From: Nocardioides panacis
GTDB lineage: Bacteria; Actinomycetota; Actinomycetes; Propionibacteriales; Nocardioidaceae
Reading direction: 5' to 3'
DNA length: 64,000 bases
Assembly (NCBI RefSeq): GCF_019039255.1
Contig: NZ_CP077062.1
Location: 3,968,001-4,032,000, forward strand
Shown: positions 1 to 64,000 of the stretch, in pieces
How positions within the stretch are numbered: the stretch's first letter is position 1
How the letters are laid out: each line of letters begins with the position of its first letter
The notes under the pieces: model-generated
Seen by the model: only the letters and a program-made list of their open reading frames with translations
What the model was told of the DNA's origin: nothing
The model's database searches: none
Program-made: the position numbers and the translations under genes

Positions 1-486
1 GCCCGGGTGGTCACCACCGCCGGGTCGCAGGAGAAGCTCGACGCCTGCCGCGCGCTGGGCGCCGACGTGACGATCAACTACAAGGAGCAGGACTTCGTCG
101 AGGAGGTCATGAAGGCCACCGACGGGGCAGGCGTCGACGTCATCCTGGACAACATGGGCGCGAAGTACCTCCCCCGCAACGTCGAGGCGCTGGCCACCGA
201 GGGCCGGCTGGTCGTGATCGGCCTGATGGGCGGCGCGAAGGGTGAGCTCGACCTGGGCCTGCTGCTGCGCAAGCGCGGGGCGGTGATCGCCACCTCGCTG
301 CGCGCCCGCCCGGTCGAGGAGAAGACCGCGATCTGCGCGTCGTTGGTCGAGCACGTCTGGCCGCTGGTCGCCGACGGCTCGGTGAAGACCCTGGTGCACG
401 CGACCCTGCCGCTGGAGGAGGTCCGCGAGGCTCACCGGATCATGGAGGCCAGCGACCACATCGGCAAGATCGTGCTCACGGCCTAG
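1..486 (+). CDS. NAD(P)H:quinone oxidoreductase, zinc-type MDR family, C-terminal part
   Basis: The reading frame is open at the window edge, so only the last 161 codons are present. What is visible is the second half of a medium-chain dehydrogenase Rossmann domain: an AGSQEKLDACRALGAD segment (NADP-side recognition), then GVDVILDNMGAKYL and GRLVVIGLMGG, ending in the typical DHIGKIVLT tail. This matches the PIG3-like quinone oxidoreductase family, which reduces quinones with NAD(P)H in the cytosol. A second, complete and clearly different quinone oxidoreductase lies at about 57.4 kb. The gene ends 9 bases before bpa; its TAG stop is part of the probable bpa -10 box. Substrate not determinable. 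Confidence 0.85.
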   Translation, partial: ARVVTTAGSQEKLDACRALGADVTINYKEQDFVEEVMKATDGAGVDVILDNMGAKYLPRNVEALATEGRLVVIGLMGGAKGELDLGLLLRKRGAVIATSLRARPVEEKTAICASLVEHVWPLVADGSVKTLVHATLPLEEVREAHRIMEASDHIGKIVLTA

Positions 487-495
487 GGTGGAGCC

Positions 496-1074
496 ATGAC
501 CTCTGAGCACCCCGACGACCAGTCCCGCGGCGACGCGGGGAGCGACGACCCGCGCGTGATGATCATCGGGCCCGACGGGACGGCGACGGCCGGCGGCCCG
601 CCCTCCGAGGACGGTGAGCGCAACCTCACCGACCTGGTCGAGCAGCCCGCGAAGGTGATGCGGATCGGCGGGATGATCCGGCAGCTGCTGGAGGAGGTGA
701 AGGCGGCCCCGCTCGACGAGGCCAGCCGGACCCGCCTCGCCGGGATCTACGAGGCCTCCATCAAGGAGCTCGAGGAGGGCCTCGCCCCCGAGCTCGTCGA
801 GGAGCTGGAGCGGCTGTCGCTGCCGTTCGCCTCCGACACCCCCTCCGAGGCGGAGCTGCGGATCGCCCAGGCCCAGCTGGTCGGCTGGCTCGAGGGCCTG
901 TTCCACGGCATCCAGACCGCGATCTACGCCCAGCAGGTCGCGGCCCGCGCCCAGCTCGAGCAGATGCGTCGGGCCCTGCCGCCCGGGATGACGCCGGACG
1001 ACGCCGGCCACACCCCCGGTCGGCCCGCCCACCCCGGCGAGGAGCCCGGCAACCGCGGCGGCATGTACCTCTGA
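496..1074 (+). CDS. bpa: Bacterial proteasome activator Bpa/PafE
   Basis: This 192-residue protein matches the actinobacterial proteasome activator family (Bpa/PafE, DUF2587). Such proteins form ATP-independent dodecameric rings that open the 20S proteasome gate for unfolded, unpupylated substrates. It has an acidic disordered N-terminus, a helical core (about residues 45-155, with LTDLVEQPAKVMRIG and the helix around GWLEGLFHGIQTAIYAQQ), a Pro/Gly-rich linker and a C-terminal Met-Tyr-Leu. That tail fits the hydrophobic-Tyr-X (HbYX) motif that docks into proteasome alpha pockets; the mycobacterial protein ends similarly. A TAGGGT box lies 6 bases before the ATG, with GGAG also in the gap. Its 3' end faces sdhB across an HP1 palindrome. 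Presence implies the organism has a 20S proteasome. Confidence 0.93.
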   Translation: MTSEHPDDQSRGDAGSDDPRVMIIGPDGTATAGGPPSEDGERNLTDLVEQPAKVMRIGGMIRQLLEEVKAAPLDEASRTRLAGIYEASIKELEEGLAPELVEELERLSLPFASDTPSEAELRIAQAQLVGWLEGLFHGIQTAIYAQQVAARAQLEQMRRALPPGMTPDDAGHTPGRPAHPGEEPGNRGGMYL

Positions 1075-1158
1075 GCGATCCACCCCTCGGACGTCCTGGG
1101 CTGTCCAGGCTTTCTAGTCCGAACGCCGGGTGCAGGCAGCAGCGGCAGACCGCCGTAC

Positions 1159-1227
1159 CCGGATAGTCCGTGACGTTCCTGCTGCCTACGGGCCGGGGTG
1201 ACAGCAAGTTCGTCACGGACTAACCGG
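1159..1227. repeat. Palindromic repeat HP1, copy A
   Basis: Imperfect inverted repeat with 17-bp arms (CCGGATAGTCCGTGACG at 1159-1175 and its complement at 1211-1227, one mismatch) and a partly paired 35-nt centre containing GCTG/CAGC. It lies between the convergent 3' ends of bpa and sdhB. The same core (TAGTCCGTGACG / CGTCACGGACTA) recurs at 38271-38334 and 39201-39265. It could act as a bidirectional terminator, but there is no T-tract, and the sequence conservation between copies is beyond what a terminator needs. Confidence 0.85.
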
Positions 1228-1231
1228 AGAG

Positions 1232-2008
1232 TCAGACCTCGTCGCGGGAGGCGCGGTCCTGGGAGCGCAGGCCGATCTTGCTGCCGAGCCAGGTGACCGG
1301 GTCGTACTTCCGGTCCACGACGCGCTCCTTCATCGGGATGATCGCGTTGTCGGTGATGTGGATGCCCTCCGGGCAGACCTCGGTGCAGCACTTGGTGATG
1401 TTGCACATCCCCAGGCCGGCCGCGTCCTGGGCGAGCTTGCGGCGGTCGTTGGTGTCGAGCGGGTGCATGTCCAGCTCGGCGTACCGCAGGAAGAACCGCG
1501 GCCCGGCGAACGCCTCCTTGTTGTCCTCGTGGTCGCGTACGACGTGGCAGACGTCCTGGCACAGGAAGCACTCGATGCACTTGCGGAACTCCTGGCCGCG
1601 CTCCACGTCGGCCTGCATCATCCGGCGCTTGCCGTCGGCGTCGCGCGGGGTGAGCTTCGCCGCCGGCACCTGCTTGGCCTTCTCGTAGTTGAACGAGACG
1701 TCGGTGACCAGGTCGCGGATCACCGGGAACGCGCGCAGCGGGGTGATCGTGATGGTCTCGGTCTCGTCGAAGTCCGAGAGCCGGGTCATGCACATCAGCC
1801 GTGGCCGGCCGTTGATCTCCGCGCTGCACGACCCGCACTTGCCGGCCTTGCAGTTCCACCGGACCGCGAGGTCGCCGGCCTGGGTGGCCTGCAGCCGGTG
1901 CACCGCGTCCAGCACGACCTCGCCCTCCTCGACCTGGACGGTGTAGTCGCCGAGGTCGCCCCCGCTGCGGTCGCCCCGCCACACGCGCAGGCTCAGGTCG
2001 TATCCCAT
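1232..2008 (-). CDS. sdhB: Succinate dehydrogenase/fumarate reductase iron-sulfur subunit
   Basis: Iron-sulfur subunit (258 residues) of complex II, passing electrons from the flavoprotein to quinone at the membrane. The [2Fe-2S] ligands are in NCKAGKCGSC with a further Cys near residue 73; CIECFLCQDVC (about 144-154) and CNITKCCTEVC (about 201-211) supply the [4Fe-4S] and [3Fe-4S] clusters. The C-terminal IPMKERVVDRKYDPV is typical of the mycobacterial Sdh1 type (Rv0247c-like). It is the last gene of the operon, starting 52 bases after sdhA, with a GGAAGGA ribosome site about 10 bases before the ATG. An HP1 palindrome follows the stop codon. Confidence 0.95.
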   Translation of the reverse strand: MGYDLSLRVWRGDRSGGDLGDYTVQVEEGEVVLDAVHRLQATQAGDLAVRWNCKAGKCGSCSAEINGRPRLMCMTRLSDFDETETITITPLRAFPVIRDLVTDVSFNYEKAKQVPAAKLTPRDADGKRRMMQADVERGQEFRKCIECFLCQDVCHVVRDHEDNKEAFAGPRFFLRYAELDMHPLDTNDRRKLAQDAAGLGMCNITKCCTEVCPEGIHITDNAIIPMKERVVDRKYDPVTWLGSKIGLRSQDRASRDEV

Positions 2009-2060
2009 CAGTGCGGGTCCTTCCGGGAGTGGTCTCGACAGGCTCGACCGGCCGGGGCCG

Positions 2061-3932
2061 TCATGCGTCGAACAGCTCTCGGAGCTGGTCGGGCATCACG
2101 GGCAGCGGCTGGTGCTCGAGGTGGACCGGGGAGGCGAAGTCCCCGCCGGCCAGGGTGAGCACGAGGTTCACCCGGCCCCAGGCGTCGTCCGGTCCGGGGA
2201 AGTCGTCGCGGGTGTGCCCGCCGCGGGACTCCTCGCGCTCCAGCGCCGCCTTCGCGATGCACTCGGAGACCACCAGCATGTTGGTCAGGTCGATCGCGAG
2301 GTGCCACCCGGGGTTGTACTGCCGGTGCCCCTCGACGGAGAGCCGCTTGGCGCGCTCCTTGAGCTTGCCGATCTCCTCGAGCGACTCCCGCAGCTCGTCG
2401 GCCTTGCGGATGATCCCGACCAGCCGCTGCATGACGTCCTGGAGGTCCTTCTGGATGGTGTACGGGTTCTCGCCGCCGTGCTCGATCTCGAAGGGCGCGA
2501 GCGCCGCCGCGGCGGCGGCGCGCACGTCGTCCGCCGAGACCTGCGGCCGCGCGTCCCGGAGCCGGTGCGCCGCGTACGCCGCGTTGTGCCCGGCCCGCCG
2601 GCCGAAGACGAGCAGGTCCGACAGGGAGTTGCCGCCCAGCCGGTTCGAGCCGTGCATCCCGCCCGCGACCTCGCCGGCGGCGTACAGGCCGGTCAGGATG
2701 CTCTCCTCGGTGTCGGGGTCCACCTCGACGCCGCCCATCACGTAGTGGCAGGTCGGCCCGACCTCCATCGGCTCGGCGGTGATGTCGACGTCGGCGAGCT
2801 CCTTGAACTGGTGGTACATCGACGGCAGCCGGCGACGGATGAACTCGGCGTCCCGGCGCGAGGCGATGTCCAGGAAGACCCCGCCGTGCGGTGACCCCCG
2901 GCCGGCCTTGATCTCGGAGTTGATCGCCCGGGCGACCTCGTCGCGGGGCAGCAGCTCGGGGGGCCGGCGGTTGTTCTTCTTGTCGGCGTACCAGCCCTCG
3001 GCCTCCTCGATGGTGTCGGCCGTCTCCGCCTTGAAGAACTCGGGGATGTAGTCGAACATGAACCGCTCGCCCTCGGAGTTCTTCAGCACCCCGCCGTCGC
3101 CGCGCACCGACTCGGTGACCAGGATCCCCTTGACCGACGGCGGCCAGACCATCCCGGTGGGGTGGAACTGCACGAACTCCATGTTGATCAGCGAGGCGCC
3201 GGCCTTCATCGCCAGCGCGTGCCCGTCGCCGGTGTACTCCCACGAGTTCGAGGTGACCTGGTAGGACTTCCCGATCCCGCCGGTGGCGAGCACCACGGAC
3301 GGTGCGTCGAAGACCACGAAGCGTCCGGTCTCGCGCCAGTAGCCGAACGCCCCGGAGACGCGTCCCCCCGGGCCGGCGGAGTCCTTGAGGATCTCGGTGA
3401 CGGTGAACTCCATGAAGACGTCGATGCCGAGCGCGACGGCCCGCTGCTGCAGGGTGCGGATCATCTCCAGGCCGGTGCGGTCGCCGACGTGCGCCAGCCG
3501 GGCGTAGCGGTGGCCGCCGAAGTCGCGCTGGGAGATCAGCCCCTCGGGGGTGCGGTCGAACAGCGCACCCCACTCCTCGAGCTCGAGGACCCGCTCGGGG
3601 GCCTCCTGCGCGTGCAGCTGGGCCATCCGCCAGTTGTTGAGCATCTTCCCGCCACGCATCGTGTCGCGGAAGTGCACCTTCCAGTTGTCGTCGGGGTAGA
3701 CGTTGCCCATCGACGCGGCGATGCCGCCCTCGGCCATCACGGTGTGCGCCTTGCCCAGCAGGGACTTGCACACGATCGCGACCCGGGCGCCGGCGTCGTG
3801 CGCGGCGATCGCGGCGCGCAGCCCGGCCCCGCCCGCACCGATCACCACGACGTCGTACTCGTGGCGCTCGAAGCCTGCGTCGGGGCCGGAGTCCATCCGG
3901 TTCCCGGTCATGGGATGGCGCTCGTCGCTCAT
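2061..3932 (-). CDS. sdhA: Succinate dehydrogenase/fumarate reductase flavoprotein subunit
   Basis: Flavoprotein (623 residues) that oxidises succinate to fumarate, or the reverse. Visible motifs are the FAD dinucleotide fold VVVIGAGGAGLRAA near residue 30, HTVMAEGGIAAS around the covalent-FAD region, HPTGMV, the catalytic loop SVRGDGGVLKN, and the C-terminal substrate/FAD segment MHGSNRLGGNSLSDLL. A longer open frame upstream is only the sdhC gene read in another frame. I chose the ATG at 3930-3932 because it overlaps the sdhC stop as TGATG, indicating translational coupling, and because the fold begins shortly after it. The order membrane subunit, flavoprotein, iron-sulfur subunit is that of mycobacterial Sdh1. 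Confidence 0.95.
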   Translation of the reverse strand: MSDERHPMTGNRMDSGPDAGFERHEYDVVVIGAGGAGLRAAIAAHDAGARVAIVCKSLLGKAHTVMAEGGIAASMGNVYPDDNWKVHFRDTMRGGKMLNNWRMAQLHAQEAPERVLELEEWGALFDRTPEGLISQRDFGGHRYARLAHVGDRTGLEMIRTLQQRAVALGIDVFMEFTVTEILKDSAGPGGRVSGAFGYWRETGRFVVFDAPSVVLATGGIGKSYQVTSNSWEYTGDGHALAMKAGASLINMEFVQFHPTGMVWPPSVKGILVTESVRGDGGVLKNSEGERFMFDYIPEFFKAETADTIEEAEGWYADKKNNRRPPELLPRDEVARAINSEIKAGRGSPHGGVFLDIASRRDAEFIRRRLPSMYHQFKELADVDITAEPMEVGPTCHYVMGGVEVDPDTEESILTGLYAAGEVAGGMHGSNRLGGNSLSDLLVFGRRAGHNAAYAAHRLRDARPQVSADDVRAAAAAALAPFEIEHGGENPYTIQKDLQDVMQRLVGIIRKADELRESLEEIGKLKERAKRLSVEGHRQYNPGWHLAIDLTNMLVVSECIAKAALEREESRGGHTRDDFPGPDDAWGRVNLVLTLAGGDFASPVHLEHQPLPVMPDQLRELFDA

Positions 3933-4723
3933 CAGAAGAACCTCAGGTCGGAGATGGCACCGGTGGCGAGGAGGTAGACGTAGAGGTCCGCGATCGCCAC
4001 TGAGAACAGCGAGAGCCAGGCGTAGCGCGCGTGCTTCTCGTTGAGCCGCGACACCAGCGTCCACGCGCGGTAGCGCACCGGGTGCTTGCTGAAGTGCCGC
4101 AGCCGCCCGCCCACGGCGTGCCGGCACGAGTGGCAGCCCAGCGTGTAGAGCCAGATCAGCACGACGTTGGCGAGCAGCACCAGGGTGCCCAGGCCCATGT
4201 GGCCCCACTCGCCGGTCTCGTCGCGGAAGCCGAGCACCGCGTCGTAGGACAGCACCAGCGCGACCAGCACCGCGGCGTAGAAGAAGTAGCGGTGCACGTT
4301 GTTGAGGATCAGCGGCAGCCGGTTCTCCCCGGAGTACTTCCCGTGCGGCTCGGCGACGCCGCAGGCCGGCGGGCTCAGCCAGAAGGACCGGTAGTAGGCC
4401 TTGCGGTAGTAGTAGCAGCTCATCCGGAAGCCGAGCGGGAAGATCAGGATGACCAGCGCCGGGGACAGCTGCCACCAGCTGAACGGCTGGCCGAAGTCCG
4501 AGGAGCCCTCGACGCACGAGGACGTCAGGCACGGCGAGTAGAACGGCGAGAGGTACGGCGCCGCGTAGTAGTCGTGGCCCGCGAACGCCCGCCAGGTCGC
4601 GTAGACGACGAACGCCGCGAACACCGTGAACGTGACCGCCGGGTAGAGCCACCAGCGGTCCTGCCGCAGCGTCCTCGTGTCGAGCCGGGCGCGCCCGGGA
4701 CTGCTGACCCCCTGTGTCGTCAC
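3932..4723 (-). CDS. sdhC: Succinate dehydrogenase membrane anchor subunit (Sdh1-type)
   Basis: Integral membrane subunit (263 residues) anchoring SdhA/B and carrying heme and the quinone site. Hydrophobic segments begin at about residues 25, 80, 140, 185 and 235, consistent with a five-helix anchor. Several histidines (NNVHRYFF, GHMGLG, GCHSCRH) are candidate heme ligands. The extracytoplasmic loop after helix 1 has Cys residues (PCLTSSC). The protein resembles mycobacterial Rv0249c rather than the small SdhC/SdhD pair, and no separate sdhD is present. The start lies 7 bases downstream of the preceding small gene, so all four genes look like one transcript. Confidence 0.88.
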   Translation of the reverse strand: MTTQGVSSPGRARLDTRTLRQDRWWLYPAVTFTVFAAFVVYATWRAFAGHDYYAAPYLSPFYSPCLTSSCVEGSSDFGQPFSWWQLSPALVILIFPLGFRMSCYYYRKAYYRSFWLSPPACGVAEPHGKYSGENRLPLILNNVHRYFFYAAVLVALVLSYDAVLGFRDETGEWGHMGLGTLVLLANVVLIWLYTLGCHSCRHAVGGRLRHFSKHPVRYRAWTLVSRLNEKHARYAWLSLFSVAIADLYVYLLATGAISDLRFF

Positions 4724-4730
4724 GCCTGGC

Positions 4731-5006
4731 TCACTGGGCGTGCTGCGTCTCGGACTGCGCGTCCTGCCACATGCTCTCGTCGTAGGGGTCGTCGGGGATC
4801 AGCACCATCTCGTCGGCCCCCACGGCGGGCCGGTGACCGGGCTGCGGCTCCCCGAGGTGGTCGAGCGACTCTGCGAGACGGTCCACGTCCGAGGTCAGCC
4901 GTCGTACGCCGAGGGTGTCGCCGTACTCGTTGCGGATCCGCAGCACCGCCGCGGCCAGCGCGGTGAGGGCCTCGCGGGCGGAACCGACCGCGTCCTGAGC
5001 TGACAT
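4731..5006 (-). CDS. Small conserved hypothetical protein heading the sdh operon
   Basis: A 91-residue soluble protein of unknown function. The N-terminal half is helical (SAREALTALAAAVLRIRNEYG then VRRLTSDVDRLAESLDHL) and the C-terminal half is acidic and proline-containing, with no membrane segment or signal. A GGAGG ribosome site sits 8 bases before the ATG at 5004-5006, which decides this start over a longer frame that reaches into the opposite gene. It lies only 7 bases before sdhC, so it is probably cotranscribed with sdhCAB. Position suggests a complex II accessory role, but nothing in the sequence proves it. Confidence 0.7.
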   Translation of the reverse strand: MSAQDAVGSAREALTALAAAVLRIRNEYGDTLGVRRLTSDVDRLAESLDHLGEPQPGHRPAVGADEMVLIPDDPYDESMWQDAQSETQHAQ

Positions 5007-5113
5007 CCACGACCTCCGGTGCTGAGAAGTGAACTGGGTCACATCCGAACAACGCCGAGTCTTGCGCGGAATCGGCTTTTCCGAAAGGGGGCGCGCCCGT
5101 CCACACTGGGACC

Positions 5114-6352
5114 ATGACCGCGACCGCACCGACCCGTCCGGCCCGCGAGTCCCCGACCGGCCGCCGCTACGTGCAGCTCGTCCTGGTGCTCGGTGCGCTG
5201 ATCGCGCTCGGCCCGCTGACCATCGACATGTACCTCCCGGCGTTCCCGCGGATCGGCGACGACCTGGGCGCCAGCGACTCCGCGGTGCAGCTGACGCTGA
5301 CCGGGATGCTCCTCGGCCTGGCGGTCGGCCAGCTGGTGATCGGGCCGCTGTCGGACGCGTTCGGCCGGCGCCGCCCGTTGATGGTCGGGATCGCCACCCA
5401 CGCGGTCGCGTCGCTGGCGTGCGCGGTGGCCCCGACGATCGGCGTGCTCGCGACCGTGCGGGTCGTCCAGGGCTTCGCCGGCGCGGCGATCTCGGTGGTC
5501 GCGATGGCCACCGTGCGCGACCTGTTCGAGGGCGTCGCGGTCGCCCGGATCATGTCCCGGCTGATGCTGGTGATCGGGCTGGCGCCGATCCTCGCGCCGA
5601 CCATCGGCGGCTTCGTGCTGACGTTCACCTCCTGGCGCGGCATCTTCGTGGTGCTCGCCGCCGCGGCGGTCCTGCTGGTCGGGGTGGCCTTCCTCTTCCT
5701 GCGCGAGACGCTCCCGGTCGACCGCCGGCGGCCGGCCGGCGTGCGCTCGTCGCTGGCCGCCTACCGCGAGCTGCTGCGCGACCGGGTGTTCGTCGCGCTG
5801 GCGGTCATCGGCGGGTCGATGATGGCCGCGATCTTCGCCTACGTCTCGGGCGCGCCCTTCGTGCTGCAGGACGGCTTCGGGCTGGACACCCGGACGTTCG
5901 GTCTGGTGTTCGGCCTCAACGCGGCCGGCCTGACGCTGACGTCCCAGGTGAACCCGGTGCTGCTGCGCTGGTTCACGGTGCGCCAGGTGCTCGGCGGCGC
6001 GATCGTCGGCGCGGGGCTCGCGGCGGCCGTGCTGCTGACCGTCGGGCTCACCGGGGCGGGCGGCCTGGTCGCGGTGCTGGTGCCCCTCGCGGTGCTGGTC
6101 TCGACCGCCGGGCTGGCGCTGCCGAACGTCCCGGCGCTGGCGCTGACCCGGCACGGCGAGGCGGCGGGTACGGCGGCCGCGGTGCTGGGCTGCGTGCAGT
6201 TCGGCGTCGGCGCCGTGGTCGCCCCGCTGGTCGGCGCCTTCGGCAGCACCACGGCCGCGCCGATGGGTGCGGCGATGCTCGCGGTCACCCTGCTGGCGGG
6301 CGTGCTGATGTTCGGGGTGGTGCGCCGGGAGCGGAACCCACCCCGGTTCTGA
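5114..6352 (+). CDS. Bcr/CflA family multidrug MFS transporter
   Basis: Major facilitator exporter of 412 residues with about 12 membrane segments. The first helix leads into IDMYLPAFP, and loop 2-3 has the MFS signature GPLSDAFGRRRP; both are hallmarks of the Bcr/CflA drug-proton antiporter group (DHA1). It would export drugs or metabolites across the cytoplasmic membrane. The gene diverges from the sdh operon. A CACACT box 6 bases before the ATG and the absence of a good ribosome site suggest a leaderless transcript. No regulator is adjacent, and the substrate cannot be inferred. Confidence 0.9.
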   Translation: MTATAPTRPARESPTGRRYVQLVLVLGALIALGPLTIDMYLPAFPRIGDDLGASDSAVQLTLTGMLLGLAVGQLVIGPLSDAFGRRRPLMVGIATHAVASLACAVAPTIGVLATVRVVQGFAGAAISVVAMATVRDLFEGVAVARIMSRLMLVIGLAPILAPTIGGFVLTFTSWRGIFVVLAAAAVLLVGVAFLFLRETLPVDRRRPAGVRSSLAAYRELLRDRVFVALAVIGGSMMAAIFAYVSGAPFVLQDGFGLDTRTFGLVFGLNAAGLTLTSQVNPVLLRWFTVRQVLGGAIVGAGLAAAVLLTVGLTGAGGLVAVLVPLAVLVSTAGLALPNVPALALTRHGEAAGTAAAVLGCVQFGVGAVVAPLVGAFGSTTAAPMGAAMLAVTLLAGVLMFGVVRRERNPPRF

Positions 6353-6362
6353 GCGGCCCCGC

Positions 6363-7152
6363 TCAGAGGTCGAACAGCTCCTCGAGCACCGCGGCCACCC
6401 CGTCGTCCTCGTTGGACGGGGCCCGCCGCCCGGCGAGGTCGAGCACGCTGGGGTGCGCGTTGGCCATCGCGTAGGACGTCCCGGCCCACCCGAGCATCGC
6501 GAGGTCGTTGGGCATGTCCCCGAAGGCGACCACCTCCTCGGGGGCGATCCCGAGCTCGTCGCACAGCAGCGCCAGCGTCGAGGCCTTGGTGACGCCCGCG
6601 GCGCTGATCTCGACCAGGGCGCCCGTCGAGGACCAGGTCGTGGTGACCAGGTGGCCGACGGCCTCCTCGGTGGCCGCCCAGAACGCCTCGGGGTCCCGCT
6701 CCTCGTGCCGGGCCAGCAGCTTGACCGTGCTGTCGTCGAAGATCGCGTCGAGGGGGCCGACCTCGATGTCGGGGGGGCAGCGGGTAGCGCTCCATGAACG
6801 CCGGCTCCTTGCCGAACCCGGTGGTCTTCTCCAGTGCGAACGTCGTGCCGGGCACCGCCTCGCGCATCAGGCCGGCGACGCGCAGCCCCACGTCGACGGG
6901 GATCGGCCGGGCGCTGCGCACGGCGCGCGCCGGGACGTCGTACACGATGCCGCCGTTGGAGCAGACCGCCAGCCCGTGGTCGCCGACGTGCTCCCACAGC
7001 TCGTGCATCCAGCGGATCGGCCGGCCGGTCACGAACACCACGGTGACGCCGAGGGCCTCGACCGCGGTGAGGGCCGCACGGGTCCGCCCGGTCACGGTGC
7101 CGTCGGTGTGCAGCAGGGTGCCGTCGAGGTCGGTCGCCACCAGCTTGAGCAC
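6363..7152 (-). pseudogene. HAD-superfamily (Cof-type) phosphatase with a +1 frameshift at a 7-base C run
   Basis: The N-terminal half reads KLVATDLDGTLL (nucleophile Asp), VVFVTGRPIRWM and AVCSNGGIVYD, then reaches FMERYPLPP, where the frame breaks. On the coding strand the break is CTG followed by seven C and GAC. Removing one C restores a full HAD C-terminus (DIEVGPLDAIFDD, TKASTLALLCDELG, VVAFGDMPNDLAMLGWAG) ending at the TGA at 6363-6365. The span is 790 bases, exactly one more than 263 codons. The GTG start at 7150-7152 has TAGCCT 7 bases upstream. It may be an assembly indel, a real inactivating mutation or slippage. It is a diverged paralog of the next HAD gene. Confidence 0.8.
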
Positions 7153-7164
7153 GGGCCGCAGGCT

Positions 7165-7220
7165 ACCGGGTCGTCCGGTTGCGGGGGCGCTCGAGCGCGC
7201 GCTCGACCGGACGACCCGGT
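7165..7220. repeat. Palindromic repeat HP3, copy 1
   Basis: Inverted repeat with 17-bp arms (ACCGGGTCGTCCGGTTG at 7165-7181; complement at 7204-7220, one mismatch). The centre contains the palindrome GCGCTCGAGCGC. It lies between two HAD genes on the minus strand and directly abuts the stop codon of the downstream-coded HAD-SnoaL gene at 7221. A second copy with the same arms is at 59320-59381. Confidence 0.85.
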
Positions 7221-8426
7221 TCACCATCGTTCGGTGAGGTGCTCGCGGCCCGGCGGCGGCTCGTAGCCGGCGGGCCAGAACTCCACGACCTCGGTGACCA
7301 GCCCGTCCACGACCGTCAGGAACGCGACCGCGTCGCCCTCGGCGGAGTCGCCGACCCGGGCGGCCAGCCACAGCACGCCGTGCTCGCCGTCGGCGACGAC
7401 CCGCTTGGCGCGCAGGTGCCAGTCGCCGGGGAACTCCCGGTTGAACCGCAGGAGCGTGTCCCGGCCGCGGACCCGCTCGCGGGTCTGCGGCAGCTCGTAG
7501 ACCACGTCCTCGTGGAGCAGCGCGCTCCAGCCGTCCCAGTCCCGGGCCTCGAGCGTGGCGACGAACCGGCGTACGACGTCCCCGGTGACTCCGCCCGGGG
7601 TGCCGTCGACCGGGAACCACCGGGACAGCTCGAAGGCGACCCCGTCGTTGCTCACCGTCTCGGTGACGTCGTCGGCGGCCTCCTGGACCTCCAGCGGCGA
7701 CTGCCCCATGGCGACCCCGCGGCCGGCCCACTGCAGCATCTCGATGTCGTTGCGCCCGTCGCCGATCGCGAGGACGTCGGCCTGGTCGATCCCGAGCTCG
7801 GCGGCCACGTCGGCGAGCGCCGAGGCCTTGGAGATGCCCTCGGGCGCGATGTCGAGCCAGGCCGTCCAGCCGATGAAGTAGTTGGTGCCCTGCAGCCCGA
7901 CCTTCTCGGCGAGCGCGAGGAACTCCTCCTCGGAGGAGTGCGGGTCGCGGATGATCACACGGGTGACCGGCTCGGCGACCAGCTCCTCGACGCTCTGCAG
8001 CACCATCTCGCCGGTGATCTCGCCGTCCGGGAAGGGCCGGTTCAGCCGGTAGCCGACGCCGACCTCCTCGACGGCGACCGCGGCGTTCGGCACCTCCTCC
8101 AGCAGCATCAGCACGATCTTGCGGGCGTCGAAGGTCTCGGTGGAGCGCACCTCGACCGGCGGGTAGCGGAACGTCACCGAGCCGTTGCTGGCCACCGAGA
8201 TCGTGCGCCGACCGTCGCGGGGCAGGCCGAGCAGCTCCCAGATCCGGGTGATGCCGAAGGTCGAGCGGCCGGTCGCCAGCACGATGTGCGCGCCCGCGTC
8301 GTACGCCCGGTTGACCGCCGCGACCACGGGCGCGGTGATGAGCTCCTCGACCTGGCCGGTGTCCGGCGAGTTGACGAGGAGGGTGCCGTCGATGTCGAGG
8401 GCGACCAGCTTCGGGGAGAAGGTCAA
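7221..8426 (-). CDS. HAD-family phosphatase fused to a SnoaL/NTF2-like domain
   Basis: Residues 1 to about 265 are a Cof-type HAD hydrolase: KLVALDIDGTLLVN (Asp nucleophile), IVLATGRSTFG, and a late GDGRNDIEMLQWAG metal-binding motif. Residues from about 285 form a SnoaL-like alpha+beta barrel (VVRRFVATLEARDWDGWSAL, RVRGRDTLLRFNREFPG). The fusion is unusual for this family. The start is uncertain: the frame extends to an ATG at 8465 inside serS, but the HAD fold begins immediately after a TTG at 8424-8426, which lies just inside the serS 3' end (11 bases upstream on the coding strand would be serS sequence). The gene is probably translated from the serS transcript. Substrate unknown, likely a small phosphate ester. 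Confidence 0.8.
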   Translation of the reverse strand: MTFSPKLVALDIDGTLLVNSPDTGQVEELITAPVVAAVNRAYDAGAHIVLATGRSTFGITRIWELLGLPRDGRRTISVASNGSVTFRYPPVEVRSTETFDARKIVLMLLEEVPNAAVAVEEVGVGYRLNRPFPDGEITGEMVLQSVEELVAEPVTRVIIRDPHSSEEEFLALAEKVGLQGTNYFIGWTAWLDIAPEGISKASALADVAAELGIDQADVLAIGDGRNDIEMLQWAGRGVAMGQSPLEVQEAADDVTETVSNDGVAFELSRWFPVDGTPGGVTGDVVRRFVATLEARDWDGWSALLHEDVVYELPQTRERVRGRDTLLRFNREFPGDWHLRAKRVVADGEHGVLWLAARVGDSAEGDAVAFLTVVDGLVTEVVEFWPAGYEPPPGREHLTERW

Positions 8427-8433
8427 GACGTCA

Positions 8434-9723
8434 TCACCGGGCGACCACCGGCTCCAGGACCTCACGACCCTGCAGGTAGGGCTGCAGGGCCTGCGGGACC
8501 CGGACGGAACCGTCCGCCTGCTGATGGGTCTCGAGGATCGCCACGATCGTGCGCGGGATCGCGACGAGCGTGCCGTTGAGCGTGGCCAGCGGCTTGATGC
8601 CGCCCTCCTCGGCCGGGAACCGGCCGCGGATGTCGAGGCGGCGGGCCTGGAAGTCGGTGCAGTTCGACGTCGACGTCAGCTCGCGGTAGCGGCCCTGGGT
8701 CGGGATCCACGCCTCGCAGTCGAACTTGCGCTGCGCGGACAGGCCGAGGTCGCCGGCCGCCGTGTCGATGACGCGGTAGGCCAGCTCGAGCTTGCCGAGC
8801 CACTCCTTCTCCCAGCCCAGCAGCCGCTGGTGCTCGGCCTCGGAGTCCTCCATCGTCGTGTAGGAGAACATCTCCACCTTGTCGAACCAGTGCACCCGGA
8901 TGATGCCGCGGGTGTCCTTGCCGTAGGAGCCGGCCTCCTTGCGGAAGCACGGGCTGAACGCGGCGTACCGCAGCGGCAGGTCCTGGGCGTCGATGATCTC
9001 GTCGGAGTGGTACGCCGCCAGCGGCACCTCCGAGGTGCCGACGAGGTACATGTCCTCGCCCTCGACGCGGTAGACGTCGTCGGCGGCCTGGCCGAGGAAG
9101 CCGGTGCCCTCCATGGCGCGGGGCTTGACCAGCGTCGGCGGGATCATCGTGGTGAACCCGGCGCCGCGGGCCTGGTCCATCGCCATGTTCACCAGCGCGA
9201 ACTCCAGGTCGGCGCCGATGCCGGTCAGGTAGTAGAACCGTGCGCCGGACACCTTGGCCCCGCGGTCGATGTCGATCGCGCCGAGGATCTTGCCGAGCTC
9301 GACGTGGTCGCGGGGCTCGAAGCCCTCGGCGGCGAAGTCGCGGGGCTCGCCGACGTGCTCGAGCACGACGTAGTCGTCCTCGCCGCCGGCCGGGGCCGCC
9401 TCGGCCGCCGGGTTGGGGATCGCCATCACGCAGCTGCGGTAGGCGGCCTCCGCCTCGGCCTGCGCGGCCTCCGCCTTCTTCACCTCGCCGGACAGGGTCT
9501 TGGTGCGCGCGAGCAGGGCCTGCTTCTCCTCGCCCTGGGCAGCCGGGATCTGCTTGCCGAGGCTCTTCTGCTCGGACCGCAGGGCCTCGAACTCCACGAT
9601 CGAGGAACGCCGGCGCTCGTCGGCGGCGAGCGCGTCGTCGACCACGGCGGTGGACAGACCGCGCTTGGTCTGGGCGGCACGCACACGGTCCGGGTGGTCG
9701 CGAAGCAGGCGGGGATCGATCAT
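8434..9723 (-). CDS. serS: Seryl-tRNA synthetase
   Basis: Cytosolic class II aminoacyl-tRNA synthetase (429 residues) that charges tRNA-Ser and tRNA-Sec. The N-terminal coiled-coil arm is clear (about residues 30-100: [20 protein letters not shown] through [16 protein letters not shown]). The catalytic domain follows, with motif 1 near [19 protein letters not shown], motif 2 as [21 protein letters not shown] and motif 3 in [12 protein letters not shown] with the ATP-binding [17 protein letters not shown]. Length is normal. TAGTCT lies 6 bases before the ATG, suggesting leaderless transcription. A HAD-SnoaL gene overlaps or abuts its 3' end. Confidence 0.97.
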
Positions 9724-9770
9724 TGCGCCAGACTATCCGCCGCCGGACGGAGCGCTCACCCGGTTTCGGG

Positions 9771-10901
9771 TCAGCGGGGGGCCGACGCGGTCCAGATCCG
9801 CCGGAAGTTCCGCTGGTAGGCCGCGACCGCGCGGGCGCCGCGCACCCGCAGGGTGACCTCGTCGTTGTGCAGCGACCGGTCGGTCCAGTTGTGCGACCCG
9901 GTCCACACGAGGCTCGCGCCCCGGCTGCCGGCGTACCGCCCGGAGACGTACATCAGCTTCTCGTGGGTGTAGCCCGCGACGCCGGTCTGCCGCAGCGGCA
10001 CCCGGCCGCGGGTCAGGACCGCCCGGACCTGCCTCCCGAAGCCGACGCCCGCGAGCACCCGGACGTTGCAGCCCTGCGCGCGCAGGTCGGCGACCCGGCG
10101 CGCGAGCAGCACGCCCCGCTCGCCGTTCCACGCGTGCATCGAGACCCGCAGCACGGTGCGGCCGCGCCAGCCGGTGCCGTCCCCGGCCCCGCGGCAGCGC
10201 ACCAGGGACAGCCGGCGGACCAGCCGGTCGGTGCCCCGGGACGGCGCCACGTCGGTGCGCAGCCCGCGGCCGGCCGACGGCAGCGCGAGCGGGTCCTGGG
10301 GCTCGTCGCGCAGCATCGCCCGGAACAGGGTCCGGAACTGCCGGAACAGCCGGCGGTCGTCGCGCACGACGTAGAGGTCCTGCCACTGCCGGGCGGCGGC
10401 GTAGGCGGTGAAGTTCATCGACCCGACCATCACGACGTCCGCGGCCCGGCCGGACCGCGAGATCGTCACGAACTTGGCATGCTGGTTGCCCGTCGTACCC
10501 CGGCAGGAGTGGTCGCAGACCCGCACGAAGCTGTGCCGCCGGGTGCTGGTGCCGAGCTCGCGGCGCAGCGCCCGGACCGAGCCCCACTGCGCGGAGCGGT
10601 CGTCGACGACCACCTGGACGCGGACCCCGCGGCGGTGCGCGCGGCGCAGCGCCTGGGCCGTCGAGGGCATCGCGAAGGAGTACGCCGCGAGCCGCACGGT
10701 CGAGCCGCCGGGAGCCCGGCCCACGGCCCGGTCCACGCGCCGCACCAGGGCGTACTGCTGGCGCTCGGTCCCGGTCGGGTCGTTGAACCGCGCGACCCCC
10801 GGCGAGTCGGTCCGGGCGACCGGGTCGTGGCCGGTCGCCGGCGCGACGCCGCCGAGCAGCAGCGCGGGGCCGGTGACGGCGGCGACGAGCCAGGGCAGCA
10901 T
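9771..10901 (-). CDS. Secreted phospholipase D-like protein
   Basis: A 376-residue exported protein with an N-terminal hydrophobic signal segment (LPWLVAAVTGPALLLGGVAPATG). It has two HKD-type half sites of the phospholipase D superfamily: NQHAKFVTISRSG...GSMNFT near residues 150-185, and THEKLMYVSGRY...WTGSHNWTD near 305-345. In this superfamily the two His-Lys pairs form one active site cleaving phosphodiesters such as phospholipids or DNA. The Asp of each HKD motif is not in the canonical position, which is common in PLDc_2 members. GGAG 7 bases before the ATG supports the start. Substrate unknown. Confidence 0.82.
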   Translation of the reverse strand: MLPWLVAAVTGPALLLGGVAPATGHDPVARTDSPGVARFNDPTGTERQQYALVRRVDRAVGRAPGGSTVRLAAYSFAMPSTAQALRRAHRRGVRVQVVVDDRSAQWGSVRALRRELGTSTRRHSFVRVCDHSCRGTTGNQHAKFVTISRSGRAADVVMVGSMNFTAYAAARQWQDLYVVRDDRRLFRQFRTLFRAMLRDEPQDPLALPSAGRGLRTDVAPSRGTDRLVRRLSLVRCRGAGDGTGWRGRTVLRVSMHAWNGERGVLLARRVADLRAQGCNVRVLAGVGFGRQVRAVLTRGRVPLRQTGVAGYTHEKLMYVSGRYAGSRGASLVWTGSHNWTDRSLHNDEVTLRVRGARAVAAYQRNFRRIWTASAPR

Positions 10902-11056
10902 CGGCGAGCTCCGGAGGTGGGTGCGGGCGGGCGGCTCATGCTAGCCACGCGACGGCTGTGACGTAGGTCCGACCGCCGCGAGGCATGCGCACCCCGGAGC
11001 GGGGGCACCGTCATACTTTCCAGCGACCCTGTCCCCTCCGCCCGATCGGGAGCCCC

Positions 11057-12634
11057 GTGCCGTCCACCCGGAACCGCTACCGCCTCCTCGCGGGAGCACT
11101 GCTCTGCCTGCTCGTGGTCGTCGCACTGGCCGTCGTCTACAAGGCGGACGTCCGGGTCCTCGACGAGCTCGACAACGACCTCGAGTCGGGACCCCAGGGC
11201 TGGACCTTCCGGCACCCGGCGGCGCAGAGCTTCTTCCTGTTCGTCGAGGCCGCGTTCACCACGCTGCCGATGGCCGTCTACACCGCGATCGCCGCCGCCG
11301 TGCTGTGCTGGCGCAAGCACGGCAGGGCCGCCCTGTGGACCGTCGTGGTGATGTCCGGCGCGTCGCTGACGACGTTCTTCCTCAAGGGCCTGCTGCAGCG
11401 CAAGCGGCCGGTGTGGCCGGACCCGGTCACCACGCTGACCAGCTTCTCGTTCCCGTCCGGGCACTCCACCGGGATCGCCGCCGCGGCCGGGGTGGTCATC
11501 GTGCTGGCGGGCCTGCTCGTACGGCGCCGGGGGCTGCGCCGCGCGCTGTGCACCGCCGCCGTGCTGCTCGCGCTGCTCGTCGGCCTGGACCGGATCTTCC
11601 TCGGCGTGCACAACCCGTCGGACGTGCTCGCCGGCTTCGCGGTCGGCGGGTTCTGGGTGCTCGGCGGGCTGGCGGCGTACGACCCGGCGCCGAAGGCCAA
11701 GGCCCGGGAGGCGTTCAGCACCCCGGTGCCGACCACCCGCAAGCTCGCGGTGGTGCTGAACCCGATCAAGGTCGAGGACGTCGACGCGTTCAAGGCGATG
11801 GTCGACCGGGCCGCCGCCGAGGCCGGCTGGAACGAGCCGGTGTGGTTCACCACCACGGTCGAGGACCCGGGCCGCTCGATGGCCGAGCAGGCCGCGGTGG
11901 CCGGCGCCGAGCTGGTGATCGTGTGCGGCGGCGACGGCACGGTCCGCACGGTGTGCGCCGAGCTGGCCGGCACCGGCGTCTCGGTCGGCGTGGTGCCCGC
12001 CGGCACCGGGAACCTGCTGGCCCGCAACCTCGGGATCCCGCTGTTCCTGCAGGCCGCCGTCGACGTCGCGCTGAACGGCCAGGACCGGGCCATCGACCTG
12101 GTCAAGGTCTCCGGCGACGGGATCGGCGACGACGAGCACTACATGGTGATGGCCGGGATGGGCTTCGACGCCGCGGTCATGGAGGGCGCCAACGAGAAGG
12201 TGAAGGCCAAGGTTGGCTGGCTGGCCTACGTGGTCTCCGCGCTGCGCAACCTGATGTTCCCCGCGGTCCGGGTCGAGCTGTCCGTCGACGGCGGCGAGTG
12301 GACCCGGCACCGGGCCCGGACCGTGCTGATCGGCAACGTGGGCTACCTGCAGGCCGGGATGCCGCTGCTGCCCGACGCGGCCATCGACGACGGCGTGCTC
12401 GACGTGGTGCTGCTGCACCCGAGCCGGTTCCTCAGCTGGATCCCGCTGGCCGTGCGGATCCTGTCCAAGGGCCGGCACACCGACGACCTGGTGAACCGGA
12501 TGACCGGCAAGACGATCAGCGTCCGGGCCGGCAGCGACACCCCGCGCCAGCTCGACGGCGACTCGATCGGCTCCGGCCGCGAGCTGCACGCCGAGTGCGT
12601 GCACGGCAAGCTCCTCGTCCGCGTCCCCCGCTGA
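11057..12634 (+). CDS. PAP2-family phosphatase fused to a diacylglycerol kinase-like domain
   Basis: The N-terminal half (about residues 1-215) is a membrane PAP2 phosphatase: KGLLQRKRPVWP, FPSGHSTG and DRIFLGVHNPSDVLAG give the three phosphatase motifs, within about six hydrophobic segments. The C-terminal half (about 225-525) is a lipid/sphingosine kinase catalytic domain with KLAVVLNPIK, the nucleotide-binding CGGDGTVRTV, GVVPAGTGNLLARN and the C-terminal DGEsmall-region LDGDSIGSG. One polypeptide thus combines lipid phosphate hydrolysis and lipid phosphorylation at the membrane. I chose the GTG at 11057 because GGGAG lies 5 bases upstream. Precise lipid unknown. Confidence 0.88.
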   Translation: MPSTRNRYRLLAGALLCLLVVVALAVVYKADVRVLDELDNDLESGPQGWTFRHPAAQSFFLFVEAAFTTLPMAVYTAIAAAVLCWRKHGRAALWTVVVMSGASLTTFFLKGLLQRKRPVWPDPVTTLTSFSFPSGHSTGIAAAAGVVIVLAGLLVRRRGLRRALCTAAVLLALLVGLDRIFLGVHNPSDVLAGFAVGGFWVLGGLAAYDPAPKAKAREAFSTPVPTTRKLAVVLNPIKVEDVDAFKAMVDRAAAEAGWNEPVWFTTTVEDPGRSMAEQAAVAGAELVIVCGGDGTVRTVCAELAGTGVSVGVVPAGTGNLLARNLGIPLFLQAAVDVALNGQDRAIDLVKVSGDGIGDDEHYMVMAGMGFDAAVMEGANEKVKAKVGWLAYVVSALRNLMFPAVRVELSVDGGEWTRHRARTVLIGNVGYLQAGMPLLPDAAIDDGVLDVVLLHPSRFLSWIPLAVRILSKGRHTDDLVNRMTGKTISVRAGSDTPRQLDGDSIGSGRELHAECVHGKLLVRVPR

Positions 12635-12686
12635 CTGCCCGAAGCATCCGATGTCGGGGGAAAGCGGGCGGCGCTACGGTGGGCGG

Positions 12687-13766
12687 GTGAGCACCACGAC
12701 CTTCACGTCCTCCGTCCTGGCCCCGCACGCGCGGGGCGTCGAGCTGGGTCGCCGGTTCGCCGGCGAGATCGCGGACACCGTCGCGCGGTACCGCACGCTG
12801 TGCGAGACCCGGGCGCGCGGGCCGTTCGACGTCGACCTCTGGGCGGCGCGCGCCTGGACCACGATCCAGCGGGTCGCGCCGGGGCACGCCGACGAGATCG
12901 CCGGGATCGCCGAGGGCGCCGGCCTGCCGGTCGAGGCGGTCGCCTCGATCAACGCGCGGACCGAGATCCTGGTCGCCGCGAACCCGACCGGCCAGACCGA
13001 GTGCTCGACCGTCATCGCGCTGCCGCCGGGCCGGCCGCCGGTCGCGGTGCAGACCTGGGACTGGTACGACGCGATGAGCGACGGCTGGTTCACCTGGACG
13101 ATCCCGTTCCCGGACGGCCGCGTCGTGCAGACCGTCACGGAGTTCGGGATGCTCGCCAAGATCGGCGTCAACGACCGCGGGGTCGGCGTGATGCTCAACA
13201 TGCTGCACCACGCGAACGACGCCGGTGCGGTCGCCGGCGGCGAGATCGGCCACCCCGTCCACCTGCTCTCCCGGGCGATCCTCGACGACGCCGCGTCCGT
13301 CGACGAGGCGGTCGCGATCGCCTCCGCCCCGCCCACGACCGCCTCCACGTCGCTGACCGTCGTGGACGACCGCGGCGGCGCGGTCACCATCGAGCTGTTC
13401 CCCGGCGGCCCCGGTCTGCGCCTCGCCGAGGACGGGGTGCTGGTGCGCACCAACCACTTCGTCTCCGAGGCCGGCCGCGACGGCTGCCTGGCCGGCACCA
13501 TCGGGATCAGCACCGAGCTGCGCCGCGACCACCTCGTCGCGGCCTTCGCGGAGCGGCTGCCGCAGAGCACCCAGGACGTGTACGACGCGATGACCCACCA
13601 CCTCGCCGACGGCGGCGTGTGCCGGCACCCGCTCACCGACACCGACCCGGTGCTCTGGCACCGGACGCTGGCGACCGTCGGCATCGACGCGGCCGCCCGC
13701 ACCCTCGACGTCCACGAGAACGGCCCGTGCGGGCACCGCCTGGCGCCGGTCGAGCAGACCGTCTAG
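12687..13766 (+). CDS. C45-family autoproteolytic acyltransferase/hydrolase
   Basis: A 359-residue Ntn-hydrolase of the peptidase C45 group (isopenicillin N acyltransferase-like). These precursors cleave themselves before a Cys, which becomes the N-terminal nucleophile of the beta chain. The candidate is Cys106 in QTECSTVIAL, preceded by the typical INARTEILVA and followed by QTWDWYDAM and GVNDRGVGVMLNML. Homologs hydrolyse or transfer acyl groups on amides; substrate here is unknown. The GTG at 12687 has TACGGT 6 bases upstream, so I prefer it to an ATG 36 bases earlier. No secretion signal is seen. Confidence 0.85.
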   Translation: MSTTTFTSSVLAPHARGVELGRRFAGEIADTVARYRTLCETRARGPFDVDLWAARAWTTIQRVAPGHADEIAGIAEGAGLPVEAVASINARTEILVAANPTGQTECSTVIALPPGRPPVAVQTWDWYDAMSDGWFTWTIPFPDGRVVQTVTEFGMLAKIGVNDRGVGVMLNMLHHANDAGAVAGGEIGHPVHLLSRAILDDAASVDEAVAIASAPPTTASTSLTVVDDRGGAVTIELFPGGPGLRLAEDGVLVRTNHFVSEAGRDGCLAGTIGISTELRRDHLVAAFAERLPQSTQDVYDAMTHHLADGGVCRHPLTDTDPVLWHRTLATVGIDAAARTLDVHENGPCGHRLAPVEQTV

Positions 13767-13791
13767 GCCGACCGCCGGCGCCCGGACCGGG

Positions 13792-14328
13792 TCAGCCCGC
13801 GGACCCGCCGAGGTCGAGCTGCTCCTGGCCGCCGAACTCGGTGTCCTGCCCCTTGGCGGTGCGCACGCACCGGCCGGACAGCCCGACCGTCATCGCGTCG
13901 CTGCCGCGTCGGGCATCGGGGTCGAGGGCCAGCTTGAGGCCGTCCTTGGCCAGCCGGGCGTTCGGGTACGGGTCGTCGGTGTACGTCGCGTCGGTGACCT
14001 TCCAGCCGGAGCCCTGCAGCGTCGTCACGGCGGCCCGGATCCGCGCCGCCACCGGGGACCCGTCGCCGGGGACCTTCGCGCCGGCGCGGTACTCGATCGC
14101 GTAGGTCGGCGCGCTGCCGCACGAGAGGTAGGCACCGGTCGCCTCGGTCACGGTGCCGCCGCCCTTCGCCAGGTCGGCGGCGACCCCCCGCAGCGCAGCC
14201 ACGATCGTGGCGCGCTCCTGGCGCAGCGACGCCGCGGCGTCCTTCGGGTCGGGCTGGGACACGCATCCTCCGAGCAGCAGGACCGCGAGGGCGGTCGCGA
14301 GGGCGGCGCACGCACGCCGCAGGGTCAT
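13792..14328 (-). CDS. Lipoprotein of the WXG100-like/DUF1023 operon
   Basis: A 178-residue predicted lipoprotein. Its N-terminus has basic residues, a hydrophobic run (AALATALAVLLL) and a lipobox LLGGC, with Cys22 as the lipidated residue. The mature part is mixed, with an early helix (DAAASLRQERATIVAALRGV) and the pair C71/C154 (approximate) that could form a disulfide. No known catalytic motif was seen. Its ATG overlaps the stop of the upstream DUF1023 gene by 4 bases, so the two are translationally coupled. It probably sits on the outer face of the membrane and works with the hydrolase; function unknown. Confidence 0.8.
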   Translation of the reverse strand: MTLRRACAALATALAVLLLGGCVSQPDPKDAAASLRQERATIVAALRGVAADLAKGGGTVTEATGAYLSCGSAPTYAIEYRAGAKVPGDGSPVAARIRAAVTTLQGSGWKVTDATYTDDPYPNARLAKDGLKLALDPDARRGSDAMTVGLSGRCVRTAKGQDTEFGGQEQLDLGGSAG

Positions 14329-16109
14329 GGTCGTCCTCCCACGGTGTCGGACCGGCCCGCCTCGTCGGACGTCGGCGTGCGGTCCTGCTCCGGGTCCTGC
14401 GGTCCTTCGTACCAGGGATCGTAGGTGTGGTCGGCGAGGCGGACGTCACCGCCGTGCCCGTCGACGACCCGCCCGATGTTGTAGAGCGACTCGGTGTCCA
14501 CGTTGAAGTAGTTGCCGTGCTGGCCGGTGCCCCGGTGCCAGCCGCTCCGGGTGACGTCCTCCGCCTCGAAGCGGTGGGCGCCGAAGTCGTCCTCCGACGG
14601 GTCGTTGCCCAGGCCCGCCCCGGCGAGCGTGTGCGCGCCGACCCAGCCGTGGTCGCCGAGCGCCGCGACGAGGTCCTCGCTGTTGCGGCCGACCCACACG
14701 TGGTCGGCCCCGACCCCGAGCTCGCTCGCGTGGTCGACGCCGCCGCCCGCGCCGGGGCTGCCGACCAGCACGAGGTCGTCGACGGCGACGTGGTGGTCGG
14801 TGGCGGCGTGCGCGAGGGTGGTGGAGCCGTAGCTGTGCCCGATCGCGGTCAGGTGCGCGGCGTCGTGCGGACGTGAGGCCCGCAGCCCGTCGATCGCGTC
14901 GGCGAACCGCTCGCCGCCGTCCTCGGCGCGCCCCTCGGTGAGGGTGGCCGTGTCGTAGAACGCGTCCGGGGCGTCGTAGCCCAGCCACATCATCGACGCG
15001 ATCGTCGAGCCGTCGCCGCGGTAGGTGGCGGACTGGTAGACGTTGATCGCCTCCTGGGTCAGCGTCGGCGCGTCCTGCCCGTCGTTGGTGATGCCGGGCA
15101 CCCGGACCGCCACGTCGTCGGCGGTGTCCAGGTCGCCCACGGCCACCGCGATCCGGCCGTCCCCGTCGAAGGCGCCGGGGTCGTAGAGCCACAGCTGGCC
15201 ACCGGGCGTCTCGCCGGTGGTCGGGTCGACGTACCCGTCCGCGCGGTCGAGCGCGGTCCCGGCGGCGCGGGCGTTGGCCAGCGTCCGTGCCTCCAGCGAG
15301 GAGATCGTGCCGTCGTCCTCCTTGCCGGCGAGCAGGTCGAGGTCGCCGTCGAGGGTGATCCGGTTGGCCTGGTCGCGGGCGTCGGCGGGGAGGCCGTCGG
15401 CGCAGCCGACGACGTCCGGGTACGTCGCGACGACCGCTTCCTTCTCCGCAGCGGTGAGCGTGCTCCACCACTCCGCCACCTGCGTGGGGGAGGCGCCGTG
15501 ACCGGGGGCGCCGGGCCGGCCCATCGCGCCGGACGCCAGCGGGTCGGCCGTGCCGCCGGGGCCGAGGATCCTCTCGAGCGCGACGGCGCCCTCGAAGGCG
15601 GTCCGCATCAGGTCCTCGTTGGCGCGCACCTTGCGCTGCAGCGCCTCGTGGTCCAGGACCAGGCTGCGGTAGCCGGTGCGGAGGTTCTGCGCCCGGTCCT
15701 GGAGCGCGGCCACCTCCTCGGGGGTCGCGTCCCGGGCGGCGGCGACGTCGGCGACCAGGTTGTCCCGGGAGCCGTCCAGCCAGACCTTGGTGTCCTCGAG
15801 GGCGTCGCAGTCGTGCAGCAGGTCCGTGAGCGTGTCGCCGTGGCCGCTGCAGACGTGCGCGACGCGCTTGAGGGTGGCGGCCATGGTCGCGTGCTCCCCG
15901 GACGCGCGGGAGGCCGCGGCGGCGTAGGCGTCGTAGGCGTCGCCGTACCAGCCCGGAACCGCCTTGGCCGTCGCGGCCAGGTCGCCGAACTCCTCGTAGC
16001 GGCCGGCGGCGACGTACAGCGCGCGGGCGACGGCGTCGACCGACCCGGGGTCGCCCTGGGGGCGGCGGATCGTCGGCTCGGAGGCGGGGATCCGGATCGT
16101 GACGGTCAT
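14325..16109 (-). CDS. DUF1023 alpha/beta hydrolase with an N-terminal helical (WXG-like) domain
   Basis: A 594-residue protein. The first about 200 residues are helical and resemble ESX-substrate-like domains (SVDAVARALYVAAGRYEEFGD, then PGWYGDAYDAYAAAAS). The C-terminal half is an alpha/beta hydrolase of the actinobacterial DUF1023 family: TAIGHSYGSTT supplies a nucleophile (Ser426), with VDDLVLVGSPGAGG following and possible Asp/His later (GNDPSEDDFGAHRF). No Sec signal is present. Start ATG overlaps the preceding small gene by 4 bases, and its stop overlaps the lipoprotein start by 4. The architecture suggests a type VII-associated effector or wall enzyme; this is inference. Confidence 0.82.
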   Translation of the reverse strand: MTVTIRIPASEPTIRRPQGDPGSVDAVARALYVAAGRYEEFGDLAATAKAVPGWYGDAYDAYAAAASRASGEHATMAATLKRVAHVCSGHGDTLTDLLHDCDALEDTKVWLDGSRDNLVADVAAARDATPEEVAALQDRAQNLRTGYRSLVLDHEALQRKVRANEDLMRTAFEGAVALERILGPGGTADPLASGAMGRPGAPGHGASPTQVAEWWSTLTAAEKEAVVATYPDVVGCADGLPADARDQANRITLDGDLDLLAGKEDDGTISSLEARTLANARAAGTALDRADGYVDPTTGETPGGQLWLYDPGAFDGDGRIAVAVGDLDTADDVAVRVPGITNDGQDAPTLTQEAINVYQSATYRGDGSTIASMMWLGYDAPDAFYDTATLTEGRAEDGGERFADAIDGLRASRPHDAAHLTAIGHSYGSTTLAHAATDHHVAVDDLVLVGSPGAGGGVDHASELGVGADHVWVGRNSEDLVAALGDHGWVGAHTLAGAGLGNDPSEDDFGAHRFEAEDVTRSGWHRGTGQHGNYFNVDTESLYNIGRVVDGHGGDVRLADHTYDPWYEGPQDPEQDRTPTSDEAGRSDTVGGRP

Positions 16110-16417
16110 CGGGCCGGGCCCAGCCGGCCGTCGAGGCGCCCGAGCTCGACCTCGCTGAGCGCGTCGGTCCGGCCGTACAGCGAGTCCGTGGACCCCAGCG
16201 CCCTCACGAAGCCGTCCGCGAGCGTGCTGCTCTCGCCGGCGTAGCCGGTCCACGCGGCGAGGAAGGTCGCCGCGGCGCCCCGGACCGACGGGGCGAACCC
16301 GGACGGGCTCTCCGCGGCCAGCCCGTCCTGCGTGGCGACCATCAGCTCCTGGAGGCTGCGCCACTGCTCGGTGGTCAGCGGGATCGAGCCGGCGGTGACG
16401 CCGTAGCCGTCGCTCAC
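16106..16417 (-). CDS. WXG100-like small helical protein
   Basis: A 103-residue protein of the size and helical make-up of WXG100/ESAT-6-like secreted proteins. It has two amphipathic helices (PLTTEQWRSLQELMVATQDGLA and APSVRGAAATFLAAWTGYAGESSTLADGF). There is no exact central Trp-X-Gly; WTGYAG near residue 59 is the closest. I took the GTG at 16415-16417 as start because it overlaps the upstream stop as GTGA; a longer frame exists but runs into the upstream gene. It is translated in tight coupling between an unknown protein and the DUF1023 hydrolase, which favours a partner role. Family assignment is tentative. Confidence 0.65.
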   Translation of the reverse strand: MSDGYGVTAGSIPLTTEQWRSLQELMVATQDGLAAESPSGFAPSVRGAAATFLAAWTGYAGESSTLADGFVRALGSTDSLYGRTDALSEVELGRLDGRLGPAR

Positions 16418-16965
16418 GGCCGCTCCCCCAGCAGCCCGCGGGCGGTCCCGGTCCCCACGAGGTAGGACCCGCACCGGTAGGTGACGGCGTAGCGGCCGCG
16501 CGCCTCGACGTGCACGACCTGGACCTCGCGGCGCAGCGGCTCCTCCTCGGTGCCGCCCCGGCCGGCGAGGACGCGTGGCAGGCCGTCGCCCGGCGCGAGC
16601 ACGTGCCAGCCCGCGCCGGTCAGCGACCGCTCGGCGGCCGCGAGCGCCCGGGTGGCGGCGACGGCGTCGACGCCCTCGGCCGCGACCAGCGCCTCCCGCG
16701 CGACCGAGCCGGTGACCGCGCCGGGGGTCCAGCGCGAGCGCACCCGGGGCAGCGGGATCCCGGCGGCCACGTCCCCGAGGAGCTCGGTCAGCTCGGCGTC
16801 GAACCGTGCGGGTACGTCGACCAGGTCGGCCGCCCGGACCCGTTCGGCCGGCGGTTCCTCGGGGGGCTGCGGCGGCAGCAGGACGATGTCGAGGTCCGGG
16901 TGCCGGCGGCGCACGACCCCGAAGAAGGCGTCACCCGCTACGGCCTCGCCGTCCCCCGTGGTCAT
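16414..16965 (-). CDS. Hypothetical protein, first gene of the WXG100-like/DUF1023 operon
   Basis: A 183-residue soluble protein that I do not recognise. It is rich in Arg, Glu and Pro; after HPDLDIVLLPPQPPEEPP comes a mixed region (RAADLVDVPARFDAELTELLGDVAAGI) and a C-terminal strand-rich part (GRYAVTYRCGSYLVGTG) with one Cys. No signal peptide or membrane segment is visible. The ATG is preceded 6 bases upstream by TAGTCT, so the operon promoter is probably here and leaderless. Its stop overlaps the next start as GTGA. Position suggests a chaperone, immunity or accessory role for the exported proteins, unproven. Confidence 0.7.
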   Translation of the reverse strand: MTTGDGEAVAGDAFFGVVRRRHPDLDIVLLPPQPPEEPPAERVRAADLVDVPARFDAELTELLGDVAAGIPLPRVRSRWTPGAVTGSVAREALVAAEGVDAVAATRALAAAERSLTGAGWHVLAPGDGLPRVLAGRGGTEEEPLRREVQVVHVEARGRYAVTYRCGSYLVGTGTARGLLGERP

Positions 16966-17024
16966 GCGAGGAGACTAGGCCACCGCGGAAGCCCCGGTGA
17001 GCGTCCTTCGGGGTGGGGGGACCG

Positions 17025-17450
17025 TCAGGCCGACTTGGCGAACTTGACGGCTTCCTCCTCCTCGGGCGACATCGCCTGGTCGCAGGACCAGGTGGCGATG
17101 TTCTTGGCGTAGGTGCGGGCCTCGCTGCGGCCGTGGATCGACGTCAGCACGACCCCGTTGCCGCTGTCGTCGAGCAGCGCCAGCGACCAGGACAGGTGAC
17201 CGCCCATGTCCCCGAACGCGTCGTAGCGGACGACCGCCAGGTGACGCAGGGCGTCGGCGGCCTCGACGCGGAGCGCCTGCACCTCGCCCCGGAGCCCCTC
17301 GAGGTCGGCCGGCACGCTCGCCGGGTTGCGCCGCGAGATCCGCCGCGCGTGGACCGTCGTACGCCGGAGCGCGAGCAGCGCGACCACCAGCGCGGCGACG
17401 CTCACCAGGAGCAGCAGCACGACCAGGACAGAGAGCAGGGACTCGTTCAT
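17025..17450 (-). CDS. DUF4446 family membrane-anchored protein
   Basis: A 141-residue protein with one N-terminal membrane helix (LLSVLVVLLLLVSVAALVVALLAL), a basic stretch and a short coiled coil (DLEGLRGEVQALRVEAADALRH). The family core VRYDAFGDMGGHLSWSLALLDDSGNGVVLTSIHGR is what identifies DUF4446, found in actinobacteria and firmicutes and of unknown function. The C-terminus (MSPEEEEAVKFAKSA) is also typical. TAGGCT lies 8 bases before the ATG. It sits 23 bases before pheA's 3' end on the same strand, but pheA is upstream and the gap holds its own -10 box. Confidence 0.85.
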   Translation of the reverse strand: MNESLLSVLVVLLLLVSVAALVVALLALRRTTVHARRISRRNPASVPADLEGLRGEVQALRVEAADALRHLAVVRYDAFGDMGGHLSWSLALLDDSGNGVVLTSIHGRSEARTYAKNIATWSCDQAMSPEEEEAVKFAKSA

Positions 17451-17473
17451 CGCCGCCGAGCCTAAGGAACGGG

Positions 17474-18412
17474 TCAGTATCCGTTGCGGAGGCGCGCGAG
17501 CCAGGCGGCCGCGTCCAGGAACTCCCGGTCCGAGGTGCCGACCCGGATGTCGGGCGCCACGCCGTCGTGGCGCTCGTAGGAGCCGAGGAACCGCACGTCC
17601 GCGCACACCCGCCGCAGCCCCATCAGCGCCTCGCCGACCCGGGCGTCCTCGACGTGCCCCTCGCAGTCGATGGAGAAGCAGTAGTTGCCGAGCGCGGCAC
17701 CGGTGGGCCGCGACTCGATGCGGGTCATGTTCACGCCCCGGACCGTGAGCTGGTCGAGGATCTCCAGCAGCGCGCCCGGGTGGTCCTCGCGCATGAACGC
17801 CACGATCGAGGTCTTGTCGCGGCCGGTGGGCGGCGGCGGCGGCCCGGGCCGGGAGACCAGCACGAACCGGGTCAGCGCGTCCGGGTTGTCCCCGATGCCG
17901 CTGGCCAGGGTCGCCAGCCGGTAGTGCTCGGCGGCCACCGGCGCGGAGATCGCCGCCTGCCACCCGGCGTCGGGCTGGGTGAGCATGAACGCGGCGTGCG
18001 CCGTCGAGGTGGTGTGCACCACCTCGGCGTCCGGCAGGTGCAGCGCGCACCAGCGCCGGGTCTGGGCCGCGGCGTGCGGGTGGGTGGCGATCCGTCGTAC
18101 GTCGTCGCGGCCGACACCGGGACGGGCCAGCAGGCTGAACGCGATCGGCACGGTCATCTCGCGGGTGATCTGCAGCGGCTCGCCGGTGGCCAGCTCGTCC
18201 AGCGTCACCGGGACCGAGCCCTCGACGGAGTTCTCGATCGGCACCACCGCGCCGTCGGCCTCGCCGCCGCGGACGGCGTCGAGCGCGACGGTCACCGTCG
18301 AGCAGGGCTGCAGGTCGGCCTTCGCCGCCGCAGGCAGCGAGCGCAGCGCCTGCTCGGTGAAGGTCCCCTCGGGGCCGAGGTAGGCGTAGCGGGCAGGCGG
18401 GACTCCGGGCAC
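17474..18412 (-). CDS. pheA: Prephenate dehydratase
   Basis: A 312-residue monofunctional prephenate dehydratase converting prephenate to phenylpyruvate in phenylalanine synthesis. The catalytic domain starts with YAYLGPEGTFTEQAL and contains VPIENSVEGSVPVTLDEL and the MFVLVSRP-like end. The C-terminal ACT domain (KTSIVAFMREDHPGALLEIL, then NMTRIESRPTGAALGNYCFSID) carries the ESRP motif linked to phenylalanine feedback inhibition. The chosen GTG at 18410-18412 has TAGGCT 7 bases upstream; a longer frame would add an Arg-rich tail unlike the family. It diverges from larB. Confidence 0.95.
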   Translation of the reverse strand: MPGVPPARYAYLGPEGTFTEQALRSLPAAAKADLQPCSTVTVALDAVRGGEADGAVVPIENSVEGSVPVTLDELATGEPLQITREMTVPIAFSLLARPGVGRDDVRRIATHPHAAAQTRRWCALHLPDAEVVHTTSTAHAAFMLTQPDAGWQAAISAPVAAEHYRLATLASGIGDNPDALTRFVLVSRPGPPPPPTGRDKTSIVAFMREDHPGALLEILDQLTVRGVNMTRIESRPTGAALGNYCFSIDCEGHVEDARVGEALMGLRRVCADVRFLGSYERHDGVAPDIRVGTSDREFLDAAAWLARLRNGY

Positions 18413-18509
18413 GGTCAGCAGCCTAGGGGGTCGCTCCGGTGGTTGCCGTCGCGAGCGTCGCGCAGCAGGCAGTTCCACCGAAGTGTCCCCCGGCGGATAG
18501 ATTCGCCGG

Positions 18510-19202
18510 GTGAGAGATGACGGCATCACCCCCCTGGGTGACTACGCGCGGCTGGACACCGACCGCGCGGCGCGCACCGGCGACCCCGAGGTCGTCTACG
18601 GCGCCGGCAAGACCCCGCAGCAGGTCGTGGAGATCCTCCGCACGCTGGCCGTCGCGCACCCGGAACGCGCGGTGCTCGCCACCCGGGTCGCCGACGACGC
18701 CATCGACGCGGTTCGCGCGGCACTGCCCGAGGCGGTCGTCGACGCCGTCGCCCGGGCCGTGACGCTGGGCCCGCTGCCCGAGGCGCGCGGCACCGTCGGC
18801 ATCGTGTCCGCCGGCACCTCGGACGCCCCGGTCGCCGCCGAGGCCGCCCTTACCGCCCGCGTGTACGGCGCCGGGGTGCGCCTGGTGAGCGACGTCGGCG
18901 TCTCCGGGCTGCACCGGATCCTCGCCGCGCGCGAGGAGCTGCTCGCCGCCGACTGCCTGGTCGTCGTCGCCGGCATGGAGGGCGCCCTGCCCAGCGTGGT
19001 CGGCGGCCTGGTCGGGGTGCCGCTCGTCGCGGTGCCGACCAGCGTCGGCTACGGCGCGTCGTTCGGCGGGTTGGCGGCGCTGCTCGGGATGCTGAACTCC
19101 TGCGCGCCCGGCGTCACGGTCGTGAACATCGACAACGGGTTCGGCGCCGGCGTCTTCGCCGCCCGGGTCGCCCGCAACGCCGCACCCCGGCCCACCGCGT
19201 GA
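18510..19202 (+). CDS. larB: Nickel pincer cofactor biosynthesis protein LarB
   Basis: LarB (230 residues) carboxylates and hydrolyses nicotinic acid adenine dinucleotide to the dicarboxylated mononucleotide, the first step to the nickel-pincer nucleotide. The C-terminal part is PurE-like: [36 protein letters not shown] and [17 protein letters not shown] followed by [13 protein letters not shown] are family signatures. TAGATT lies 6 bases before the GTG start, giving a leaderless promoter divergent from pheA. The stop overlaps the larC start (GTGA). larE and the target racemase larA are not in the window. Confidence 0.93.
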
Positions 19203-20392
19203 TCGGCTGGGTCGACGCGTCCTCGGGCGCCAGCGGCGACATGCTGCTCGGTGCCCTCGTCTCAGCCGGTGTCCCGCTCGAGGTGGTCGCCGGGGCAGTC
19301 GACGCGGTCGCCCCCGAGCACGTCGCGCTCACCCCGGAGACGGTGTCCCGCAACGGGTTCGCCGCCACCCGGCTGCACGTCGACGTCGCGGACAGCAGCA
19401 CGCACCGCACCTGGCGCGACGTGGCGGCGCTGCTCGCGGCGGCCGGGCTGCCGGACGCCGTACGCCTGCGGGCGCACGCGACCTTCGAGCGGCTCGCGGT
19501 CGCCGAGGCGGCGGTGCACGGCACGTCGCCCGAGGACGTGCACTTCCACGAGGTCGGCGCCCTCGACGCGATCGCCGACGTCGTCGGGGTCTGCGCGGGT
19601 CTGGCGCACCTCGGGCTCGACGCCCTGGTGGTCTCCCCCGTCGCGGTGGGCTCCGGCCGGGTGCACGGGGCGCACGGCGAGATGCCGGTGCCGCCGCCGG
19701 CCGTGGCCGAGCTGCTGCGCGGCGTACCGTCCCACGCCGGACCGGGCGAGCGCGAGCTGTGCACGCCGACCGGCGCCGCGCTGCTGACCGCGCACGCCAC
19801 GTCCTACGGCGTGCAGCCGGCGATGACCGTGCGGGTCGTCGGGGTCGGCGCCGGGGGGCGCGACCCGGCCACGCACGCGAACGTGCTGCGGCTGTTCGTC
19901 GGCGAGGCCGCGAGCGAGACGCCGAACGGCACCGACGGCCCGCTGCTGCTGGAGACCAACGTCGACGACCTGGACCCCCGGCTGTGGCCGAACGTCCTCG
20001 CGGCGCTGCTCACCGCCGGCGCCTCGGACGCCTGGCTGGTGCCGATCCTGATGAAGAAGGGCCGCCCCGCGCACACCCTGCACGCCCTGGTGTCGGCGGT
20101 GCACGCGGACGCCGTACGCACCGAGATCTTCCGGCAGACCTCCACCATCGGGCTGCGCGAGATCGCGATCGGGAAGACCGCGCTGGACCGGGACATGCGG
20201 ACCGTGCAGGTCGACGGCCACGAGGTCCATGTCAAACTTGCCCTGCACAACGGCGTCGTCGTGAACGCGCAACCGGAGTACGACGACGTGGTCCGGGCCG
20301 CGACCTCGACGGGGCGCCCGGTCAAGGAGGTGCTGGCCGACGCGGTCGCCGCGAGCCGCCCCTTGGTCACCCGCACCGCCCCCGATCTTTAG
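19199..20392 (+). CDS. larC: Nickel pincer cofactor biosynthesis protein LarC (nickel insertase)
   Basis: LarC (397 residues) is the CTP-dependent nickel insertase that completes the nickel-pincer cofactor. Diagnostic parts are the N-terminal [34 protein letters not shown] near residue 120, and [16 protein letters not shown] followed by [14 protein letters not shown], the latter from the LarC2 part. Both halves are in one frame here, whereas some lactobacilli need a frameshift. The GTG overlaps the larB stop by 4 bases, and a GDT1-like transporter follows after 6 bases. Confidence 0.93.
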
Positions 20393-20398
20393 GACTTC

Positions 20399-21007
20399 AT
20401 GGACCTCGCGATCTTCGCCCTGACCTTCGGCGCCATCTTCATCGTCGAGCTGCCGGACAAGACGTTCATCGCCGCGCTGGTGCTCTCCACCCGCTACCGC
20501 CCGCTCGCCGTGTGGATCGGCGTCGGCCTCGCGTTCGGCGTGCAGACCCTCGTCGCGGTCACCGCCGGCGCGCTGGCCACCCTGCTCCCCGACCTGCTGA
20601 TCCGGTCGGTGGCGCTGCTGATCTTCCTGATCGGCGCGATCATGCTGGTGCGCACCGCGCCCGGCGCGGACGCCGCGGAGAAGGAGCAGGAGGAGGAGTT
20701 CGCCGCCAAGGCGGCCGAGCCCCGCTCGTTCGTCAAGGCGGCCGTCGCGTCGTTCCTGGTGCTGTTCGCCGCCGAGTGGGGCGACCTCTCGCAGCTGCTG
20801 ACGATCAGCTTCGTGACGAAGTACCACGACCACGTCAGCGTGTTCGCGGGCGCGTGGGCCGCGCTGCTCACCGTCTCGGGCCTCGCGGTGCTGGCCGGAC
20901 GGGTGCTGCTGCGCTACATGCGACTGTCGGTGCTGCACTACATCGGCGCGGCCGTCTGCCTGCTCCTGGCGGTCGTCACGCTGGTGGAGGTCGTCAAGGC
21001 CGTCTGA
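20399..21007 (+). CDS. TMEM165/GDT1 (UPF0016) family metal cation transporter
   Basis: A 202-residue membrane protein with six or seven hydrophobic segments in two related halves separated by a charged loop ([16 protein letters not shown]). Each half carries a version of the E-x-G-D-K/R-S/T motif: VELPDKTF in the first and AEWGDLSQ in the second. The Gly is Pro in the first and Lys is Leu in the second, so both are slightly off consensus. Members move Mn2+ or Ca2+ against H+. It begins 6 bases after larC, so it is likely cotranscribed with the nickel-cofactor genes; a metal supply or efflux role is an inference. Confidence 0.87.
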
Positions 21008-21027
21008 GGAAGCACTACGCTCGCTCC

Positions 21028-22251
21028 ATGACGAACCATGGCGCCGACAGCGAGGTCGGCCGGCTCCGGACCGTGATGCTGCACCGTCCGGGCAACGAGC
21101 TGAAGCGACTGACCCCGCGCAACAACGACAAGCTGCTGTTCGACGGCATCCCGTGGGTCAGCCGGGCCCAGGACGAGCACGACGCGTTCGCCCAGGCGCT
21201 CCGCGACCGGGACGTCGAGGTGCTCTACCTCACCGACCTGCTCACCGAGACCCTGCAGAGCGAGTCCGCGCGCGAGCACGCCATCGCCGGCGCCATGGGC
21301 AGCCTGCACCTCGGCGACACCCTGCGCGCCTACCTCACCCGGGCGCTGCACGACCAGAGCCCCGAGGAGCTGTGCGCGTTCCTCACCGCCGGCGTGCGCA
21401 ACGACGAGGTGCAGGGCGGGCACGGCCTGGTCACCAGCCTGCTGGCGCACGACGACTTCCTCATCGACCCGCTCCCGAACCTGCTGTTCACCCGGGACTC
21501 CAGCGTCTGGATCCGCGACCGGGTGGCGATCACGTCGCTGGCGATGCCGGCCCGGGAGCGCGAGACCCAGCTGACCGAGCTGATCTACACCGGCCACCCG
21601 CGCTTCGCCGGCACCCCGAAGATCCACGGCTGGCAGCGTGAGCACGTCGAGGGCGGCGACGTGCTCCTGCTCGCGCCGGGCGTCATCGCCGTCGGCGTCG
21701 GCGAGCGGACCACCCCGGCCGGCGCCGAGCGGCTGGCCCGTCAGGTGTTCGGCGCCGACCTGGCGCACACCGTCCTGGCGGTGCCGATCGCCCAGGAGCG
21801 GGCCACGATGCACCTGGACACGGTGTGCACGATGGTCGACGTCGACAAGATCGTGATGTACCCCAACGTCGCCGACAGCCTGCAGGCCTACGCGGTCACC
21901 GTCCGGGACCGCAACGGGAACGGCGACGCCGACCTGGTGCTCCAGGTCGCGGAGGCCCAGCCCTTCCTGGTGGCGGCCGCCAAGGCGATGAGCATCGACA
22001 CGCTGCACCAGATCGACACCGGCCTGGACCCGGTCACCGCGGAGCGCGAGCAGTGGGACGACGGCAACAACACGCTGGCGATCTCGCCGCGGGTGGCGGT
22101 CGCCTACGAGCGCAACATCGAGACCAACTCACGCCTGGAGGAGTCCGGGATCGAGGTCGTCGCGATCTCCGGCTCCGAGCTCGGATCCGGCCGCGGCGGG
22201 CCGCGCTGCATGTCCTGCCCGGTCACCCGCGAGCCGCTCCCCCGGCCCTGA
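21028..22251 (+). CDS. arcA: Arginine deiminase
   Basis: A 407-residue arginine deiminase hydrolysing arginine to citrulline and ammonia. Family landmarks are [14 protein letters not shown] near the N-terminus, [13 protein letters not shown] (substrate Asp), [25 protein letters not shown] (general-base His) and the C-terminal [15 protein letters not shown], where one of the Cys is the nucleophile. TACGCT is 6 bases before the ATG, with no good ribosome site. arcB, arcC or arcD are absent from the neighbourhood, so a complete fermentative pathway cannot be inferred. A GC hairpin follows the stop. Confidence 0.95.
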
Positions 22252-22280
22252 CCCGCAGAGGGTCCGGCCGGGTGGTCCGC

Positions 22281-22299
22281 GGCGGACGGGGGGTCCGCC
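22281..22299 (+). terminator. GC-rich hairpin after arcA
   Basis: Perfect 7-bp stem GGCGGAC / GTCCGCC with a 5-G loop, 30 bases after the arcA stop, followed by TTAAAGT. The T-tract is very short, as is common in actinobacteria. It is a plausible terminator for arcA. Confidence 0.5.
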
Positions 22300-22311
22300 T
22301 TAAAGTGGAAA

Positions 22312-22349
22312 CCCGGCCGTTGCTGACGGGGGATACAACAACGACCGGG
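22312..22349. other. Second hairpin and AT-richer block in the arcA/DUF5926 convergent gap
   Basis: Stem CCCGGCCGTTG (22312-22322) pairs with CAACGACCGGG (22339-22349), one mismatch, 16-nt loop. It is followed to about 22440 by an AT-richer stretch (TGGTAAATGTACGG, TTTGATCAACATT, ACCGAATATGACC) unlike the surrounding DNA. I find no convincing gene here. It could be a small RNA, a promoter relic or a terminator region between convergent genes. Confidence 0.45.
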
Positions 22350-22506
22350 CACTGGTAAATGTACGGGGTGGTTGAGCCTTTGATCAACATTTCTGACCGA
22401 ATATGACCCAGCACACGCCGCTTTTACCTGGTGCGGTCTAGGCCGAGGGCCGGCCCCGGCCCCGACCCCGGGCCGCGCGGAGCAGCAGCCCCGGCCGGCA
22501 GCCGGA

Positions 22507-23472
22507 TCAGCGGATCGTGACCTGCCGGTTGGCCAGCCCGTGCCGTGCCGAGCGCTCGTCCGCGCTCAGCGGTGAGCCGTCCGCCCGGGCGGCGTCCAGG
22601 TCGGTCGCGAGCTGCTTGACGGCGTCCTCCAGCACCTCGGGACCGGTGCCGGCGGGCAGGTCCCACACCGGCACCAGCCGGCCGTGCGCCCGGAACATGC
22701 CGACGAACCGCGAGCCCTCGGCGACGACGTCCTTGCCCGCGACGTGCAGCCGGGCCAGCGCGTCGAGCAGCGGCTCCTCGTCGTACGGAAGCACCCAGCG
22801 CAGGTGCTCGCGGGTGCCCACGTCGGTCCAGTAGGCGGCCTCCACCGAGCCGAGCCGCCGGCTCGGGTTCGCGGCGCCGTTCGCGGACTCCAGCGAGGCC
22901 GCCGCGGTGCCGTCGGGGTCCTCGACGTCGGCGATCCAGAAGTCGAAGCCGTCGTGCACGGTGACCTCGAGCGGCGCGTCGGTCAGCAGGTCCTGCAGCC
23001 GCGGCCCGTCGCCGGGGTTGTCGGTGAGGCCCACGATGCCCTCGCCCGGCTCGGCCGCCAGCGCCTTCAGGAGCACGGCGGCCAGGTCACGGCTCGGGTC
23101 GCCGAACGCGTGCTGCACCTGCAAGCCCAGCCACACCGAGCCGTCCGCGCGCGACAGCGCCGGCGCGGCCATCGGGAGCAGCGAGCACAGCTGCACGGTC
23201 CGGCCGTCGGCGACACCGTCCCGCAGCGTCAGCGGGGCGGTCGCCGCGGCGATGATCTCCCGCATGGCGATCAGGTCGCACTCGCCGTTGATGCCCTCGA
23301 ACGGCCGGGCGACGTACGTCGGGACCGGGCCGGCGACGGAGCCGTGGCACGCCTTGTACCGGCGCCCCGACCCGCACGGGCACGGCTGACGGGGCCCGAC
23401 CCCGCCCGCGTGCTCGGCGGTGCCGTCCGGCTGGCTGGTGCTGCGTGCCTTGACGCGCGACTTCTTTCCCAT
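22507..23472 (-). CDS. DUF5926 family protein with an N-terminal SEC-C zinc motif
   Basis: A 321-residue cytosolic protein common in actinobacteria and often labelled SecA-like only because of its SEC-C motif. That motif is at about residues 31-43, PCPCGSGRRYKACHG, a zinc site also found at the SecA C-terminus. The rest (VPTYVARPFEGINGECDLIAMR, ALRLADGS-type repeats, LRWVLPYDEEPLLDAL, LVPVWDLPAGTGPEVLEDAV) is the DUF5926 domain of unknown function. A basic tail (GKKSRVKARS) precedes the motif. TAGGCT lies 7 bases before the ATG, suggesting leaderless transcription. Confidence 0.88.
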   Translation of the reverse strand: MGKKSRVKARSTSQPDGTAEHAGGVGPRQPCPCGSGRRYKACHGSVAGPVPTYVARPFEGINGECDLIAMREIIAAATAPLTLRDGVADGRTVQLCSLLPMAAPALSRADGSVWLGLQVQHAFGDPSRDLAAVLLKALAAEPGEGIVGLTDNPGDGPRLQDLLTDAPLEVTVHDGFDFWIADVEDPDGTAAASLESANGAANPSRRLGSVEAAYWTDVGTREHLRWVLPYDEEPLLDALARLHVAGKDVVAEGSRFVGMFRAHGRLVPVWDLPAGTGPEVLEDAVKQLATDLDAARADGSPLSADERSARHGLANRQVTIR

Positions 23473-23520
23473 GCCGCGAAGCCTACTGAGCGGGGTGCGC
23501 GCCGGCGTCGGGCGGGAGGC

Positions 23521-23931
23521 TCAGAGGTGCAGCAGCGCGTGCACGGTCGAGCGCGAGCCGGTGCGCTCGGTCCACCAGTCCTGCGCGAGGATCCCGACGA
23601 TCGCCATGCCGCGTCCGGCCAGCGCCGACGAGGGCGCGTTGACCGTGCGGGGGCGGGTGCCGCTGCCGCCGTCGGTGACCGACAGCTGCAGGCCGCGCTC
23701 GTCGAGCACCCAGGAGACGTGGATCTGGCCGTCGCTGAGCGGCTGCGCGTGCCGCACGGAGTTCGCGACGAGCTCGGAGATCACCACGCGGGCGTCCTCG
23801 ACGGCCTCGCCGGAGCCGCCGACGTCGCACATGAAGACCTTCAACCGCTGCCGGGCGAGGGAGACCGACGACGCGGTGAAGGGGAGGCGCATCGTGACCG
23901 GTGCACGCACGGACCTGCTGGCCACGGTCAT
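23521..23931 (-). CDS. RsbW-like ATP-binding protein (anti-sigma factor/serine kinase type)
   Basis: A 136-residue GHKL-type ATPase domain. The N box is VVISELVANSVRHA, followed by the G1-like LSVTDGGSGTRP and AGRGMAIVGIL, then a C-terminal strand (GSRSTVHALLHL). It lacks a His-containing dimerisation domain, as expected for the short RsbW/SpoIIAB-like proteins that bind or phosphorylate anti-anti-sigma factors in stress regulation. AGGAGG lies 4 bases before the second of two adjacent ATGs, which I prefer. No partner sigma factor or antagonist is adjacent. Confidence 0.85.
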   Translation of the reverse strand: MTVASRSVRAPVTMRLPFTASSVSLARQRLKVFMCDVGGSGEAVEDARVVISELVANSVRHAQPLSDGQIHVSWVLDERGLQLSVTDGGSGTRPRTVNAPSSALAGRGMAIVGILAQDWWTERTGSRSTVHALLHL

Positions 23932-24011
23932 CATCCCTCCTCGTTCGTCGCTTCGAGCAGGATGATGCCCGGTCGACCCGGCGCCAAACACGCGGCGCGG
24001 TGGCGTGGGTC

Positions 24012-24818
24012 TCAGACCGCCCGGGGCCCTCCGAAGTGGTCGAGCGCCATCGCCGGGTTGTCGGTGATCACGGCCTCCACGCCGAGGGCCGCACACAGGT
24101 CGAGGTCCGCCACCGTGTTCACCGTCCACACGTGGATGCGGCGGTCCCGCTTGCGCAGCCGGCTGCCCAGCCGGGGGTTCTCCCGCAGCAGGTCGATGCC
24201 CGGTCCGGCGATCCAGCCGGGGCCGAGCATGCTCGTCGCCATCTGCCAGGAGTACTGCCGGTCGATCAGCAGCACCACCTCCAGGTCGGGGGCGAGCTTC
24301 TTGATCCGGGTGAGCGCCACCGGGGAGAAGCTCATGATCCGGGCCGGCGAGTCGGCCCCGGCCCAGCCGACGGTCTCGAGCAGGTCGACCAGGCGCCGCT
24401 CCACCAGGCCGGCGTACCGGGTGGGGTGCTTGGTCTCGATGGCCAGGTCCACCGTCTGGTCGTAGTCGCGCGCCGCCTGGATCAGCCGCTCCAGGGTGAG
24501 CACCCGCCGGGTCTGGTCGTCGAGCTCGGGGGCCTCGTCGTCGAGGTCCACCCAGGGGTTCTTCCAGGAGGCGAAGTCCAGCTCGTCGAGCTGCGCGAGC
24601 TCCATCGTGGAGACCACCCCGCGGCCGGTGCTGACCCGGTCGACCCGGCGGTCGTGCACGCACACCAGGTGCCCGTCGGCGGTCAGCCGGACGTCGCACT
24701 CGAGGCCCTCGGCGCCCTGGTCGAGCGCGGCGATGTAGGCCCCGAGCGTGTGCTCGGGGTTGTCGTGGCTGGAGCCGCGGTGCGCGACCACCTGAGGGCG
24801 GCCCTCCACGTGACGCAT
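24012..24818 (-). CDS. Glycerophosphodiester phosphodiesterase
   Basis: A 268-residue GDPD-family TIM barrel, hydrolysing glycerophosphodiesters to an alcohol and glycerol 3-phosphate. Catalytic motifs are VVAHRGSSHDNPEHTLGA (acid/base His and metal Glu), GLECDVRLTADGHLVCVHD (metal Glu/Asp and second His), DLAIETKHP and the C-terminal HVWTVNTVADLDLCAALGVEAVITDNP. No signal peptide is present, so it is probably cytosolic. The ATG at 24816-24818 is preceded by CACGAT 6 bases upstream; the longer frame adds a tail unlike the family. Confidence 0.93.
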   Translation of the reverse strand: MRHVEGRPQVVAHRGSSHDNPEHTLGAYIAALDQGAEGLECDVRLTADGHLVCVHDRRVDRVSTGRGVVSTMELAQLDELDFASWKNPWVDLDDEAPELDDQTRRVLTLERLIQAARDYDQTVDLAIETKHPTRYAGLVERRLVDLLETVGWAGADSPARIMSFSPVALTRIKKLAPDLEVVLLIDRQYSWQMATSMLGPGWIAGPGIDLLRENPRLGSRLRKRDRRIHVWTVNTVADLDLCAALGVEAVITDNPAMALDHFGGPRAV

Positions 24819-24872
24819 GGGTCCATCGTGGCACTTCCCCGCACCGGGTGCCCGCAGCACCGGCCGCATGTC

Positions 24873-25769
24873 TCAGTCGTCCCGGTACGGCGCGAGCAGC
24901 TCGCGCAGCGCGTCGTCCCCGTGCCCGTCGAGCCGGTCCTCCGCGATCCGCCGGGCCGCGCCGGCCAGCAGGTCCGCCACCTGCACCCGGGCGTCGGCCC
25001 GCGAGTCCACCAGGCGTACGTCGACCAGCGGACCGGCGCCGCCGCCCTGCTCCACCAGCAGCTCGCGCACGTGGGCGACCCGGCGCGCGGTGAGCGCCTG
25101 CTGCTGGTCGTGCACGAGCAGCACCGGGCGGCCGCCGCGGCCCCAGTGCCGGACCGCGGCGACCAGCGCCGGGACGAGGGGCTGCAGCCGCGGCGTCATC
25201 CGGGCGGTGTCGGTCAGCGGGCCCAGGAGGGTCTCCTGGTCGACGGCGTGCACCAGGTCCGCGAGGGCGCCGACGGCCCCGCGGCCGGGCAGCGCATCCA
25301 CCCGGCGCAGCAGCCCCGCCCCGGTGAGCTCGACGTCGACCCGCCCCCGGGCGCGCATCACGTCGTTGAACGCGGACAGCAGCCCGGTCCACGCCGCCTC
25401 ACCGACCTCCTCGGCGGCGTCGCGGTGCAGCGCCTCGGCGAGCGGGGCCGGACCGCCCACCAGCGCGACGAGCTCGCGCACGGCGTACGCCCGCTTCTCG
25501 ACGAGGTGCACGTGGGCCCGACCGGCCAGCGGCCCGCCCTCGCCGATCAGCCAGACCAGCGCCGCGCGGTTCTGGGTGCGCAGGACGACGCTGGCCTTGT
25601 ACTCCTCGGCGGGCGACCGGGTCCGGCCGCGGAGCTCGACGATGCAGTCGGCCGCCGCCGCGGCGTCGATGTCCACGCTCGCGTGGGCGAACATCCGGGT
25701 CGTGCCGCCGACGACCTTCTCACCCTCGGAGCCGGACTCGTCGCAGGCGATCTCCCGGGGTACGGCCAC
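24873..25769 (-). CDS. DUF3800-like protein (possible RNase H-fold nuclease)
   Basis: A 298-residue protein. It has an early acidic motif (ACDESGSEGEKVVGG), a central helix-rich body and a late VDSRADARVQVADLLAGAARR. The combination of N-terminal DE-S-G and C-terminal D-S...Q-x-ADLLAG is the layout of the DUF3800 family, predicted RNase H-like nucleases often seen in defence or mobile contexts. Match strength cannot be judged without a search. TAGCGT lies 6 bases before the GTG start, so it has its own promoter. It follows an AAA ATPase gene on the same strand after 44 bases. Confidence 0.6.
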   Translation of the reverse strand: MAVPREIACDESGSEGEKVVGGTTRMFAHASVDIDAAAAADCIVELRGRTRSPAEEYKASVVLRTQNRAALVWLIGEGGPLAGRAHVHLVEKRAYAVRELVALVGGPAPLAEALHRDAAEEVGEAAWTGLLSAFNDVMRARGRVDVELTGAGLLRRVDALPGRGAVGALADLVHAVDQETLLGPLTDTARMTPRLQPLVPALVAAVRHWGRGGRPVLLVHDQQQALTARRVAHVRELLVEQGGGAGPLVDVRLVDSRADARVQVADLLAGAARRIAEDRLDGHGDDALRELLAPYRDD

Positions 25770-25813
25770 GCTCAGACGCTAGGCCACCGTCCCGGCCAGG
25801 TCACGCGGTTTGC

Positions 25814-27007
25814 TCAGCCGCGCTGGCCGCGCAGGAACTTGCCGAAGTGCGGCACGGTGAACGCGACGGTGCCGCGCTCGCTGGAGTACACCAGGCCCTT
25901 CTTGATCAGGCCGTCCCGGGCCGGGGAGAGGCTCTGCGGCTTGCGGCCCAGCGCCTGCGCGATGTCGGAGGTGGGCACCGGGCCGTCGTCGTGGTGCGCG
26001 GCCAGGTCGGCCATCGCCCGCATGTAGTCGCGCTCGGCGGGCGTGGCCCGGTCGTAGCGGGCCCCGAAGAACCCGACGGCCAGCTCGCCCTCGGCCTCCG
26101 GCGCCGCCTCGCGGACGTCGGCCACCTCGATCGGGCTGGTCAGCGCGGCGTCCCAGGTGACCTTGCCGTAGGCCTGCACGAAGTAGGGGTAGCCGTCGGT
26201 GAGCAGGTAGAGCTCGTCGAGCGCCTCGGCGGTGTAGTCGACGTCCTCGGTACCGGCCGGCACGAGCAGCGCCCGGTCCGCCATCTCGCGCGGCAGCCGG
26301 TCCACGACGACGTACCGGAAGAGCCGCTCGGCGTAGGACTTGCTGGCCGCCAGCGCGACCGGCAGGTGCGGCAGCCCGGCCCCGACCACCACCAGCGGCG
26401 CGCCCTGCTGGCTGATCTCGTGGCACGCGCCGCACAGCGCGGCGAGCTCGTCGGTGGAGATGTCCTGCATCTCGTCGACGAAGATCCCGATGCCCACCCC
26501 GAGGTCGCGGGCCAGGTCGGCGACGTCGGTGAACAGCTCGATGAGGTCCAGCTCGAGGTCGCCGGAGTCCGCCCGGCCCTTCATCGCCGGCACGTCGGTC
26601 GGCGGCTGCCAGCGCACCTTCTTGCGGTCCGGCAGCGGGGTGCGCAGCGCGAAGGACTTGACCACGCCGGCGACGGTGTCCACCCGGTCCGGGTCGCGGT
26701 GCCGGTGCGCGACCTCGCGGACCGCGGCGTGCACGGCCTGGGCGAGCGGCAGCCGCAGCGACTGGTCGGGGCGGGCCTCGAACTTGCCGGTCCCCCACGC
26801 CCGCTTCACCGCCTGCCCGCGCAGCGCGTTGAGCAGCACGGTCTTGCCGACGCCGCGCAGGCCGGAGAGCACCATCGACCGCTCGGGGCGCCCGGCGGCG
26901 ACCCGCTCGAGGGTGACCTCGAACTGCTGGAGCTGCCGGTCCCGGCCGGCGAGCTCGGGCGGGCGCTGGCCGGCGCCGGGGGCGTAGGGGTTCCTGACGG
27001 GGTCCAC
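25814..27007 (-). CDS. AAA/STAND-type ATPase with a C-terminal winged-helix domain
   Basis: A 397-residue ATPase. Walker A is LSGLRGVGKTVLLN near residue 48, and Walker B is GIFVDEMQDIS near 165. A sensor-like VVVGAGLPHLP follows, and then a helical lid region (LTDGYPYFVQAYGKVTWDAA). The last 80 residues look like a winged helix (MRAMADLAA...VPTSDIAQALGRKPQSLSPARDGLIKKGLVYSSERG), suggesting DNA binding. Similar ORC1/Cdc6-like ATP-binding proteins are widespread in actinobacteria with unknown role. TACAGT lies 6 bases before the GTG start. It neighbours a DUF3800-like gene. Confidence 0.82.
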   Translation of the reverse strand: MDPVRNPYAPGAGQRPPELAGRDRQLQQFEVTLERVAAGRPERSMVLSGLRGVGKTVLLNALRGQAVKRAWGTGKFEARPDQSLRLPLAQAVHAAVREVAHRHRDPDRVDTVAGVVKSFALRTPLPDRKKVRWQPPTDVPAMKGRADSGDLELDLIELFTDVADLARDLGVGIGIFVDEMQDISTDELAALCGACHEISQQGAPLVVVGAGLPHLPVALAASKSYAERLFRYVVVDRLPREMADRALLVPAGTEDVDYTAEALDELYLLTDGYPYFVQAYGKVTWDAALTSPIEVADVREAAPEAEGELAVGFFGARYDRATPAERDYMRAMADLAAHHDDGPVPTSDIAQALGRKPQSLSPARDGLIKKGLVYSSERGTVAFTVPHFGKFLRGQRG

Positions 27008-27013
27008 GATCAG

Positions 27014-27042
27014 ACTGTATCCCGACGTCTAGCGAAAACCTT
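27014..27042 (-). promoter_or_regulatory. Probable leaderless promoter of the AAA ATPase gene
   Basis: TACAGT at 27014-27019 (minus strand) is 6 bases from the GTG start. Upstream is an unusually AT-rich patch for this genome (TCTAAGGTTTTCGCTAGA), containing the short inverted TCTA/TAGA. No canonical -35 is obvious. It is an example of the -10-to-start arrangement seen in many genes of this window. Confidence 0.5.
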
Positions 27043-27118
27043 AGATGTCCCTAGCGCGCCCAATCGTCCCCAAGACCCGTCGAGCCGGGCGCGGGTCGGG
27101 TCCGGGCCGGGACTCCGG

Positions 27119-27382
27119 TCAGCCGGCCCGCGGGCCGTCCACCTGGGTGAGCCGGGCCCGGTGCACGTCGTACGACCTGACCAGCCCCTCGCGCAGCGCG
27201 TCGATCATGTCCGGGACCTCCTCGACCGGGAGCCGGAACGTGCCGGTGCAGGTGCCGCCGCTCCACAGCGAGAGCACCACGACGTCGGCCTCGGCGTGCC
27301 ACGAGACCCGCATCGCGCGCCCGTCCCCGCGGGAGTCGAGGAAGACCTCGCCCGCGGAGGGCAACGGGGCGACCGGGCGCAT
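27119..27382 (-). CDS. Small hypothetical protein
   Basis: An 87-residue soluble protein of unknown function. It reads as a compact beta-rich fold (AMRVSWHAEADVVVLSLWSGGTCTGTFRLPVEEVPDMI then a C-terminal helix). No metal, catalytic or membrane motif is visible. CACACT lies 6 bases before the ATG at 27380-27382, and the gene diverges from the Fpg/Nei gene 57 bases away. I recognise the pattern as one recurring in Nocardioides-type genomes, but I cannot give it a function. Confidence 0.7.
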   Translation of the reverse strand: MRPVAPLPSAGEVFLDSRGDGRAMRVSWHAEADVVVLSLWSGGTCTGTFRLPVEEVPDMIDALREGLVRSYDVHRARLTQVDGPRAG

Positions 27383-27439
27383 GGGAACAGTGTGACGCGA
27401 AACACCTGAACTGTCATGGGTGCCGCCTAGGATTGCGCT

Positions 27440-28306
27440 GTGCCCGAGCTGCCCGAAGTGGAAGGACTGGCGCTCGACCTCGCCGGTCGACTCGACGGAC
27501 GCGCCATCGCGCGCGTCGACATCGCCGCGTTCAGCGCGCTGAAGACCTTCGACCCGCCACTGTCCGCCCTGCAGGGCAGCTTCGTGGACGGCGTGACCCG
27601 GCACGGCAAGTTCATCGACATCAGCGCCGGCGGCCTGCACCTCGTGATGCACCTGGCCCGCGGCGGCTGGGTGCGCTGGCGCGAGGAGGTGCCGGCGCTG
27701 CCGCCCAAGCCGAGCAACAAGTCGCCGATGGCCGCGCGGGTGCACCTCGACGACGGCTCCGGCCTCGACATCACCGAGGCCGGCACCAAGAAGCGCCTCG
27801 CCCTGTACGTCGTCCGCGACCCCGGCGACATCCCGGGCATCGCCAGCCTCGGGCCCGACCCGCTCGACGAGGCGTTCACCATCGACGTGCTCGGCGGCAT
27901 CCTGCAGGCCGCCGGCCGGGCGCAGGTCAAGGGCGTGCTGCGGCACCAGGGCACGATCGCCGGCATCGGCAACGCCTACTCCGACGAGCTGCTGCACGCC
28001 GCGCGGATGTCGCCGTTCAAGCCCGCCTCGAGCATCACCGGCGACGACCTGCAGACCCTGTACGACGCGATCCGCACGATCCTCGGCGACGCGGTGGCCC
28101 GGTCGCGGGGGCTGCACGCCGCCGACCTCAAGAGCGAGAAGAAGAGCAACCTCGCCGTGCACGGCCGCACCGGGCTGCCCTGCCCGGTGTGCGGCGACAC
28201 CGTGCGCGAGGTGTCGTTCGCGGACTCCTCGCTGCAGTACTGCCCCACCTGCCAGACCGGTGGCAAGCCTCTCGCCGACCGCCGGATGTCCCGGCTGCTC
28301 AAGTAG
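27440..28306 (+). CDS. Fpg/Nei-family DNA glycosylase
   Basis: A 288-residue base-excision repair glycosylase/AP lyase. The catalytic N-terminal Pro-Glu (after Met: PELPEVEGLA) is present. The H2TH region lies near GRAQVKGVLRHQGTIAGIGNAYSDELL, and the C-terminal zinc finger is CPVCGDTV...QYCPTCQTGGK. Family members excise oxidised purines (Fpg) or pyrimidines (Nei); which one cannot be settled, since this is the actinobacterial variant with a shortened N-terminal domain. TAGGAT lies 6 bases before the GTG start, indicating a leaderless transcript. Confidence 0.93.
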   Translation: MPELPEVEGLALDLAGRLDGRAIARVDIAAFSALKTFDPPLSALQGSFVDGVTRHGKFIDISAGGLHLVMHLARGGWVRWREEVPALPPKPSNKSPMAARVHLDDGSGLDITEAGTKKRLALYVVRDPGDIPGIASLGPDPLDEAFTIDVLGGILQAAGRAQVKGVLRHQGTIAGIGNAYSDELLHAARMSPFKPASSITGDDLQTLYDAIRTILGDAVARSRGLHAADLKSEKKSNLAVHGRTGLPCPVCGDTVREVSFADSSLQYCPTCQTGGKPLADRRMSRLLK

Positions 28307-28361
28307 CCGGTCGCGCCCCCTGCGCGCGGGCGACTTGCTGCGATCGGTCACAGTGGGACCC

Positions 28362-28697
28362 ATGACTGGCATCCCCACCGTCGCGATCAGCGGCGTCCCC
28401 GACCCGCTCCCCGACGGCCTGCACGTCCTGGACGTCCGCGAGCCCGACGAGTGGCAGGCCGGCCACATCGACGGCGCGGTGCACATCCCGCTGCGCGACC
28501 TGCCGGGCCGCCTGGCCGACGTGCCCCCGGGGCAGACGCTGGTCGTGTGCAAGGTCGGCGGCCGCTCGTCGCAGGCCGCGGCGTACCTCCTCCAGCAGGG
28601 CCACGACGTCGTCAACCTCGACGGCGGGATGCTCGACTGGCAGGGCGCCGGGCGGCCGATGGTCAGCGAGACCGGCGGCGCCCCGCAGGTCGTCTGA
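28362..28697 (+). CDS. Rhodanese-like sulfurtransferase
   Basis: A single-domain rhodanese of 111 residues. It has the family start LHVLDVREPDEWQAGHIDGAVHIPL and the active-site loop VVCKVGGRSSQAA, with a catalytic Cys and the usual six-residue CKVGGR loop. It probably moves sulfane sulfur between thiosulfate or persulfides and an acceptor in the cytosol. It follows the glycosylase gene by 55 bases with its own CACAGT box 7 bases before the ATG. No sulfur-pathway partner is adjacent. Confidence 0.9.
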   Translation: MTGIPTVAISGVPDPLPDGLHVLDVREPDEWQAGHIDGAVHIPLRDLPGRLADVPPGQTLVVCKVGGRSSQAAAYLLQQGHDVVNLDGGMLDWQGAGRPMVSETGGAPQVV

Positions 28698-28709
28698 GTC
28701 CCGGCTCGA

Positions 28710-28743
28710 CCTGAACCCGGGCCCGGCTCGGCCTCGGTTCAGG
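28710..28743. terminator. Possible bidirectional terminator between rhodanese and aat
   Basis: Short inverted repeat CCTGAAC (28710-28716) / GTTCAGG (28737-28743) around a GC-rich loop, located in the 52-base gap between convergent genes. No T-tract. Weak evidence. Confidence 0.35.
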
Positions 28744-28749
28744 CCCGGG

Positions 28750-29433
28750 TCAGCGGAAGGCCTCGGGCAGGGGTACGGCGGCCGCGTCGGCGATCATCCG
28801 CAGGTAGTCCGGCCGGGCCACGCTCACCACGCCGAGCGAGGCGAGGTGGTCGGTGCGCCACTGCACGTCGAGCACCCGCCGGTCGGCGTGCTCGTCGCTC
28901 ATCAGCCCGACCAGGCCGACCAGCGCCACCTTCGAGGCGTCGGTGACCCGGTGGAACATCGACTCCCCGGCGAACAGGCCGCCGACCGCGACGCCGTACA
29001 GTCCGCCCACCAGGTCGTCGTCCTGCCACACCTCCACCGAGTGCGCCCAGCCCAGCTCGTGCAGCCGCGTGTAGGCGTCGAGGATCTCCTCGTCGATCCA
29101 GGCGCCGTCGCGGTCCGGGTCGGCGCAGGCCCAGATCACGTCGTCGAACACGGTGTCGACGCGGACCTCCATCTTGCGCACCGACTGCCGCAGCGACCGC
29201 GAGACGCGCAGCCCGTCCAGCGGCAGCACGCCCCGCTCGACCGGCGACCACCAGAGCATCCCGAGGCCCGGGTCGTCCGACGGCATCGGGAACAGCCCCT
29301 GCCGGTACGCCGCCAGCAACGTCCCGGGCTCGAGGTCGGCGCCCATCCCGACCAGGTCGTCGGCGCCGCCGTCGTCGGGCAGCTGCGCGAGGTCGGGGAA
29401 CACCCACCCGGTCACGGGCGGCTCGGTCGGCAT
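28750..29433 (-). CDS. aat: Leucyl/phenylalanyl-tRNA-protein transferase
   Basis: A 227-residue Aat enzyme, which adds Leu or Phe from tRNA to proteins with N-terminal Arg or Lys, marking them for Clp degradation (N-degron pathway). Typical segments are VGMGADLEPGTLLAAYRQGLFPM, MLWWSPVERGVL, HSVEVWQDDDLVGGLYGVAVGGLFAGESMF and ALVGLVGLM followed by VLDVQW. I prefer the ATG at 29431-29433 because TTGGAT lies 6 bases upstream in the local leaderless pattern, and it matches the family start; a second ATG is 12 bases earlier. Confidence 0.93.
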   Translation of the reverse strand: MPTEPPVTGWVFPDLAQLPDDGGADDLVGMGADLEPGTLLAAYRQGLFPMPSDDPGLGMLWWSPVERGVLPLDGLRVSRSLRQSVRKMEVRVDTVFDDVIWACADPDRDGAWIDEEILDAYTRLHELGWAHSVEVWQDDDLVGGLYGVAVGGLFAGESMFHRVTDASKVALVGLVGLMSDEHADRRVLDVQWRTDHLASLGVVSVARPDYLRMIADAAAVPLPEAFR

Positions 29434-29516
29434 GGCTCCATCCAATCAGGGCACAGGTCAGGTACAGCGCGCTCGGTAGGCTCGAGGCGGCAGTCAGCAC
29501 CAGGACCGGAGGACGC

Positions 29517-30197
29517 ATGGGGATCGGCAGCTCGTTGACCAAGGGACTCGCACCGCGGGTGACCCGGCTCGCCCCGGAGATGAGCTCCACCTTCGTGCAC
29601 AACGCGCTGCGTCGCGCCATCGAGGGCGCCGGCCCGCTCCCGGCGGCGGCGCAGGCGGCCGACAAGCAGCTCGCCGAGCAGGGCGGCGACCGCGAGCGCG
29701 CCGTGCACGAGCTGATCGAGAACCACGTCCGGCTGGCCGGCGCGCAGGGCTTCGCCACCAACATCGGCGGCCTGGTCACCGCGGCCGTCACGATCCCCGC
29801 CAACATCGCCGGGATCGCGCTGATCCAGTGCCGGCTGGTGGCCGGGATCGCGCACCTGCACGGCTACGACCTCACCGACCAGCGGGTCCGCAACGCGGTG
29901 CTCACCTGCCTGCTGGGCGAGGACGCGGTCAAGTCGATGGTGCGCAAGAAGAAGCTGCCGAGCACGCCGATGGGGATCGCGACCGCGCCGACGCACGACC
30001 CGGACCTGGACCGGATCGTCGCCAACGAGGTGACCTCCGAGCTGCTCACCAAGGTGGCCGGCAAGCGGATCGCCACCACCGTCGGGCGCCGCGTCCCGGT
30101 GGTCGGCGGCCTGGTCGGCGCCGGCACGGACGCCTACTCCACCTGGCAGATCGGCCGCTACGCCGACCGGGAGCTGCTGCCCCGCAACCGCCGGTAG
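29517..30197 (+). CDS. EcsC family protein
   Basis: A 226-residue protein with the EcsC domain. A hydrophobic glycine-rich segment (NIGGLVTAAVTIPANIAGIALIQ) and a second near the C-terminus (VPVVGGLVGAGTDAYSTWQIGRYA) suggest membrane association. The domain occurs with ABC exporters and secretion functions in some bacteria, but its activity is unknown. A GGAGG-like site (CCGGAGGACGC) precedes the ATG. The last 40 bases overlap the 3' end of the convergent sulfotransferase gene. Confidence 0.82.
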   Translation: MGIGSSLTKGLAPRVTRLAPEMSSTFVHNALRRAIEGAGPLPAAAQAADKQLAEQGGDRERAVHELIENHVRLAGAQGFATNIGGLVTAAVTIPANIAGIALIQCRLVAGIAHLHGYDLTDQRVRNAVLTCLLGEDAVKSMVRKKKLPSTPMGIATAPTHDPDLDRIVANEVTSELLTKVAGKRIATTVGRRVPVVGGLVGAGTDAYSTWQIGRYADRELLPRNRR

Positions 30198-31387
30198 ACC
30201 GCCAGGCCGGCCGCCGCGACCCGGTTGTCGTCGGCGGTGTTGACCAGCCGGCGCTTGACCCGGAACCACAGGCCGCGGGCCCGGTCGAGCTCGGCCAGCG
30301 CCGAGCCCAGGTCGCGCCGCAGGTGCTGCTCGACCTCCTCGCGGCGGACCACCTCCTCCAGCAGCGTCACGATCGACTGCACCGCGGCGTCGGCGACGTC
30401 GGCCTCCACCGGCTCGTCGGGGTCGGCGAACGGCTGGTCGAGGTCGTCGGGCCGCAGCTCGTCGAGCGAGCCCACCACGTCGTACCCCTGCTTGGCGAGC
30501 TCCTCGATCCAGCTCTCCGACAGGTCCACCGCCCAGGCGCGGACGTCCGGCGGCAGGCCCAGGCGCGGGGAGCCGGAGCGCTGCGACAGGGTGCGGTGCG
30601 CGAGCAGCTCGCGGACGTACTCGCGGTAGTCCTCGTTGGCCAGCACGCCGCCGTTGACCTCGGCGTTGATCCGGCGCACGAGCGCGGTCTCCGGGACGCC
30701 GAGGGACGGGTTCGCCCGGTCGGTGGCCCGTTCGAGCACCGCCCTGTCGAGCCCGAGCACGGCGGAGAACCGCTGCCAGAGCAGGTCGCGCGGCGCACCG
30801 GGCTTCGGCACCGTGACCAGGTGCACCCGCTCGGGCGGCAGCGAGCCGCCCCAGCGGTCCAGGATGTCGGGCACCTCCTGGACGCCCCAGAACCAGGAGG
30901 CCAGCTCGCCGGAGCGCGAGGGGTCGGTGATCTTGTCGAGGAACGAGCGGTAGGTGACGTTGCGGCGGTGCTTGACGTTCTCCTGCCACTCCGCGGGGAT
31001 CTGCCGGACGAGGTCGCGGGCGGACAGCACGACGTGCACCTCGGCGTCCCCGAACGAGTCGAGCGCGCGGCGTACCTGCTGCCGGCTCGCGGTCGCGAGG
31101 ATCTCGTGGGACACGATCGAGGTGCCCGGCCAGGCACGGACCCGCTCGGCGAGCCGGTCCCAGGCGCCGACGGCCTGCGTCTCGAGGCCGCCCCAGTGCA
31201 GCTCCATCAGGTCGAGGGCCGCGAGGAAGTGCTCGTCGAACCGGTCGGCGGGGTAGAGGATGCCCTGCCCGGCCAGGGACTCGCGGTTGAGGAACAGCAC
31301 GTCCTGGACGTAGGAGGTGCCGGTCTTCGGCGCACCCACGTGCACCAGGACGCGGCGCGGTCCGGGCACGGCTCCGGGGTCACTCAC
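30158..31387 (-). CDS. Sulfotransferase-like protein, paralog 3
   Basis: A 409-residue protein with the PAPS-type 5'-phosphosulfate-binding loop HVGAPKTGTSYVQD near residue 15 and a 3'-phosphate-type Arg/Ser region ARDLVRQIPAEWQE (about residue 125). These features place it in the sulfotransferase (Stf) P-loop fold; the sulfated acceptor is unknown. The C-terminal 100 residues end in a helix with VKRRLVNTADDNRVAAAG. The GTG start overlaps the stop of the middle paralog as GTGA. The 3' end overlaps EcsC by 40 bases. It is probably translated last in a three-gene operon with 33674 as the first start. Confidence 0.8.
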   Translation of the reverse strand: MSDPGAVPGPRRVLVHVGAPKTGTSYVQDVLFLNRESLAGQGILYPADRFDEHFLAALDLMELHWGGLETQAVGAWDRLAERVRAWPGTSIVSHEILATASRQQVRRALDSFGDAEVHVVLSARDLVRQIPAEWQENVKHRRNVTYRSFLDKITDPSRSGELASWFWGVQEVPDILDRWGGSLPPERVHLVTVPKPGAPRDLLWQRFSAVLGLDRAVLERATDRANPSLGVPETALVRRINAEVNGGVLANEDYREYVRELLAHRTLSQRSGSPRLGLPPDVRAWAVDLSESWIEELAKQGYDVVGSLDELRPDDLDQPFADPDEPVEADVADAAVQSIVTLLEEVVRREEVEQHLRRDLGSALAELDRARGLWFRVKRRLVNTADDNRVAAAGLAVYRRLRGSSSRSA

Positions 31388-32586
31388 CGCTGGTCCGCCT
31401 TCCTGGTCGCGCCCGGCACGGCCCGGTCGAGGCAGGCGTCCAGCAGGACGTCCAGCACGTCGACGAGCCGCGGGCGGGTGGGGACGTCCTCGAACCGGGG
31501 GACGACCTGCTCCGGGTCGCCGTGCACAGAATATCCGCCGGCCGACAGCTCCTCGGCGACGGCACGCGACCGTGCGGTCGCCCAGTCCCGGAACGGCTCG
31601 GGCACGGTCAGCGGGTGCCGGCGCCCGGCGGTGCCGAGCGTGGCCACCAAGGTCCGGGCGACGGCGTCGTGCCGCGACGCCGAGGACCGCACGTTGAGCA
31701 CCGCGTTGACCCGGCGCACGACGTCCGCCGCCGGCGGGGACAGGTCGCGCCAGCGCGGCTCGCGCAGCGCCCGGCGCGGCGTCGGGTCGACGTCGAGCAG
31801 CCGGGCGACGTCGCGGGTCGCGGTGACCGGGTCGACCGGCGCGACCAGCACGTGCACCTCGGCGGGACCCACCCGCTCGGCCCACAGGCGGGCCAGCGCC
31901 GGGTAGTCCGCCGAGGGGGGCAGCTCGCGCCGCCCGGACCAGCGCTCCACGAAGCCCGGCCAGCGCACCGGGGCGCCGCGCTGCACGCGGGCCGACCAGA
32001 CCTGGGCGAGGGTGACGTCGAAGGGCTCCACGACCAGCAGCACGCGTGGCGGGTCGCCGCCCTCGACGTGGCCGGCCGCCTCCAGCCTCTGGCGTACGAC
32101 GGACGTGGTGACCGGCGCGCCCGCGAGCGTGAACGCCGGGGTCCGGGTGAACAGCCGCCGTCGTGCGGGGTGGGCGGCGGGCGCGTCGGGGGCGCGCAGG
32201 AGCAGCTCGGTCAGCGCACCGACGCCGACCCGGACCAGCTCGTCGGCGGGCACGTCGGCGGGGTCCACCGGCGGGGCGCCGAAGCGGCGCGGGCCGTCCC
32301 CGGTCCCCGTCCAGGACAGCGGCTGCTGGGCGCGGCCGCGGCCCGGGCCGGACCGGCCGATCACCAGGTCGGCGAGACCGCGGAAGGCGTCGGTGTCGTC
32401 GCTCCGGGCCAGGCGGTCGGCCAGCCGTCGTACGAGCTCGAGCTGGGCGGCGCCGGGCATCGTCCAGCCCGGCGGGACGGCCACGTCGGTGGCGGCCGGC
32501 CGGGCGACCCACGTCGACCACGGGGTGGCCCCGCCGGACCGCAGGTGCTCGGTCCAGGACCGGGCCGCCTGCTCGTAGGGGGTCAC
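31384..32586 (-). CDS. Diverged sulfotransferase paralog without a PAPS-binding loop, paralog 2
   Basis: A 400-residue protein that aligns by eye with its neighbours only from about residue 130: VVEPFDVTLAQVWSARVQRG corresponds to ARDLARQIPAEWQEGIKHQ, VGPAEVHVLVAPVDPVTATRD to PPENVHLVTVPQAGAPRD, and the C-terminus ends in matching helices. The N-terminal part has no Lys-containing P-loop and is instead Ala/Pro/Arg-rich. It is therefore unlikely to bind PAPS in the normal way. GTG starts and GTGA overlaps bind it into the operon on both sides. A regulatory or scaffold role, or decay after duplication, are both possible. Confidence 0.65.
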   Translation of the reverse strand: MTPYEQAARSWTEHLRSGGATPWSTWVARPAATDVAVPPGWTMPGAAQLELVRRLADRLARSDDTDAFRGLADLVIGRSGPGRGRAQQPLSWTGTGDGPRRFGAPPVDPADVPADELVRVGVGALTELLLRAPDAPAAHPARRRLFTRTPAFTLAGAPVTTSVVRQRLEAAGHVEGGDPPRVLLVVEPFDVTLAQVWSARVQRGAPVRWPGFVERWSGRRELPPSADYPALARLWAERVGPAEVHVLVAPVDPVTATRDVARLLDVDPTPRRALREPRWRDLSPPAADVVRRVNAVLNVRSSASRHDAVARTLVATLGTAGRRHPLTVPEPFRDWATARSRAVAEELSAGGYSVHGDPEQVVPRFEDVPTRPRLVDVLDVLLDACLDRAVPGATRKADQR

Positions 32587-33674
32587 TGGCCCCGCAGCCG
32601 GCGGGCCGCGCGGCCGATCCGGGCGGTGATCTGCTCGTGCGGGTCGGGGCGGTTCGCGGCCTCCATGGCCAGCGCGACGATCGCGTCCAGCGCGGCGTCC
32701 ACCATCTCGACCCGCCGCGGGCGGTCCGGGTTGGCCCACGGCGTGCCGGGCGCGGTCGGCACCGGGCGGAGGTCGGCGACATCGCCGATCACGTCGATGC
32801 CGGACCCGACGATCCACTCGATCCACTCGTCGGCGACCTCGTCGGCCCACGGGAACGCGGCCGGCGGCAGCGTCACCTTGGTCATCCCGGGCCGCTGCGC
32901 CAGGGTCTGGTGCACGACCAGCTCGCGGACCAGCCGGCGGTACTCCTCCGAGGGCAGTCCGGCGTCCTTGAGGCGGCGGTTCAGCCGGCGGACCAGGGTG
33001 GTCTCCGCGGCACCGATCGAGACGTTCTCCCGGTCGCTCTGCTCCGGCGCCCAGGCCGGGTCGATGCCGAAGGCCTGGCAGTAGCGCCGCCACAGCAGGT
33101 CCCGCGGGGCGCCCGCCTGGGGCACCGTCACGAGGTGCACGTTCTCCGGCGGCAGGCCCTTGCTCCACCGGCTGAGCACGTCCGGGAGGCTCTGCACCCG
33201 CCAGAACCACATGTTCGGCTTGGTCCGGCGCGAGGACTGCACCTTGGACAGGAAGCCGGCGAACGCCTGCTTGCGCTGGTGCTTGATCCCCTCCTGCCAC
33301 TCGGCGGGGATCTGCCGGGCGAGGTCGCGGGCGGAGTACACCAGGTGCACCTCGGCGCCCTCGAGGCTCGCCATCGCCCGCTTCACCTGGTTGGTCCGCG
33401 CCGCGGCCAGGATCTCGTGGGAGACGATCACCTTCCCGTTGAGCCGGCGGACCCGGTTCATCAGGCCCTCCCACTCGCCGTCCACGTCGACGTGCAGGCC
33501 GCCCCAGGGCATCTCGAGCAGGTCGAGGGCGGGCCGGAACTGGCTCGCGTGCAGCTGCAGCGGGTAGTGCACGCCGTGCCGGGCGAGCTCGGTCTTGTTC
33601 AGAGCCAGCCGGTCCTGGAGGTACGTCGTCCCCGTCTTGGGCGCACCGACGTGCAGGTACACGACACGACTCAT
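32583..33674 (-). CDS. Sulfotransferase-like protein, paralog 1
   Basis: A 363-residue P-loop protein starting with VVYLHVGAPKTGTTYLQD, the 5'-PSB loop of sulfotransferases, with VIVSHEILAAA and SARDLARQIPAEWQ further on (3'-phosphate contact region). It resembles paralog 3 across its whole length, including PPENVHLVTVPQAGAPRDLLW. The likely reaction is transfer of sulfate from PAPS to an unknown acceptor, perhaps a surface glycan or lipid. It is first in the operon; CAGACT lies 7 bases before the ATG. No sulfate-activation genes are nearby. Confidence 0.82.
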   Translation of the reverse strand: MSRVVYLHVGAPKTGTTYLQDRLALNKTELARHGVHYPLQLHASQFRPALDLLEMPWGGLHVDVDGEWEGLMNRVRRLNGKVIVSHEILAAARTNQVKRAMASLEGAEVHLVYSARDLARQIPAEWQEGIKHQRKQAFAGFLSKVQSSRRTKPNMWFWRVQSLPDVLSRWSKGLPPENVHLVTVPQAGAPRDLLWRRYCQAFGIDPAWAPEQSDRENVSIGAAETTLVRRLNRRLKDAGLPSEEYRRLVRELVVHQTLAQRPGMTKVTLPPAAFPWADEVADEWIEWIVGSGIDVIGDVADLRPVPTAPGTPWANPDRPRRVEMVDAALDAIVALAMEAANRPDPHEQITARIGRAARRLRGQ

Positions 33675-33689
33675 GGCGGGAAGTCTGCC

Positions 33690-34610
33690 CTACCCCGACA
33701 TCGCGCGGACGACCGCGCTGGGACTCGGGCGGCCGAGCTCGCCGGCCATCCACGCCGAGGTGCTCACCAGCGCGTCGAGGTCGACGCCGTGCTCGACACC
33801 GAGACCGGTCAGCAGCCACACGAGGTCTTCGGTGGCCAGGTTGCCGGTGGCGCTCTTCGCGTAGGGGCAGCCGCCCAGACCGCCCGCCGAGGCGTCGAAC
33901 GTGGTGATGCCGTGCCGCAGCGCCGCGACCGCGTTGGACAGCGCCTGCCCGTAGGTGTCGTGGAAGTGCATCGCCAGCGACTCGTTGGGCAGCCCGGCCT
34001 CGTTGAACGCCCGCAGCAGCGCCCCGACGTGGCCGGCCGTGCCGGTGCCGATGGTGTCGCCCAGGGACAGCTGGGAGGCGCCGAGGTCGAAGAGCCGCCG
34101 GCCGACGTCCACCACCTGCTCGACCGGCACCCCGCCCTCCCAGGGGTCGCCGAAGCACATCGACACGTAGGCGCGCACGTCCAGGCCGGCCTCGCGCGCC
34201 CGTCGTACGGTGGGCTCGAACATCGCGAACTGCTCGTCCAGGCTGCGGTTCAGGTTCCGCTGCGCGAAGGTCTCGGTGGCGCTGCCGAAGATCGCGATGT
34301 GCCGCAGGCCCTTCTCCAGCGCCCGGTCGAGCCCGCGCTCGTTGGGCACCAGCACCGGCATCTCGCGGGCGACGTCCCCGAGCTCGTCCACCAGCGCGTC
34401 GACCAGGTCGGCGGCGTCCGCGAGCTGCGGCACCCACTTCGGGTGCACGAAGCTGGTCGACTCCACGACCGGCAGCCCCGCGGCGTGCAGCCGGCTCACG
34501 AACCGCGCCTTGGTCGCGGTCGGGACGGTCGCCTTCTCGTTCTGCAGCCCGTCGCGCGGCCCGACCTCGTAGATCGTCACCGCCCGGGGCAGCGAGGGAT
34601 CGGGGACCAC
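33690..34610 (-). CDS. mvaB: Hydroxymethylglutaryl-CoA lyase
   Basis: A 306-residue HMG-CoA lyase, cleaving HMG-CoA to acetyl-CoA and acetoacetate, the last step of leucine degradation. Diagnostic motifs are VTIYEVGPRDGLQNE at the start, SLGDTIGTGTAGHV, AMHFHDTYGQALSN and the active-site SAGGLGGCPYAKSATGN with its catalytic Cys. It begins 17 bases after the biotin carboxylase gene in the same operon. The GTG start is inferred because no better one fits. An acyl-CoA dehydrogenase, often next in such operons, is absent here. Confidence 0.93.
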   Translation of the reverse strand: MVPDPSLPRAVTIYEVGPRDGLQNEKATVPTATKARFVSRLHAAGLPVVESTSFVHPKWVPQLADAADLVDALVDELGDVAREMPVLVPNERGLDRALEKGLRHIAIFGSATETFAQRNLNRSLDEQFAMFEPTVRRAREAGLDVRAYVSMCFGDPWEGGVPVEQVVDVGRRLFDLGASQLSLGDTIGTGTAGHVGALLRAFNEAGLPNESLAMHFHDTYGQALSNAVAALRHGITTFDASAGGLGGCPYAKSATGNLATEDLVWLLTGLGVEHGVDLDALVSTSAWMAGELGRPSPSAVVRAMSG

Positions 34611-34626
34611 GGTCGGCAGGGGGTGG

Positions 34627-36639
34627 TCACGACGCGTCCCCCTCCTCCGAGGTGACGACGAAGAGGGTGGCGCCCAGGGCGACCTGCTCCCCGTCGGTGA
34701 CGCGTACGTCGACGGTGCCGGCGAACGGCGCGGTGAGCGAGAGCTCCATCTTCATCGCCTCCATCACCCCGAGCACGTCCCCCGGCTCGACCCGTTGACC
34801 GTGGACCGCGGCCACCGACAGCACGGTGCCCGGCATCGGCGCGGTCAGCGTGCCGTCGCCGACGTGCAGCGTCGGGTCCGCGAACACGTCGGGGCGGGTG
34901 AACACCCGCCGCTGGCCGCGGTGGGTGACCTCGACCGCGTGCGGCCCGACGTCGACGAGCGCCTGCTCGCGGCGCCCGTCGAGGGTGACCACCATCAGGT
35001 GCAGCTCCGCGCTGATCTGGCTGACCGGCACGCCGTCGACGGTGCCCGCGGCACGGTCGACGAGCACCGTGCGGTCCAGCTCGACGACGACCGGCGCCGG
35101 GTCGCCGGCCACCCGCCAGCCGTCCCCGCGGAACGGGTGGTCGTCGCCGGGGGACATCGTGTCGACCATCGCCTGGGTCCACGCGGCGATCGTCCGGGCG
35201 GTGTCCGGGGACGGCTCGGCGACCTCCGCGTGGTCGAGCCAGGCGGTGTCGATCGTCGCGTCCCGGAACTCGTCGCTGGCGACCAGCACCCGCAGGAAGC
35301 CGGCGTTGGTGGTCAGCCCCATGAACGCGGTGTCGTCGAGGGCCTCGACCAGGGCGAGCCGTGCGCTCTCCCGGTCGTGGCCGTGCGCGATGACCTTGCC
35401 GAGCATCGGGTCGTAGGCCGTGGAGACGACCTGGCCGGTCTCGAGGGCCGCGTCGACCCGGACGCCTCGGGCCGCCGGCGAGAACCGGTCCGCCTCGGCG
35501 CCCGGCCAGCGCACCCGCAGCGCCGTACCCGCCTGGGGGAGGAAGCCGTGGAAGGAGTCCTCGGCGTAGACCCGGGCCTCGATCGCGTGCCCCTGCAGGC
35601 GTACGTCGTCCTGGCCGAACGGCAGCGGCTCGCCGGCCGCGACCGCCAGCTGGAGCTGCACCAGGTCGAGCGGGCGGCCGTCGACGCGGACCACCAGCTC
35701 GGTCACCGGGTGCTCGACCTGCAGCCGGGTGTTCATCTCCAGGAAGTAGGCCTCGCCGGTGTCCGCGTCGAGGAGGAACTCCACGGTGCCGGCGTTCACG
35801 TAGCCCACCTGGCGGGCCAGCGCGACGGCCGATTCGGTGACCAGCGTGCGGACCTCCGGGGTGATCGTCGGGGCGGGCGCCTCCTCGAGCACCTTCTGGT
35901 GCCGGCGCTGGGTCGAGCAGTCCCGCTCGAAGAGGTGCACGACGTGGCCGTGCGCATCGGCGAGCACCTGCACCTCGATGTGCCGGCCGTGCTCGACGTA
36001 CTTCTCGACCAGGATCGTGTCGTCGCCGAACGAGGAGAGCGCCTCGCGCCGGGCGGAGGCCACCGCCGCGTCGAAGTCGGCGGGGTCGCGGACGATCCGC
36101 ATGCCCTTGCCCCCGCCGCCCGCCGCGGCCTTCACCAGCACCGGGTACGCCGACTTGTCAGGCGCTGAGTCGGCTCGAGCCGATCCACCGCCTGACAACT
36201 CGGCGGAGGGGACGACGGGTACGCCGGCGGCGACGGCGATCTCGCGGGCGGCGTCCTTGCGGCCCATCTGCTCCATCACCGTCGCCGAGGGGCCGACGAG
36301 CACCAGCCCGGCGTCCTCGACCGCCCGGGCGAACGCGGCCCGCTCGGACAGGAAGCCGTAGCCGGGGTGGATCGCGTCGGCACCGGTGGCGCGGGCCGCG
36401 GCGACCACGGCGTCGATGTCGAGGTAGCTCTCCACGCGGATCGCGTCGTCGGCCTCCCGGACGTGCGGCGCGGTGGCGTCGAGGAGGGTGTGGATCGCCA
36501 CGCTGCGCAGCCCCCTGGCCCGGCAGGCGTGGATCACCCGCAGCGCGATCTCGCCGCGGTTGGCGACCAGCACGGTGCGCAGCGGCCGGGCCGTGGGGAT
36601 TGCCTCACGAGGGGTCGGGCTTGTCGGGACCACTGTCAT
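34627..36639 (-). CDS. mccA: Methylcrotonoyl-CoA carboxylase alpha subunit (biotin carboxylase + BCCP)
   Basis: A 670-residue biotin-dependent carboxylase. The N-terminus has VLVANRGEIALRVIHACR, then ATP-grasp motifs AAAGGGGKGMRIV (glycine loop), FLEMNTRLQVEHPVTE and LEEAPAP. The C-terminal BCCP domain carries GVMEAMKMEL with the biotinylated Lys. With MccB and HMG-CoA lyase it is likely the leucine-pathway carboxylase; an acetyl/propionyl role cannot be excluded. Start ATG overlaps the mccB stop as TGATG. Between VPVVPS and YPVLVKA (residues about 146-165) the protein has SAELSGGGSARADSAPDKSA, encoded by a palindrome, in place of the usual linker. Confidence 0.9.
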   Translation of the reverse strand: MTVVPTSPTPREAIPTARPLRTVLVANRGEIALRVIHACRARGLRSVAIHTLLDATAPHVREADDAIRVESYLDIDAVVAAARATGADAIHPGYGFLSERAAFARAVEDAGLVLVGPSATVMEQMGRKDAAREIAVAAGVPVVPSAELSGGGSARADSAPDKSAYPVLVKAAAGGGGKGMRIVRDPADFDAAVASARREALSSFGDDTILVEKYVEHGRHIEVQVLADAHGHVVHLFERDCSTQRRHQKVLEEAPAPTITPEVRTLVTESAVALARQVGYVNAGTVEFLLDADTGEAYFLEMNTRLQVEHPVTELVVRVDGRPLDLVQLQLAVAAGEPLPFGQDDVRLQGHAIEARVYAEDSFHGFLPQAGTALRVRWPGAEADRFSPAARGVRVDAALETGQVVSTAYDPMLGKVIAHGHDRESARLALVEALDDTAFMGLTTNAGFLRVLVASDEFRDATIDTAWLDHAEVAEPSPDTARTIAAWTQAMVDTMSPGDDHPFRGDGWRVAGDPAPVVVELDRTVLVDRAAGTVDGVPVSQISAELHLMVVTLDGRREQALVDVGPHAVEVTHRGQRRVFTRPDVFADPTLHVGDGTLTAPMPGTVLSVAAVHGQRVEPGDVLGVMEAMKMELSLTAPFAGTVDVRVTDGEQVALGATLFVVTSEEGDAS
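36151..36202. repeat. Palindrome inside the mccA coding sequence
   Basis: Outer arms TTGTCAGGCG (36155-36164) and CGCCTGACAA (36189-36198), extended by CGA/TCG outward past one mismatch, enclose a perfect 14-bp palindrome TCGGCTCGAGCCGA. It is in frame and codes for LSGGGSARADSAPDKS on the minus strand, in the loop just before the ATP-grasp glycine loop. Such structure is unusual within a conserved enzyme gene and suggests a palindromic element tolerated in a surface loop. Confidence 0.8.
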
Positions 36640-38195
36640 CACATCCGGAAGATGCCGTAGGACGGCTCGGGGACGGGCGCGTTGGCGGAGGCGGCGAGCC
36701 CCATGCCGAGCACCCGGCGGGTGTCGACGGGGTCGATGACGCCGTCGTCCCAGAGCCGTGCGGTGGAGTAGTACGGCGAGCCCTGGTGCTCGTAGGTGTC
36801 GCGGATCGGGGCCTTGAAGGCCTCCTCGTCCTCGGCCGACCACTCCTCGCCGCGGGCCTCGAGGCCGTCGCGGCGGACGGTGGCGAGCACGGACGCGGCC
36901 TGCTCGCCGCCCATCACGGAGATCCGGGCGTTCGGCCACATCCACAGGAACCGCGGGTCGTAGGCCCGCCCGCACATGCCGTAGTTGCCGGCCCCGAAGG
37001 ACCCGCCGATCACCACGGTGAACTTGGGTACGACGGAGCAGGCGACCGCCGTGACGAGCTTGGCGCCGTCGCGGGCGATGCCGCCGTTCTCGTACTCGCG
37101 ACCCACCATGAAGCCGGTGATGTTCTGCAGGAACACCAGCGGGATGCCGCGCTGGTTGCACAGCTCGATGAAGTGCGCGCCCTTGAGCGAGGAGGAGGAG
37201 AACAGGATCCCGTTGTTGGCGATGATGCCGACCTGGTAGCCCCAGATCCGCGCGAACCCGCAGACCAGCGTCTCGCCGTAGAGCGCCTTGAACTCGTGGA
37301 ACCGGGACGCGTCGACGATCCGCCGGATCACCTCGCGGACGTCGTAGGGCGTGCGCGAGTCGGTCGGCACCACGTCGTACAGGCCGTCGGGGTCCTCGGC
37401 GGGCTCCTCGGGAGTGGCCGGCACGAGCGAGGGCGCTGGCACGCGCTGGAAGGTGGAGACGATCGAGCGGACGATCGCCAGCGCCTCGGCGTCGTCCCCG
37501 GCGAGGTGGTCCACCACCCCGGACTTGCGGGCGTGCACGTCGCCGCCGCCGAGGTCCTCGGCGGTCACCACCTCACCGGTGGCCGCCTTCACCAGCGGCG
37601 GGCCGCCCAGGAAGATCGTGCCCTGGTCCTTGACGATCACCGACTCGTCCGACATCGCGGGGACGTAGGCGCCGCCGGCGGTGCACGAGCCCATCACGGC
37701 GGCCACCTGCGGGATGCCCTGGGCGGAGAGGTTGGCCTGGTTGAAGAAGATCCGGCCGAAGTGCTCCTTGTCGGGGAACACGTCCTCCTGCATCGGCAGG
37801 AACGCGCCGCCGGAGTCGACGAGGTAGATGCACGGCAGCCGGTTGGCCCGGGCCACCTCCTGGGCGCGCAGGTGCTTCTTGACCGTGATCGGGTAGTAGG
37901 TGCCGCCCTTGACGGTGGCGTCGTTGGCGACGATCACGCACTCGCGGCCCGAGACGCGGCCGATGCCGGTGACGATGCCGGCCGAGGGCACCGCGTCGTC
38001 GTACATTTCGGTGGCGGCCAGCGGGCTGAGCTCGAGGAACGGGCTGCCGGGGTCGAGCAGCCGGTCGACCCGCTCGCGGGCGAGCAGCTTGCCGCGGTCG
38101 AGGTGCTTGCGCCGCGCGGACTCCGAGCCGCCCTGGCGGGCCGCGACGAGCCGCTCGCGCAGGTCGTGGACCAGCGTCCTCATGTCGTCCGCCAT
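36639..38195 (-). CDS. mccB: Methylcrotonoyl-CoA carboxylase beta subunit (carboxyltransferase)
   Basis: A 518-residue carboxyltransferase with two crotonase-like halves. Landmarks are [69 protein letters not shown] and [22 protein letters not shown], the last two typical of the methylcrotonoyl type. It transfers CO2 from carboxybiotin to methylcrotonoyl-CoA. GGAGGGA lies 6 bases before the ATG at 38193-38195, so this transcript has a leader. It is the first gene of the mccB-mccA-mvaB operon, with a TetR-type palindrome over its promoter. Confidence 0.93.
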
Positions 38196-38238
38196 CGCGC
38201 TCCCTCCGCCGGTGGCCCCGTCGGACCACTCACCGGCC

Positions 38239-38267
38239 AGGTTAGCGACCGTTAACCAACTAGTCCA
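38239..38267 (-). promoter_or_regulatory. mcc operon promoter with TetR-type operator
   Basis: On the minus strand TGGACT (38262-38267) and TAACCT (38239-38244) are 17 bases apart, a plausible -35/-10 pair. The 18-bp palindrome GGTTAACGGTCGCTAACC (plus-strand span 38240-38257) covers the -10 and spacer. A related palindrome lies at 40464-40481 over the promoter of the TetR gene. Repression by that TetR is inferred. Confidence 0.6.
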
Positions 38268-38270
38268 CAC

Positions 38271-38334
38271 CGATAGTCCGTGACGATCTCGTCCTCCCAG
38301 GGCCCCGGGACGACAAGTCCGTCACGGACTATCG
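38271..38334. repeat. Palindromic repeat HP1, copy B
   Basis: Perfect 15-bp arms CGATAGTCCGTGACG (38271-38285) and complement (38320-38334) with a partly paired GC-rich centre. It lies between the start side of mccB and the 3' end of the secreted-protein gene, only 4 bases from the mcc -35 box. Same family as copies A and C. Confidence 0.9.
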
Positions 38335-38383
38335 GGGAGGGTGCGACGGGACGGCCCTCCCCCATCGAGTGAGGGGAGGTGCG

Positions 38384-38932
38384 CTACGGGGTCAGGATCT
38401 TGCACGTGTAGGCGTCCGAGCCGTCGGCGTTGATCCGGTCGCAGACCACGGTGCGGTTGAAGGTCTCGCCGTCCACCTTGACGTTCCAGGTGAGCTTGAT
38501 CCCCATCACGTACGCCACCTCGGCCCCGAGCGGGATGTCGTCGGTGGTGACGTCGTAGGTCCGCCACCCGTTGACCGGATCGGTCTTGTCGATCTGCACG
38601 CCGGTGGACTTGTAGGAGGTGCTGCCGGCGTTCAGCTTGTACGACAGCCTCGGCCTGGTCGGGGAGATCGAGGCCAGGCTGGTGTTGTTGCGGCCCTTGA
38701 TCGCGATCGTCTGGACGATCGTGGCGTCCGTGCAGGTGTCGGTGGGGACGCCGGCGTCGTACACCCGGAGGCTGGCCTTGGTCGTGAACTGCTCGCCCCC
38801 GGCCGAGAAGTTCTTGGTGTACTTCAGCGGCGCGAAGTTGCAGTCGTTCACGGGGTCGGCGCTGACGGGCACCGCGGCCACGGTGCTGGCGGCCAGGGCA
38901 AGGCCCGACAGTGCGGCGGTGAGCGTGTGCAT
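38384..38932 (-). CDS. Secreted hypothetical protein bracketed by HP1 repeats
   Basis: A 182-residue exported protein of unknown function. It has a Sec signal (LTAALSGLALAASTVAAVPVSADP, cleavage likely after the Ala run). The mature part is beta-rich and polar, with Cys near positions 31, 67, 166 and 177 that could form disulfides and two similar strand blocks. Its length and composition suggest a small extracellular or wall domain. The gene is flanked by HP1 copies B and C, each within about 50 and 270 bases, giving the look of a cassette. I know no specific family. Confidence 0.75.
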   Translation of the reverse strand: MHTLTAALSGLALAASTVAAVPVSADPVNDCNFAPLKYTKNFSAGGEQFTTKASLRVYDAGVPTDTCTDATIVQTIAIKGRNNTSLASISPTRPRLSYKLNAGSTSYKSTGVQIDKTDPVNGWRTYDVTTDDIPLGAEVAYVMGIKLTWNVKVDGETFNRTVVCDRINADGSDAYTCKILTP

Positions 38933-39200
38933 GGGTGTGGTCCTTCCGGCTGGGAGCGGTAGCGGTCCCTCTCAGGATTGGTTCCGACCGGAACGAGGTC
39001 CATAGCCGTCCGGCACCACCCTGCGGGTCGCCGGGGCCAAGGCCCAATGCCTCAACGGGGTCCGGCCCTCGCGCCAGTCAATGACCCCGACGGCCCCCAC
39101 CCCCGCACACCCGTCATCCGCCCCATCTCCCCCGCCCGTCCAAGAAGCCCACCCGTCCCACGGATCGGCGTTTGTGCCGACATCGAGCCCGGGCTCCCCC
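38933..39200. other. Intergenic gap, no gene found
   Basis: About 270 bases upstream of the secreted-protein gene, ending at HP1 copy C. GC-rich with several C-runs. A GGAAGGACCAC site just before the ATG is the probable ribosome binding site. No convincing small gene or RNA was seen. Confidence 0.6.
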
Positions 39201-39265
39201 CGATAGTCCGTGACGTTCTTGCTGCCCCAGGACCCCCGGGACGACAAGTTCGTCACGGACTATCG
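39201..39265. repeat. Palindromic repeat HP1, copy C
   Basis: Perfect 15-bp arms CGATAGTCCGTGACG (39201-39215) and complement (39251-39265), extended outward by CCCC/GGGG. The right arm contains the stop codon and last codons (PDSP) of the methyltransferase gene. The loop region shares GTTCTTGCTG with copy A. Confidence 0.9.
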
Positions 39266-40344
39266 GGGAGGGTGAGGCGGTAGAAGCGGAACATGTCGTG
39301 CTCGACGGGCAGCACCTGTACGTCGACGAAGCCGGCCTCCCTCGCGTAGCCGCGCAGCGTGTCCGGCCGCATCACCGTGCCGGTGCCCACCGACCCCGGG
39401 TGGGAGAGCCCGTCCGGGAGGCACACCAGCAGCGAGATGCCGTACATCAGCTGCTCCACCGGGTCCCCGGGACCGGTGAACGTCTCGGGCACCTTCTCGT
39501 CCATCACCAGCACCGTGCCGCCGGGCCGCACCAGCGCCCGCGCCCGGCCCAGCACGGACACCGGGTCGGGCAGGTCGTGGACGCACTCGAAGGCGGTGAC
39601 CAGGTCGTAGCCGCCGACCTCGCTCGCGGGTCCGGTGCTCGCCGCCGCGGCGTCGACCAGGTGGAAGGTGACCCGCTCCCCCACGCCGTACGACGCGGCG
39701 TGCCGGCGCGCCGCGTCCACGCTCGCCGGGTCCACGTCGAAGCCGTCGACCCGTGCCGCCGGGTAGCCCAGCGCGATCCCGATCGAGGACCAGCCCTCGC
39801 CGCAGCCGATGTCGGCGACCCGCCCGCCGGCGGTGAGGTCGCGGTGCACCTCCGGCAGCACCGGCAGCCAGTCGTGGGCGAGCGGGCCGAGGAACAGCGG
39901 CCGGTTCGCGTCGGCCTGCGCGGTGCGCATCAGCGGCCCGAAGGCTTCCCAGCCGACGCCCCCGCCGGTGCGGTAGGCGTCCTGGAGCGCGGGGAGCTGG
40001 GCCGCCGCCGCGGCGACCATCCGGGCGAACGGCGTGAAGAACGACGGGCTGTCGCGGTCGGCGAGCACGGCCGCGTGCTCCTCGGGGAGCGAGTAGCGGC
40101 GCTCCTGCGCCGGCCGGACGGGGTCGTCCACGTCGACGAGGCCGGCCACGGTCTGCTGCTCGAGCCACTCGCGGGCGTAGCGGGGGTGCAGGCCGGAGCG
40201 CTCGGCGACCTCCTCGGGGGTCAGCGGGCCGTCGCGGTGCAGCAGGTCGTAGACCCCGAACTGGTCCCCGATGTGCACCGTGAGCACGTCCAGCGCGCCG
40301 AGGACGGAGGCGAAGAGGTGGTCGGCGAGCTCGTCGGTCTGCAT
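39253..40344 (-). CDS. Class I SAM-dependent methyltransferase with winged-helix N-terminus
   Basis: A 363-residue protein. The N-terminal about 90 residues are a winged-helix dimerisation domain (HIGDQFGVYDLLHRDGPLTPEEVAERSGLHPRYAREWL), followed by a Rossmann methyltransferase with motif I VADIGCGEGWSSIG and later GYDLVTAFECVHDLPDPVSVL and GGTVLVMDEKV. It resembles the Rv2258c-type actinobacterial enzymes; substrate unknown. GGAGG lies 5 bases before the ATG. The C-terminus LTLPDSP is encoded inside an HP1 arm, so the repeat may have replaced the original end. Confidence 0.85.
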   Translation of the reverse strand: MQTDELADHLFASVLGALDVLTVHIGDQFGVYDLLHRDGPLTPEEVAERSGLHPRYAREWLEQQTVAGLVDVDDPVRPAQERRYSLPEEHAAVLADRDSPSFFTPFARMVAAAAAQLPALQDAYRTGGGVGWEAFGPLMRTAQADANRPLFLGPLAHDWLPVLPEVHRDLTAGGRVADIGCGEGWSSIGIALGYPAARVDGFDVDPASVDAARRHAASYGVGERVTFHLVDAAAASTGPASEVGGYDLVTAFECVHDLPDPVSVLGRARALVRPGGTVLVMDEKVPETFTGPGDPVEQLMYGISLLVCLPDGLSHPGSVGTGTVMRPDTLRGYAREAGFVDVQVLPVEHDMFRFYRLTLPDSP

Positions 40345-40463
40345 GGCACCTCCAGGGCGGCGGACGACCGGGTCTCCGGCCGGTCCCCACAGGCTCGACC
40401 CGGAGTGCCGGGCCGTCAACGGACCGGTCTGGAGCGGAGCCGTTCCGGGGATGGTGAGCGTTC

Positions 40464-40483
40464 GTTAACCGACCGGCTAGCCT
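40464..40483 (+). promoter_or_regulatory. TetR operator over its own -10 box
   Basis: Palindrome GTTAACCGACCGGCTAGC (40464-40481) overlaps the TAGCCT (40478-40483) -10 element, which sits 6 bases from the tetR start. It resembles the 18-bp palindrome at the mcc promoter (GGTTA..CG..CG.TAACC core). Autorepression is inferred. Confidence 0.55.
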
Positions 40484-40489
40484 GCTGGC

Positions 40490-41044
40490 ATGGCCGCGAC
40501 CCGCCGGGATCAGATCCTCGACACCGCCGCGCGGATGTTCGCGGAGCGGGGCTTCCACGGCGTCTCGGTCGTCGAGCTCGGTGCGGCCTGCGGCATCTCC
40601 GGGCCGGCGCTCTACAAGCACTTCCCCTCCAAGGACGCGATGCTGGCGGAGATGCTGGTCGCGATCAGCGAGGAGCTGCTCAGCGTGGGGCGGGCCCGGT
40701 CCGCCGGCGCGGCCGACCCGGCGGACGCGCTGCGCGCCCTGGTCGCCTGGCACGTCGACTTCGCCCTGCACCACCAGCCGCTGATCGTCGTGCAGGACCG
40801 CGACTGGACGAACCTGCCCGACGAGGCGCGGGAGCGGGTGCGCAGCCTCCAGCGCCGGTACGTCGACCTGTGGGCCGACCGGCTGCGCGAGGTGCACACC
40901 GACCTGACCCCGAAGCGGGCCCGGGCGATGGCGCACGCGACCTTCGGGCTGATCAACTCCACCCCGCACAGCGCCCGGCTGCCCGAGCCGGAGATGGCGC
41001 CGATGCTGGAGCGGATGGCTGTCGGTGCCCTCGGCCTAGGGTGA
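40490..41044 (+). CDS. TetR/AcrR family regulator, probable regulator of leucine/fatty acyl catabolism
   Basis: A 184-residue TetR protein. The N-terminal helix-turn-helix is VSVVELGAACGISGPALYKHF, and the C-terminus has the mixed helical TetR_C layout. The leaderless-type promoter overlaps a palindrome related to one upstream of mccB, 2.3 kb away. In many actinobacteria a similar TetR is divergent from the mcc genes (LiuR/FadR-like regulators), so control of that operon is a fair inference. Effector may be an acyl-CoA. No direct evidence. Confidence 0.85.
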   Translation: MAATRRDQILDTAARMFAERGFHGVSVVELGAACGISGPALYKHFPSKDAMLAEMLVAISEELLSVGRARSAGAADPADALRALVAWHVDFALHHQPLIVVQDRDWTNLPDEARERVRSLQRRYVDLWADRLREVHTDLTPKRARAMAHATFGLINSTPHSARLPEPEMAPMLERMAVGALGLG

Positions 41045-41049
41045 GGCGC

Positions 41050-41727
41050 ATGCCTCTCGCGACCTTCAAGGACCTCTGCCTCGACGCCCGCGACCCGGTG
41101 CTGCTGGGTCGTTTCTGGGCCGGCGCCCTCGGCCTGGAGCTGCACCGCCAGGAGGGGGGCGACACCTACCTCACCGGCCCGACGCCGCAGCACACGATCT
41201 GGGTCAACCGGGTGCCGGAGCCGAAGACCGTCAAGCACCGGGTGCACCTCGACGTGAACACCGGCTCGGTCGCGGAGCTCGAGGCCCTCGGCGCCACCGT
41301 GCTGGACGCCGAGTCGTTCCGGTGGGTGCTGATGGCCGACCCCGAGGGCGGGGAGCTCTGCGCGTTCGTGCGCGAGGGACCGATCACCCAGCGGCTCTTC
41401 GAGATCGTCGTGGACACCGGCGACTCCCCCGACGAGGCGCACCGGTCGGCCGCGTGGTGGGCCGAGCTCCTCGGCGGGCGGCTCGTCGACAGCGAGCGCG
41501 GGTTCTCCTACGTCGACCAGGTCCCCGGGGCGCCGTACGACTCGCTCGACTTCATCCCGGTGCCGGAGCCGAAGACCGTCAAGAACCGGGTGCACCTCGA
41601 CGTCAGCACCCCGGACCTCGGCGCCCTGGTGGCGGCCGGCGCGACCGTGCTGGACGACCGGGCCGAGCTCGGCTGGACCGTGCTCGCCGACCCCGCCGGC
41701 AACGAGTTCTGCGCGTTCCCGTCCTGA
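41050..41727 (+). CDS. VOC-family protein with two tandem glyoxalase-like domains
   Basis: A 225-residue protein made of two copies of the vicinal-oxygen-chelate fold. The phrase VPEPKTVK followed by RVHLDV occurs in each half (near residues 55 and 175), showing internal duplication. Each half ends in a strand such as MADPEGGELCAF and LADPAGNEFCAF. Metal ligands of true glyoxalases are not clearly conserved, so it may be a resistance or binding protein. TAGGGT is 7 bases before the ATG; it lies 5 bases after tetR and could be cotranscribed. Confidence 0.82.
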   Translation: MPLATFKDLCLDARDPVLLGRFWAGALGLELHRQEGGDTYLTGPTPQHTIWVNRVPEPKTVKHRVHLDVNTGSVAELEALGATVLDAESFRWVLMADPEGGELCAFVREGPITQRLFEIVVDTGDSPDEAHRSAAWWAELLGGRLVDSERGFSYVDQVPGAPYDSLDFIPVPEPKTVKNRVHLDVSTPDLGALVAAGATVLDDRAELGWTVLADPAGNEFCAFPS

Positions 41728-41737
41728 CCCCTGGCGC

Positions 41738-41762
41738 TTATTCAACAGAAATGTAGAATAAG
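41738..41762 (+). promoter_or_regulatory. Operator/promoter of the ArsR gene
   Basis: Palindrome CTTATTC (41738-41744) / GAATAAG (41756-41762) with inner ACA/TGT, 25 bp in total and AT-rich against the background. It contains the TAGAAT -10 box (41754-41759), 7 bases before the GTG start. This is a textbook autoregulatory ArsR site by position. Confidence 0.75.
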
Positions 41763-41766
41763 CCGG

Positions 41767-42102
41767 GTGACGACGGAGCAGCTGGATCCCGCGGTGACGT
41801 TCGCGGCCCTGGGCGACCCGGTGCGTCGGGGGATCGTCGACCTCCTGTCCGCCCGGGACCTCACGGTCAACGAGCTCGCCGCGCGGTTCCCGATCTCCCT
41901 GCAGGCGGTCTCCCGGCACATCAAGGTGCTGGAGACCGCGGGGGTCGTGTCGCGGCGCAAGGTGGCGCAGACGCGCCCGGTGCACCTCGAGGCCGGTGCG
42001 CTGGCCCGCTCCGTCGACTGGCTCGAGGCGCACCGACGCCGTCTCGAGTCCCGCTACGCGCGGCTCGACGAGCTGCTCGAGGAGATCAAGGAGCCGACAT
42101 GA
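41767..42102 (+). CDS. ArsR-family transcriptional regulator
   Basis: A 111-residue winged-helix repressor: FAALGDPVRRGIVDLLSARDLTVNELAARF then ISLQAVSRHIKVLETAGVVSRRKV. It belongs to the ArsR subgroup found fused in operon with SRPBCC (AHSA1) proteins; no metal-binding Cys pair is visible, so it is not a classic arsenic sensor. The GTG start and 25-bp palindrome upstream support leaderless autoregulation. The stop overlaps the next start by 4 bases (ATGA). Confidence 0.9.
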   Translation: MTTEQLDPAVTFAALGDPVRRGIVDLLSARDLTVNELAARFPISLQAVSRHIKVLETAGVVSRRKVAQTRPVHLEAGALARSVDWLEAHRRRLESRYARLDELLEEIKEPT

Positions 42103-42593
42103 CCAACGACCGCACTGTCACCGCCCGCGCCGGCGAGCAGAGCATCGCCTTCACCCGTGAGTTCGAGGCGTCCGCGGCGCTGGTCTTCGCGGCGCACACC
42201 GATCCCGCCCTGCTCGGGCGCTGGACCGGCCCCCGGGGCACCGAGATGCGGGTCCGGGAGTTCGACGCGCGCACCGGCGGCTGCTGGAGCTACGTGATCG
42301 AGAGCGGCGACGGCGCGTGGGCGTTCCACGGGTCGTTCCACGAGGTCACCGCCCCCGACCGGCTGGTGCAGACCTGGGAGTTCGAGGGCGACCCCGGCAA
42401 CCCCACGTTCGAGGTGCTGACGTTCTCGGACCTGCCCGGTGGCCGCAGCCGGCTGGAGGGCACGTCGCTGTTCCTGACGGTCGCGGCCCGCGACGCGATG
42501 CTCGGCGGGATGGACGAGGGCATGGACGAGAACTTCCAGCGCCTCGACGAGCTGATCGCGGCCGGCGAGCTCGCCGACGCCCCGTCGGCCTAG
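42099..42593 (+). CDS. SRPBCC (AHSA1-like) domain protein
   Basis: A 164-residue START/AHSA1-like domain: FTREFEASAALVFAAHTDPALLGRWTGPRG at the start, then DARTGGCWSYVIES and WEFEGDPGNPTFEVLTF. Such domains form hydrophobic ligand cavities; the ligand is unknown. The ArsR-AHSA1 pair is common in actinobacteria, and overlap with the regulator gene implies a joint transcript. It is convergent with the globin gene, sharing 4 bases at the ends. Confidence 0.88.
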   Translation: MTNDRTVTARAGEQSIAFTREFEASAALVFAAHTDPALLGRWTGPRGTEMRVREFDARTGGCWSYVIESGDGAWAFHGSFHEVTAPDRLVQTWEFEGDPGNPTFEVLTFSDLPGGRSRLEGTSLFLTVAARDAMLGGMDEGMDENFQRLDELIAAGELADAPSA

Positions 42594-43042
42594 GCCTGCA
42601 GGCCGTCCCAGGACCACCGTGGCACCGCCGCGGCTGCCGGGACGGGCACCCCCGGGTCGGAGTAGGTCAGCACGTCGTCGACCGCCCACTCCATGTAGGC
42701 GCGCAGCACCGCCCGCAGCTCCGGGTCCTGCGGCAGCCCGGCGTCGTCGGCCGCGGCCACGAAGCAGTCCACGAAGCGCCGGCCCAGGTCGGTCATCTCA
42801 CCGTTGCCGGCGTGCATCCGCAGCAGCGCGGGCTGGTCGCCGCAGGAGGCGGAGTACTCCGGCGGGCCACCGAGCACCTCCGCCCAGTACGCCGCCAGCC
42901 GCTCCACGTGCTGGGGGTGCTGGTCGTCGTGCGAGAACGGGTGGTTCAGCTCGGGGTCGGCCAGGCACCGGGCGTGGTGGGCGCGGGCGAGGGCCAGTAA
43001 GGCGGTCCCGCCGCCGGCGGCCTCGAACACGCTCGGACGCAT
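42590..43042 (-). CDS. Truncated hemoglobin-like protein
   Basis: A 150-residue globin of the two-over-two type. HDDQHPQHVERLAAYWAEVLGGPPEYSAS carries the probable proximal His region and the conserved GGP loop, and the C-terminal helix WAVDDVLTYSD is typical. Roles in the family include oxygen binding, NO detoxification and peroxidase-like activity. The start at 43040-43042 has GACACT 6 bases upstream. It is not linked to the neighbouring dehalogenase by any obvious operon structure. Confidence 0.82.
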   Translation of the reverse strand: MRPSVFEAAGGGTALLALARAHHARCLADPELNHPFSHDDQHPQHVERLAAYWAEVLGGPPEYSASCGDQPALLRMHAGNGEMTDLGRRFVDCFVAAADDAGLPQDPELRAVLRAYMEWAVDDVLTYSDPGVPVPAAAAVPRWSWDGLQA

Positions 43043-43106
43043 GCTGCGAGTGTCGCCCCGCCCGGCGTCGCCTGTCGAGGCTCGCCGGGCGCGGGTGGCC
43101 CGCGCC

Positions 43107-44018
43107 TCAGCCGGACCGGTGCACGAACCCGGCGACGATCTCGCCGAGCCGCGGGCCGGCGTCCTCCTGCAGGAAGTGGCCGGCACCCGCGAGGACCGGG
43201 TGGTCGAGCCCCTGCGCGCCCGGCATCGACCTGCGCAGCACCGGCGCCATCGGGCCGGTGATCGGGTCGCCGTCGCTGAACGCGACCAGGAACGGCAGGT
43301 CGGCGTGCGTCAGGGTCTCCCAGGCCGCGCGGTTCGCCGGCGTCGCCGGGTCGTCGGGCGAGGTGGGCACCAGCGTCGGCATCACCCGCGGTCCGGCGGT
43401 GTACGCGTCGTCCGGGTACGGCGCGTCGTACGCTGCCCGGACCTCCGCGGACATCGGCGTCGCGCAGCCGGCGGCGACGAGCCGCCCGACGTCGAGGTGC
43501 TCGGCCCGCTCGACGGCGCCGCGGAACCGCCACCAGACGTCGGGCATCGGCAGGTCCCCGGTGGGCAGCCCGGTGTTCGCCGCCACCACCGCACGGAACC
43601 GGTCGAGGTGCTCGGCGACCAGGCGCAGCCCGAGCAGGCCGCCCCAGTCCTGGCCGACGAGCGTCACGTCGCGCAGGTCGAGGACGTCGAAGGCCAGCGC
43701 GCGCAGCCACTCGACGTGCCGGGCGTAGCTGTGGTCCTGCTGCCGGGCCGGCTTGTCGGAGCGGCCGAACCCGACCAGGTCCGGGACCACGGCGCGGATG
43801 CCGTGCGCCACGAGCACGTCGACGACGTCGCGGTAGAGGAAGGACCAGGTCGGCTCACCGTGCAGCAGCAGCGCCACCGGCCCGTCCGGCGGCCCGGCCT
43901 CGACGTACGCCATTCGCAGGGTGCCGCCCTCGCCGTCCGGCACCTCGGCGTACGACGGTGGGCGGGCGGACCCGGGCAGGGCGGCGAAGCGGTCCTCGGG
44001 GGTGCGCAGCAGGTCCAT
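43107..44018 (-). CDS. Haloalkane dehalogenase-like alpha/beta hydrolase
   Basis: A 303-residue alpha/beta hydrolase. The oxyanion/halide loop is LLLHGEPTWSFLYRD, the nucleophile is Asp in VGQDWGGLLG, and the catalytic His is in GAGHFLQED. An Asp nucleophile plus the Trp after HGEPT fits the HLD-I haloalkane dehalogenase group (DhmA/DhlA-like), although epoxide hydrolases share parts. Substrate is therefore a halogenated alkane or similar. The ATG directly follows the photolyase stop, so the genes are probably cotranscribed. Confidence 0.85.
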   Translation of the reverse strand: MDLLRTPEDRFAALPGSARPPSYAEVPDGEGGTLRMAYVEAGPPDGPVALLLHGEPTWSFLYRDVVDVLVAHGIRAVVPDLVGFGRSDKPARQQDHSYARHVEWLRALAFDVLDLRDVTLVGQDWGGLLGLRLVAEHLDRFRAVVAANTGLPTGDLPMPDVWWRFRGAVERAEHLDVGRLVAAGCATPMSAEVRAAYDAPYPDDAYTAGPRVMPTLVPTSPDDPATPANRAAWETLTHADLPFLVAFSDGDPITGPMAPVLRRSMPGAQGLDHPVLAGAGHFLQEDAGPRLGEIVAGFVHRSG

Positions 44019-45485
44019 TCAGCGACCCAACCACGCGGCGGCCGTGGCGGCGAGCTCCCGCTTGCGGGCGTCGTCCATCCGGTCGTAGGTCCGGACCGCG
44101 AAGCCGCTGCGCGGGTTGGACTCGAAGCCCTGGCGGTGGTCGGCGACGAACTGCCAGTAGAGCGCGTCCCAGGCCTCGCACCACGGACCGGTGCCGAAGT
44201 CGCTCATCTTGCGCAGGTAGTTCGACCCGCTCACGTAGGGCTTGGTGGTGACCAGCTCGCCGGCCGCGAACTGGCTCATCGCGTAGACGTTGGGCACCAT
44301 CACCCAGTCGTAGGCGTCGACGAACAGCGTCATGAACCACTCGTAGACCTCGTCCGGGTCGGTGCGCAGCAGCAGCATCGCGTTGCCGAGCACCATCAGC
44401 CGCTCGATGTGGTGGGCGTAGCCGTGCCGCAGCACCCGCCGGACCACCGTGTCGACCGGCTCCAGCCCGGTCGTGCCGTCCCACCACCCCGGGCCGAGCT
44501 CGCGGGTCAGCCCGAGCAGGTTGCGGGTGCGCATCGCCCGCCCGTGCACGACGTAGGAGGCCCGCATGTACTCCCGCCACCCGATCACCTGGCGGACGAA
44601 CCCCTCCACGCTCGGCAGGTCGACCCGGTGCTCCTCGGCGTGCGCGACCGCGCGCTCCACGACGTGCCGGGGGTCGAGGAGGCCGACGTTCAGCAGCGGG
44701 CTGAGCGCCGAGTGGAACAGCCACGGCTCGTCGGCGGCGATCGCGTCCTCGTAGGGCCCGAAGCCCGCGAACCGGTCCTCGAGGAACCGGGTCAGCCAGG
44801 TCTCGGCCTGCCGGTGGGTGGTCGGCCAGTGGTACGTCGCGGGGTCGCCGGGGTTGTCGGGGAAGGCGTCGCCGACCCAGGCGATCGCGTCGCGGACGTG
44901 CTCGCCGCGGGTCGCCTGGGGCATCGCGGGGACGGTCACGTCCCGGGGGAGCCGCCTGCGGTTCTCGGTGTCGAAGCTCCACCGGCCGCCGGCGGGCCGG
45001 TCGCCGTCCATCAGCACGTCGAGCCGCCGGCGCTGCCGCTCGTAGAAGTGCTGCATCCGCGGCCGCCTCGCGGTCCCGAACGTCTCGGCGATCTCCGCGC
45101 GCGAGGTGAGGAACCCCGGTGTCTCCAGCACGGTCAGCGGGACGCCGGCACGGCGGCAGACCGCCCGCAGGTCGCGCTCCAGCCAGTCGTCGACGACGTC
45201 GAAGACCGACAGCGCGGTGACGCCGTGCCCGGTGAGCACGTCGGCCAGCCCGGCGTCGCTGGTGGTGTCCGCCGACGTGGCGACGTACGCACAGGCGAAG
45301 CCGGCCGAGGCGAGCCGCTCGGCGAAGGCCCGCATGGTCGCCCGGTGCAGGACCAGCTTGTGGGTGTGGAACGGGAGCTGCCGGAAGAACAGGTCCGGCT
45401 CGACGAGCACCATCAGCGTGCCGGGGTCGGCGGCGAGGTGCTCGACGAAGAGCTGGTGGGGGAAGATCACCCGCGCCGTGGTCAC
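44019..45485 (-). CDS. PhrB-type (FeS-BCP) photolyase lacking most iron-sulfur cysteines
   Basis: A 488-residue cryptochrome/photolyase related to bacterial (6-4) photolyases: start VIFPHQLF, then GWREYMRASYVVHG, YAHHIERLMVLGN and SQFAAGELVTTKPYVSGS are hallmarks. PhrB holds a [4Fe-4S] cluster with four Cys. By comparison from memory, the first is replaced in TGLEPVDTVV (Pro), the second and third lie in a loop that is deleted after RKMSDF, and only the Cys of GPWCEAWDALYW remains. FAD-binding regions look intact. It may repair (6-4) lesions without a cluster or act as a photoreceptor. GTG start, no strong ribosome site. Confidence 0.82.
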   Translation of the reverse strand: MTTARVIFPHQLFVEHLAADPGTLMVLVEPDLFFRQLPFHTHKLVLHRATMRAFAERLASAGFACAYVATSADTTSDAGLADVLTGHGVTALSVFDVVDDWLERDLRAVCRRAGVPLTVLETPGFLTSRAEIAETFGTARRPRMQHFYERQRRRLDVLMDGDRPAGGRWSFDTENRRRLPRDVTVPAMPQATRGEHVRDAIAWVGDAFPDNPGDPATYHWPTTHRQAETWLTRFLEDRFAGFGPYEDAIAADEPWLFHSALSPLLNVGLLDPRHVVERAVAHAEEHRVDLPSVEGFVRQVIGWREYMRASYVVHGRAMRTRNLLGLTRELGPGWWDGTTGLEPVDTVVRRVLRHGYAHHIERLMVLGNAMLLLRTDPDEVYEWFMTLFVDAYDWVMVPNVYAMSQFAAGELVTTKPYVSGSNYLRKMSDFGTGPWCEAWDALYWQFVADHRQGFESNPRSGFAVRTYDRMDDARKRELAATAAAWLGR

Positions 45486-45524
45486 GTGTCCCCTGTGCCA
45501 CGGCGCGGGTGGTTCGAAACGCGG

Positions 45525-46310
45525 CTACTTCACCTCGGCCCGGAGCACCCGGAGCACGCCGAGGGCGAACGGCAGCAGCACCCACAGCGCGGTGCTCGTG
45601 GCCAGCTGGCCCCACTGCTCGCCGGTCATGTCCACCCCGCTGTACAGCGGCGGCTGCGAGGTGCCGAGGTCGATCCACGGGGCGACGTCCTTGAGCGCGC
45701 TCCACAGGTTCGCCACGATCGAGAACGCGATCGGGACCACGAAGTACACGACGATCGCCGCGGCGGAGTTGAGGAACAGCAGGCCGAAGGCCAGTCCCTG
45801 CAGCACGCCGGTGGCCTGCAGCACCCCGAACTTGGCCAGGTCGTCCGGGCCGATGTGCGCCCACGCGTCAGAGGCGCCCCCCACCACGGTCGCCAGGGCG
45901 GCCAGCGCCACGGCGAGCACGATCGCGGCCAGCCCGGCGAGCAGCGCGGCGATCACCTTGGCGACCACCACCCGGCCGCGCAGCGGCATCAGCGTGAAGG
46001 TGACCAGCGCGGTCCGCTGGTTCCACTCGCTGGTGACCAGCAGGATGCCGAGCACCGGCAGCAGGAACCCCTGCGGCGTGGCGGTCGCGCCCATGAAGTT
46101 CAAGAACGTGCGGTCGGACTGCTTCGCGGTGAGGAACACCGTGGTGACGATCAGCAGCGTGATGACGCCGATCGCGATCAGCAGCCACTTGCCGGAGCGG
46201 GTGTCGGCGAGCTTGCGCAGCTCGACGAGGACCAGCCGGCCCAGCGGGATGCGCGGCGTGCTCGAGATGTCGAGGGTCGCGGCGGTGGGCTCGAGAGCGG
46301 CGGCGGTCAT
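45525..46310 (-). CDS. ABC transporter permease
   Basis: A 261-residue membrane protein of the ABC-2 type with about six hydrophobic segments (for example WLLIAIGVITLLIVTTVFL, ALLAGLAAIVLAVALAALA, LWVLLPFALGVLRVL). It is the membrane partner of the upstream ATPase gene: their start and stop overlap as ATGA. The pair probably forms a homodimeric exporter. A divergent two-component system lies next to the ATPase. Cargo is unknown; such units often give resistance to antibiotics or peptides. Confidence 0.88.
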   Translation of the reverse strand: MTAAALEPTAATLDISSTPRIPLGRLVLVELRKLADTRSGKWLLIAIGVITLLIVTTVFLTAKQSDRTFLNFMGATATPQGFLLPVLGILLVTSEWNQRTALVTFTLMPLRGRVVVAKVIAALLAGLAAIVLAVALAALATVVGGASDAWAHIGPDDLAKFGVLQATGVLQGLAFGLLFLNSAAAIVVYFVVPIAFSIVANLWSALKDVAPWIDLGTSQPPLYSGVDMTGEQWGQLATSTALWVLLPFALGVLRVLRAEVK

Positions 46311-47215
46311 GCGAGGGCCCCTTCCTGGGTGGTGTCGCGCTGGGTGTCGGCGGTCAGCTGGAGGAACAGCTCCTCGAGCCCGGCGCCGTCGGCGGGGCGC
46401 AGCTCGACCAGGGTGATGCCGGCGGTCGCCGCCACCTTGCCGATCTGCACGGCCTCGGCGTCACTGCGCAGCCCCTCGCCGGACGGCACCGCGTGGATGC
46501 CCTCGCGGGTGAGCGCGTCCAGCAGCGACTCGTGCTCGACGGCCTTCACGTAGGCACCGCGGGTCTGCAGCAGCTCGGCCTTGGTGCCCTGGGCGACGAT
46601 CCGGCCGCGGCCGATCAGGATCAGCTCGTCGGCGATCCGCTCCACCTCGTGCAGCAGGTGCGAGGAGAGCAGCACGGTGCCGCCCCGCGCGGCGTACTCC
46701 TTGAGCAGCCCGCGCATCCAGTGGATGCCGGCCGGGTCCAGGCCGTTCGCGGGCTCGTCGAGGATCAGGATCTGCGGGTCGCCGAGCAGCGCGTGCGCGA
46801 TGCCCAGCCGCTGCCGCATGCCCAGCGAGTAGTTGCGGACCCGGCGCCGGGCCTCGGTCGGCGAGAGCGAGACCAGCTCGAGCATCTCCTCCACCCGGGT
46901 GCGCGGCAGGCCCATGGTCTGCGCCCCGATCGTCAGGATCTCGCGGCCGGTGCGCCCGTCGTGCTGTGCGGAGGCGTCGAGCAGGACCCCGACGTGCAGG
47001 CCCGGGTTCGGGAGGTCGGCGTAGCGGTGGCCTCCGATGGTGACGCGCCCGCGGGTGGCCGGCGTGAGGCCGACCATGATGCGCATCGTGGTGGACTTGC
47101 CTGCGCCGTTCGGCCCGAGGAAGCCGGTGACCCGGCCGGGCTCCGCGACGAAGGACACGTCGTCGACGGCCAGGTAGCCGCCGTACGTCTTGGTAACCCC
47201 GTCAACTGTGATCAT
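46307..47215 (-). CDS. ABC transporter ATP-binding protein
   Basis: A 302-residue ABC ATPase with Walker A FLGPNGAGKSTTMRIM, signature NYSLGMRQRLGIAHALLG, Walker B ILILDEPANGLDPAG and the switch His in LLSSHLLHEVERI. It has the C-terminal extension typical of drug or lantibiotic exporters. Signature LGMRQ is a mild variant of LSGGQ found in this group. CAGGCT lies 6 bases before the ATG. It is divergent from the histidine kinase gene, a layout of bacitracin- or peptide-sensing systems. Confidence 0.93.
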   Translation of the reverse strand: MITVDGVTKTYGGYLAVDDVSFVAEPGRVTGFLGPNGAGKSTTMRIMVGLTPATRGRVTIGGHRYADLPNPGLHVGVLLDASAQHDGRTGREILTIGAQTMGLPRTRVEEMLELVSLSPTEARRRVRNYSLGMRQRLGIAHALLGDPQILILDEPANGLDPAGIHWMRGLLKEYAARGGTVLLSSHLLHEVERIADELILIGRGRIVAQGTKAELLQTRGAYVKAVEHESLLDALTREGIHAVPSGEGLRSDAEAVQIGKVAATAGITLVELRPADGAGLEELFLQLTADTQRDTTQEGALA

Positions 47216-47344
47216 GGGTCGAGCCTGTCGGCCGCGCGGGCGCGCTGCATCAGCCCGCGGGATCGCGCACCCCCTACTTAAGTCGGCCGCGCGCGAGACC
47301 CCGGTTGCTGCGGCGGCACGGCCCCGGGCTCCTAGGGTGGGACG

Positions 47345-48520
47345 GTGCAGGAGCCGACGCCCGAGCAGTACAACCCGCCGCTGACCTGGCGCTCGCACGC
47401 CTGGCGCACGGCCGGGGCGCTGTCGATCAGCGCGGTGCTCTGGCCGACGACCGCGGCCGTCCAGTGGCAGCAGGCCCGCCCGCTGTTCTGGCTGGACCTC
47501 ACCCTCGGGCTGCTCACCCTGGTGCTGTCGTTCGGGCGGCGCCGCTGGCCGTTCGCGGTGGCCTCGGTGTCCGCGGTGCTCGGTGCCGTCTCGGTCTCGT
47601 CGGCCGGGCCCGGCGTGCTCGCGTCGGTGTCGCTGGCGACCCGGCGGCACGTGCCGCAGATCCTGGCGGTGGGACTGCTGGGCCTGGCCGGCGCGGTCGT
47701 CTACCCGATGGTCGGTCCGAGCCCGACCGACGACCCGTGGTGGATCACCTTCGCCTTCGGCCTGGCCTTCACCGTGGCGATGCTGGTCTGGGGGATGTAC
47801 CTCGGCTCGCGGCGCGAGCTGCTGTGGACGCTCCGGGACCGCGCCGAGCGGGCCGAGGCCGAGCAGGGGCTGCGCGTGGAGCAGGGCCGGTCCACCGAGC
47901 GGGCCCGGATCGCCCGGGAGATGCACGACGTGCTGGCGCACCGGATCAGCCTGATCACCCTGCACGCGGGGGCGCTGGCCTACCGCACCGACCTGACCGC
48001 CGACGAGATGCGCGGGACCGCCGAGCTGATCCAGACCAAGGCGCACGAGGCGCTGACCGACCTGCGCCAGGTGCTCGGCGTGCTGCGCGGCAACGACCCG
48101 GCCGCGCTGCTCGACCGACCGCAGCCGACCTTCGAGGACCTGCGCGCCCTGGTCCGTGAGGCCGAGGACTCCGGCATGCGCATCCAGTACGACGAGCAGG
48201 TGCTCGACGCGACCGGGATGCCGGACCCGGTCGGCCGGGCGACGTACCGGATCGTCCAGGAGGGGCTCACCAACGCCCGCAAGCACGCCCCCGGGGTGAC
48301 CGTGCTGGTCGACGTCGGCGGCTCGCCCGAGGACGGCGTCCGGATCCGGATCCGGAACCCGGCCCGGAGCGCCCACGCCCTCGACCGCACCGCACCGCCC
48401 GGGGCCGGGCTGGGGCTGGTCGGCCTCGGCGAGCGCGCCAAGCTCGCCGGCGGGCGGCTGGAGACACGGCGCCGCGGCGGCACCTTCGAGCTGACCGGCT
48501 GGCTGCCGTGGCAGCCGTGA
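47345..48520 (+). CDS. Two-component sensor histidine kinase
   Basis: A 391-residue NarL-family kinase. The N-terminal about 150 residues have four to five membrane segments with little extracellular sequence. The HisKA_3 dimerisation site is ARIAREMHDVLAHRISLITL, with the phosphorylated His, followed by a HATPase domain (VLVDVGGSPEDGVRIRIRNPA, GLGLVGLGERAKLAGG). It autophosphorylates and passes phosphate to the next gene product. TAGGGT lies 6 bases before the GTG. Divergence from the ABC genes suggests it senses the cargo or membrane stress; this is inference. Confidence 0.92.
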   Translation: MQEPTPEQYNPPLTWRSHAWRTAGALSISAVLWPTTAAVQWQQARPLFWLDLTLGLLTLVLSFGRRRWPFAVASVSAVLGAVSVSSAGPGVLASVSLATRRHVPQILAVGLLGLAGAVVYPMVGPSPTDDPWWITFAFGLAFTVAMLVWGMYLGSRRELLWTLRDRAERAEAEQGLRVEQGRSTERARIAREMHDVLAHRISLITLHAGALAYRTDLTADEMRGTAELIQTKAHEALTDLRQVLGVLRGNDPAALLDRPQPTFEDLRALVREAEDSGMRIQYDEQVLDATGMPDPVGRATYRIVQEGLTNARKHAPGVTVLVDVGGSPEDGVRIRIRNPARSAHALDRTAPPGAGLGLVGLGERAKLAGGRLETRRRGGTFELTGWLPWQP

Positions 48521-49176
48521 CCCGCCCGCCGATCCGGGTGCTGGTGGTCGACGACGACGCCCTGGTGCGCTCCGGGCTGACGATGATCCTCGGCGGTGCG
48601 CCCGACATGGAGGTGGTCGCCGAGGCGGTCGACGGCCGCGACGGGATCACCGCCGCGCGCCGGCACCGCCCGGACGTGGTGCTGATGGACATCCGGATGC
48701 CGCTGATGGACGGGCTGGAGGCCACCGAGCACCTCGGGTCGTGGGAGTCCCCGCCCCGGGTGATCGTGCTGACGACCTTCGACGCGGACGACTACGTCGC
48801 GCGGGCGCTGGGCGCGGGGGCGAGCGGCTTCCTGCTCAAGGACACCGCGCCGGCCGCGATCATCGAGGCGATCCGCCGGGTGGCCGACGGCGACCCGATG
48901 CTCTCCCCCAGCGTCACCGCGCGGCTGATCGCGCAGCTGCGCTCCGGCGCGCCCGACCGGACCCGGCTGGCCCGCGCCCGGCTGACCCGGCTGACCGAGC
49001 GCGAGCACGAGGTCGCCGTCACCATCGGCGAGGGCCTCAGCAACGCCGAGATCGCGGCCCGGCTGCACCTGTCGGTGCCCACCGTGAAGGCGCACGTCGG
49101 CCGGCTGTTCGCGAAGCTCGAGGTCGACAACCGGGTGCAGATCGCCATCTGCGTCCACGACGCCGGCCTGTCCTAG
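48517..49176 (+). CDS. LuxR-type response regulator
   Basis: A 219-residue regulator with a receiver domain (VLVVDDDALVRSGL, phosphorylation Asp in VVLMDIRMPLMDGLEA, Lys in FLLKDTAPA) and a C-terminal LuxR helix-turn-helix (LTEREHEVAVTIGEGLSNAEIAARLHLSVPTVKAHVGRL). The GTG at 48517 overlaps the kinase stop as GTGA; another GTG is 9 bases earlier. The pair is complete and probably controls the divergent ABC exporter. Confidence 0.92.
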   Translation: MTRPPIRVLVVDDDALVRSGLTMILGGAPDMEVVAEAVDGRDGITAARRHRPDVVLMDIRMPLMDGLEATEHLGSWESPPRVIVLTTFDADDYVARALGAGASGFLLKDTAPAAIIEAIRRVADGDPMLSPSVTARLIAQLRSGAPDRTRLARARLTRLTEREHEVAVTIGEGLSNAEIAARLHLSVPTVKAHVGRLFAKLEVDNRVQIAICVHDAGLS

Positions 49177-49278
49177 CCCCCGCGACCGGCTGCCGGGGTG
49201 TGACGTCCCGCTCATCGGCCCCGGGCCCTGGTAATTGTGTCGCCCGGGCACGTCCCGTGCACCTACGCTCGCTGTGCC

Positions 49279-51193
49279 ATGCGCGACTTCCCCCCGTCCG
49301 TCAGGACCTACTACGCGCTTCCGGGGAGACCCCCGAAGCGGGCCCGGACCTGCGCTCACCGGGCCGGTTCCTCTGGTCGGTCATCTCGCGCCAGCGCGAC
49401 GTGGTCGCGACCGCGGCGGTCGTGGGCGTGCTCTGGCAGCTGCCGCTCACCGTCGGACCCTTCCTGGTCGGCCGCGCCATCGACGAGGGCGTGCTGGCGC
49501 ACTCCGCGTCGGCGACCCTCTACTGGAGCGGGCTGCTGCTGGCCGTCACCGTCGTCGGTGCGGTGTTCGGCATCCTGATGCACACGTTCGTGGTCCGCAG
49601 CTGGCTGATCGCGCTCTACGGCACGACGTTGATGGTGACCCGCAAGGCCGCCCAGCTCGGCCACGTGCTGCCGCGACGTACCCCGACGGGCGAGGTGCTC
49701 AGCGTCTCCGGCAGCGACGCCGACGAGTTCGGCGGCCTCACCGAGATCACCGCACGGGCCTTCTCCCAGCTGGTCGCCTACCTCGCGGTGGCCGCGATCG
49801 TGCTGGCCACCTCCCCGCCGCTCGGGCTGCTGGTGCTGCTGGCCGCCCCGGTGCTGGTCGCGGTGGCGCTGCCGCTGCTGCGCCCGCTGCACCGGCGCCA
49901 GGCCGTCGAGCGGCAGCGCACCTCCACGCTGACCTCGCTGGCCACCGACATCGTCGCCGGCCTGCGGGTGCTGCGCGGGATCGGCGGCGAGGACACCTTC
50001 GGCCGCAACTACGCGGCCCAGTCGCAGCTGGTGCGGCAGGCCGGCGTCGGCGCCGGGATCTGGCAGGCCGCGATCGAGGCGGTCGGCGTGCTGTTCTCCG
50101 GCTGCTTCGTGGTGCTGCTGATGTACACCGGCGCGAAGGCCGTCGAGGCGGGCACCCTGTCGGTCGGCGAGCTGGTCAGCTTCCTGGGCTACGGCCTGTT
50201 CATGGTCGGGCCGATCCGCACCTTCTTCGAGTTCGCCCAGAAGCTCACCCGCTCGCTGGTCTCGGCCCGCAAGGCCGTCGCGGTGCTGGAGCAGACGCCG
50301 CCCTGGACGGCGCCCGCCACCGCCGCGTCCCTGCCGCGCGACGCGGACCTGGTCGACGAGAGCACCGGGTTCGTGGCCACCCCCGGGCTGCTGACCGTGG
50401 TGGTCAGCGCGCTGCCGGAGTCCTCCGCCGAGCTCGCCGACCGGCTCGGCCGCTGGCTGCCGCTCGAGGAGGAGCCGCCGCCGCTGATCGAGGAGACCCC
50501 CGCCGCGGTGGCCGGCGGACCCGCGCCGAGCGCAGCGAGCGCCGAGCCCGGATCGCCGCCGCGGACGCCGAGCGCGCCGCGCGCCCCTGGGGCGTGACCT
50601 ACGGCGGCGTCGACCTGTCCCGCGTCCCGCTCGACGAGGTGCGCCGCACCGTGCTGGTCAGCGACACCGGGTCGCAGCTGTTCGCCGGCTCGCTGCAGGA
50701 CGCGGTCGACCCGCACGGCGTGCTCACCCGCGAGCAGGCCGAGCAGGCGCTGCGGGTCGCCGGTGCCGAGGACGTGTACGACGCGCTGCCGGGCGGCTGG
50801 GCCGGCCAGATCGACGAGCGCGGCCGCGGGCTGTCCGGCGGCCAGCGCCAGCGCGTGGTGCTCGCCCGCGCCCTGGCCGTCGACCCGGAGGTGCTGGTGC
50901 TCGTCGAGCCCACCTCGGCGGTCGACGCGCACACCGAGACCCGGATCGCGGAGCGCGTCGCGGCGCACCGGCGGGGCCGCACGACCGTGGTGACCACGGT
51001 GTCCCCGCTCTGGCTGCACCACGCCGACCGGGTGGTGCTGCTCGCCGACGGCCGGGTCGCGGCCCAGGGACGTCACGAGGACCTGCTCGCCGACGAGCCG
51101 CGCTACCGCGAGGTGGTGCTCCGCGCCTTCGACGAGCCGGCGACCGGCGAGCACCCCGAGGACCTGCTCAGCCCGGAGGACTCCCGTGTCTGA
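49279..51193 (+). pseudogene. ABC exporter half-transporter (NBD1 side) interrupted by two frameshifts
   Basis: The parts form one ABC exporter subunit: a transmembrane domain (WSVISRQRDVVATAAVVGVL through ARKAVAVLEQTPPW) and an ATPase domain with signature GLSGGQRQRVVLARA. It is split by two apparent single-base losses: near 49324 (MRDFPPSVRTYYALPG then ETPEAGPDLRSPGRF) and near 50521 (AAVAGG then TRAERSERRARIAAAD). Adding one base at each gives 1917 bases, exactly 639 codons. Walker A is degenerate (GLLTVVVSALPESSAE) and Walker B is VLVLVEPTSAVD. It may be assembly error rather than decay, because the partner gene is intact and overlaps its end. Confidence 0.78.
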
Positions 51194-53108
51194 CCTCCTC
51201 GACGGCTCCGCGGACACCTGGCGCGACCGCGCCCTGGACCCGCCGCTGCTCCCGCCCACGCTGGACCCGACGCCCCCGGACGCCGACCTCCGCGCCCGGG
51301 TCGACGGGCTGCGCCGCCGGCACACCGTGCGCCGCGAGCGGGCCGAGCAGGTCTACGCCGACTCCCGCAGCCCCGAGCGGGGCTGGCCGGTCGCCGACGA
51401 CCGCGCCGTCCTGAGGTTCGCGGCGGACCTGGTCCGCTCCCGCCGCCGCTGGTTCGTGGCGATGGTGCTGCTGAACGCCGCCGCGGCCGTCGCGGCCCTG
51501 GCCGTCCCCAAGCTGCTCGGGGTGCTCGTCGACCGGGTCACCGGCACCAGCCCGGCCGAGGGCATCGGCACCCTGGCCGTGGTGATCGTGGCGGTCGTGC
51601 TGGCCCAGTCCCTGCTCACGTTCGCCGGGCAGATCACCTCCACGCTCTTCGGCCAGGACCTGCTCGCCTCCGCCCGCGAGTACGTCGTCGGCACGATCCT
51701 GCGGCTCCCGCTGAGCCGGGTGGAGGGCGCCAGCACCGGCGACCTGGTCACCCGGGTCACCCGGGACGTCGGCACGATGAGCCGGGCGGTGCAGTTCGGC
51801 GTGCCGATGGCCGTGATCACGCTGCTCACGGTCGTGCTGTCGGTCGGCGCGATGCTGCTGAACTCAGTGCTGCTCGCGGCGCCGGCGCTGCTGATCATCA
51901 GCACGTCGTGGTTCCAGGTCCGCCGCTACCTGCGCCGTGCCCCGAAGGCCTACATCGCGGAGGGGGCGTCGTACTCCCGGATCAACAGCACCCTGACCGA
52001 GACCGTCGAGGGTGCCCGCACCGTCGAGGCGCTCGGCCTCGCGGAGCGCCGGATCCGGGCGACCGAGGACGACGTCGCGCTGTCCGGCCAGGCCGAGCGC
52101 TACAGCCTGACGCTGCGCAACCTGCTGTTCACCGTCATCGACGTGGCCTTCAACGCGCCGCGGGTGGTGACCGTGCTGGTCGGCGCCTGGGGCTACTGGA
52201 ACGGCTGGGCCACGCTCGGCCAGATCACCACCGCGGTGCTCTACGTCGAGGCGCTCTCCGGGCCGCTGGACCGGCTGGTCGGCGAGGTCGACCGGCTCCA
52301 GGTCGGCGCCGCCTCGACCGCGCGGCTGCTCGGCATCGCCACCGTGCCGCCGGACCGGGTGCCCGGCACCGCCCTCCCGGCCGGCCCGGACCTGGTCGGC
52401 GAGGACCTCCGGTTCGCCTACCGGCCCGGCCACGACGTGCTGCACGGGGTCGACCTGACCCCGCGCGTCGGGGAGCGGCTCGCGGTCGTCGGGCCCAGCG
52501 GGTCGGGCAAGTCCACCCTGGGCCGGCTGCTCGCGGGCATCAACGGCCCGCGCACCGGGTCGGTCCGGGTCGGTGGGGTCGACCTGGTGGCACTGCCCCT
52601 CGAGACGCTCCGGACCGAGGTCGCCCTGGTCACCCAGGAGCACCACGTGTTCGTGGGCTCGGTGCGCGACAACATCGTGCTGGGCCGCCAGGACGCCGGC
52701 GACGCCGCGGTCTGGGACGCCCTCGCGGCGGTCGGCTCCGCGGAGTGGGTGCGCCGCCTGCCGGACGCGCTCGACACGATGGTCGGCTCGGGCAACCTGG
52801 CGCTCACCCCGGCCCAGGCCCAGCAGGTAGCGCTGGCCCGGCTGGTCATCTCCGACCCGCACACCCTGGTGCTCGACGAGGCCACCTCGCTGATCGACCC
52901 CCGCACCGCACGCACCCTCGAGGGCAGCATGAACAGCCTGCTCGAGGGCCGCACGGTGATCGCCATCGCGCACCGGCTGCACACCGCCCACGACGCCGAC
53001 CGCATCGCGGTGGTCATCGACGGGCGGATCGTGGAGCTCGGCGCCCACGACGAGCTGGTCGCGCTCGGCGGGGAGTACGCCGACCTGTGGCGGGCCTGGA
53101 CGAGCTGA
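51186..53108 (+). CDS. ABC exporter half-transporter (NBD2 side)
   Basis: A 640-residue subunit with six membrane helices (about residues 90-370) and a C-terminal ATPase. Walker A is AVVGPSGSGKSTLGRLLAG, Walker B is TLVLDEATSLIDPRT, and the H-loop is AIAHRLH. Its own signature is degraded to NLALTPAQAQQVALARL, whereas the partner keeps LSGGQ but lacks Walker A. Together they would form one complete ATP site, typical of asymmetric heterodimeric exporters. The GTG overlaps the end of the partner gene by 8 bases. Cargo unknown. Confidence 0.92.
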   Translation: MSDLLDGSADTWRDRALDPPLLPPTLDPTPPDADLRARVDGLRRRHTVRRERAEQVYADSRSPERGWPVADDRAVLRFAADLVRSRRRWFVAMVLLNAAAAVAALAVPKLLGVLVDRVTGTSPAEGIGTLAVVIVAVVLAQSLLTFAGQITSTLFGQDLLASAREYVVGTILRLPLSRVEGASTGDLVTRVTRDVGTMSRAVQFGVPMAVITLLTVVLSVGAMLLNSVLLAAPALLIISTSWFQVRRYLRRAPKAYIAEGASYSRINSTLTETVEGARTVEALGLAERRIRATEDDVALSGQAERYSLTLRNLLFTVIDVAFNAPRVVTVLVGAWGYWNGWATLGQITTAVLYVEALSGPLDRLVGEVDRLQVGAASTARLLGIATVPPDRVPGTALPAGPDLVGEDLRFAYRPGHDVLHGVDLTPRVGERLAVVGPSGSGKSTLGRLLAGINGPRTGSVRVGGVDLVALPLETLRTEVALVTQEHHVFVGSVRDNIVLGRQDAGDAAVWDALAAVGSAEWVRRLPDALDTMVGSGNLALTPAQAQQVALARLVISDPHTLVLDEATSLIDPRTARTLEGSMNSLLEGRTVIAIAHRLHTAHDADRIAVVIDGRIVELGAHDELVALGGEYADLWRAWTS

Positions 53109-53151
53109 CGGGCCGACCGGCCGGCGGGTCCCGCCACCTAGGCTGGGGGCC

Positions 53152-53637
53152 ATGAGCCTCCTGGACATCCCGATCGCCCGCCTCGACGGCACCGACGCCA
53201 CCCTCGGCCAGATCACCGGCGGCGGTCCCGCGCTGCTGGTCAACGTCGCCTCCAAGTGCGGGCTGACCCCGCAGTACACCGCCCTCGAGGAGCTGCAGGC
53301 GCAGTACGCCGGCCGCGGCTTCACCGTCGTCGGCGTGCCGTGCAACCAGTTCGGCGGCCAGGAGCCCGGCAGCGCGGAGGAGATCGCCGACTTCTGCTCC
53401 GCGACCTACGGCGTGACGTTCCCGATGACCGAGAAGGTCGAGGTGAACGGCGCCGGCCGGCACGCGGTGTACGACGAGCTCGTGCAGGTCGCGGACCAGG
53501 CCGGGAAGGCGGGCGACATCGCCTGGAACTTCGAGAAGTTCCTGGTGGACGGCGAAGGCACGGTCGTCGCACGCTTCGCCCCCACCGTCGTACCGGACGA
53601 CCCGCAGGTCACCGGAGCCATCGAGGCCCTCCTCTGA
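53152..53637 (+). CDS. Glutathione peroxidase-family (thioredoxin-dependent) peroxidase
   Basis: A 161-residue GPx-fold protein. The peroxidatic Cys is in VNVASKCGLTPQY, with the catalytic Gln in GVPCNQFGGQEPGS and Trp/Asn in IAWNFEKFLVDG. Cys rather than Sec is used. Actinobacteria usually lack glutathione, so thioredoxin or mycothiol is the probable reductant. It protects against hydrogen or lipid peroxides in the cytosol. TAGGCT lies 7 bases before the ATG. An HP2 palindrome follows the stop by 6 bases. Confidence 0.93.
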   Translation: MSLLDIPIARLDGTDATLGQITGGGPALLVNVASKCGLTPQYTALEELQAQYAGRGFTVVGVPCNQFGGQEPGSAEEIADFCSATYGVTFPMTEKVEVNGAGRHAVYDELVQVADQAGKAGDIAWNFEKFLVDGEGTVVARFAPTVVPDDPQVTGAIEALL

Positions 53638-53643
53638 TCGCCG

Positions 53644-53696
53644 ACCCGTCACTCGTGCAGCAACACACCCGGCGTGTCGCTGCACGAGTGACGGGT
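53644..53696. repeat. Palindromic repeat HP2, copy 1
   Basis: Near-perfect 23-bp arms starting ACCCGTCACTCGTGCAGC (53644-53666, complement at 53674-53696, one mismatch) around a 7-nt loop. It lies between the peroxidase stop and the exporter start. Copy 2 is at 55330-55382, so the exporter gene is bracketed. Confidence 0.9.
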
Positions 53697-53758
53697 GGTG
53701 GGTGGGTTCACACACCATTAATGTGACCCGGGGTTCCGGAAGTCCCTACCCTGGGGCG

Positions 53759-55318
53759 GTGACCACCCAGACCCCACCGCAGCCCACGTCCCTGCCACCC
53801 GGATCGGCGCCCCACGGCAGCGACAAGCTCGACAAGGACGTCCTCCTCGTGGCCGGCGTCGTCGTGCTCGGCGCGATCATGTCGATCCTCGACATCACCG
53901 TCGTCAGCGTCGCCCAGCCCACCTTCCAGCGCGTGTTCGCGGCCTCACCGGCCGCGGTCGCCTGGACGATGACCGGCTATACCCTGGCCCTCGCGTCGGT
54001 GATCCCGCTGACCGGGTGGGCGGCCGACCGGTTCGGCACCAAGCGGCTCTACATGCTCGCGGTCGCCCTGTTCGCCGGCGGCTCGCTGCTGTGCGCGACG
54101 GCCAACAGCGTCGAGATGCTCACCGCGTTCCGGGTGCTCCAGGGCCTCGGCGGCGGCATGCTGATGCCGCTGGGCATGACGATCATGACCCGCGCCGCGG
54201 GCCCGGACCGGATCGGCCGGGTGATGGCCGTCCTCGGGGTGCCGATGCTGCTCGGCCCGATCTTCGGCCCGATCCTCGGCGGCTGGCTGATCGACATCGC
54301 CTCATGGCACTGGATCTTCCTGATCAACCTGCCGATCGGCGCGGTCGCGCTGGCCTACGCCGCGCTGGTGCTGCCGGCGGACAACCCGACGCCCTCGGAG
54401 AGCTTCGACTTCGTCGGCATGCTGCTGCTCTCCCCCGGCCTGGCGCTGTTCCTGTTCGGGGTCTCCTCGATCCCCGAGGCCCGCACCGTCTGGTCGGCCC
54501 GGGTCCTGGTGACCGCGGCGATCGGCCTGGTGCTGGTCGCGGCGTTCGTGCTCCGCTCGCTGTTCCGCTCCCCGGAGCACCCGCTGATGGACCTGCAGCT
54601 GTTCCGCAACCGCGCGCTGAGCGTCTCGGTGATCGCGATGTCGCTGTTCGCGATGGCGTTCTTCGGCGCCAGCCTGCTGTTCCCGTCCTACTTCCTCCAG
54701 GTGCGCGGCGAGAGCACCCTGCAGGCCGGGCTGCTGCTCGCCCCGCAGGGCATCGGCGCGATGCTCACCATGCCGGTCGCCGGCATCCTCACCGACCGGA
54801 TCGGCCCCGGCAAGATCGTGATCACCGGGATCACCGTGATCGTGGTCGGGATGGCGATGTTCACCCAGGTCGGCGTGGACACCTCCTACACCTACCTGCT
54901 CAGCGCGCTGTTCGTGATGGGCCTGGGCATGGGCGGCACGATGATGCCGATCATGACCTCGGCGCTGCAGACGCTGCGCGACCACGAGATCGCCCGCGGC
55001 TCGACGCTGATGAACATCACCCAGCAGATCGCCGCGTCGATCGGCACCGCGCTGTTCTCGGTGCTGCTCACCAACGGCTTCAACTCCAGCGCCGCGGTCG
55101 GCCAGCTCCGGTCCGCGCTCGAGTCGCCCGAGGGTCTGCGCGCGCTGCCGGATCCGTCCGTGCTGCCGAAGGCGCTCGCCGACATGGCCGACGCGTTCGG
55201 CAACGTGTTCGTGGTGGCGACGGTGCTGGTCGCGCTCTGCCTCGTCCCGGCGGTGATGCTGCCGCGGACCAAGCCGAAGGCGCCCGCGGACGACGCCGCC
55301 CCGGTGCTCCTGCATTGA
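53759..55318 (+). CDS. DHA2-family MFS drug exporter
   Basis: About 519 residues with 14 hydrophobic segments, the DHA2 (drug:H+ antiporter-2) pattern. Motifs include ILDITVVSVAQPTFQRVF near helix 1, GWAADRFGTKRLYML (motif A) and a second-half FLQVRGESTLQAGLLLAPQGIGA. Such proteins export drugs or dyes. The GTG at 53759 has TACCCT 6 bases before it; a longer frame to 53702 crosses an operator-like CACACCATTAATGTG repeat. The gene is bracketed by two HP2 palindromes. Confidence 0.9.
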   Translation: MTTQTPPQPTSLPPGSAPHGSDKLDKDVLLVAGVVVLGAIMSILDITVVSVAQPTFQRVFAASPAAVAWTMTGYTLALASVIPLTGWAADRFGTKRLYMLAVALFAGGSLLCATANSVEMLTAFRVLQGLGGGMLMPLGMTIMTRAAGPDRIGRVMAVLGVPMLLGPIFGPILGGWLIDIASWHWIFLINLPIGAVALAYAALVLPADNPTPSESFDFVGMLLLSPGLALFLFGVSSIPEARTVWSARVLVTAAIGLVLVAAFVLRSLFRSPEHPLMDLQLFRNRALSVSVIAMSLFAMAFFGASLLFPSYFLQVRGESTLQAGLLLAPQGIGAMLTMPVAGILTDRIGPGKIVITGITVIVVGMAMFTQVGVDTSYTYLLSALFVMGLGMGGTMMPIMTSALQTLRDHEIARGSTLMNITQQIAASIGTALFSVLLTNGFNSSAAVGQLRSALESPEGLRALPDPSVLPKALADMADAFGNVFVVATVLVALCLVPAVMLPRTKPKAPADDAAPVLLH

Positions 55319-55329
55319 CCGGCCCGCTG

Positions 55330-55382
55330 ACCCGTCACTCATGCAGCGAAACACCGGGAGTGTTGCTGCACGAGTGACGGGT
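55330..55382. repeat. Palindromic repeat HP2, copy 2
   Basis: Arms ACCCGTCACTCATGCAGC... (55330-55354) and GTTGCTGCACGAGTGACGGG region (55360-55382), with one mismatch and a 2-nt bulge relative to copy 1. It lies between the convergent ends of the MFS and M13 genes. Confidence 0.88.
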
Positions 55383-55387
55383 GGGCG

Positions 55388-57343
55388 CTACCAGATGCGG
55401 ACGCGGTCCGCGGGGTCGAGCCACAGGCCGTCGCCGGGGCGTACGTCGAACGCCTCGACGAACTCGTCGAGGTTGCGCACGATGTTCGCGCGGAACTCGG
55501 CCGGGCTGTGCGGGTCGACCGTGAGCAGCTGGAGCAGCTGCTCCTTGCGGCGCTTGGAGCGCCACACGTTCGCGAAGCTGAGGAACACCCGCTGCGCGCC
55601 GGTCCAGCCGCCGACCTCGGGGGCCGGCTCGTCGCCGAGGCTGATCAGGTAGGCCTTGAGCGCGATGGTGATGCCGCCCAGGTCGCCGATGTTCTCCCCG
55701 ACCGTCAGCGAGCCGTTGACGTGCTCGCCGGGCAGCTCGGCCGGCTCGAAGCCGTCGTACTGCTTCACCAGCTTGTCGGCCCGGCCCTGGAACGCCTCCC
55801 GGTCGGCGGCGGTCCACCAGTCCGCCATGTTGCCGAGCTCGTCGTACTGCGAGCCCTGGTCGTCGAAGCCGTGGCCGACCTCGTGGCCGATCACCGCGCC
55901 GATGCCGCCGTAGTTCTCGGCCGGCTCGGCGTCGGCGTCGAAGAACGGCGCCTGCAGGATGCCGGCCGGGAAGCAGATCTCGTTCATGCCCGGGTTGTAG
56001 TAGGCGTTCACGTGCTGCGGCAGCATGAACCACTCGTCGCGGTCGACCGGGGAGCCGATCTTGCGCAGCTCGCGGTCGGTCTCGAACGCGGAGACCGCGC
56101 GGACGTTGCCGAGCAGGTCGTCGGCGCCGACCTCGAGCGCGGAGTAGTCGCGGAACGTGTCGGGGTAGCCGATCTTGGGGCGGAACGTCTCGATCTTGCG
56201 GTAGGCGCGCTGCTTGGTCTCCTCGGTCATCCAGTCCAGGGAGGCGATGCTGCGCCGGTAGGCCTCGAGCAGGTTGGCGACCAGGCCCTCCATGATCTGC
56301 TTGGACTCCGGCGGGAAGTGCCGGGCGACGTACTCCTCGCCGACGGCCTCGCCGATCGCGCTCTCCACGAAGCCGACACCGCGCTTCCAGCGGACCCGCA
56401 GCTCGGGGGTGCCGTTCAGCGTGCGGCCGTAGAACTCGAAGTTCTCCTCCACGAACGCGGTCGAGAGGTACGGCGACGCCGCCCGCAGCACGCGCGCCGC
56501 GACCCACGCCTTCCAGTCGGCCAAGGGCACCTCCTCGAGCGCCACGGACAGGTGCTCGAGGTAGGACGGCTGCCGGACGATCGTCTCGGCCAGCGTCGAC
56601 TCGTCGGCGCCGAGCGCGCGCGCCCAGGTGTCCAGCGGCAGCGCCGGCACCAGCGCACGCAGGTCGGCGAGCGGGGTCAGGTTGTAGGCCTTGAGGACGT
56701 CCCGGGTCTCGGCCCGCTCCCAGTGGCCCTGGGCAAGCCGGGTCTCGACGTCCATCACCTGCTGCGCGGCGCCGGCCGGGTCGGCCCAGCCGCCGAGCGC
56801 GAAGATCTTCTCCACGTGCGCGACGTAGGCCGCGCGGATGTCGGCGAACTTGTCCTCGCGGTAGTAGGACTCGTCGGGCAGGCCGGTGCCGCTCTGCACG
56901 ATGTTGAGCAGGTAGCGGGTGGCGTCCCGGTCGTCGGTGTTGACGTAGGCGCCGAAGAAGCCGCTGCCGCCGCGGCGCTCGAGGCCGCCGACGAACTCGA
57001 CGAGGGCGGCCAGGTCGGGCAGCGCCGCGACCCGCTCCAGGTCGGCGCGGACCGGCTCGGCCCCGAGCGCCTCGATCCGCTCCTCGTCCATGAAGCTGGT
57101 GAACAGGTCACCGATCTTCTGGGCGTTCGAGCCGTGCTCGTGCTCGCCCTCGGCCAGCTGCTCGATGATCGCCTTGACCCGGTCCTCGGACTGCTCGGCG
57201 AGCACCGCGAAGGCACCCCAGGCGGAGCGGTCGGAGGGGATCTCGGTGGTCTCGAGCCAACGGCCGTTGACGTGCCGGAAGAGGTCGTCCTGGGGACGGG
57301 TGTCGGGGTCCATGCCCGCGCGGGCGTCATCGAGAATCGTCAC
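55388..57343 (-). CDS. M13 family zinc metallopeptidase (neprilysin-like)
   Basis: A 651-residue M13 peptidase. The zinc site is VIGHEVGHGFDD (HExxH) with the second motif GENIGDLGG (ExxxD) about 60 residues later, and the characteristic NAYYNPGMNEICFPAGIL, then the C-terminal NPAEFRANIVRNLDEF-type end with VDPHSPAEFRANI. No signal or membrane anchor is visible, unlike mammalian neprilysin; actinobacterial members such as Zmp1 are soluble or leaderless-secreted. TAGCCT lies 7 bases before the GTG start. HP2 copy 2 follows its stop. Confidence 0.93.
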   Translation of the reverse strand: MTILDDARAGMDPDTRPQDDLFRHVNGRWLETTEIPSDRSAWGAFAVLAEQSEDRVKAIIEQLAEGEHEHGSNAQKIGDLFTSFMDEERIEALGAEPVRADLERVAALPDLAALVEFVGGLERRGGSGFFGAYVNTDDRDATRYLLNIVQSGTGLPDESYYREDKFADIRAAYVAHVEKIFALGGWADPAGAAQQVMDVETRLAQGHWERAETRDVLKAYNLTPLADLRALVPALPLDTWARALGADESTLAETIVRQPSYLEHLSVALEEVPLADWKAWVAARVLRAASPYLSTAFVEENFEFYGRTLNGTPELRVRWKRGVGFVESAIGEAVGEEYVARHFPPESKQIMEGLVANLLEAYRRSIASLDWMTEETKQRAYRKIETFRPKIGYPDTFRDYSALEVGADDLLGNVRAVSAFETDRELRKIGSPVDRDEWFMLPQHVNAYYNPGMNEICFPAGILQAPFFDADAEPAENYGGIGAVIGHEVGHGFDDQGSQYDELGNMADWWTAADREAFQGRADKLVKQYDGFEPAELPGEHVNGSLTVGENIGDLGGITIALKAYLISLGDEPAPEVGGWTGAQRVFLSFANVWRSKRRKEQLLQLLTVDPHSPAEFRANIVRNLDEFVEAFDVRPGDGLWLDPADRVRIW

Positions 57344-57402
57344 GCGCGCCAGGCTACAACCGCCCGCCGCGCGGAGGCGGCCGGACGCGACGGCGCCTCG
57401 GC

Positions 57403-58371
57403 TCAGCGCAGGGTGAGCACCGTCTTGCCGAGCACCGTCCGGTTCTCCAGGTCGGCGAGCGCGCGGGCGACCTCCTCGACCGGGTACGTCGTGCCCACCG
57501 GCGGGTCGACGACGCCGGACTCCATCATCGGCAGCAGGGCGTCCCACTGCCGGCGCATGAACCCGGGCCGGGACATCGCGTAGGCGCCCCAGCCGACGCC
57601 GCGGACGTCGGTGTTGTTCAGCAGCAGCCGGTTGACCTTGACCTGCGGGATCGTGCCGCCCGTGAAGCCGACTACCAGCAGCCGGCCGAGCTGCCCCAGC
57701 GAGCGCAGCGAGTCGGTCATCAGGTCCCCGCCGACCACGTCGACCAGCACGTCGACGCCTCGGCCGTCGGTGAGCTCCTTGACCGCCGCCAGGAAGCCGT
57801 CCACCAGCACCGCCTCGTCGGCGCCGAGCGCCCGGACGAAGTCGGCCTTCTCCTGGGTGGAGACCACGGCGACGGTGCGGGCGCCGTACCCCTTGGCGAC
57901 CTGGAGGCACGCGGTGCCGACACCGCCGGCCGCCCCGTTGACCAGCACCGTCTCGCCCGGCTGCAGCTGCGCGCGGGTCTCGAGGGCGAACTGCGCGGTC
58001 AGGTAGTTCATCGGCAGCGCGGCGGCCTTCTCGAAGGTCACCCCGTCCGGCAGCGGGAAGAGCGCGTCCGCGGAGGTCGAGACGAGGTCGGCCCCGCCGC
58101 CGTAGGGCAGGCAGCCGGCCACCCGGTCGCCCACCGCGAGCCCGGAGCCCTCGTCGCTCTCGCGCACCACCCCCGCGAAGTCGACGCCGAGCTGGAAGGG
58201 CACCTCGGGCTTGAGCTGGTACTCGCCGCGGCTGAGCAGCAGGTCGGGCCAGCTCGTGCCGAGCGCGTGCACCTCGACCAGCACCTCGCCGGACGCACGG
58301 GTCGGGGCGGGGGCCTCGACGACCCGGACACCGGCGGGACCGTCGAGCGAGACGACCTGGACCGAACGCAT
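57403..58371 (-). CDS. NADPH:quinone oxidoreductase (zinc-free MDR family)
   Basis: A 322-residue medium-chain dehydrogenase without the zinc Cys ligands. It has the GroES-like start (VRVVEAPAPTRASGEVLVEVHALGTSWPDLLL), GVDFAGVVRE, then the Rossmann fold NGAAGGVGTACLQVAKGYGARTVAVVS. It reduces quinones with NADPH in the cytosol. AAGGAGAG lies 4-5 bases before the ATG at 58369-58371, an ordinary ribosome site. The partial quinone oxidoreductase at the left edge belongs to a related but different subgroup. Confidence 0.92.
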   Translation of the reverse strand: MRSVQVVSLDGPAGVRVVEAPAPTRASGEVLVEVHALGTSWPDLLLSRGEYQLKPEVPFQLGVDFAGVVRESDEGSGLAVGDRVAGCLPYGGGADLVSTSADALFPLPDGVTFEKAAALPMNYLTAQFALETRAQLQPGETVLVNGAAGGVGTACLQVAKGYGARTVAVVSTQEKADFVRALGADEAVLVDGFLAAVKELTDGRGVDVLVDVVGGDLMTDSLRSLGQLGRLLVVGFTGGTIPQVKVNRLLLNNTDVRGVGWGAYAMSRPGFMRRQWDALLPMMESGVVDPPVGTTYPVEEVARALADLENRTVLGKTVLTLR

Positions 58372-58595
58372 GAGCTCTCCTTGCGACGTACGACGGGGGC
58401 GGGTCCGAGTATGCCCACCCGATTCTCGCGCAGGGGAGCGGGACGGGACCGGCAGGTAGGCTCGGCCGAGGCGGATCCCCTTTTCGCCCCGGCGCTCGCC
58501 CCGGGAACTCCACGGTCCCGCGCAGCGGCGCGTGTCAGAATGGCGGCGTCTTGAGAGCGACAGGACGCAGCACACGGGGTGGAGGGCCACCAGAC

Positions 58596-59309
58596 ATGAG
58601 CGACGAGCTAGTTCCGTACCCCGCCGACGAGGCGACCGCCGGGATCTTCCGCTCCCTGGCGCAGATCGTCTACGCCAGCGACAGCTTCGAAGAGGTGTAC
58701 GACGCCGTGGTCGGCGCCGCACCCCGGCTGGTCAACGGCTGCGACCACGCCAGCCTGATGCTGCGCGGCAGCGACACCTTCCTCACCGTCGCCTCGAGCG
58801 GCGAGGTGGCCCGCACCATCGACGGCTACGAGCGCGAGCTGGGCGAGGGCCCCTGCCTGGACGCGATCGTCGACAACTCCGTCTACCACGACGCCGACCT
58901 GACCGACGGCTCCCCGTGGCCGCGGCTCACCGAGCGGGTGCTCGCCACCACGCCGGTGCGCAGCATGGCCGGGTTCCGGCTGCTGGTCGGCGACCAGAAG
59001 TCCGGGGCCCTGAACCTCTTCTCCGAGACCCCCGGCGGCCTCGACAACGACTCGGTCGACCAGGGCATCGTGCTCGCGTCGTTCGTGACCGTGGCCCTGC
59101 TCGCCGCCCACGAGCGCAAGACGGCGGAGACGCTGCGCGCCGGGCTGACCAGCAACCGCGAGATCGGCAAGGCCATCGGGCTGATGATGGCGTTCCACAA
59201 GATCAGCGACGAGGCGGCCTTCGCGATGCTGCGCAGCGCCTCGCAGGACATGAACATCAAGCTCGCCGAGGTCGCCAAGCAGGTCGTCGACCACCACAAC
59301 AAGGTCTGA
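58596..59309 (+). CDS. GAF and ANTAR domain-containing protein
   Basis: A 237-residue protein. The N-terminal GAF sensor domain spans about residues 20-160 (CDHASLMLRG, EGPCLDAIVDNSVYHDADL, VRSMAGFRLLVG). The C-terminal ANTAR domain (LTSNREIGKAIGLMMAFHKISDEAAFAMLRSASQD) binds RNA hairpins and stops transcription termination. It could therefore be an RNA-binding regulator sensing a ligand or redox state. GGAGGG lies 9 bases before the ATG. Its targets, two-hexaloop RNA hairpins, cannot be named. Confidence 0.9.
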   Translation: MSDELVPYPADEATAGIFRSLAQIVYASDSFEEVYDAVVGAAPRLVNGCDHASLMLRGSDTFLTVASSGEVARTIDGYERELGEGPCLDAIVDNSVYHDADLTDGSPWPRLTERVLATTPVRSMAGFRLLVGDQKSGALNLFSETPGGLDNDSVDQGIVLASFVTVALLAAHERKTAETLRAGLTSNREIGKAIGLMMAFHKISDEAAFAMLRSASQDMNIKLAEVAKQVVDHHNKV

Positions 59310-59319
59310 CCCGCCTCCC

Positions 59320-59381
59320 CGCGCCGGGTCGTCCGGTTGCGGGTGCGGCCAGGCGCACGCTCAACCGGACGACCCGGCGCG
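59320..59381. repeat. Palindromic repeat HP3, copy 2
   Basis: Perfect 20-bp arms CGCGCCGGGTCGTCCGGTTG (59320-59339) and complement (59362-59381), 22-nt centre. Lies between convergent GAF-ANTAR and M15 peptidase genes; the right arm codes for the last residues (AGSSG) and part of the stop of the M15 gene. Same family as 7165-7220. Confidence 0.92.
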
Positions 59382-60617
59382 GACGACCTGGGACATCTCG
59401 AAGTGCATCGGGTCGGTGTAGGACCAGTCGCCGCCCCAGGCGAAGCCCCACTTCTTGAAGATCGCGACGACCTGCCGGTCCATCTCCCCGACGGTCCCGC
59501 GCTGGTTGCCGGGCACGTTCAGGTCGACGGCGATGCCCCAGGAGTGCAGCGACAGCCCCTTGCCGGGGTCGTTGGCGATGAACCGCGGGTAGTAGCAGCC
59601 GGCGTACTCCCCGGGGTGCACCCGGTCGGCGAGCCCGTCGGCGACCACCTCGGTCAGCGCGGCCCGCAGCTGCGGCAGCATCCCCTTGTTGCAGGTGACG
59701 CTGCCCAGGATCGGGACCTGCTCGGTGCGGATGAACGAGCGCACCCAGGCCTGGTCGGGGGTCACCGTCCCGTCGGCGTGCGGGGTGTAGGTGAAGGTGC
59801 CCACCGCGTCGCTGACCGAGCTGCCCGAGAGCACGGCGGTCTGCCGGACGTCCACGTTGAACTCCAGGGCCAGCGTCTGCATGGTGATCCCGGGGCCGAC
59901 CGCCTTCTCGAGCCGGTCCATCACCGCGGACGGGGTCAGCTTCCCCGTGGACACGAGGAGCGCGTTGTCGCGGGGCAGGCCGAGCTGCTCGCCGCGCTTG
60001 TAGTTCACGACCGCGGAGATCTGCTTGACCAGCGGGGCGTAGGCGCCGATGTGCACCTCCGGTGAGTCGGCCGCCGTGCCGAGGTGGAGGTAGCCCTCGG
60101 GCTGCTCGAGCCGGCGGGGCAGGGCCGGGTCGACCGCGACCTCGCCACCCGCGACCCGGGACCAGACGTCGTCGGCGCTCGCGGACTGCAGCGTGGTGAA
60201 GCGCCGGAACGCGCCGGGGTCCACGGCGGCGACCGAGAGCGTGCGGCCGTTGAGCGACAGGGACGCCAGGGACAGCGGCATCGCGGCCTCGACGCCGCGG
60301 ACGCGGCGGACGGCCGCGCGCACCGAGGCGGGGATCGTGCGGCTGCTGGTGACCAGCACGTCGGCGGGCAGCAGCGGCGGGCGCAGCTTGCCGGGGTCCG
60401 CCACGGCGTAGGCGTCCGAGCCCGCGCCGCCGGCGCCACCGGTCGCGCTGCCGTCGGCCGGGTCGCTCGCCTCGGAGGCTCCGCCGCTCGGGCCGGAACC
60501 GGTGGCGCTCGCCCCCGTGCGACGGATCGTGTCGGTGCCGCCGCAGGCGCCCAGCACCAGCACCAGGACGGCGCACAGCACCGCCCCCGCACACCTCCGC
60601 ACGCGCTCGTGCCGCAT
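59361..60617 (-). CDS. M15-family (VanY-like) peptidase lipoprotein
   Basis: A 418-residue exported lipoprotein. Signal: basic MRHERVRR, hydrophobic run and lipobox LGAC (Cys near residue 25), then a Ser/Gly-rich linker. The C-terminal domain carries SLHSWGIAVDLNVPGN and YTDPMHFEMSQV, the zinc-binding H-x6-D and late His of M15 D-Ala-D-Ala carboxypeptidases. A role in peptidoglycan trimming is likely, but the long middle region (VADPGKLRPPLLPADVLVTS..., residues about 70-290) is unrecognised. GGGAGGGGAGCG precedes the ATG at 60615-60617. The end of the gene lies in HP3 copy 2. Confidence 0.85.
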   Translation of the reverse strand: MRHERVRRCAGAVLCAVLVLVLGACGGTDTIRRTGASATGSGPSGGASEASDPADGSATGGAGGAGSDAYAVADPGKLRPPLLPADVLVTSSRTIPASVRAAVRRVRGVEAAMPLSLASLSLNGRTLSVAAVDPGAFRRFTTLQSASADDVWSRVAGGEVAVDPALPRRLEQPEGYLHLGTAADSPEVHIGAYAPLVKQISAVVNYKRGEQLGLPRDNALLVSTGKLTPSAVMDRLEKAVGPGITMQTLALEFNVDVRQTAVLSGSSVSDAVGTFTYTPHADGTVTPDQAWVRSFIRTEQVPILGSVTCNKGMLPQLRAALTEVVADGLADRVHPGEYAGCYYPRFIANDPGKGLSLHSWGIAVDLNVPGNQRGTVGEMDRQVVAIFKKWGFAWGGDWSYTDPMHFEMSQVVRAGSSG

Positions 60618-60759
60618 CGCTCCCCTCCCGTGACCCATGTCTCCCCCGGGACCGTCCCCCCAGTTTCACCCGTGCCGTCAAGACGGTCCCGGGAACCCGG
60701 GAACCGGCCGGCGGCCCCCGTGCACCCATCCGGCGGGGCCGCCGTACCGAACCACGGGC

Positions 60760-62541
60760 ATGTCTGACACCTCGCACGGCCCGGAGCGCCGACGTGGCGC
60801 GTCCCGCCACCGCTGGATCCTGGGCGGTGCGGCCGGCCTGCTCGCCGGGGCCGCGGCCGTAGCCGTCTCGGAGGCGCTCGCCGCGCTGCTGACCGGCGTC
60901 ACCTCGCCGCTGCTGGCGGTGGGCAACCGGGCCGTCGACGCGACCCCGCGCCCGCTCAAGGAGTTCGCGATCCGGACCTTCGGGGAGAACGACAAGCCGG
61001 TCCTGATCGGCGGCGTCATCGTCACGGTGGCGCTGCTCGCGGTCGTGGCCGGCGCGGTCGGCGTCCGCCGGCCCCGGGTCGCCCTGGGGGCGTTCCTGGT
61101 GCTGAGCGTCGTGGCCCTGGTGGCCGCTCTGACCGACCGGTCGGCCACGGCCTCCCCGCTCCTGTGCCTGCTGCCGGCCCTCGCCCTGATGGCGGTCGGC
61201 GCCGTGGCACTCCTCCTGCTGCTGCGGGCCCTGCGCGCACCGGCGCGTACGGCGGTGACCTCGCGGCCCTCGGGGCCCACAGGCACCGCCGTCGCCGAGC
61301 ACGCACCCACGGGTCGCGCCGGGTCCGCAGCGCCGTCCTCCCCGTCCGCCCCCGACACCGTCTCCTCGCCCGGCCCGGTCCACCAGGTCGAGACCGTCGA
61401 GGACGGCAAGCCCCGGATCCTGGTGCGCGACCTGCTGCCCGCGCACGTCGAGGGCGACGACCTGCCCACGGCGTTCGACCGCCGGAAGTTCCTCGCGGCC
61501 GCGGCCGCCGTCGGTGCCGTGGCCGTCGCCGGTGGCGCGGTGCGGCAGACGTTCGGTGGCTCCGCGGCCGCCGGCGAGCGCGCCGACATCACGCTCCCGA
61601 AGCCCGGCGCCCCGACCCCGGCGCTCGCGTCGGGCACCAGCCTCGACGTCCCCGGCATCACGCCGTACCTCACGCCCAACAAGGACTTCTACCGCGTCGA
61701 CACCGCGCTCAGCGTGCCCGACGTGCCGATCGACGGCTACACGCTGCGGATCCACGGCATGGTCGACAAGGAGATCGAGCTGACCTACGAGGACCTGCTG
61801 GCCCGCCGGATGATCGAGAAGCGGATCACCCTGACCTGCGTCTCGAACCCCGTCGGCGGCAAGTACGCCGGCAACGCGACCTGGCTCGGCGTCCCGATCC
61901 GCGACCTCCTCGAGGAGGCCGGGGTCCAGGACGGGGCGGACGCCGTCAAGTCCACCAGCGCCGACAACATGACCATCGGTACGCCGCTCGGCGCGTTGAA
62001 CGACCCGGAGCGCGACGCGATCCTCGCGGTCGCCATGAACGGCGAGCCGCTGCCGCTGGCCCACGGGTTCCCGGTGCGGATGGTCGTGCCCGGTCTCTAC
62101 GGCTACGTCTCGGCGACCAAGTGGGTCGTGGACATCGAGGTGACCCGGTTCGCGGACTTCAAGGCCTACTGGTCCACCCGTGGCTACTCGGTGAAGGCGC
62201 CGATCAAGACGGCGGCGCGGATCGACGTACCCAAGTCCTTCGCGCAGGTGAGGACCGGCGACAAGGTCCCGGTCGCCGGCGTGGCCTGGTCCCAGGACCG
62301 CGGCATCAGATCAGTCGAGGTGCGCGTCGACGGGGGTGCGTGGGAACAGGCCACGCTCGCCGACCAGGACAACATCGACACCTGGCGCCAGTGGGTGTGG
62401 ATGTGGGAGCCGCAGGCCGGCACCCACCAGCTCGAGGTCCGCGCCACCGACGACACCGGCTACACGCAGACCGACAAGCGCGTCCCGATCGCGCCCAACG
62501 GCTCCACCGGCTGGCACAGCGTGAACGTCACCGCCGGCTGA
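60760..62541 (+). CDS. Membrane-anchored sulfite oxidase-family molybdopterin oxidoreductase
   Basis: A 593-residue protein. The first about 170 residues have three to four membrane helices. A polar linker follows, then [21 protein letters not shown], which looks like an internal twin-arginine signal near residue 245. The catalytic part (about 300-500) resembles the sulfite oxidase/YedY fold: [18 protein letters not shown] and the molybdenum Cys in [13 protein letters not shown]-terminal Ig-like dimerisation domain ([19 protein letters not shown]) completes it. It probably reduces or oxidises a small substrate outside the membrane; substrate unknown. The next gene, 113 bases downstream, encodes an exported FAS1 lipoprotein. 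Confidence 0.87.
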
Positions 62542-62654
62542 CCCGGAAGTTTCTCCCCCTTTTCTGCAGCACCGACCCATCCGGTCCCCCGGGGGTCGCG
62601 AACCACCCACAGAGCAAGGCACCCAAGCCGAAGTTCCGACGAAAGGCACATCTC

Positions 62655-63338
62655 ATGCGCACCATCAAGAGGATCGCAGCCGCAACGGCGGTCGTGTCCG
62701 CGCTCACCATGACGGCAGCCTGTGGCAGCGACAGCTCCACGGACTCCAGCGCGAGCGACACCGCCAGCAGCGCCGCCCCGTCCGCCCCGGAGAGCAGCGC
62801 CTCCGCTCCCGAGAGCAGCGCGGCCGCCGACCCGGCCGCCGACCTCGTCGGCCCCGGCTGCGCGGACTACGCCAAGCAGGTCCCGGACGGCAGCGGCTCC
62901 GTCGCCGGCATGGCCGCCGACCCGGTGGCCGTCGCCGCCGGCAACAACCCGATCCTGAAGACCCTCACCGCCACGGTGTCCGGCAAGTTCAACCCCAAGG
63001 TGAACCTGGTCGACACCCTCAACGGTGGCGAGTTCACGGTCTTCGCCCCGGTCGACTCGGCCTTCGCGAAGCTCCCCAAGGCCACCCTGAAGCTCCTGGC
63101 CACCCCGAAGGGCGCCAAGACGCTGTCGACGGTCCTGACCTACCACGTGGTGCCGAACCAGATGCTCCCCACCGAGATCGAGGGCCAGACCCTCAAGACC
63201 GTCCAGGGCGGCACGGTCAAGGTGACCGGCTCCGGCGACAACCTGAAGGTCAACGGCGCCAACGTGATCTGTGGCGGCGTGCACACCGCGAACGCCACCG
63301 TGTACCTCATCGACTCGGTGCTGATGCCGAAGATGTGA
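62655..63338 (+). CDS. FAS1 (fasciclin) domain lipoprotein
   Basis: A 227-residue lipoprotein. The signal ends in the lipobox-like TAAC (Cys near residue 23), followed by a Ser/Ala-rich linker. The rest is one fasciclin domain resembling mycobacterial MPB70/MPB83: [47 protein letters not shown] and a final [15 protein letters not shown]. An ordinary GAAAGG ribosome site precedes the ATG. It is downstream of the molybdopterin oxidoreductase gene, so a surface redox or adhesion partnership is possible but unproven. A tandem repeat lies 150 bases after it. Confidence 0.92.
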
Positions 63339-63488
63339 CCCCGTGCTGGTGGTCGAGCCCGGTGACACCCACCACCTGTCCCGGGCCCGACCACCCCACA
63401 AGCTTGGCTCGGGAGGCCGCTCCTTCCCGCGCCGAGATTGGGTGGATCAACGCAGTGGCCTCGACCTCCGGGTCGGGGCCACTGTCCT

Positions 63489-63532
63489 GTCTCCGGCCCG
63501 TCTCCGGCCCGTCTCCGGCCCGTCTCCGGCCC
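63489..63532 (+). repeat. Four tandem copies of an 11-bp unit
   Basis: GTCTCCGGCCC is repeated four times without change at 63489-63532, then degrades to TGCTCCGGGCC. It lies in the gap after the FAS1 gene. Copy number may vary between strains; assembly could also collapse or expand it. Confidence 0.85.
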
Positions 63533-63609
63533 TGCTCCGGGCCACAGAACGGGGCGGACCGGGTGGACGCCCCGGCATCATCCGCGGACCGGGTGGGTAC
63601 GACGTCCCC

Positions 63610-64000
63610 ATGAGCGAGCCAACGAACGAGCAGACCGGCCAGGACGACGCCACCAGCGAGACGCCGGAGGTGGGCCTGATCGCGGACGAGCAGCTCCCCG
63701 AGGACCTCCAGCCGGCGAAGAACCCGCTGGCCGCCGACCCCGACGACGAGTCCGACGACAGCGGCTCCGAGGAGCCCCAGGTCGACGGCCTGCCCGACAT
63801 GGGACAGCCGGGGGGCCTAGCTCCGGGCCTCGGTGCCCGGCCGGGTGCCGAGCACCCGGGCCACGATCCAGGCGAGGTCGTCGGCGGTGCGCGCCGGCCC
63901 GCCGCCCGGCTGCATCACGTGGCTGAGCACCAGCCGGACGATCGCGTCGACGGACGCGTCCACCTCGGCCGGCGACAGCCCCAGGTCGGGGAACCGGGTC
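63610..64000 (+). CDS. Acidic hypothetical protein with questionable 3' end
   Basis: Starts with ATG 63610 after GGACCGGGTGGG. The first about 70 codons give a very acidic, disordered peptide (NEQTGQDDATSETPEV, DEQLPEDLQP, ADPDDESDDSGSEEP), probably the whole real protein. At QPG the frame reaches a run of six G; with five G it would stop at once (TAG at about 63818). As written it continues, unlike in style, through DNA that reads as a TetR gene on the other strand to the window edge. A homopolymer error or real read-through is possible. Function unknown. Confidence 0.5.
   Translation, partial: MSEPTNEQTGQDDATSETPEVGLIADEQLPEDLQPAKNPLAADPDDESDDSGSEEPQVDGLPDMGQPGGLAPGLGARPGAEHPGHDPGEVVGGARRPAARLHHVAEHQPDDRVDGRVHLGRRQPQVGEPG
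63817..64000 (-). CDS. TetR-family regulator, C-terminal part
   Basis: The frame is open at the right edge; only the last 60 residues are present. They read TRFPDLGLSPAEVDASVDAIVRLVLSHVMQPGG... ending in WIVARVLGTRPGTEARS, a typical helical TetR C-terminus. No DNA-binding domain is in view, so identity rests on this end only. It overlaps the extended part of the acidic ORF on the opposite strand, which supports that extension being spurious. Confidence 0.6.
   Translation of the reverse strand, partial: TRFPDLGLSPAEVDASVDAIVRLVLSHVMQPGGGPARTADDLAWIVARVLGTRPGTEARS

Follow-up and report, generated by a model that had tools for sequence, protein, structure and literature searches.

Dispersed gene-end hairpins like those of Nocardioides panacis flank an AbiEi-Vsr nuclease gene in related species, suggesting a self-spreading element of a new sort

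Two palindromes at gene ends

The window that we analyzed is a stretch of 64,000 nucleotides (3968001-4032000 of one 4.90-Mb contig) from the genome of Nocardioides panacis. It contains two near-perfect palindromes of 53 bp each, at 53644-53696 (copy 1) and 55330-55382 (copy 2), which we call HP2. The arms of copy 1 (53644..53666 and 53674..53696, on the + strand) are 23 nt long, with 1 mismatch and a loop of 7 nt, and copy 2 lies inside an inverted pair of 31 nt (81%). Copy 1 and copy 2 share 88% identity over 60 nt, and over 58 nt they are 91% complementary to each other. This agrees with an earlier note on the window, which had described two HP2 sites with arms of about 23 bp.

Copy 1 follows a glutathione peroxidase gene (53152..53637, + strand; GSHPx, E = 3.5e-34) whose stop codon ends 6 bp before the palindrome. 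The stop codon of an MFS exporter gene (53759..55318, + strand; MFS_1, E = 7.9e-60) ends 11 bp before copy 2; the start codon of this gene is uncertain, and its frame is open from 53702. Convergent with the exporter, an M13 peptidase gene (55388..57325, - strand, upper end approximate; Peptidase_M13, E = 2.5e-68) has its stop codon 5 bp past copy 2. The exporter gene lies between two copies because two neighboring gene ends each carry one. The earlier note had tied the pair to the exporter, but each copy adjoins a stop codon of its own, and the genes within close pairs of HP2 differ.

Both palindromes stand out from dinucleotide shuffles when folded (z of -6.9 and -5.8 on the + strand and of -7.4 and -7.5 on the - strand for the two copies; 0/200 shuffles each). 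With up to 2 mismatches allowed, the 12-mer CACTCGTGCAGC by itself shows no enrichment across the window (16 vs. 14.0 expected); it is the paired arrangement that exceeds chance. By eye, there is no T-run directly 3' of the hairpin at either copy on either strand. Rfam gave no match at the gathering score in the window, and at 11 other loci it gave microRNA models only, all under the gathering score.

A family of hairpins in N. panacis

A genome-wide search with both arms and one base left free found 5 sites, and the pattern CCCGTCA...TGACGGG at the spacing of HP2 found 22; the reversed control gave 0 in either case. (Labels such as G149 and L081 are our names for genomes and loci.) A relaxed search raised this to at least 31 copies that share one geometry. 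Besides the two window copies, these comprise 29 that we read after excluding three spurious matches in L081 and L101. The earlier note had proposed a repeat family while allowing that only the two window copies might exist; with at least 31 copies in the genome, the family is real.

The element is 63 bp long. Its outer ends, CGCCGACCCGTCA and TGACGGGTCGGCG, pair with each other, and at its apex is an asymmetric box, GGCGTGTC. The span from ACCCGTCA to TGACGGGT is 53 nt in 30 copies and 54 nt in one, and outside it the sequence mostly continues as CGC[CT]GA and TCGGCG (30 of the 31 copies listed). Most copies are imperfect palindromes: the left half is a constant arm, CACCCGTGCAGC or close to it, and in the right half the box CGGCGTGTCG precedes a stretch that varies. 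Perfect palindromes such as the two window copies, with both arms alike, are thus a minority form of a family that is mostly asymmetric, with a conserved loop box and a fixed length. As a full 63-nt element (53639..53701, + strand), copy 1 runs from CGCCGACCCGTCA to TGACGGGTGGTGG and is palindromized but retains the GGCGTGTC box; copy 2 (55325..55387, + strand) is also palindromized, and its box is degenerate (GGGAGTGTT). The copies cluster, with 6 pairs less than 2 kb apart in the genome vs. 0.37 expected (0/20,000 simulations). At one locus (L084 1494-1573), the element lies within the 3' end of a frame that by eye is scpA-like, and it apparently encodes the last residues.

The same loop on different stems in related genomes

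A search with the perfect arms had no match in a collection of 84,980 species (which may leave out the window's own genome), and this gave the first impression of a family confined to one genome. That impression was wrong: the ends plus the box at fixed spacing matched 54 stretches in four named species of the collection, namely Nocardioides sp. ND4_Bin_5, Nocardioides lianchengensis, Nocardioides ferulae, and Microlunatus speluncae. M. speluncae belongs to another bacterial family than the Nocardioides carriers. Among viral contigs, the exact ends-plus-box pattern had 0 matches. The first of these species corresponds to G269, a draft of 84% completeness with 19 exact copies. The family is also present in G273, G149, G488, G501, and G559. 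Altogether, we found the 63-nt hairpin, with the same loop and genome-specific stems, in 12 related genomes, N. panacis included. Copy numbers from the covariance-model searches are lower bounds, as these scored 150 of 3518 candidates or 13 candidates per genome. A scan with a 15-mer around the box found 0 sites in N. panacis, where other letters precede the box, and single background-like matches in many other genomes.

The copies that we collected with the box scan number 109 and include 25 of the 31 from N. panacis, as six with a deviating box were missed by the scan. We aligned 99 of the 109, omitting six palindromized copies from N. panacis, three whose core is not 51 nt, and one without a full flank. 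These 99 copies, from 6 genomes, align without gaps over 63 columns. The loop box, about YTTTYNGCGGCGTGTCG, is nearly invariant, while the left arm or arms are particular to each genome. For instance, G001, which is of the same genus as N. panacis, has a different stem (GAGAGGCCACTTCCC in 3 of 5 copies) but the same length and, in 4 of 5, the exact box, and G073 has a stem of CGCCGAGACGGC or close to it at 6 of 6 box sites. G559 and G501 have compensated changes in the outer stem (CCGGTCA/TGACCGG and CGCGTCA/TGACGCG). The same loop and length with other stems are thus found in G001, G559, G501, G488, and G073. Because stems are exchanged across genomes while length and box stay the same, the constants of the family are its length, its loop box, and its hairpin form; the sequence of the stem is not constant.

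Pairing itself is supported by covariation. Across the 99 copies, 190 pair cells have changed on both sides vs. 104.9 in shuffles (0/500), and at most 82 if the partner is slid. Within genomes, partner-specific pairing was significant in M. speluncae only; in the other five genomes, shuffling the partners made no difference, which implies that those genomes do not strictly maintain the inner stem. RNAalifold proposed an alternative pairing of the same alignment, without double changes, and the pairing on which we rely is that of the outer stem, which covaries. We also asked whether flanking DNA is the source of the variable 9 nt on the right side. Their best match within 120 bp on either side was 6.80, and swapping segments within genomes gave 6.69 (sd 0.06); the difference is too small to build on, and we set this idea aside.

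Some matches do not belong to the family or look different from it. We rejected five genomes (G148, G142, G150, G241, and G295) as carriers because their weak model matches are other gene-end palindromes, with ends of the GACCCGTC type and no box. Gene-end palindromes of other lengths, with ends of this type and without the box, occur in other genomes of the family (L203-L215). Separately, box matches at L244 and L245 (G063), L247 (G072), L248 (G067), and L251 (G336) resemble hairpins by eye and have wholly different stems; the frame that was scored at these loci is off by about a base, and pairing is poor in that frame.

Position and orientation relative to genes

As the earlier note had described for the window, members of the family mostly sit at the 3' ends of genes. 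We looked for stop codons at -6 to 40 bp from 102 asymmetric copies: 41 have one on the left-arm side alone, 12 on the right side alone, 7 on both sides, and 42 on neither. The bias of the left arm towards the stop codon has p = 8e-5 if the copies are treated as independent. The distance from the stop codon to the 51-nt core peaks at 0 (11 cases) and at 6 (10 cases), and most other distances are 5-15 bp. At a distance of 0 on the left side, the A of the stop codon is the base that precedes CCCGTCA (as in CGCTGA); at a distance of 6, the stop codon comes immediately before CGCCGA. Neighboring elements less than 2 kb apart are convergent in 21 of 24 cases. At 56 asymmetric copies, both neighboring genes are no more than 150 bp away; these genes are convergent at 21, tandem at 29, and divergent at 6. 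In the tandem contexts, 19 elements have the same sense as the genes and 10 the opposite (10 vs. 9 without N. panacis). Gene positions in these counts are from our own finder, which uses the GC content of third codon positions (GC3), and not from annotation.

The spacer between infB and rbfA (L081 1495-1590; L127-L132) has the element in N. panacis and other palindromic sequences in six congeners. Two of these (G003 and G006) share CCAGGGGATGCAGGA...TCCTGCATCCCCTGG. At one genome per species, the spacers of the congeners do not align. Replacement of one element by another and a constant need for a terminator fit this pattern alike.

A nuclease gene between inverted copies

When we compared the genes beside the element across species, one stood out, with element-bracketed homologs in N. 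panacis, N. ferulae, and N. lianchengensis. Apart from this locus, the homologous neighbors were scattered pairs only, at E = 1e-15. In N. panacis, the gene (C1:3842190-3843176, outside the window) has hairpins on both sides, with a flavin reductase gene upstream and, by eye, a CoA-transferase-like gene downstream. It encodes an AbiEi_4 domain followed by a C-terminal restriction endonuclease domain (MTES_1575 / DUF559). In Pfam, AbiEi_4 is above the cut-off (29.9 vs. 25), as is DUF559, and MTES_1575 is slightly below; the AbiEi match from PADLOC has E = 4.5e-16. Others have classed MTES_1575 as a Vsr-type restriction endonuclease domain (PMC3710099).

We modeled the protein with AlphaFold2 (pLDDT 88.9, pTM 0.85). 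Over its C-terminal 110 residues, the model resembles the catalytic domain of I-Bth0305I (Z = 13.3; 96 residues at 2.2 A) and Vsr (Z = 10.9; 100 residues at 2.2 A), and residues 23-215 match AbiEi (6y8q; Z = 8.1, rmsd 8.6 over 179; Foldseek E = 3e-5). In an alignment of 23 homologs, E223, E266, H273, and D282 are invariant and D255 is nearly so. Because these probable catalytic residues are kept, the nuclease is likely to be active.

A box hairpin adjoins the best homolog of the nuclease in 10 of 11 element-bearing genomes tested, where homologs were ranked with the N. panacis protein as the query. Eight of the ten are from the scan for the box (on one or both sides), G073 is from a flank alignment, and G501 is from a model match. 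Flank alignments place box hairpins on both sides in G149, G273, G488, G001, and G073. In G149, scoring of 13 candidates yielded three strong copies, of which two bracket the nuclease gene. In G501, the one box hairpin found is 131 bp downstream of the homolog, and in G559 the top homolog has a box hairpin on one side. The eleventh genome is the draft G269 (84% complete), with no box beside its best homolog. The scan also fired beside two homologs that we left unlabeled in the tree described below (G003a and G273b).

Inverted similarity between the two flanks (score of at least 40) was found for 23 of 33 family genes and for 1 of 180 other genes at the loci examined, with the 180 controls not matched for isolation. 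The 33 are the family genes called by our finder with 250 bp on both sides; homologs outside this count include G001a, G488a, and G073a. The 10 genes without an inverted bracket include distant homologs, G006a, and the top homolog of G559, as well as G000b in this count, which has the bracket if its start is set otherwise. In a separate comparison of flanks, 24 of 30 loci were above the 95th percentile of comparisons between genomes, a null that includes related repeats. The single bracketed control gene (L169 814-1611, from M. speluncae) is short-chain dehydrogenase-like by eye and lies between two 60-nt palindromes of another family (ACCCCGACTTGTCAGAACTAGGGG).

The type of box also clusters on the tree of the nuclease. 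On a tree of 44 homologs, the box labels require 3 changes vs. 9.1 when shuffled (0/500). Ten labels were set by hand (the eight from the scan, G073a, and G501), and 9 of 53 rows were dropped (seven second copies of loci already included and two over-long frames). The box rows form a grade and not one clade. Searches for the nuclease with tblastn matched 18 plasmid records, all below 60% identity, and 1 phage record at 31%.

Other repeats often bracket the paralogs

Paralogs of the nuclease, in the same genomes and in others, are often bracketed by other repeats. Many of these are arrays of 22-32-bp units that start with CGCCGA, or near it, at the outer side. N. panacis has three homologs with three different bracketing repeats: besides the gene between HP2 copies, two more AbiEi-Vsr genes (L275 and L286; C1 near 3308005 and 4713545) lie among arrays of CGCCGACCCGGCGCGTCTGGCGG and GCCGACCCGGGTCCGGTG. 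In the congener G002, the unit that brackets a nuclease gene (CGCCGAGTCGGCGCATCTGCAG) has 154 copies at up to 3 mismatches (reversed control 1); there are 2 in N. panacis and 0 in G200. We read 14 clusters of this unit, two of which overlap. Every cluster is an array built as (+)n, (-)n, or (+)n(-)m, and in 12 of the 14 a stop codon lies no more than 45 bp from an outer edge. Among the loci examined from M. speluncae, the one homolog that we met (L170) is bracketed by a different repeat. In G220, a distant homolog lies between two palindromes of 57-60 nt, CACGTGCACCCG...CGGGTGCACGTG, perhaps another family of brackets (L274).

Comparison with known repeats and enzymes

The layout recalls REP elements and REPINs with their RAYT enzymes. 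HP2 is also a short palindrome, in at least 31 copies, found between genes at gene ends; it also forms convergent or inverted doublets (21 of 24 neighbors within 2 kb); its sequence is specific to the genome; repeats lie beside a single-copy gene for the cognate enzyme; and there are several pairs of enzyme and repeat per genome. Pseudomonas fluorescens SBW25 has three such pairs (PMC3116915). In contrast to REPs, HP2 has no unpaired GTAG or CGTC foot: its CGTC is at columns 9-12 and is paired in 98, 98, 96, and 98 of 98 distinct copies. Also, the unit is 63 nt with a conserved apical loop, and the enzyme combines AbiEi with a Vsr-fold nuclease. We rejected a RAYT (Y1) enzyme as the partner of HP2 because PF01797 was found in 0 of 13 genomes, five of them rich in the element, while the same search was positive in 5 of 14 control genomes. 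With no Y1 enzyme and no unpaired tag, HP2 does not belong to the REPIN/RAYT family despite having the same layout.

The REPs tagged with CGTC (Di Nocera 2013) are described as palindromic, mostly downstream of genes, dimer-forming, and without a dedicated transposase (PMC3733652). HP2 shares the first three of these properties and has CGTC in its end, but their stems are 8-9 bp with CGTC unpaired at one end, whereas in HP2 it is within the stem and paired.

Among enzymes, the closest fold to the nuclease domain is the Vsr-like, EDxHD homing endonuclease I-Bth0305I (Z = 13.3). Intron-borne genes encode homing enzymes such as this one, whereas the gene described here is bracketed by dispersed repeats. 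The N-terminal winged helix and middle part resemble AbiEi of the AbiE type IV toxin-antitoxin system and Rv2827c, and both Pfam and the fold identify the AbiEi domain; here, however, the AbiEi-like part is fused to a nuclease, and the repeats are on both sides of the gene and across the genome. Like a Rho-independent terminator, HP2 is a G+C-rich hairpin after a stop codon, but the T-run is absent at both window copies. The repeated terminators of Mycobacterium tuberculosis that were reportedly described with RNIE (TRIT) are another likeness, being repeated actinobacterial hairpins at gene ends; we know of no link between TRIT and a nuclease.

What HP2 might be

The hairpins on the flanks of the nuclease gene in related species suggest a self-spreading element of a new sort: HP2 hairpins resemble the ends of a small autonomous unit, in which a gene for an AbiEi winged helix and a Vsr/EDxHD-fold nuclease lies between inverted copies. 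The nuclease gene is associated with the hairpins; that the nuclease mobilizes them we infer. On balance, we favor the view that HP2 elements are dispersed, directional, REP-like hairpins spread by their cognate AbiEi-Vsr nuclease, perhaps with a side role as terminators. The winged-helix part would recognize the genome's own element, and the nuclease would nick or cut it, perhaps when the hairpin is extruded or is single-stranded during replication or transcription. Repair or rejoining could then put copies at new gene ends. The retention of the same loop on exchangeable stems fits recognition of a folded strand, and genome-specific arms would be consistent with co-evolution between a winged helix and its repeat. 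Perfect palindromes like those of the window would be copies in which template switching inside the hairpin has probably evened out the imperfect arms. Elements in place may also serve to terminate transcription, or insulate it, from either direction.

Alternatively, HP2 might be bidirectional terminators without a U-tract, homogenized within each genome by gene conversion, and the nuclease genes might be isolated units flanked by terminators. Position at gene ends, with distances from the stop codon that peak at 0 and 5-15 bp, would suit terminators, as would the very stable hairpins and the rarity of divergent contexts (6, against 21 convergent and 29 tandem, among 56 asymmetric copies). So would the infB-rbfA spacer, where six congeners have other palindromic sequences (two alike) in place of the element, as though different sequences performed one constant task. 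But terminators would need neither a fixed length of 63 nt nor an apical loop that is nearly invariant across two bacterial families, and a T-run follows neither window copy. Also against terminators, inverted flanks are commoner at family genes (23 of 33) than at other genes (1 of 180), although the controls were unmatched for isolation, and the paralogs' repeats are often tandem arrays instead of hairpins. We consider this explanation unlikely, if the most serious of the alternatives.

A regulatory role for the AbiEi-like protein, with HP2 as its operators, is harder still to credit. The promoters of AbiEi and Rv2827c contain inverted repeats of 23 bp to which these proteins bind, the N-terminal part of the nuclease is AbiEi-like (PADLOC E = 4.5e-16; Z = 8.1 to 6y8q), and PMC7319586 describes AbiEi-type proteins as binding inverted repeats upstream of their own genes. 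Against a regulon, copies lie downstream as well as upstream of the nuclease gene and also follow unrelated genes at their 3' ends, which one would not expect to hold promoters, and the probable catalytic residues are kept in 23 aligned homologs. We give slightly less credence yet to a role in the 3' UTR, in which, for instance, a decay or stabilizing factor would read the conserved loop of the hairpin as RNA. A conserved loop on an exchangeable stem and the orientation towards the upstream stop codon (41 vs. 12) would fit such a role; yet in tandem contexts just 19 elements have the same sense vs. 10 opposite (10 vs. 9 without N. panacis), no Rfam family reached its threshold in the window or at 11 other loci, and palindromized copies persist despite an altered loop.

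Returning to spread by the nuclease, a broader form of this proposal strikes us as evenly poised between right and wrong: AbiEi-Vsr nucleases with their own inverted repeats would be a new class of mobile element that disperses genome-specific hairpins or arrays to gene 3' ends across the carrier group, which we take to be Propionibacteriales. This class would be an independent invention of a REPIN/RAYT-like arrangement with an enzyme of the PD-(D/E)XK type, several pairs of enzyme and repeat per genome, and co-evolution of repeat and enzyme. REP-type repeats are common intergenic elements in bacteria. In a 2013 survey, GTAG is the only REP class tied to an enzyme, and CGTC repeats are seemingly without one (PMC3733652). 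If our proposal is correct, then a second, unrelated enzyme family has the same relation to repeats, and such partnerships arose more than once. It would also offer a function for AbiEi/DUF559-type nucleases that are now annotated as antitoxin-like or unknown, and it would explain the origin of the species-specific gene-end palindromes of GC-rich actinobacteria. We found no description of nuclease-bracketing repeats in the literature searched, a body that excludes most subscription papers and preprints and includes PMC3733652, PMC12306157, PMC3710099, PMC7319586, and PMC3116915.

Other inverted repeats in the window

The window contains a second palindrome family of similar size, HP1 (ACCGGGTCGTCCGGT...), at 7165-7220 and 59319-59382. 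We searched for the core of HP1 at the loci of the three nuclease homologs of N. panacis and found no HP1 palindrome beside them. A further inverted repeat, at 39198-39268, has 24-nt arms (CCCCGATAGTCCGTGACGTTCTTG) and a loop of 23 nt.
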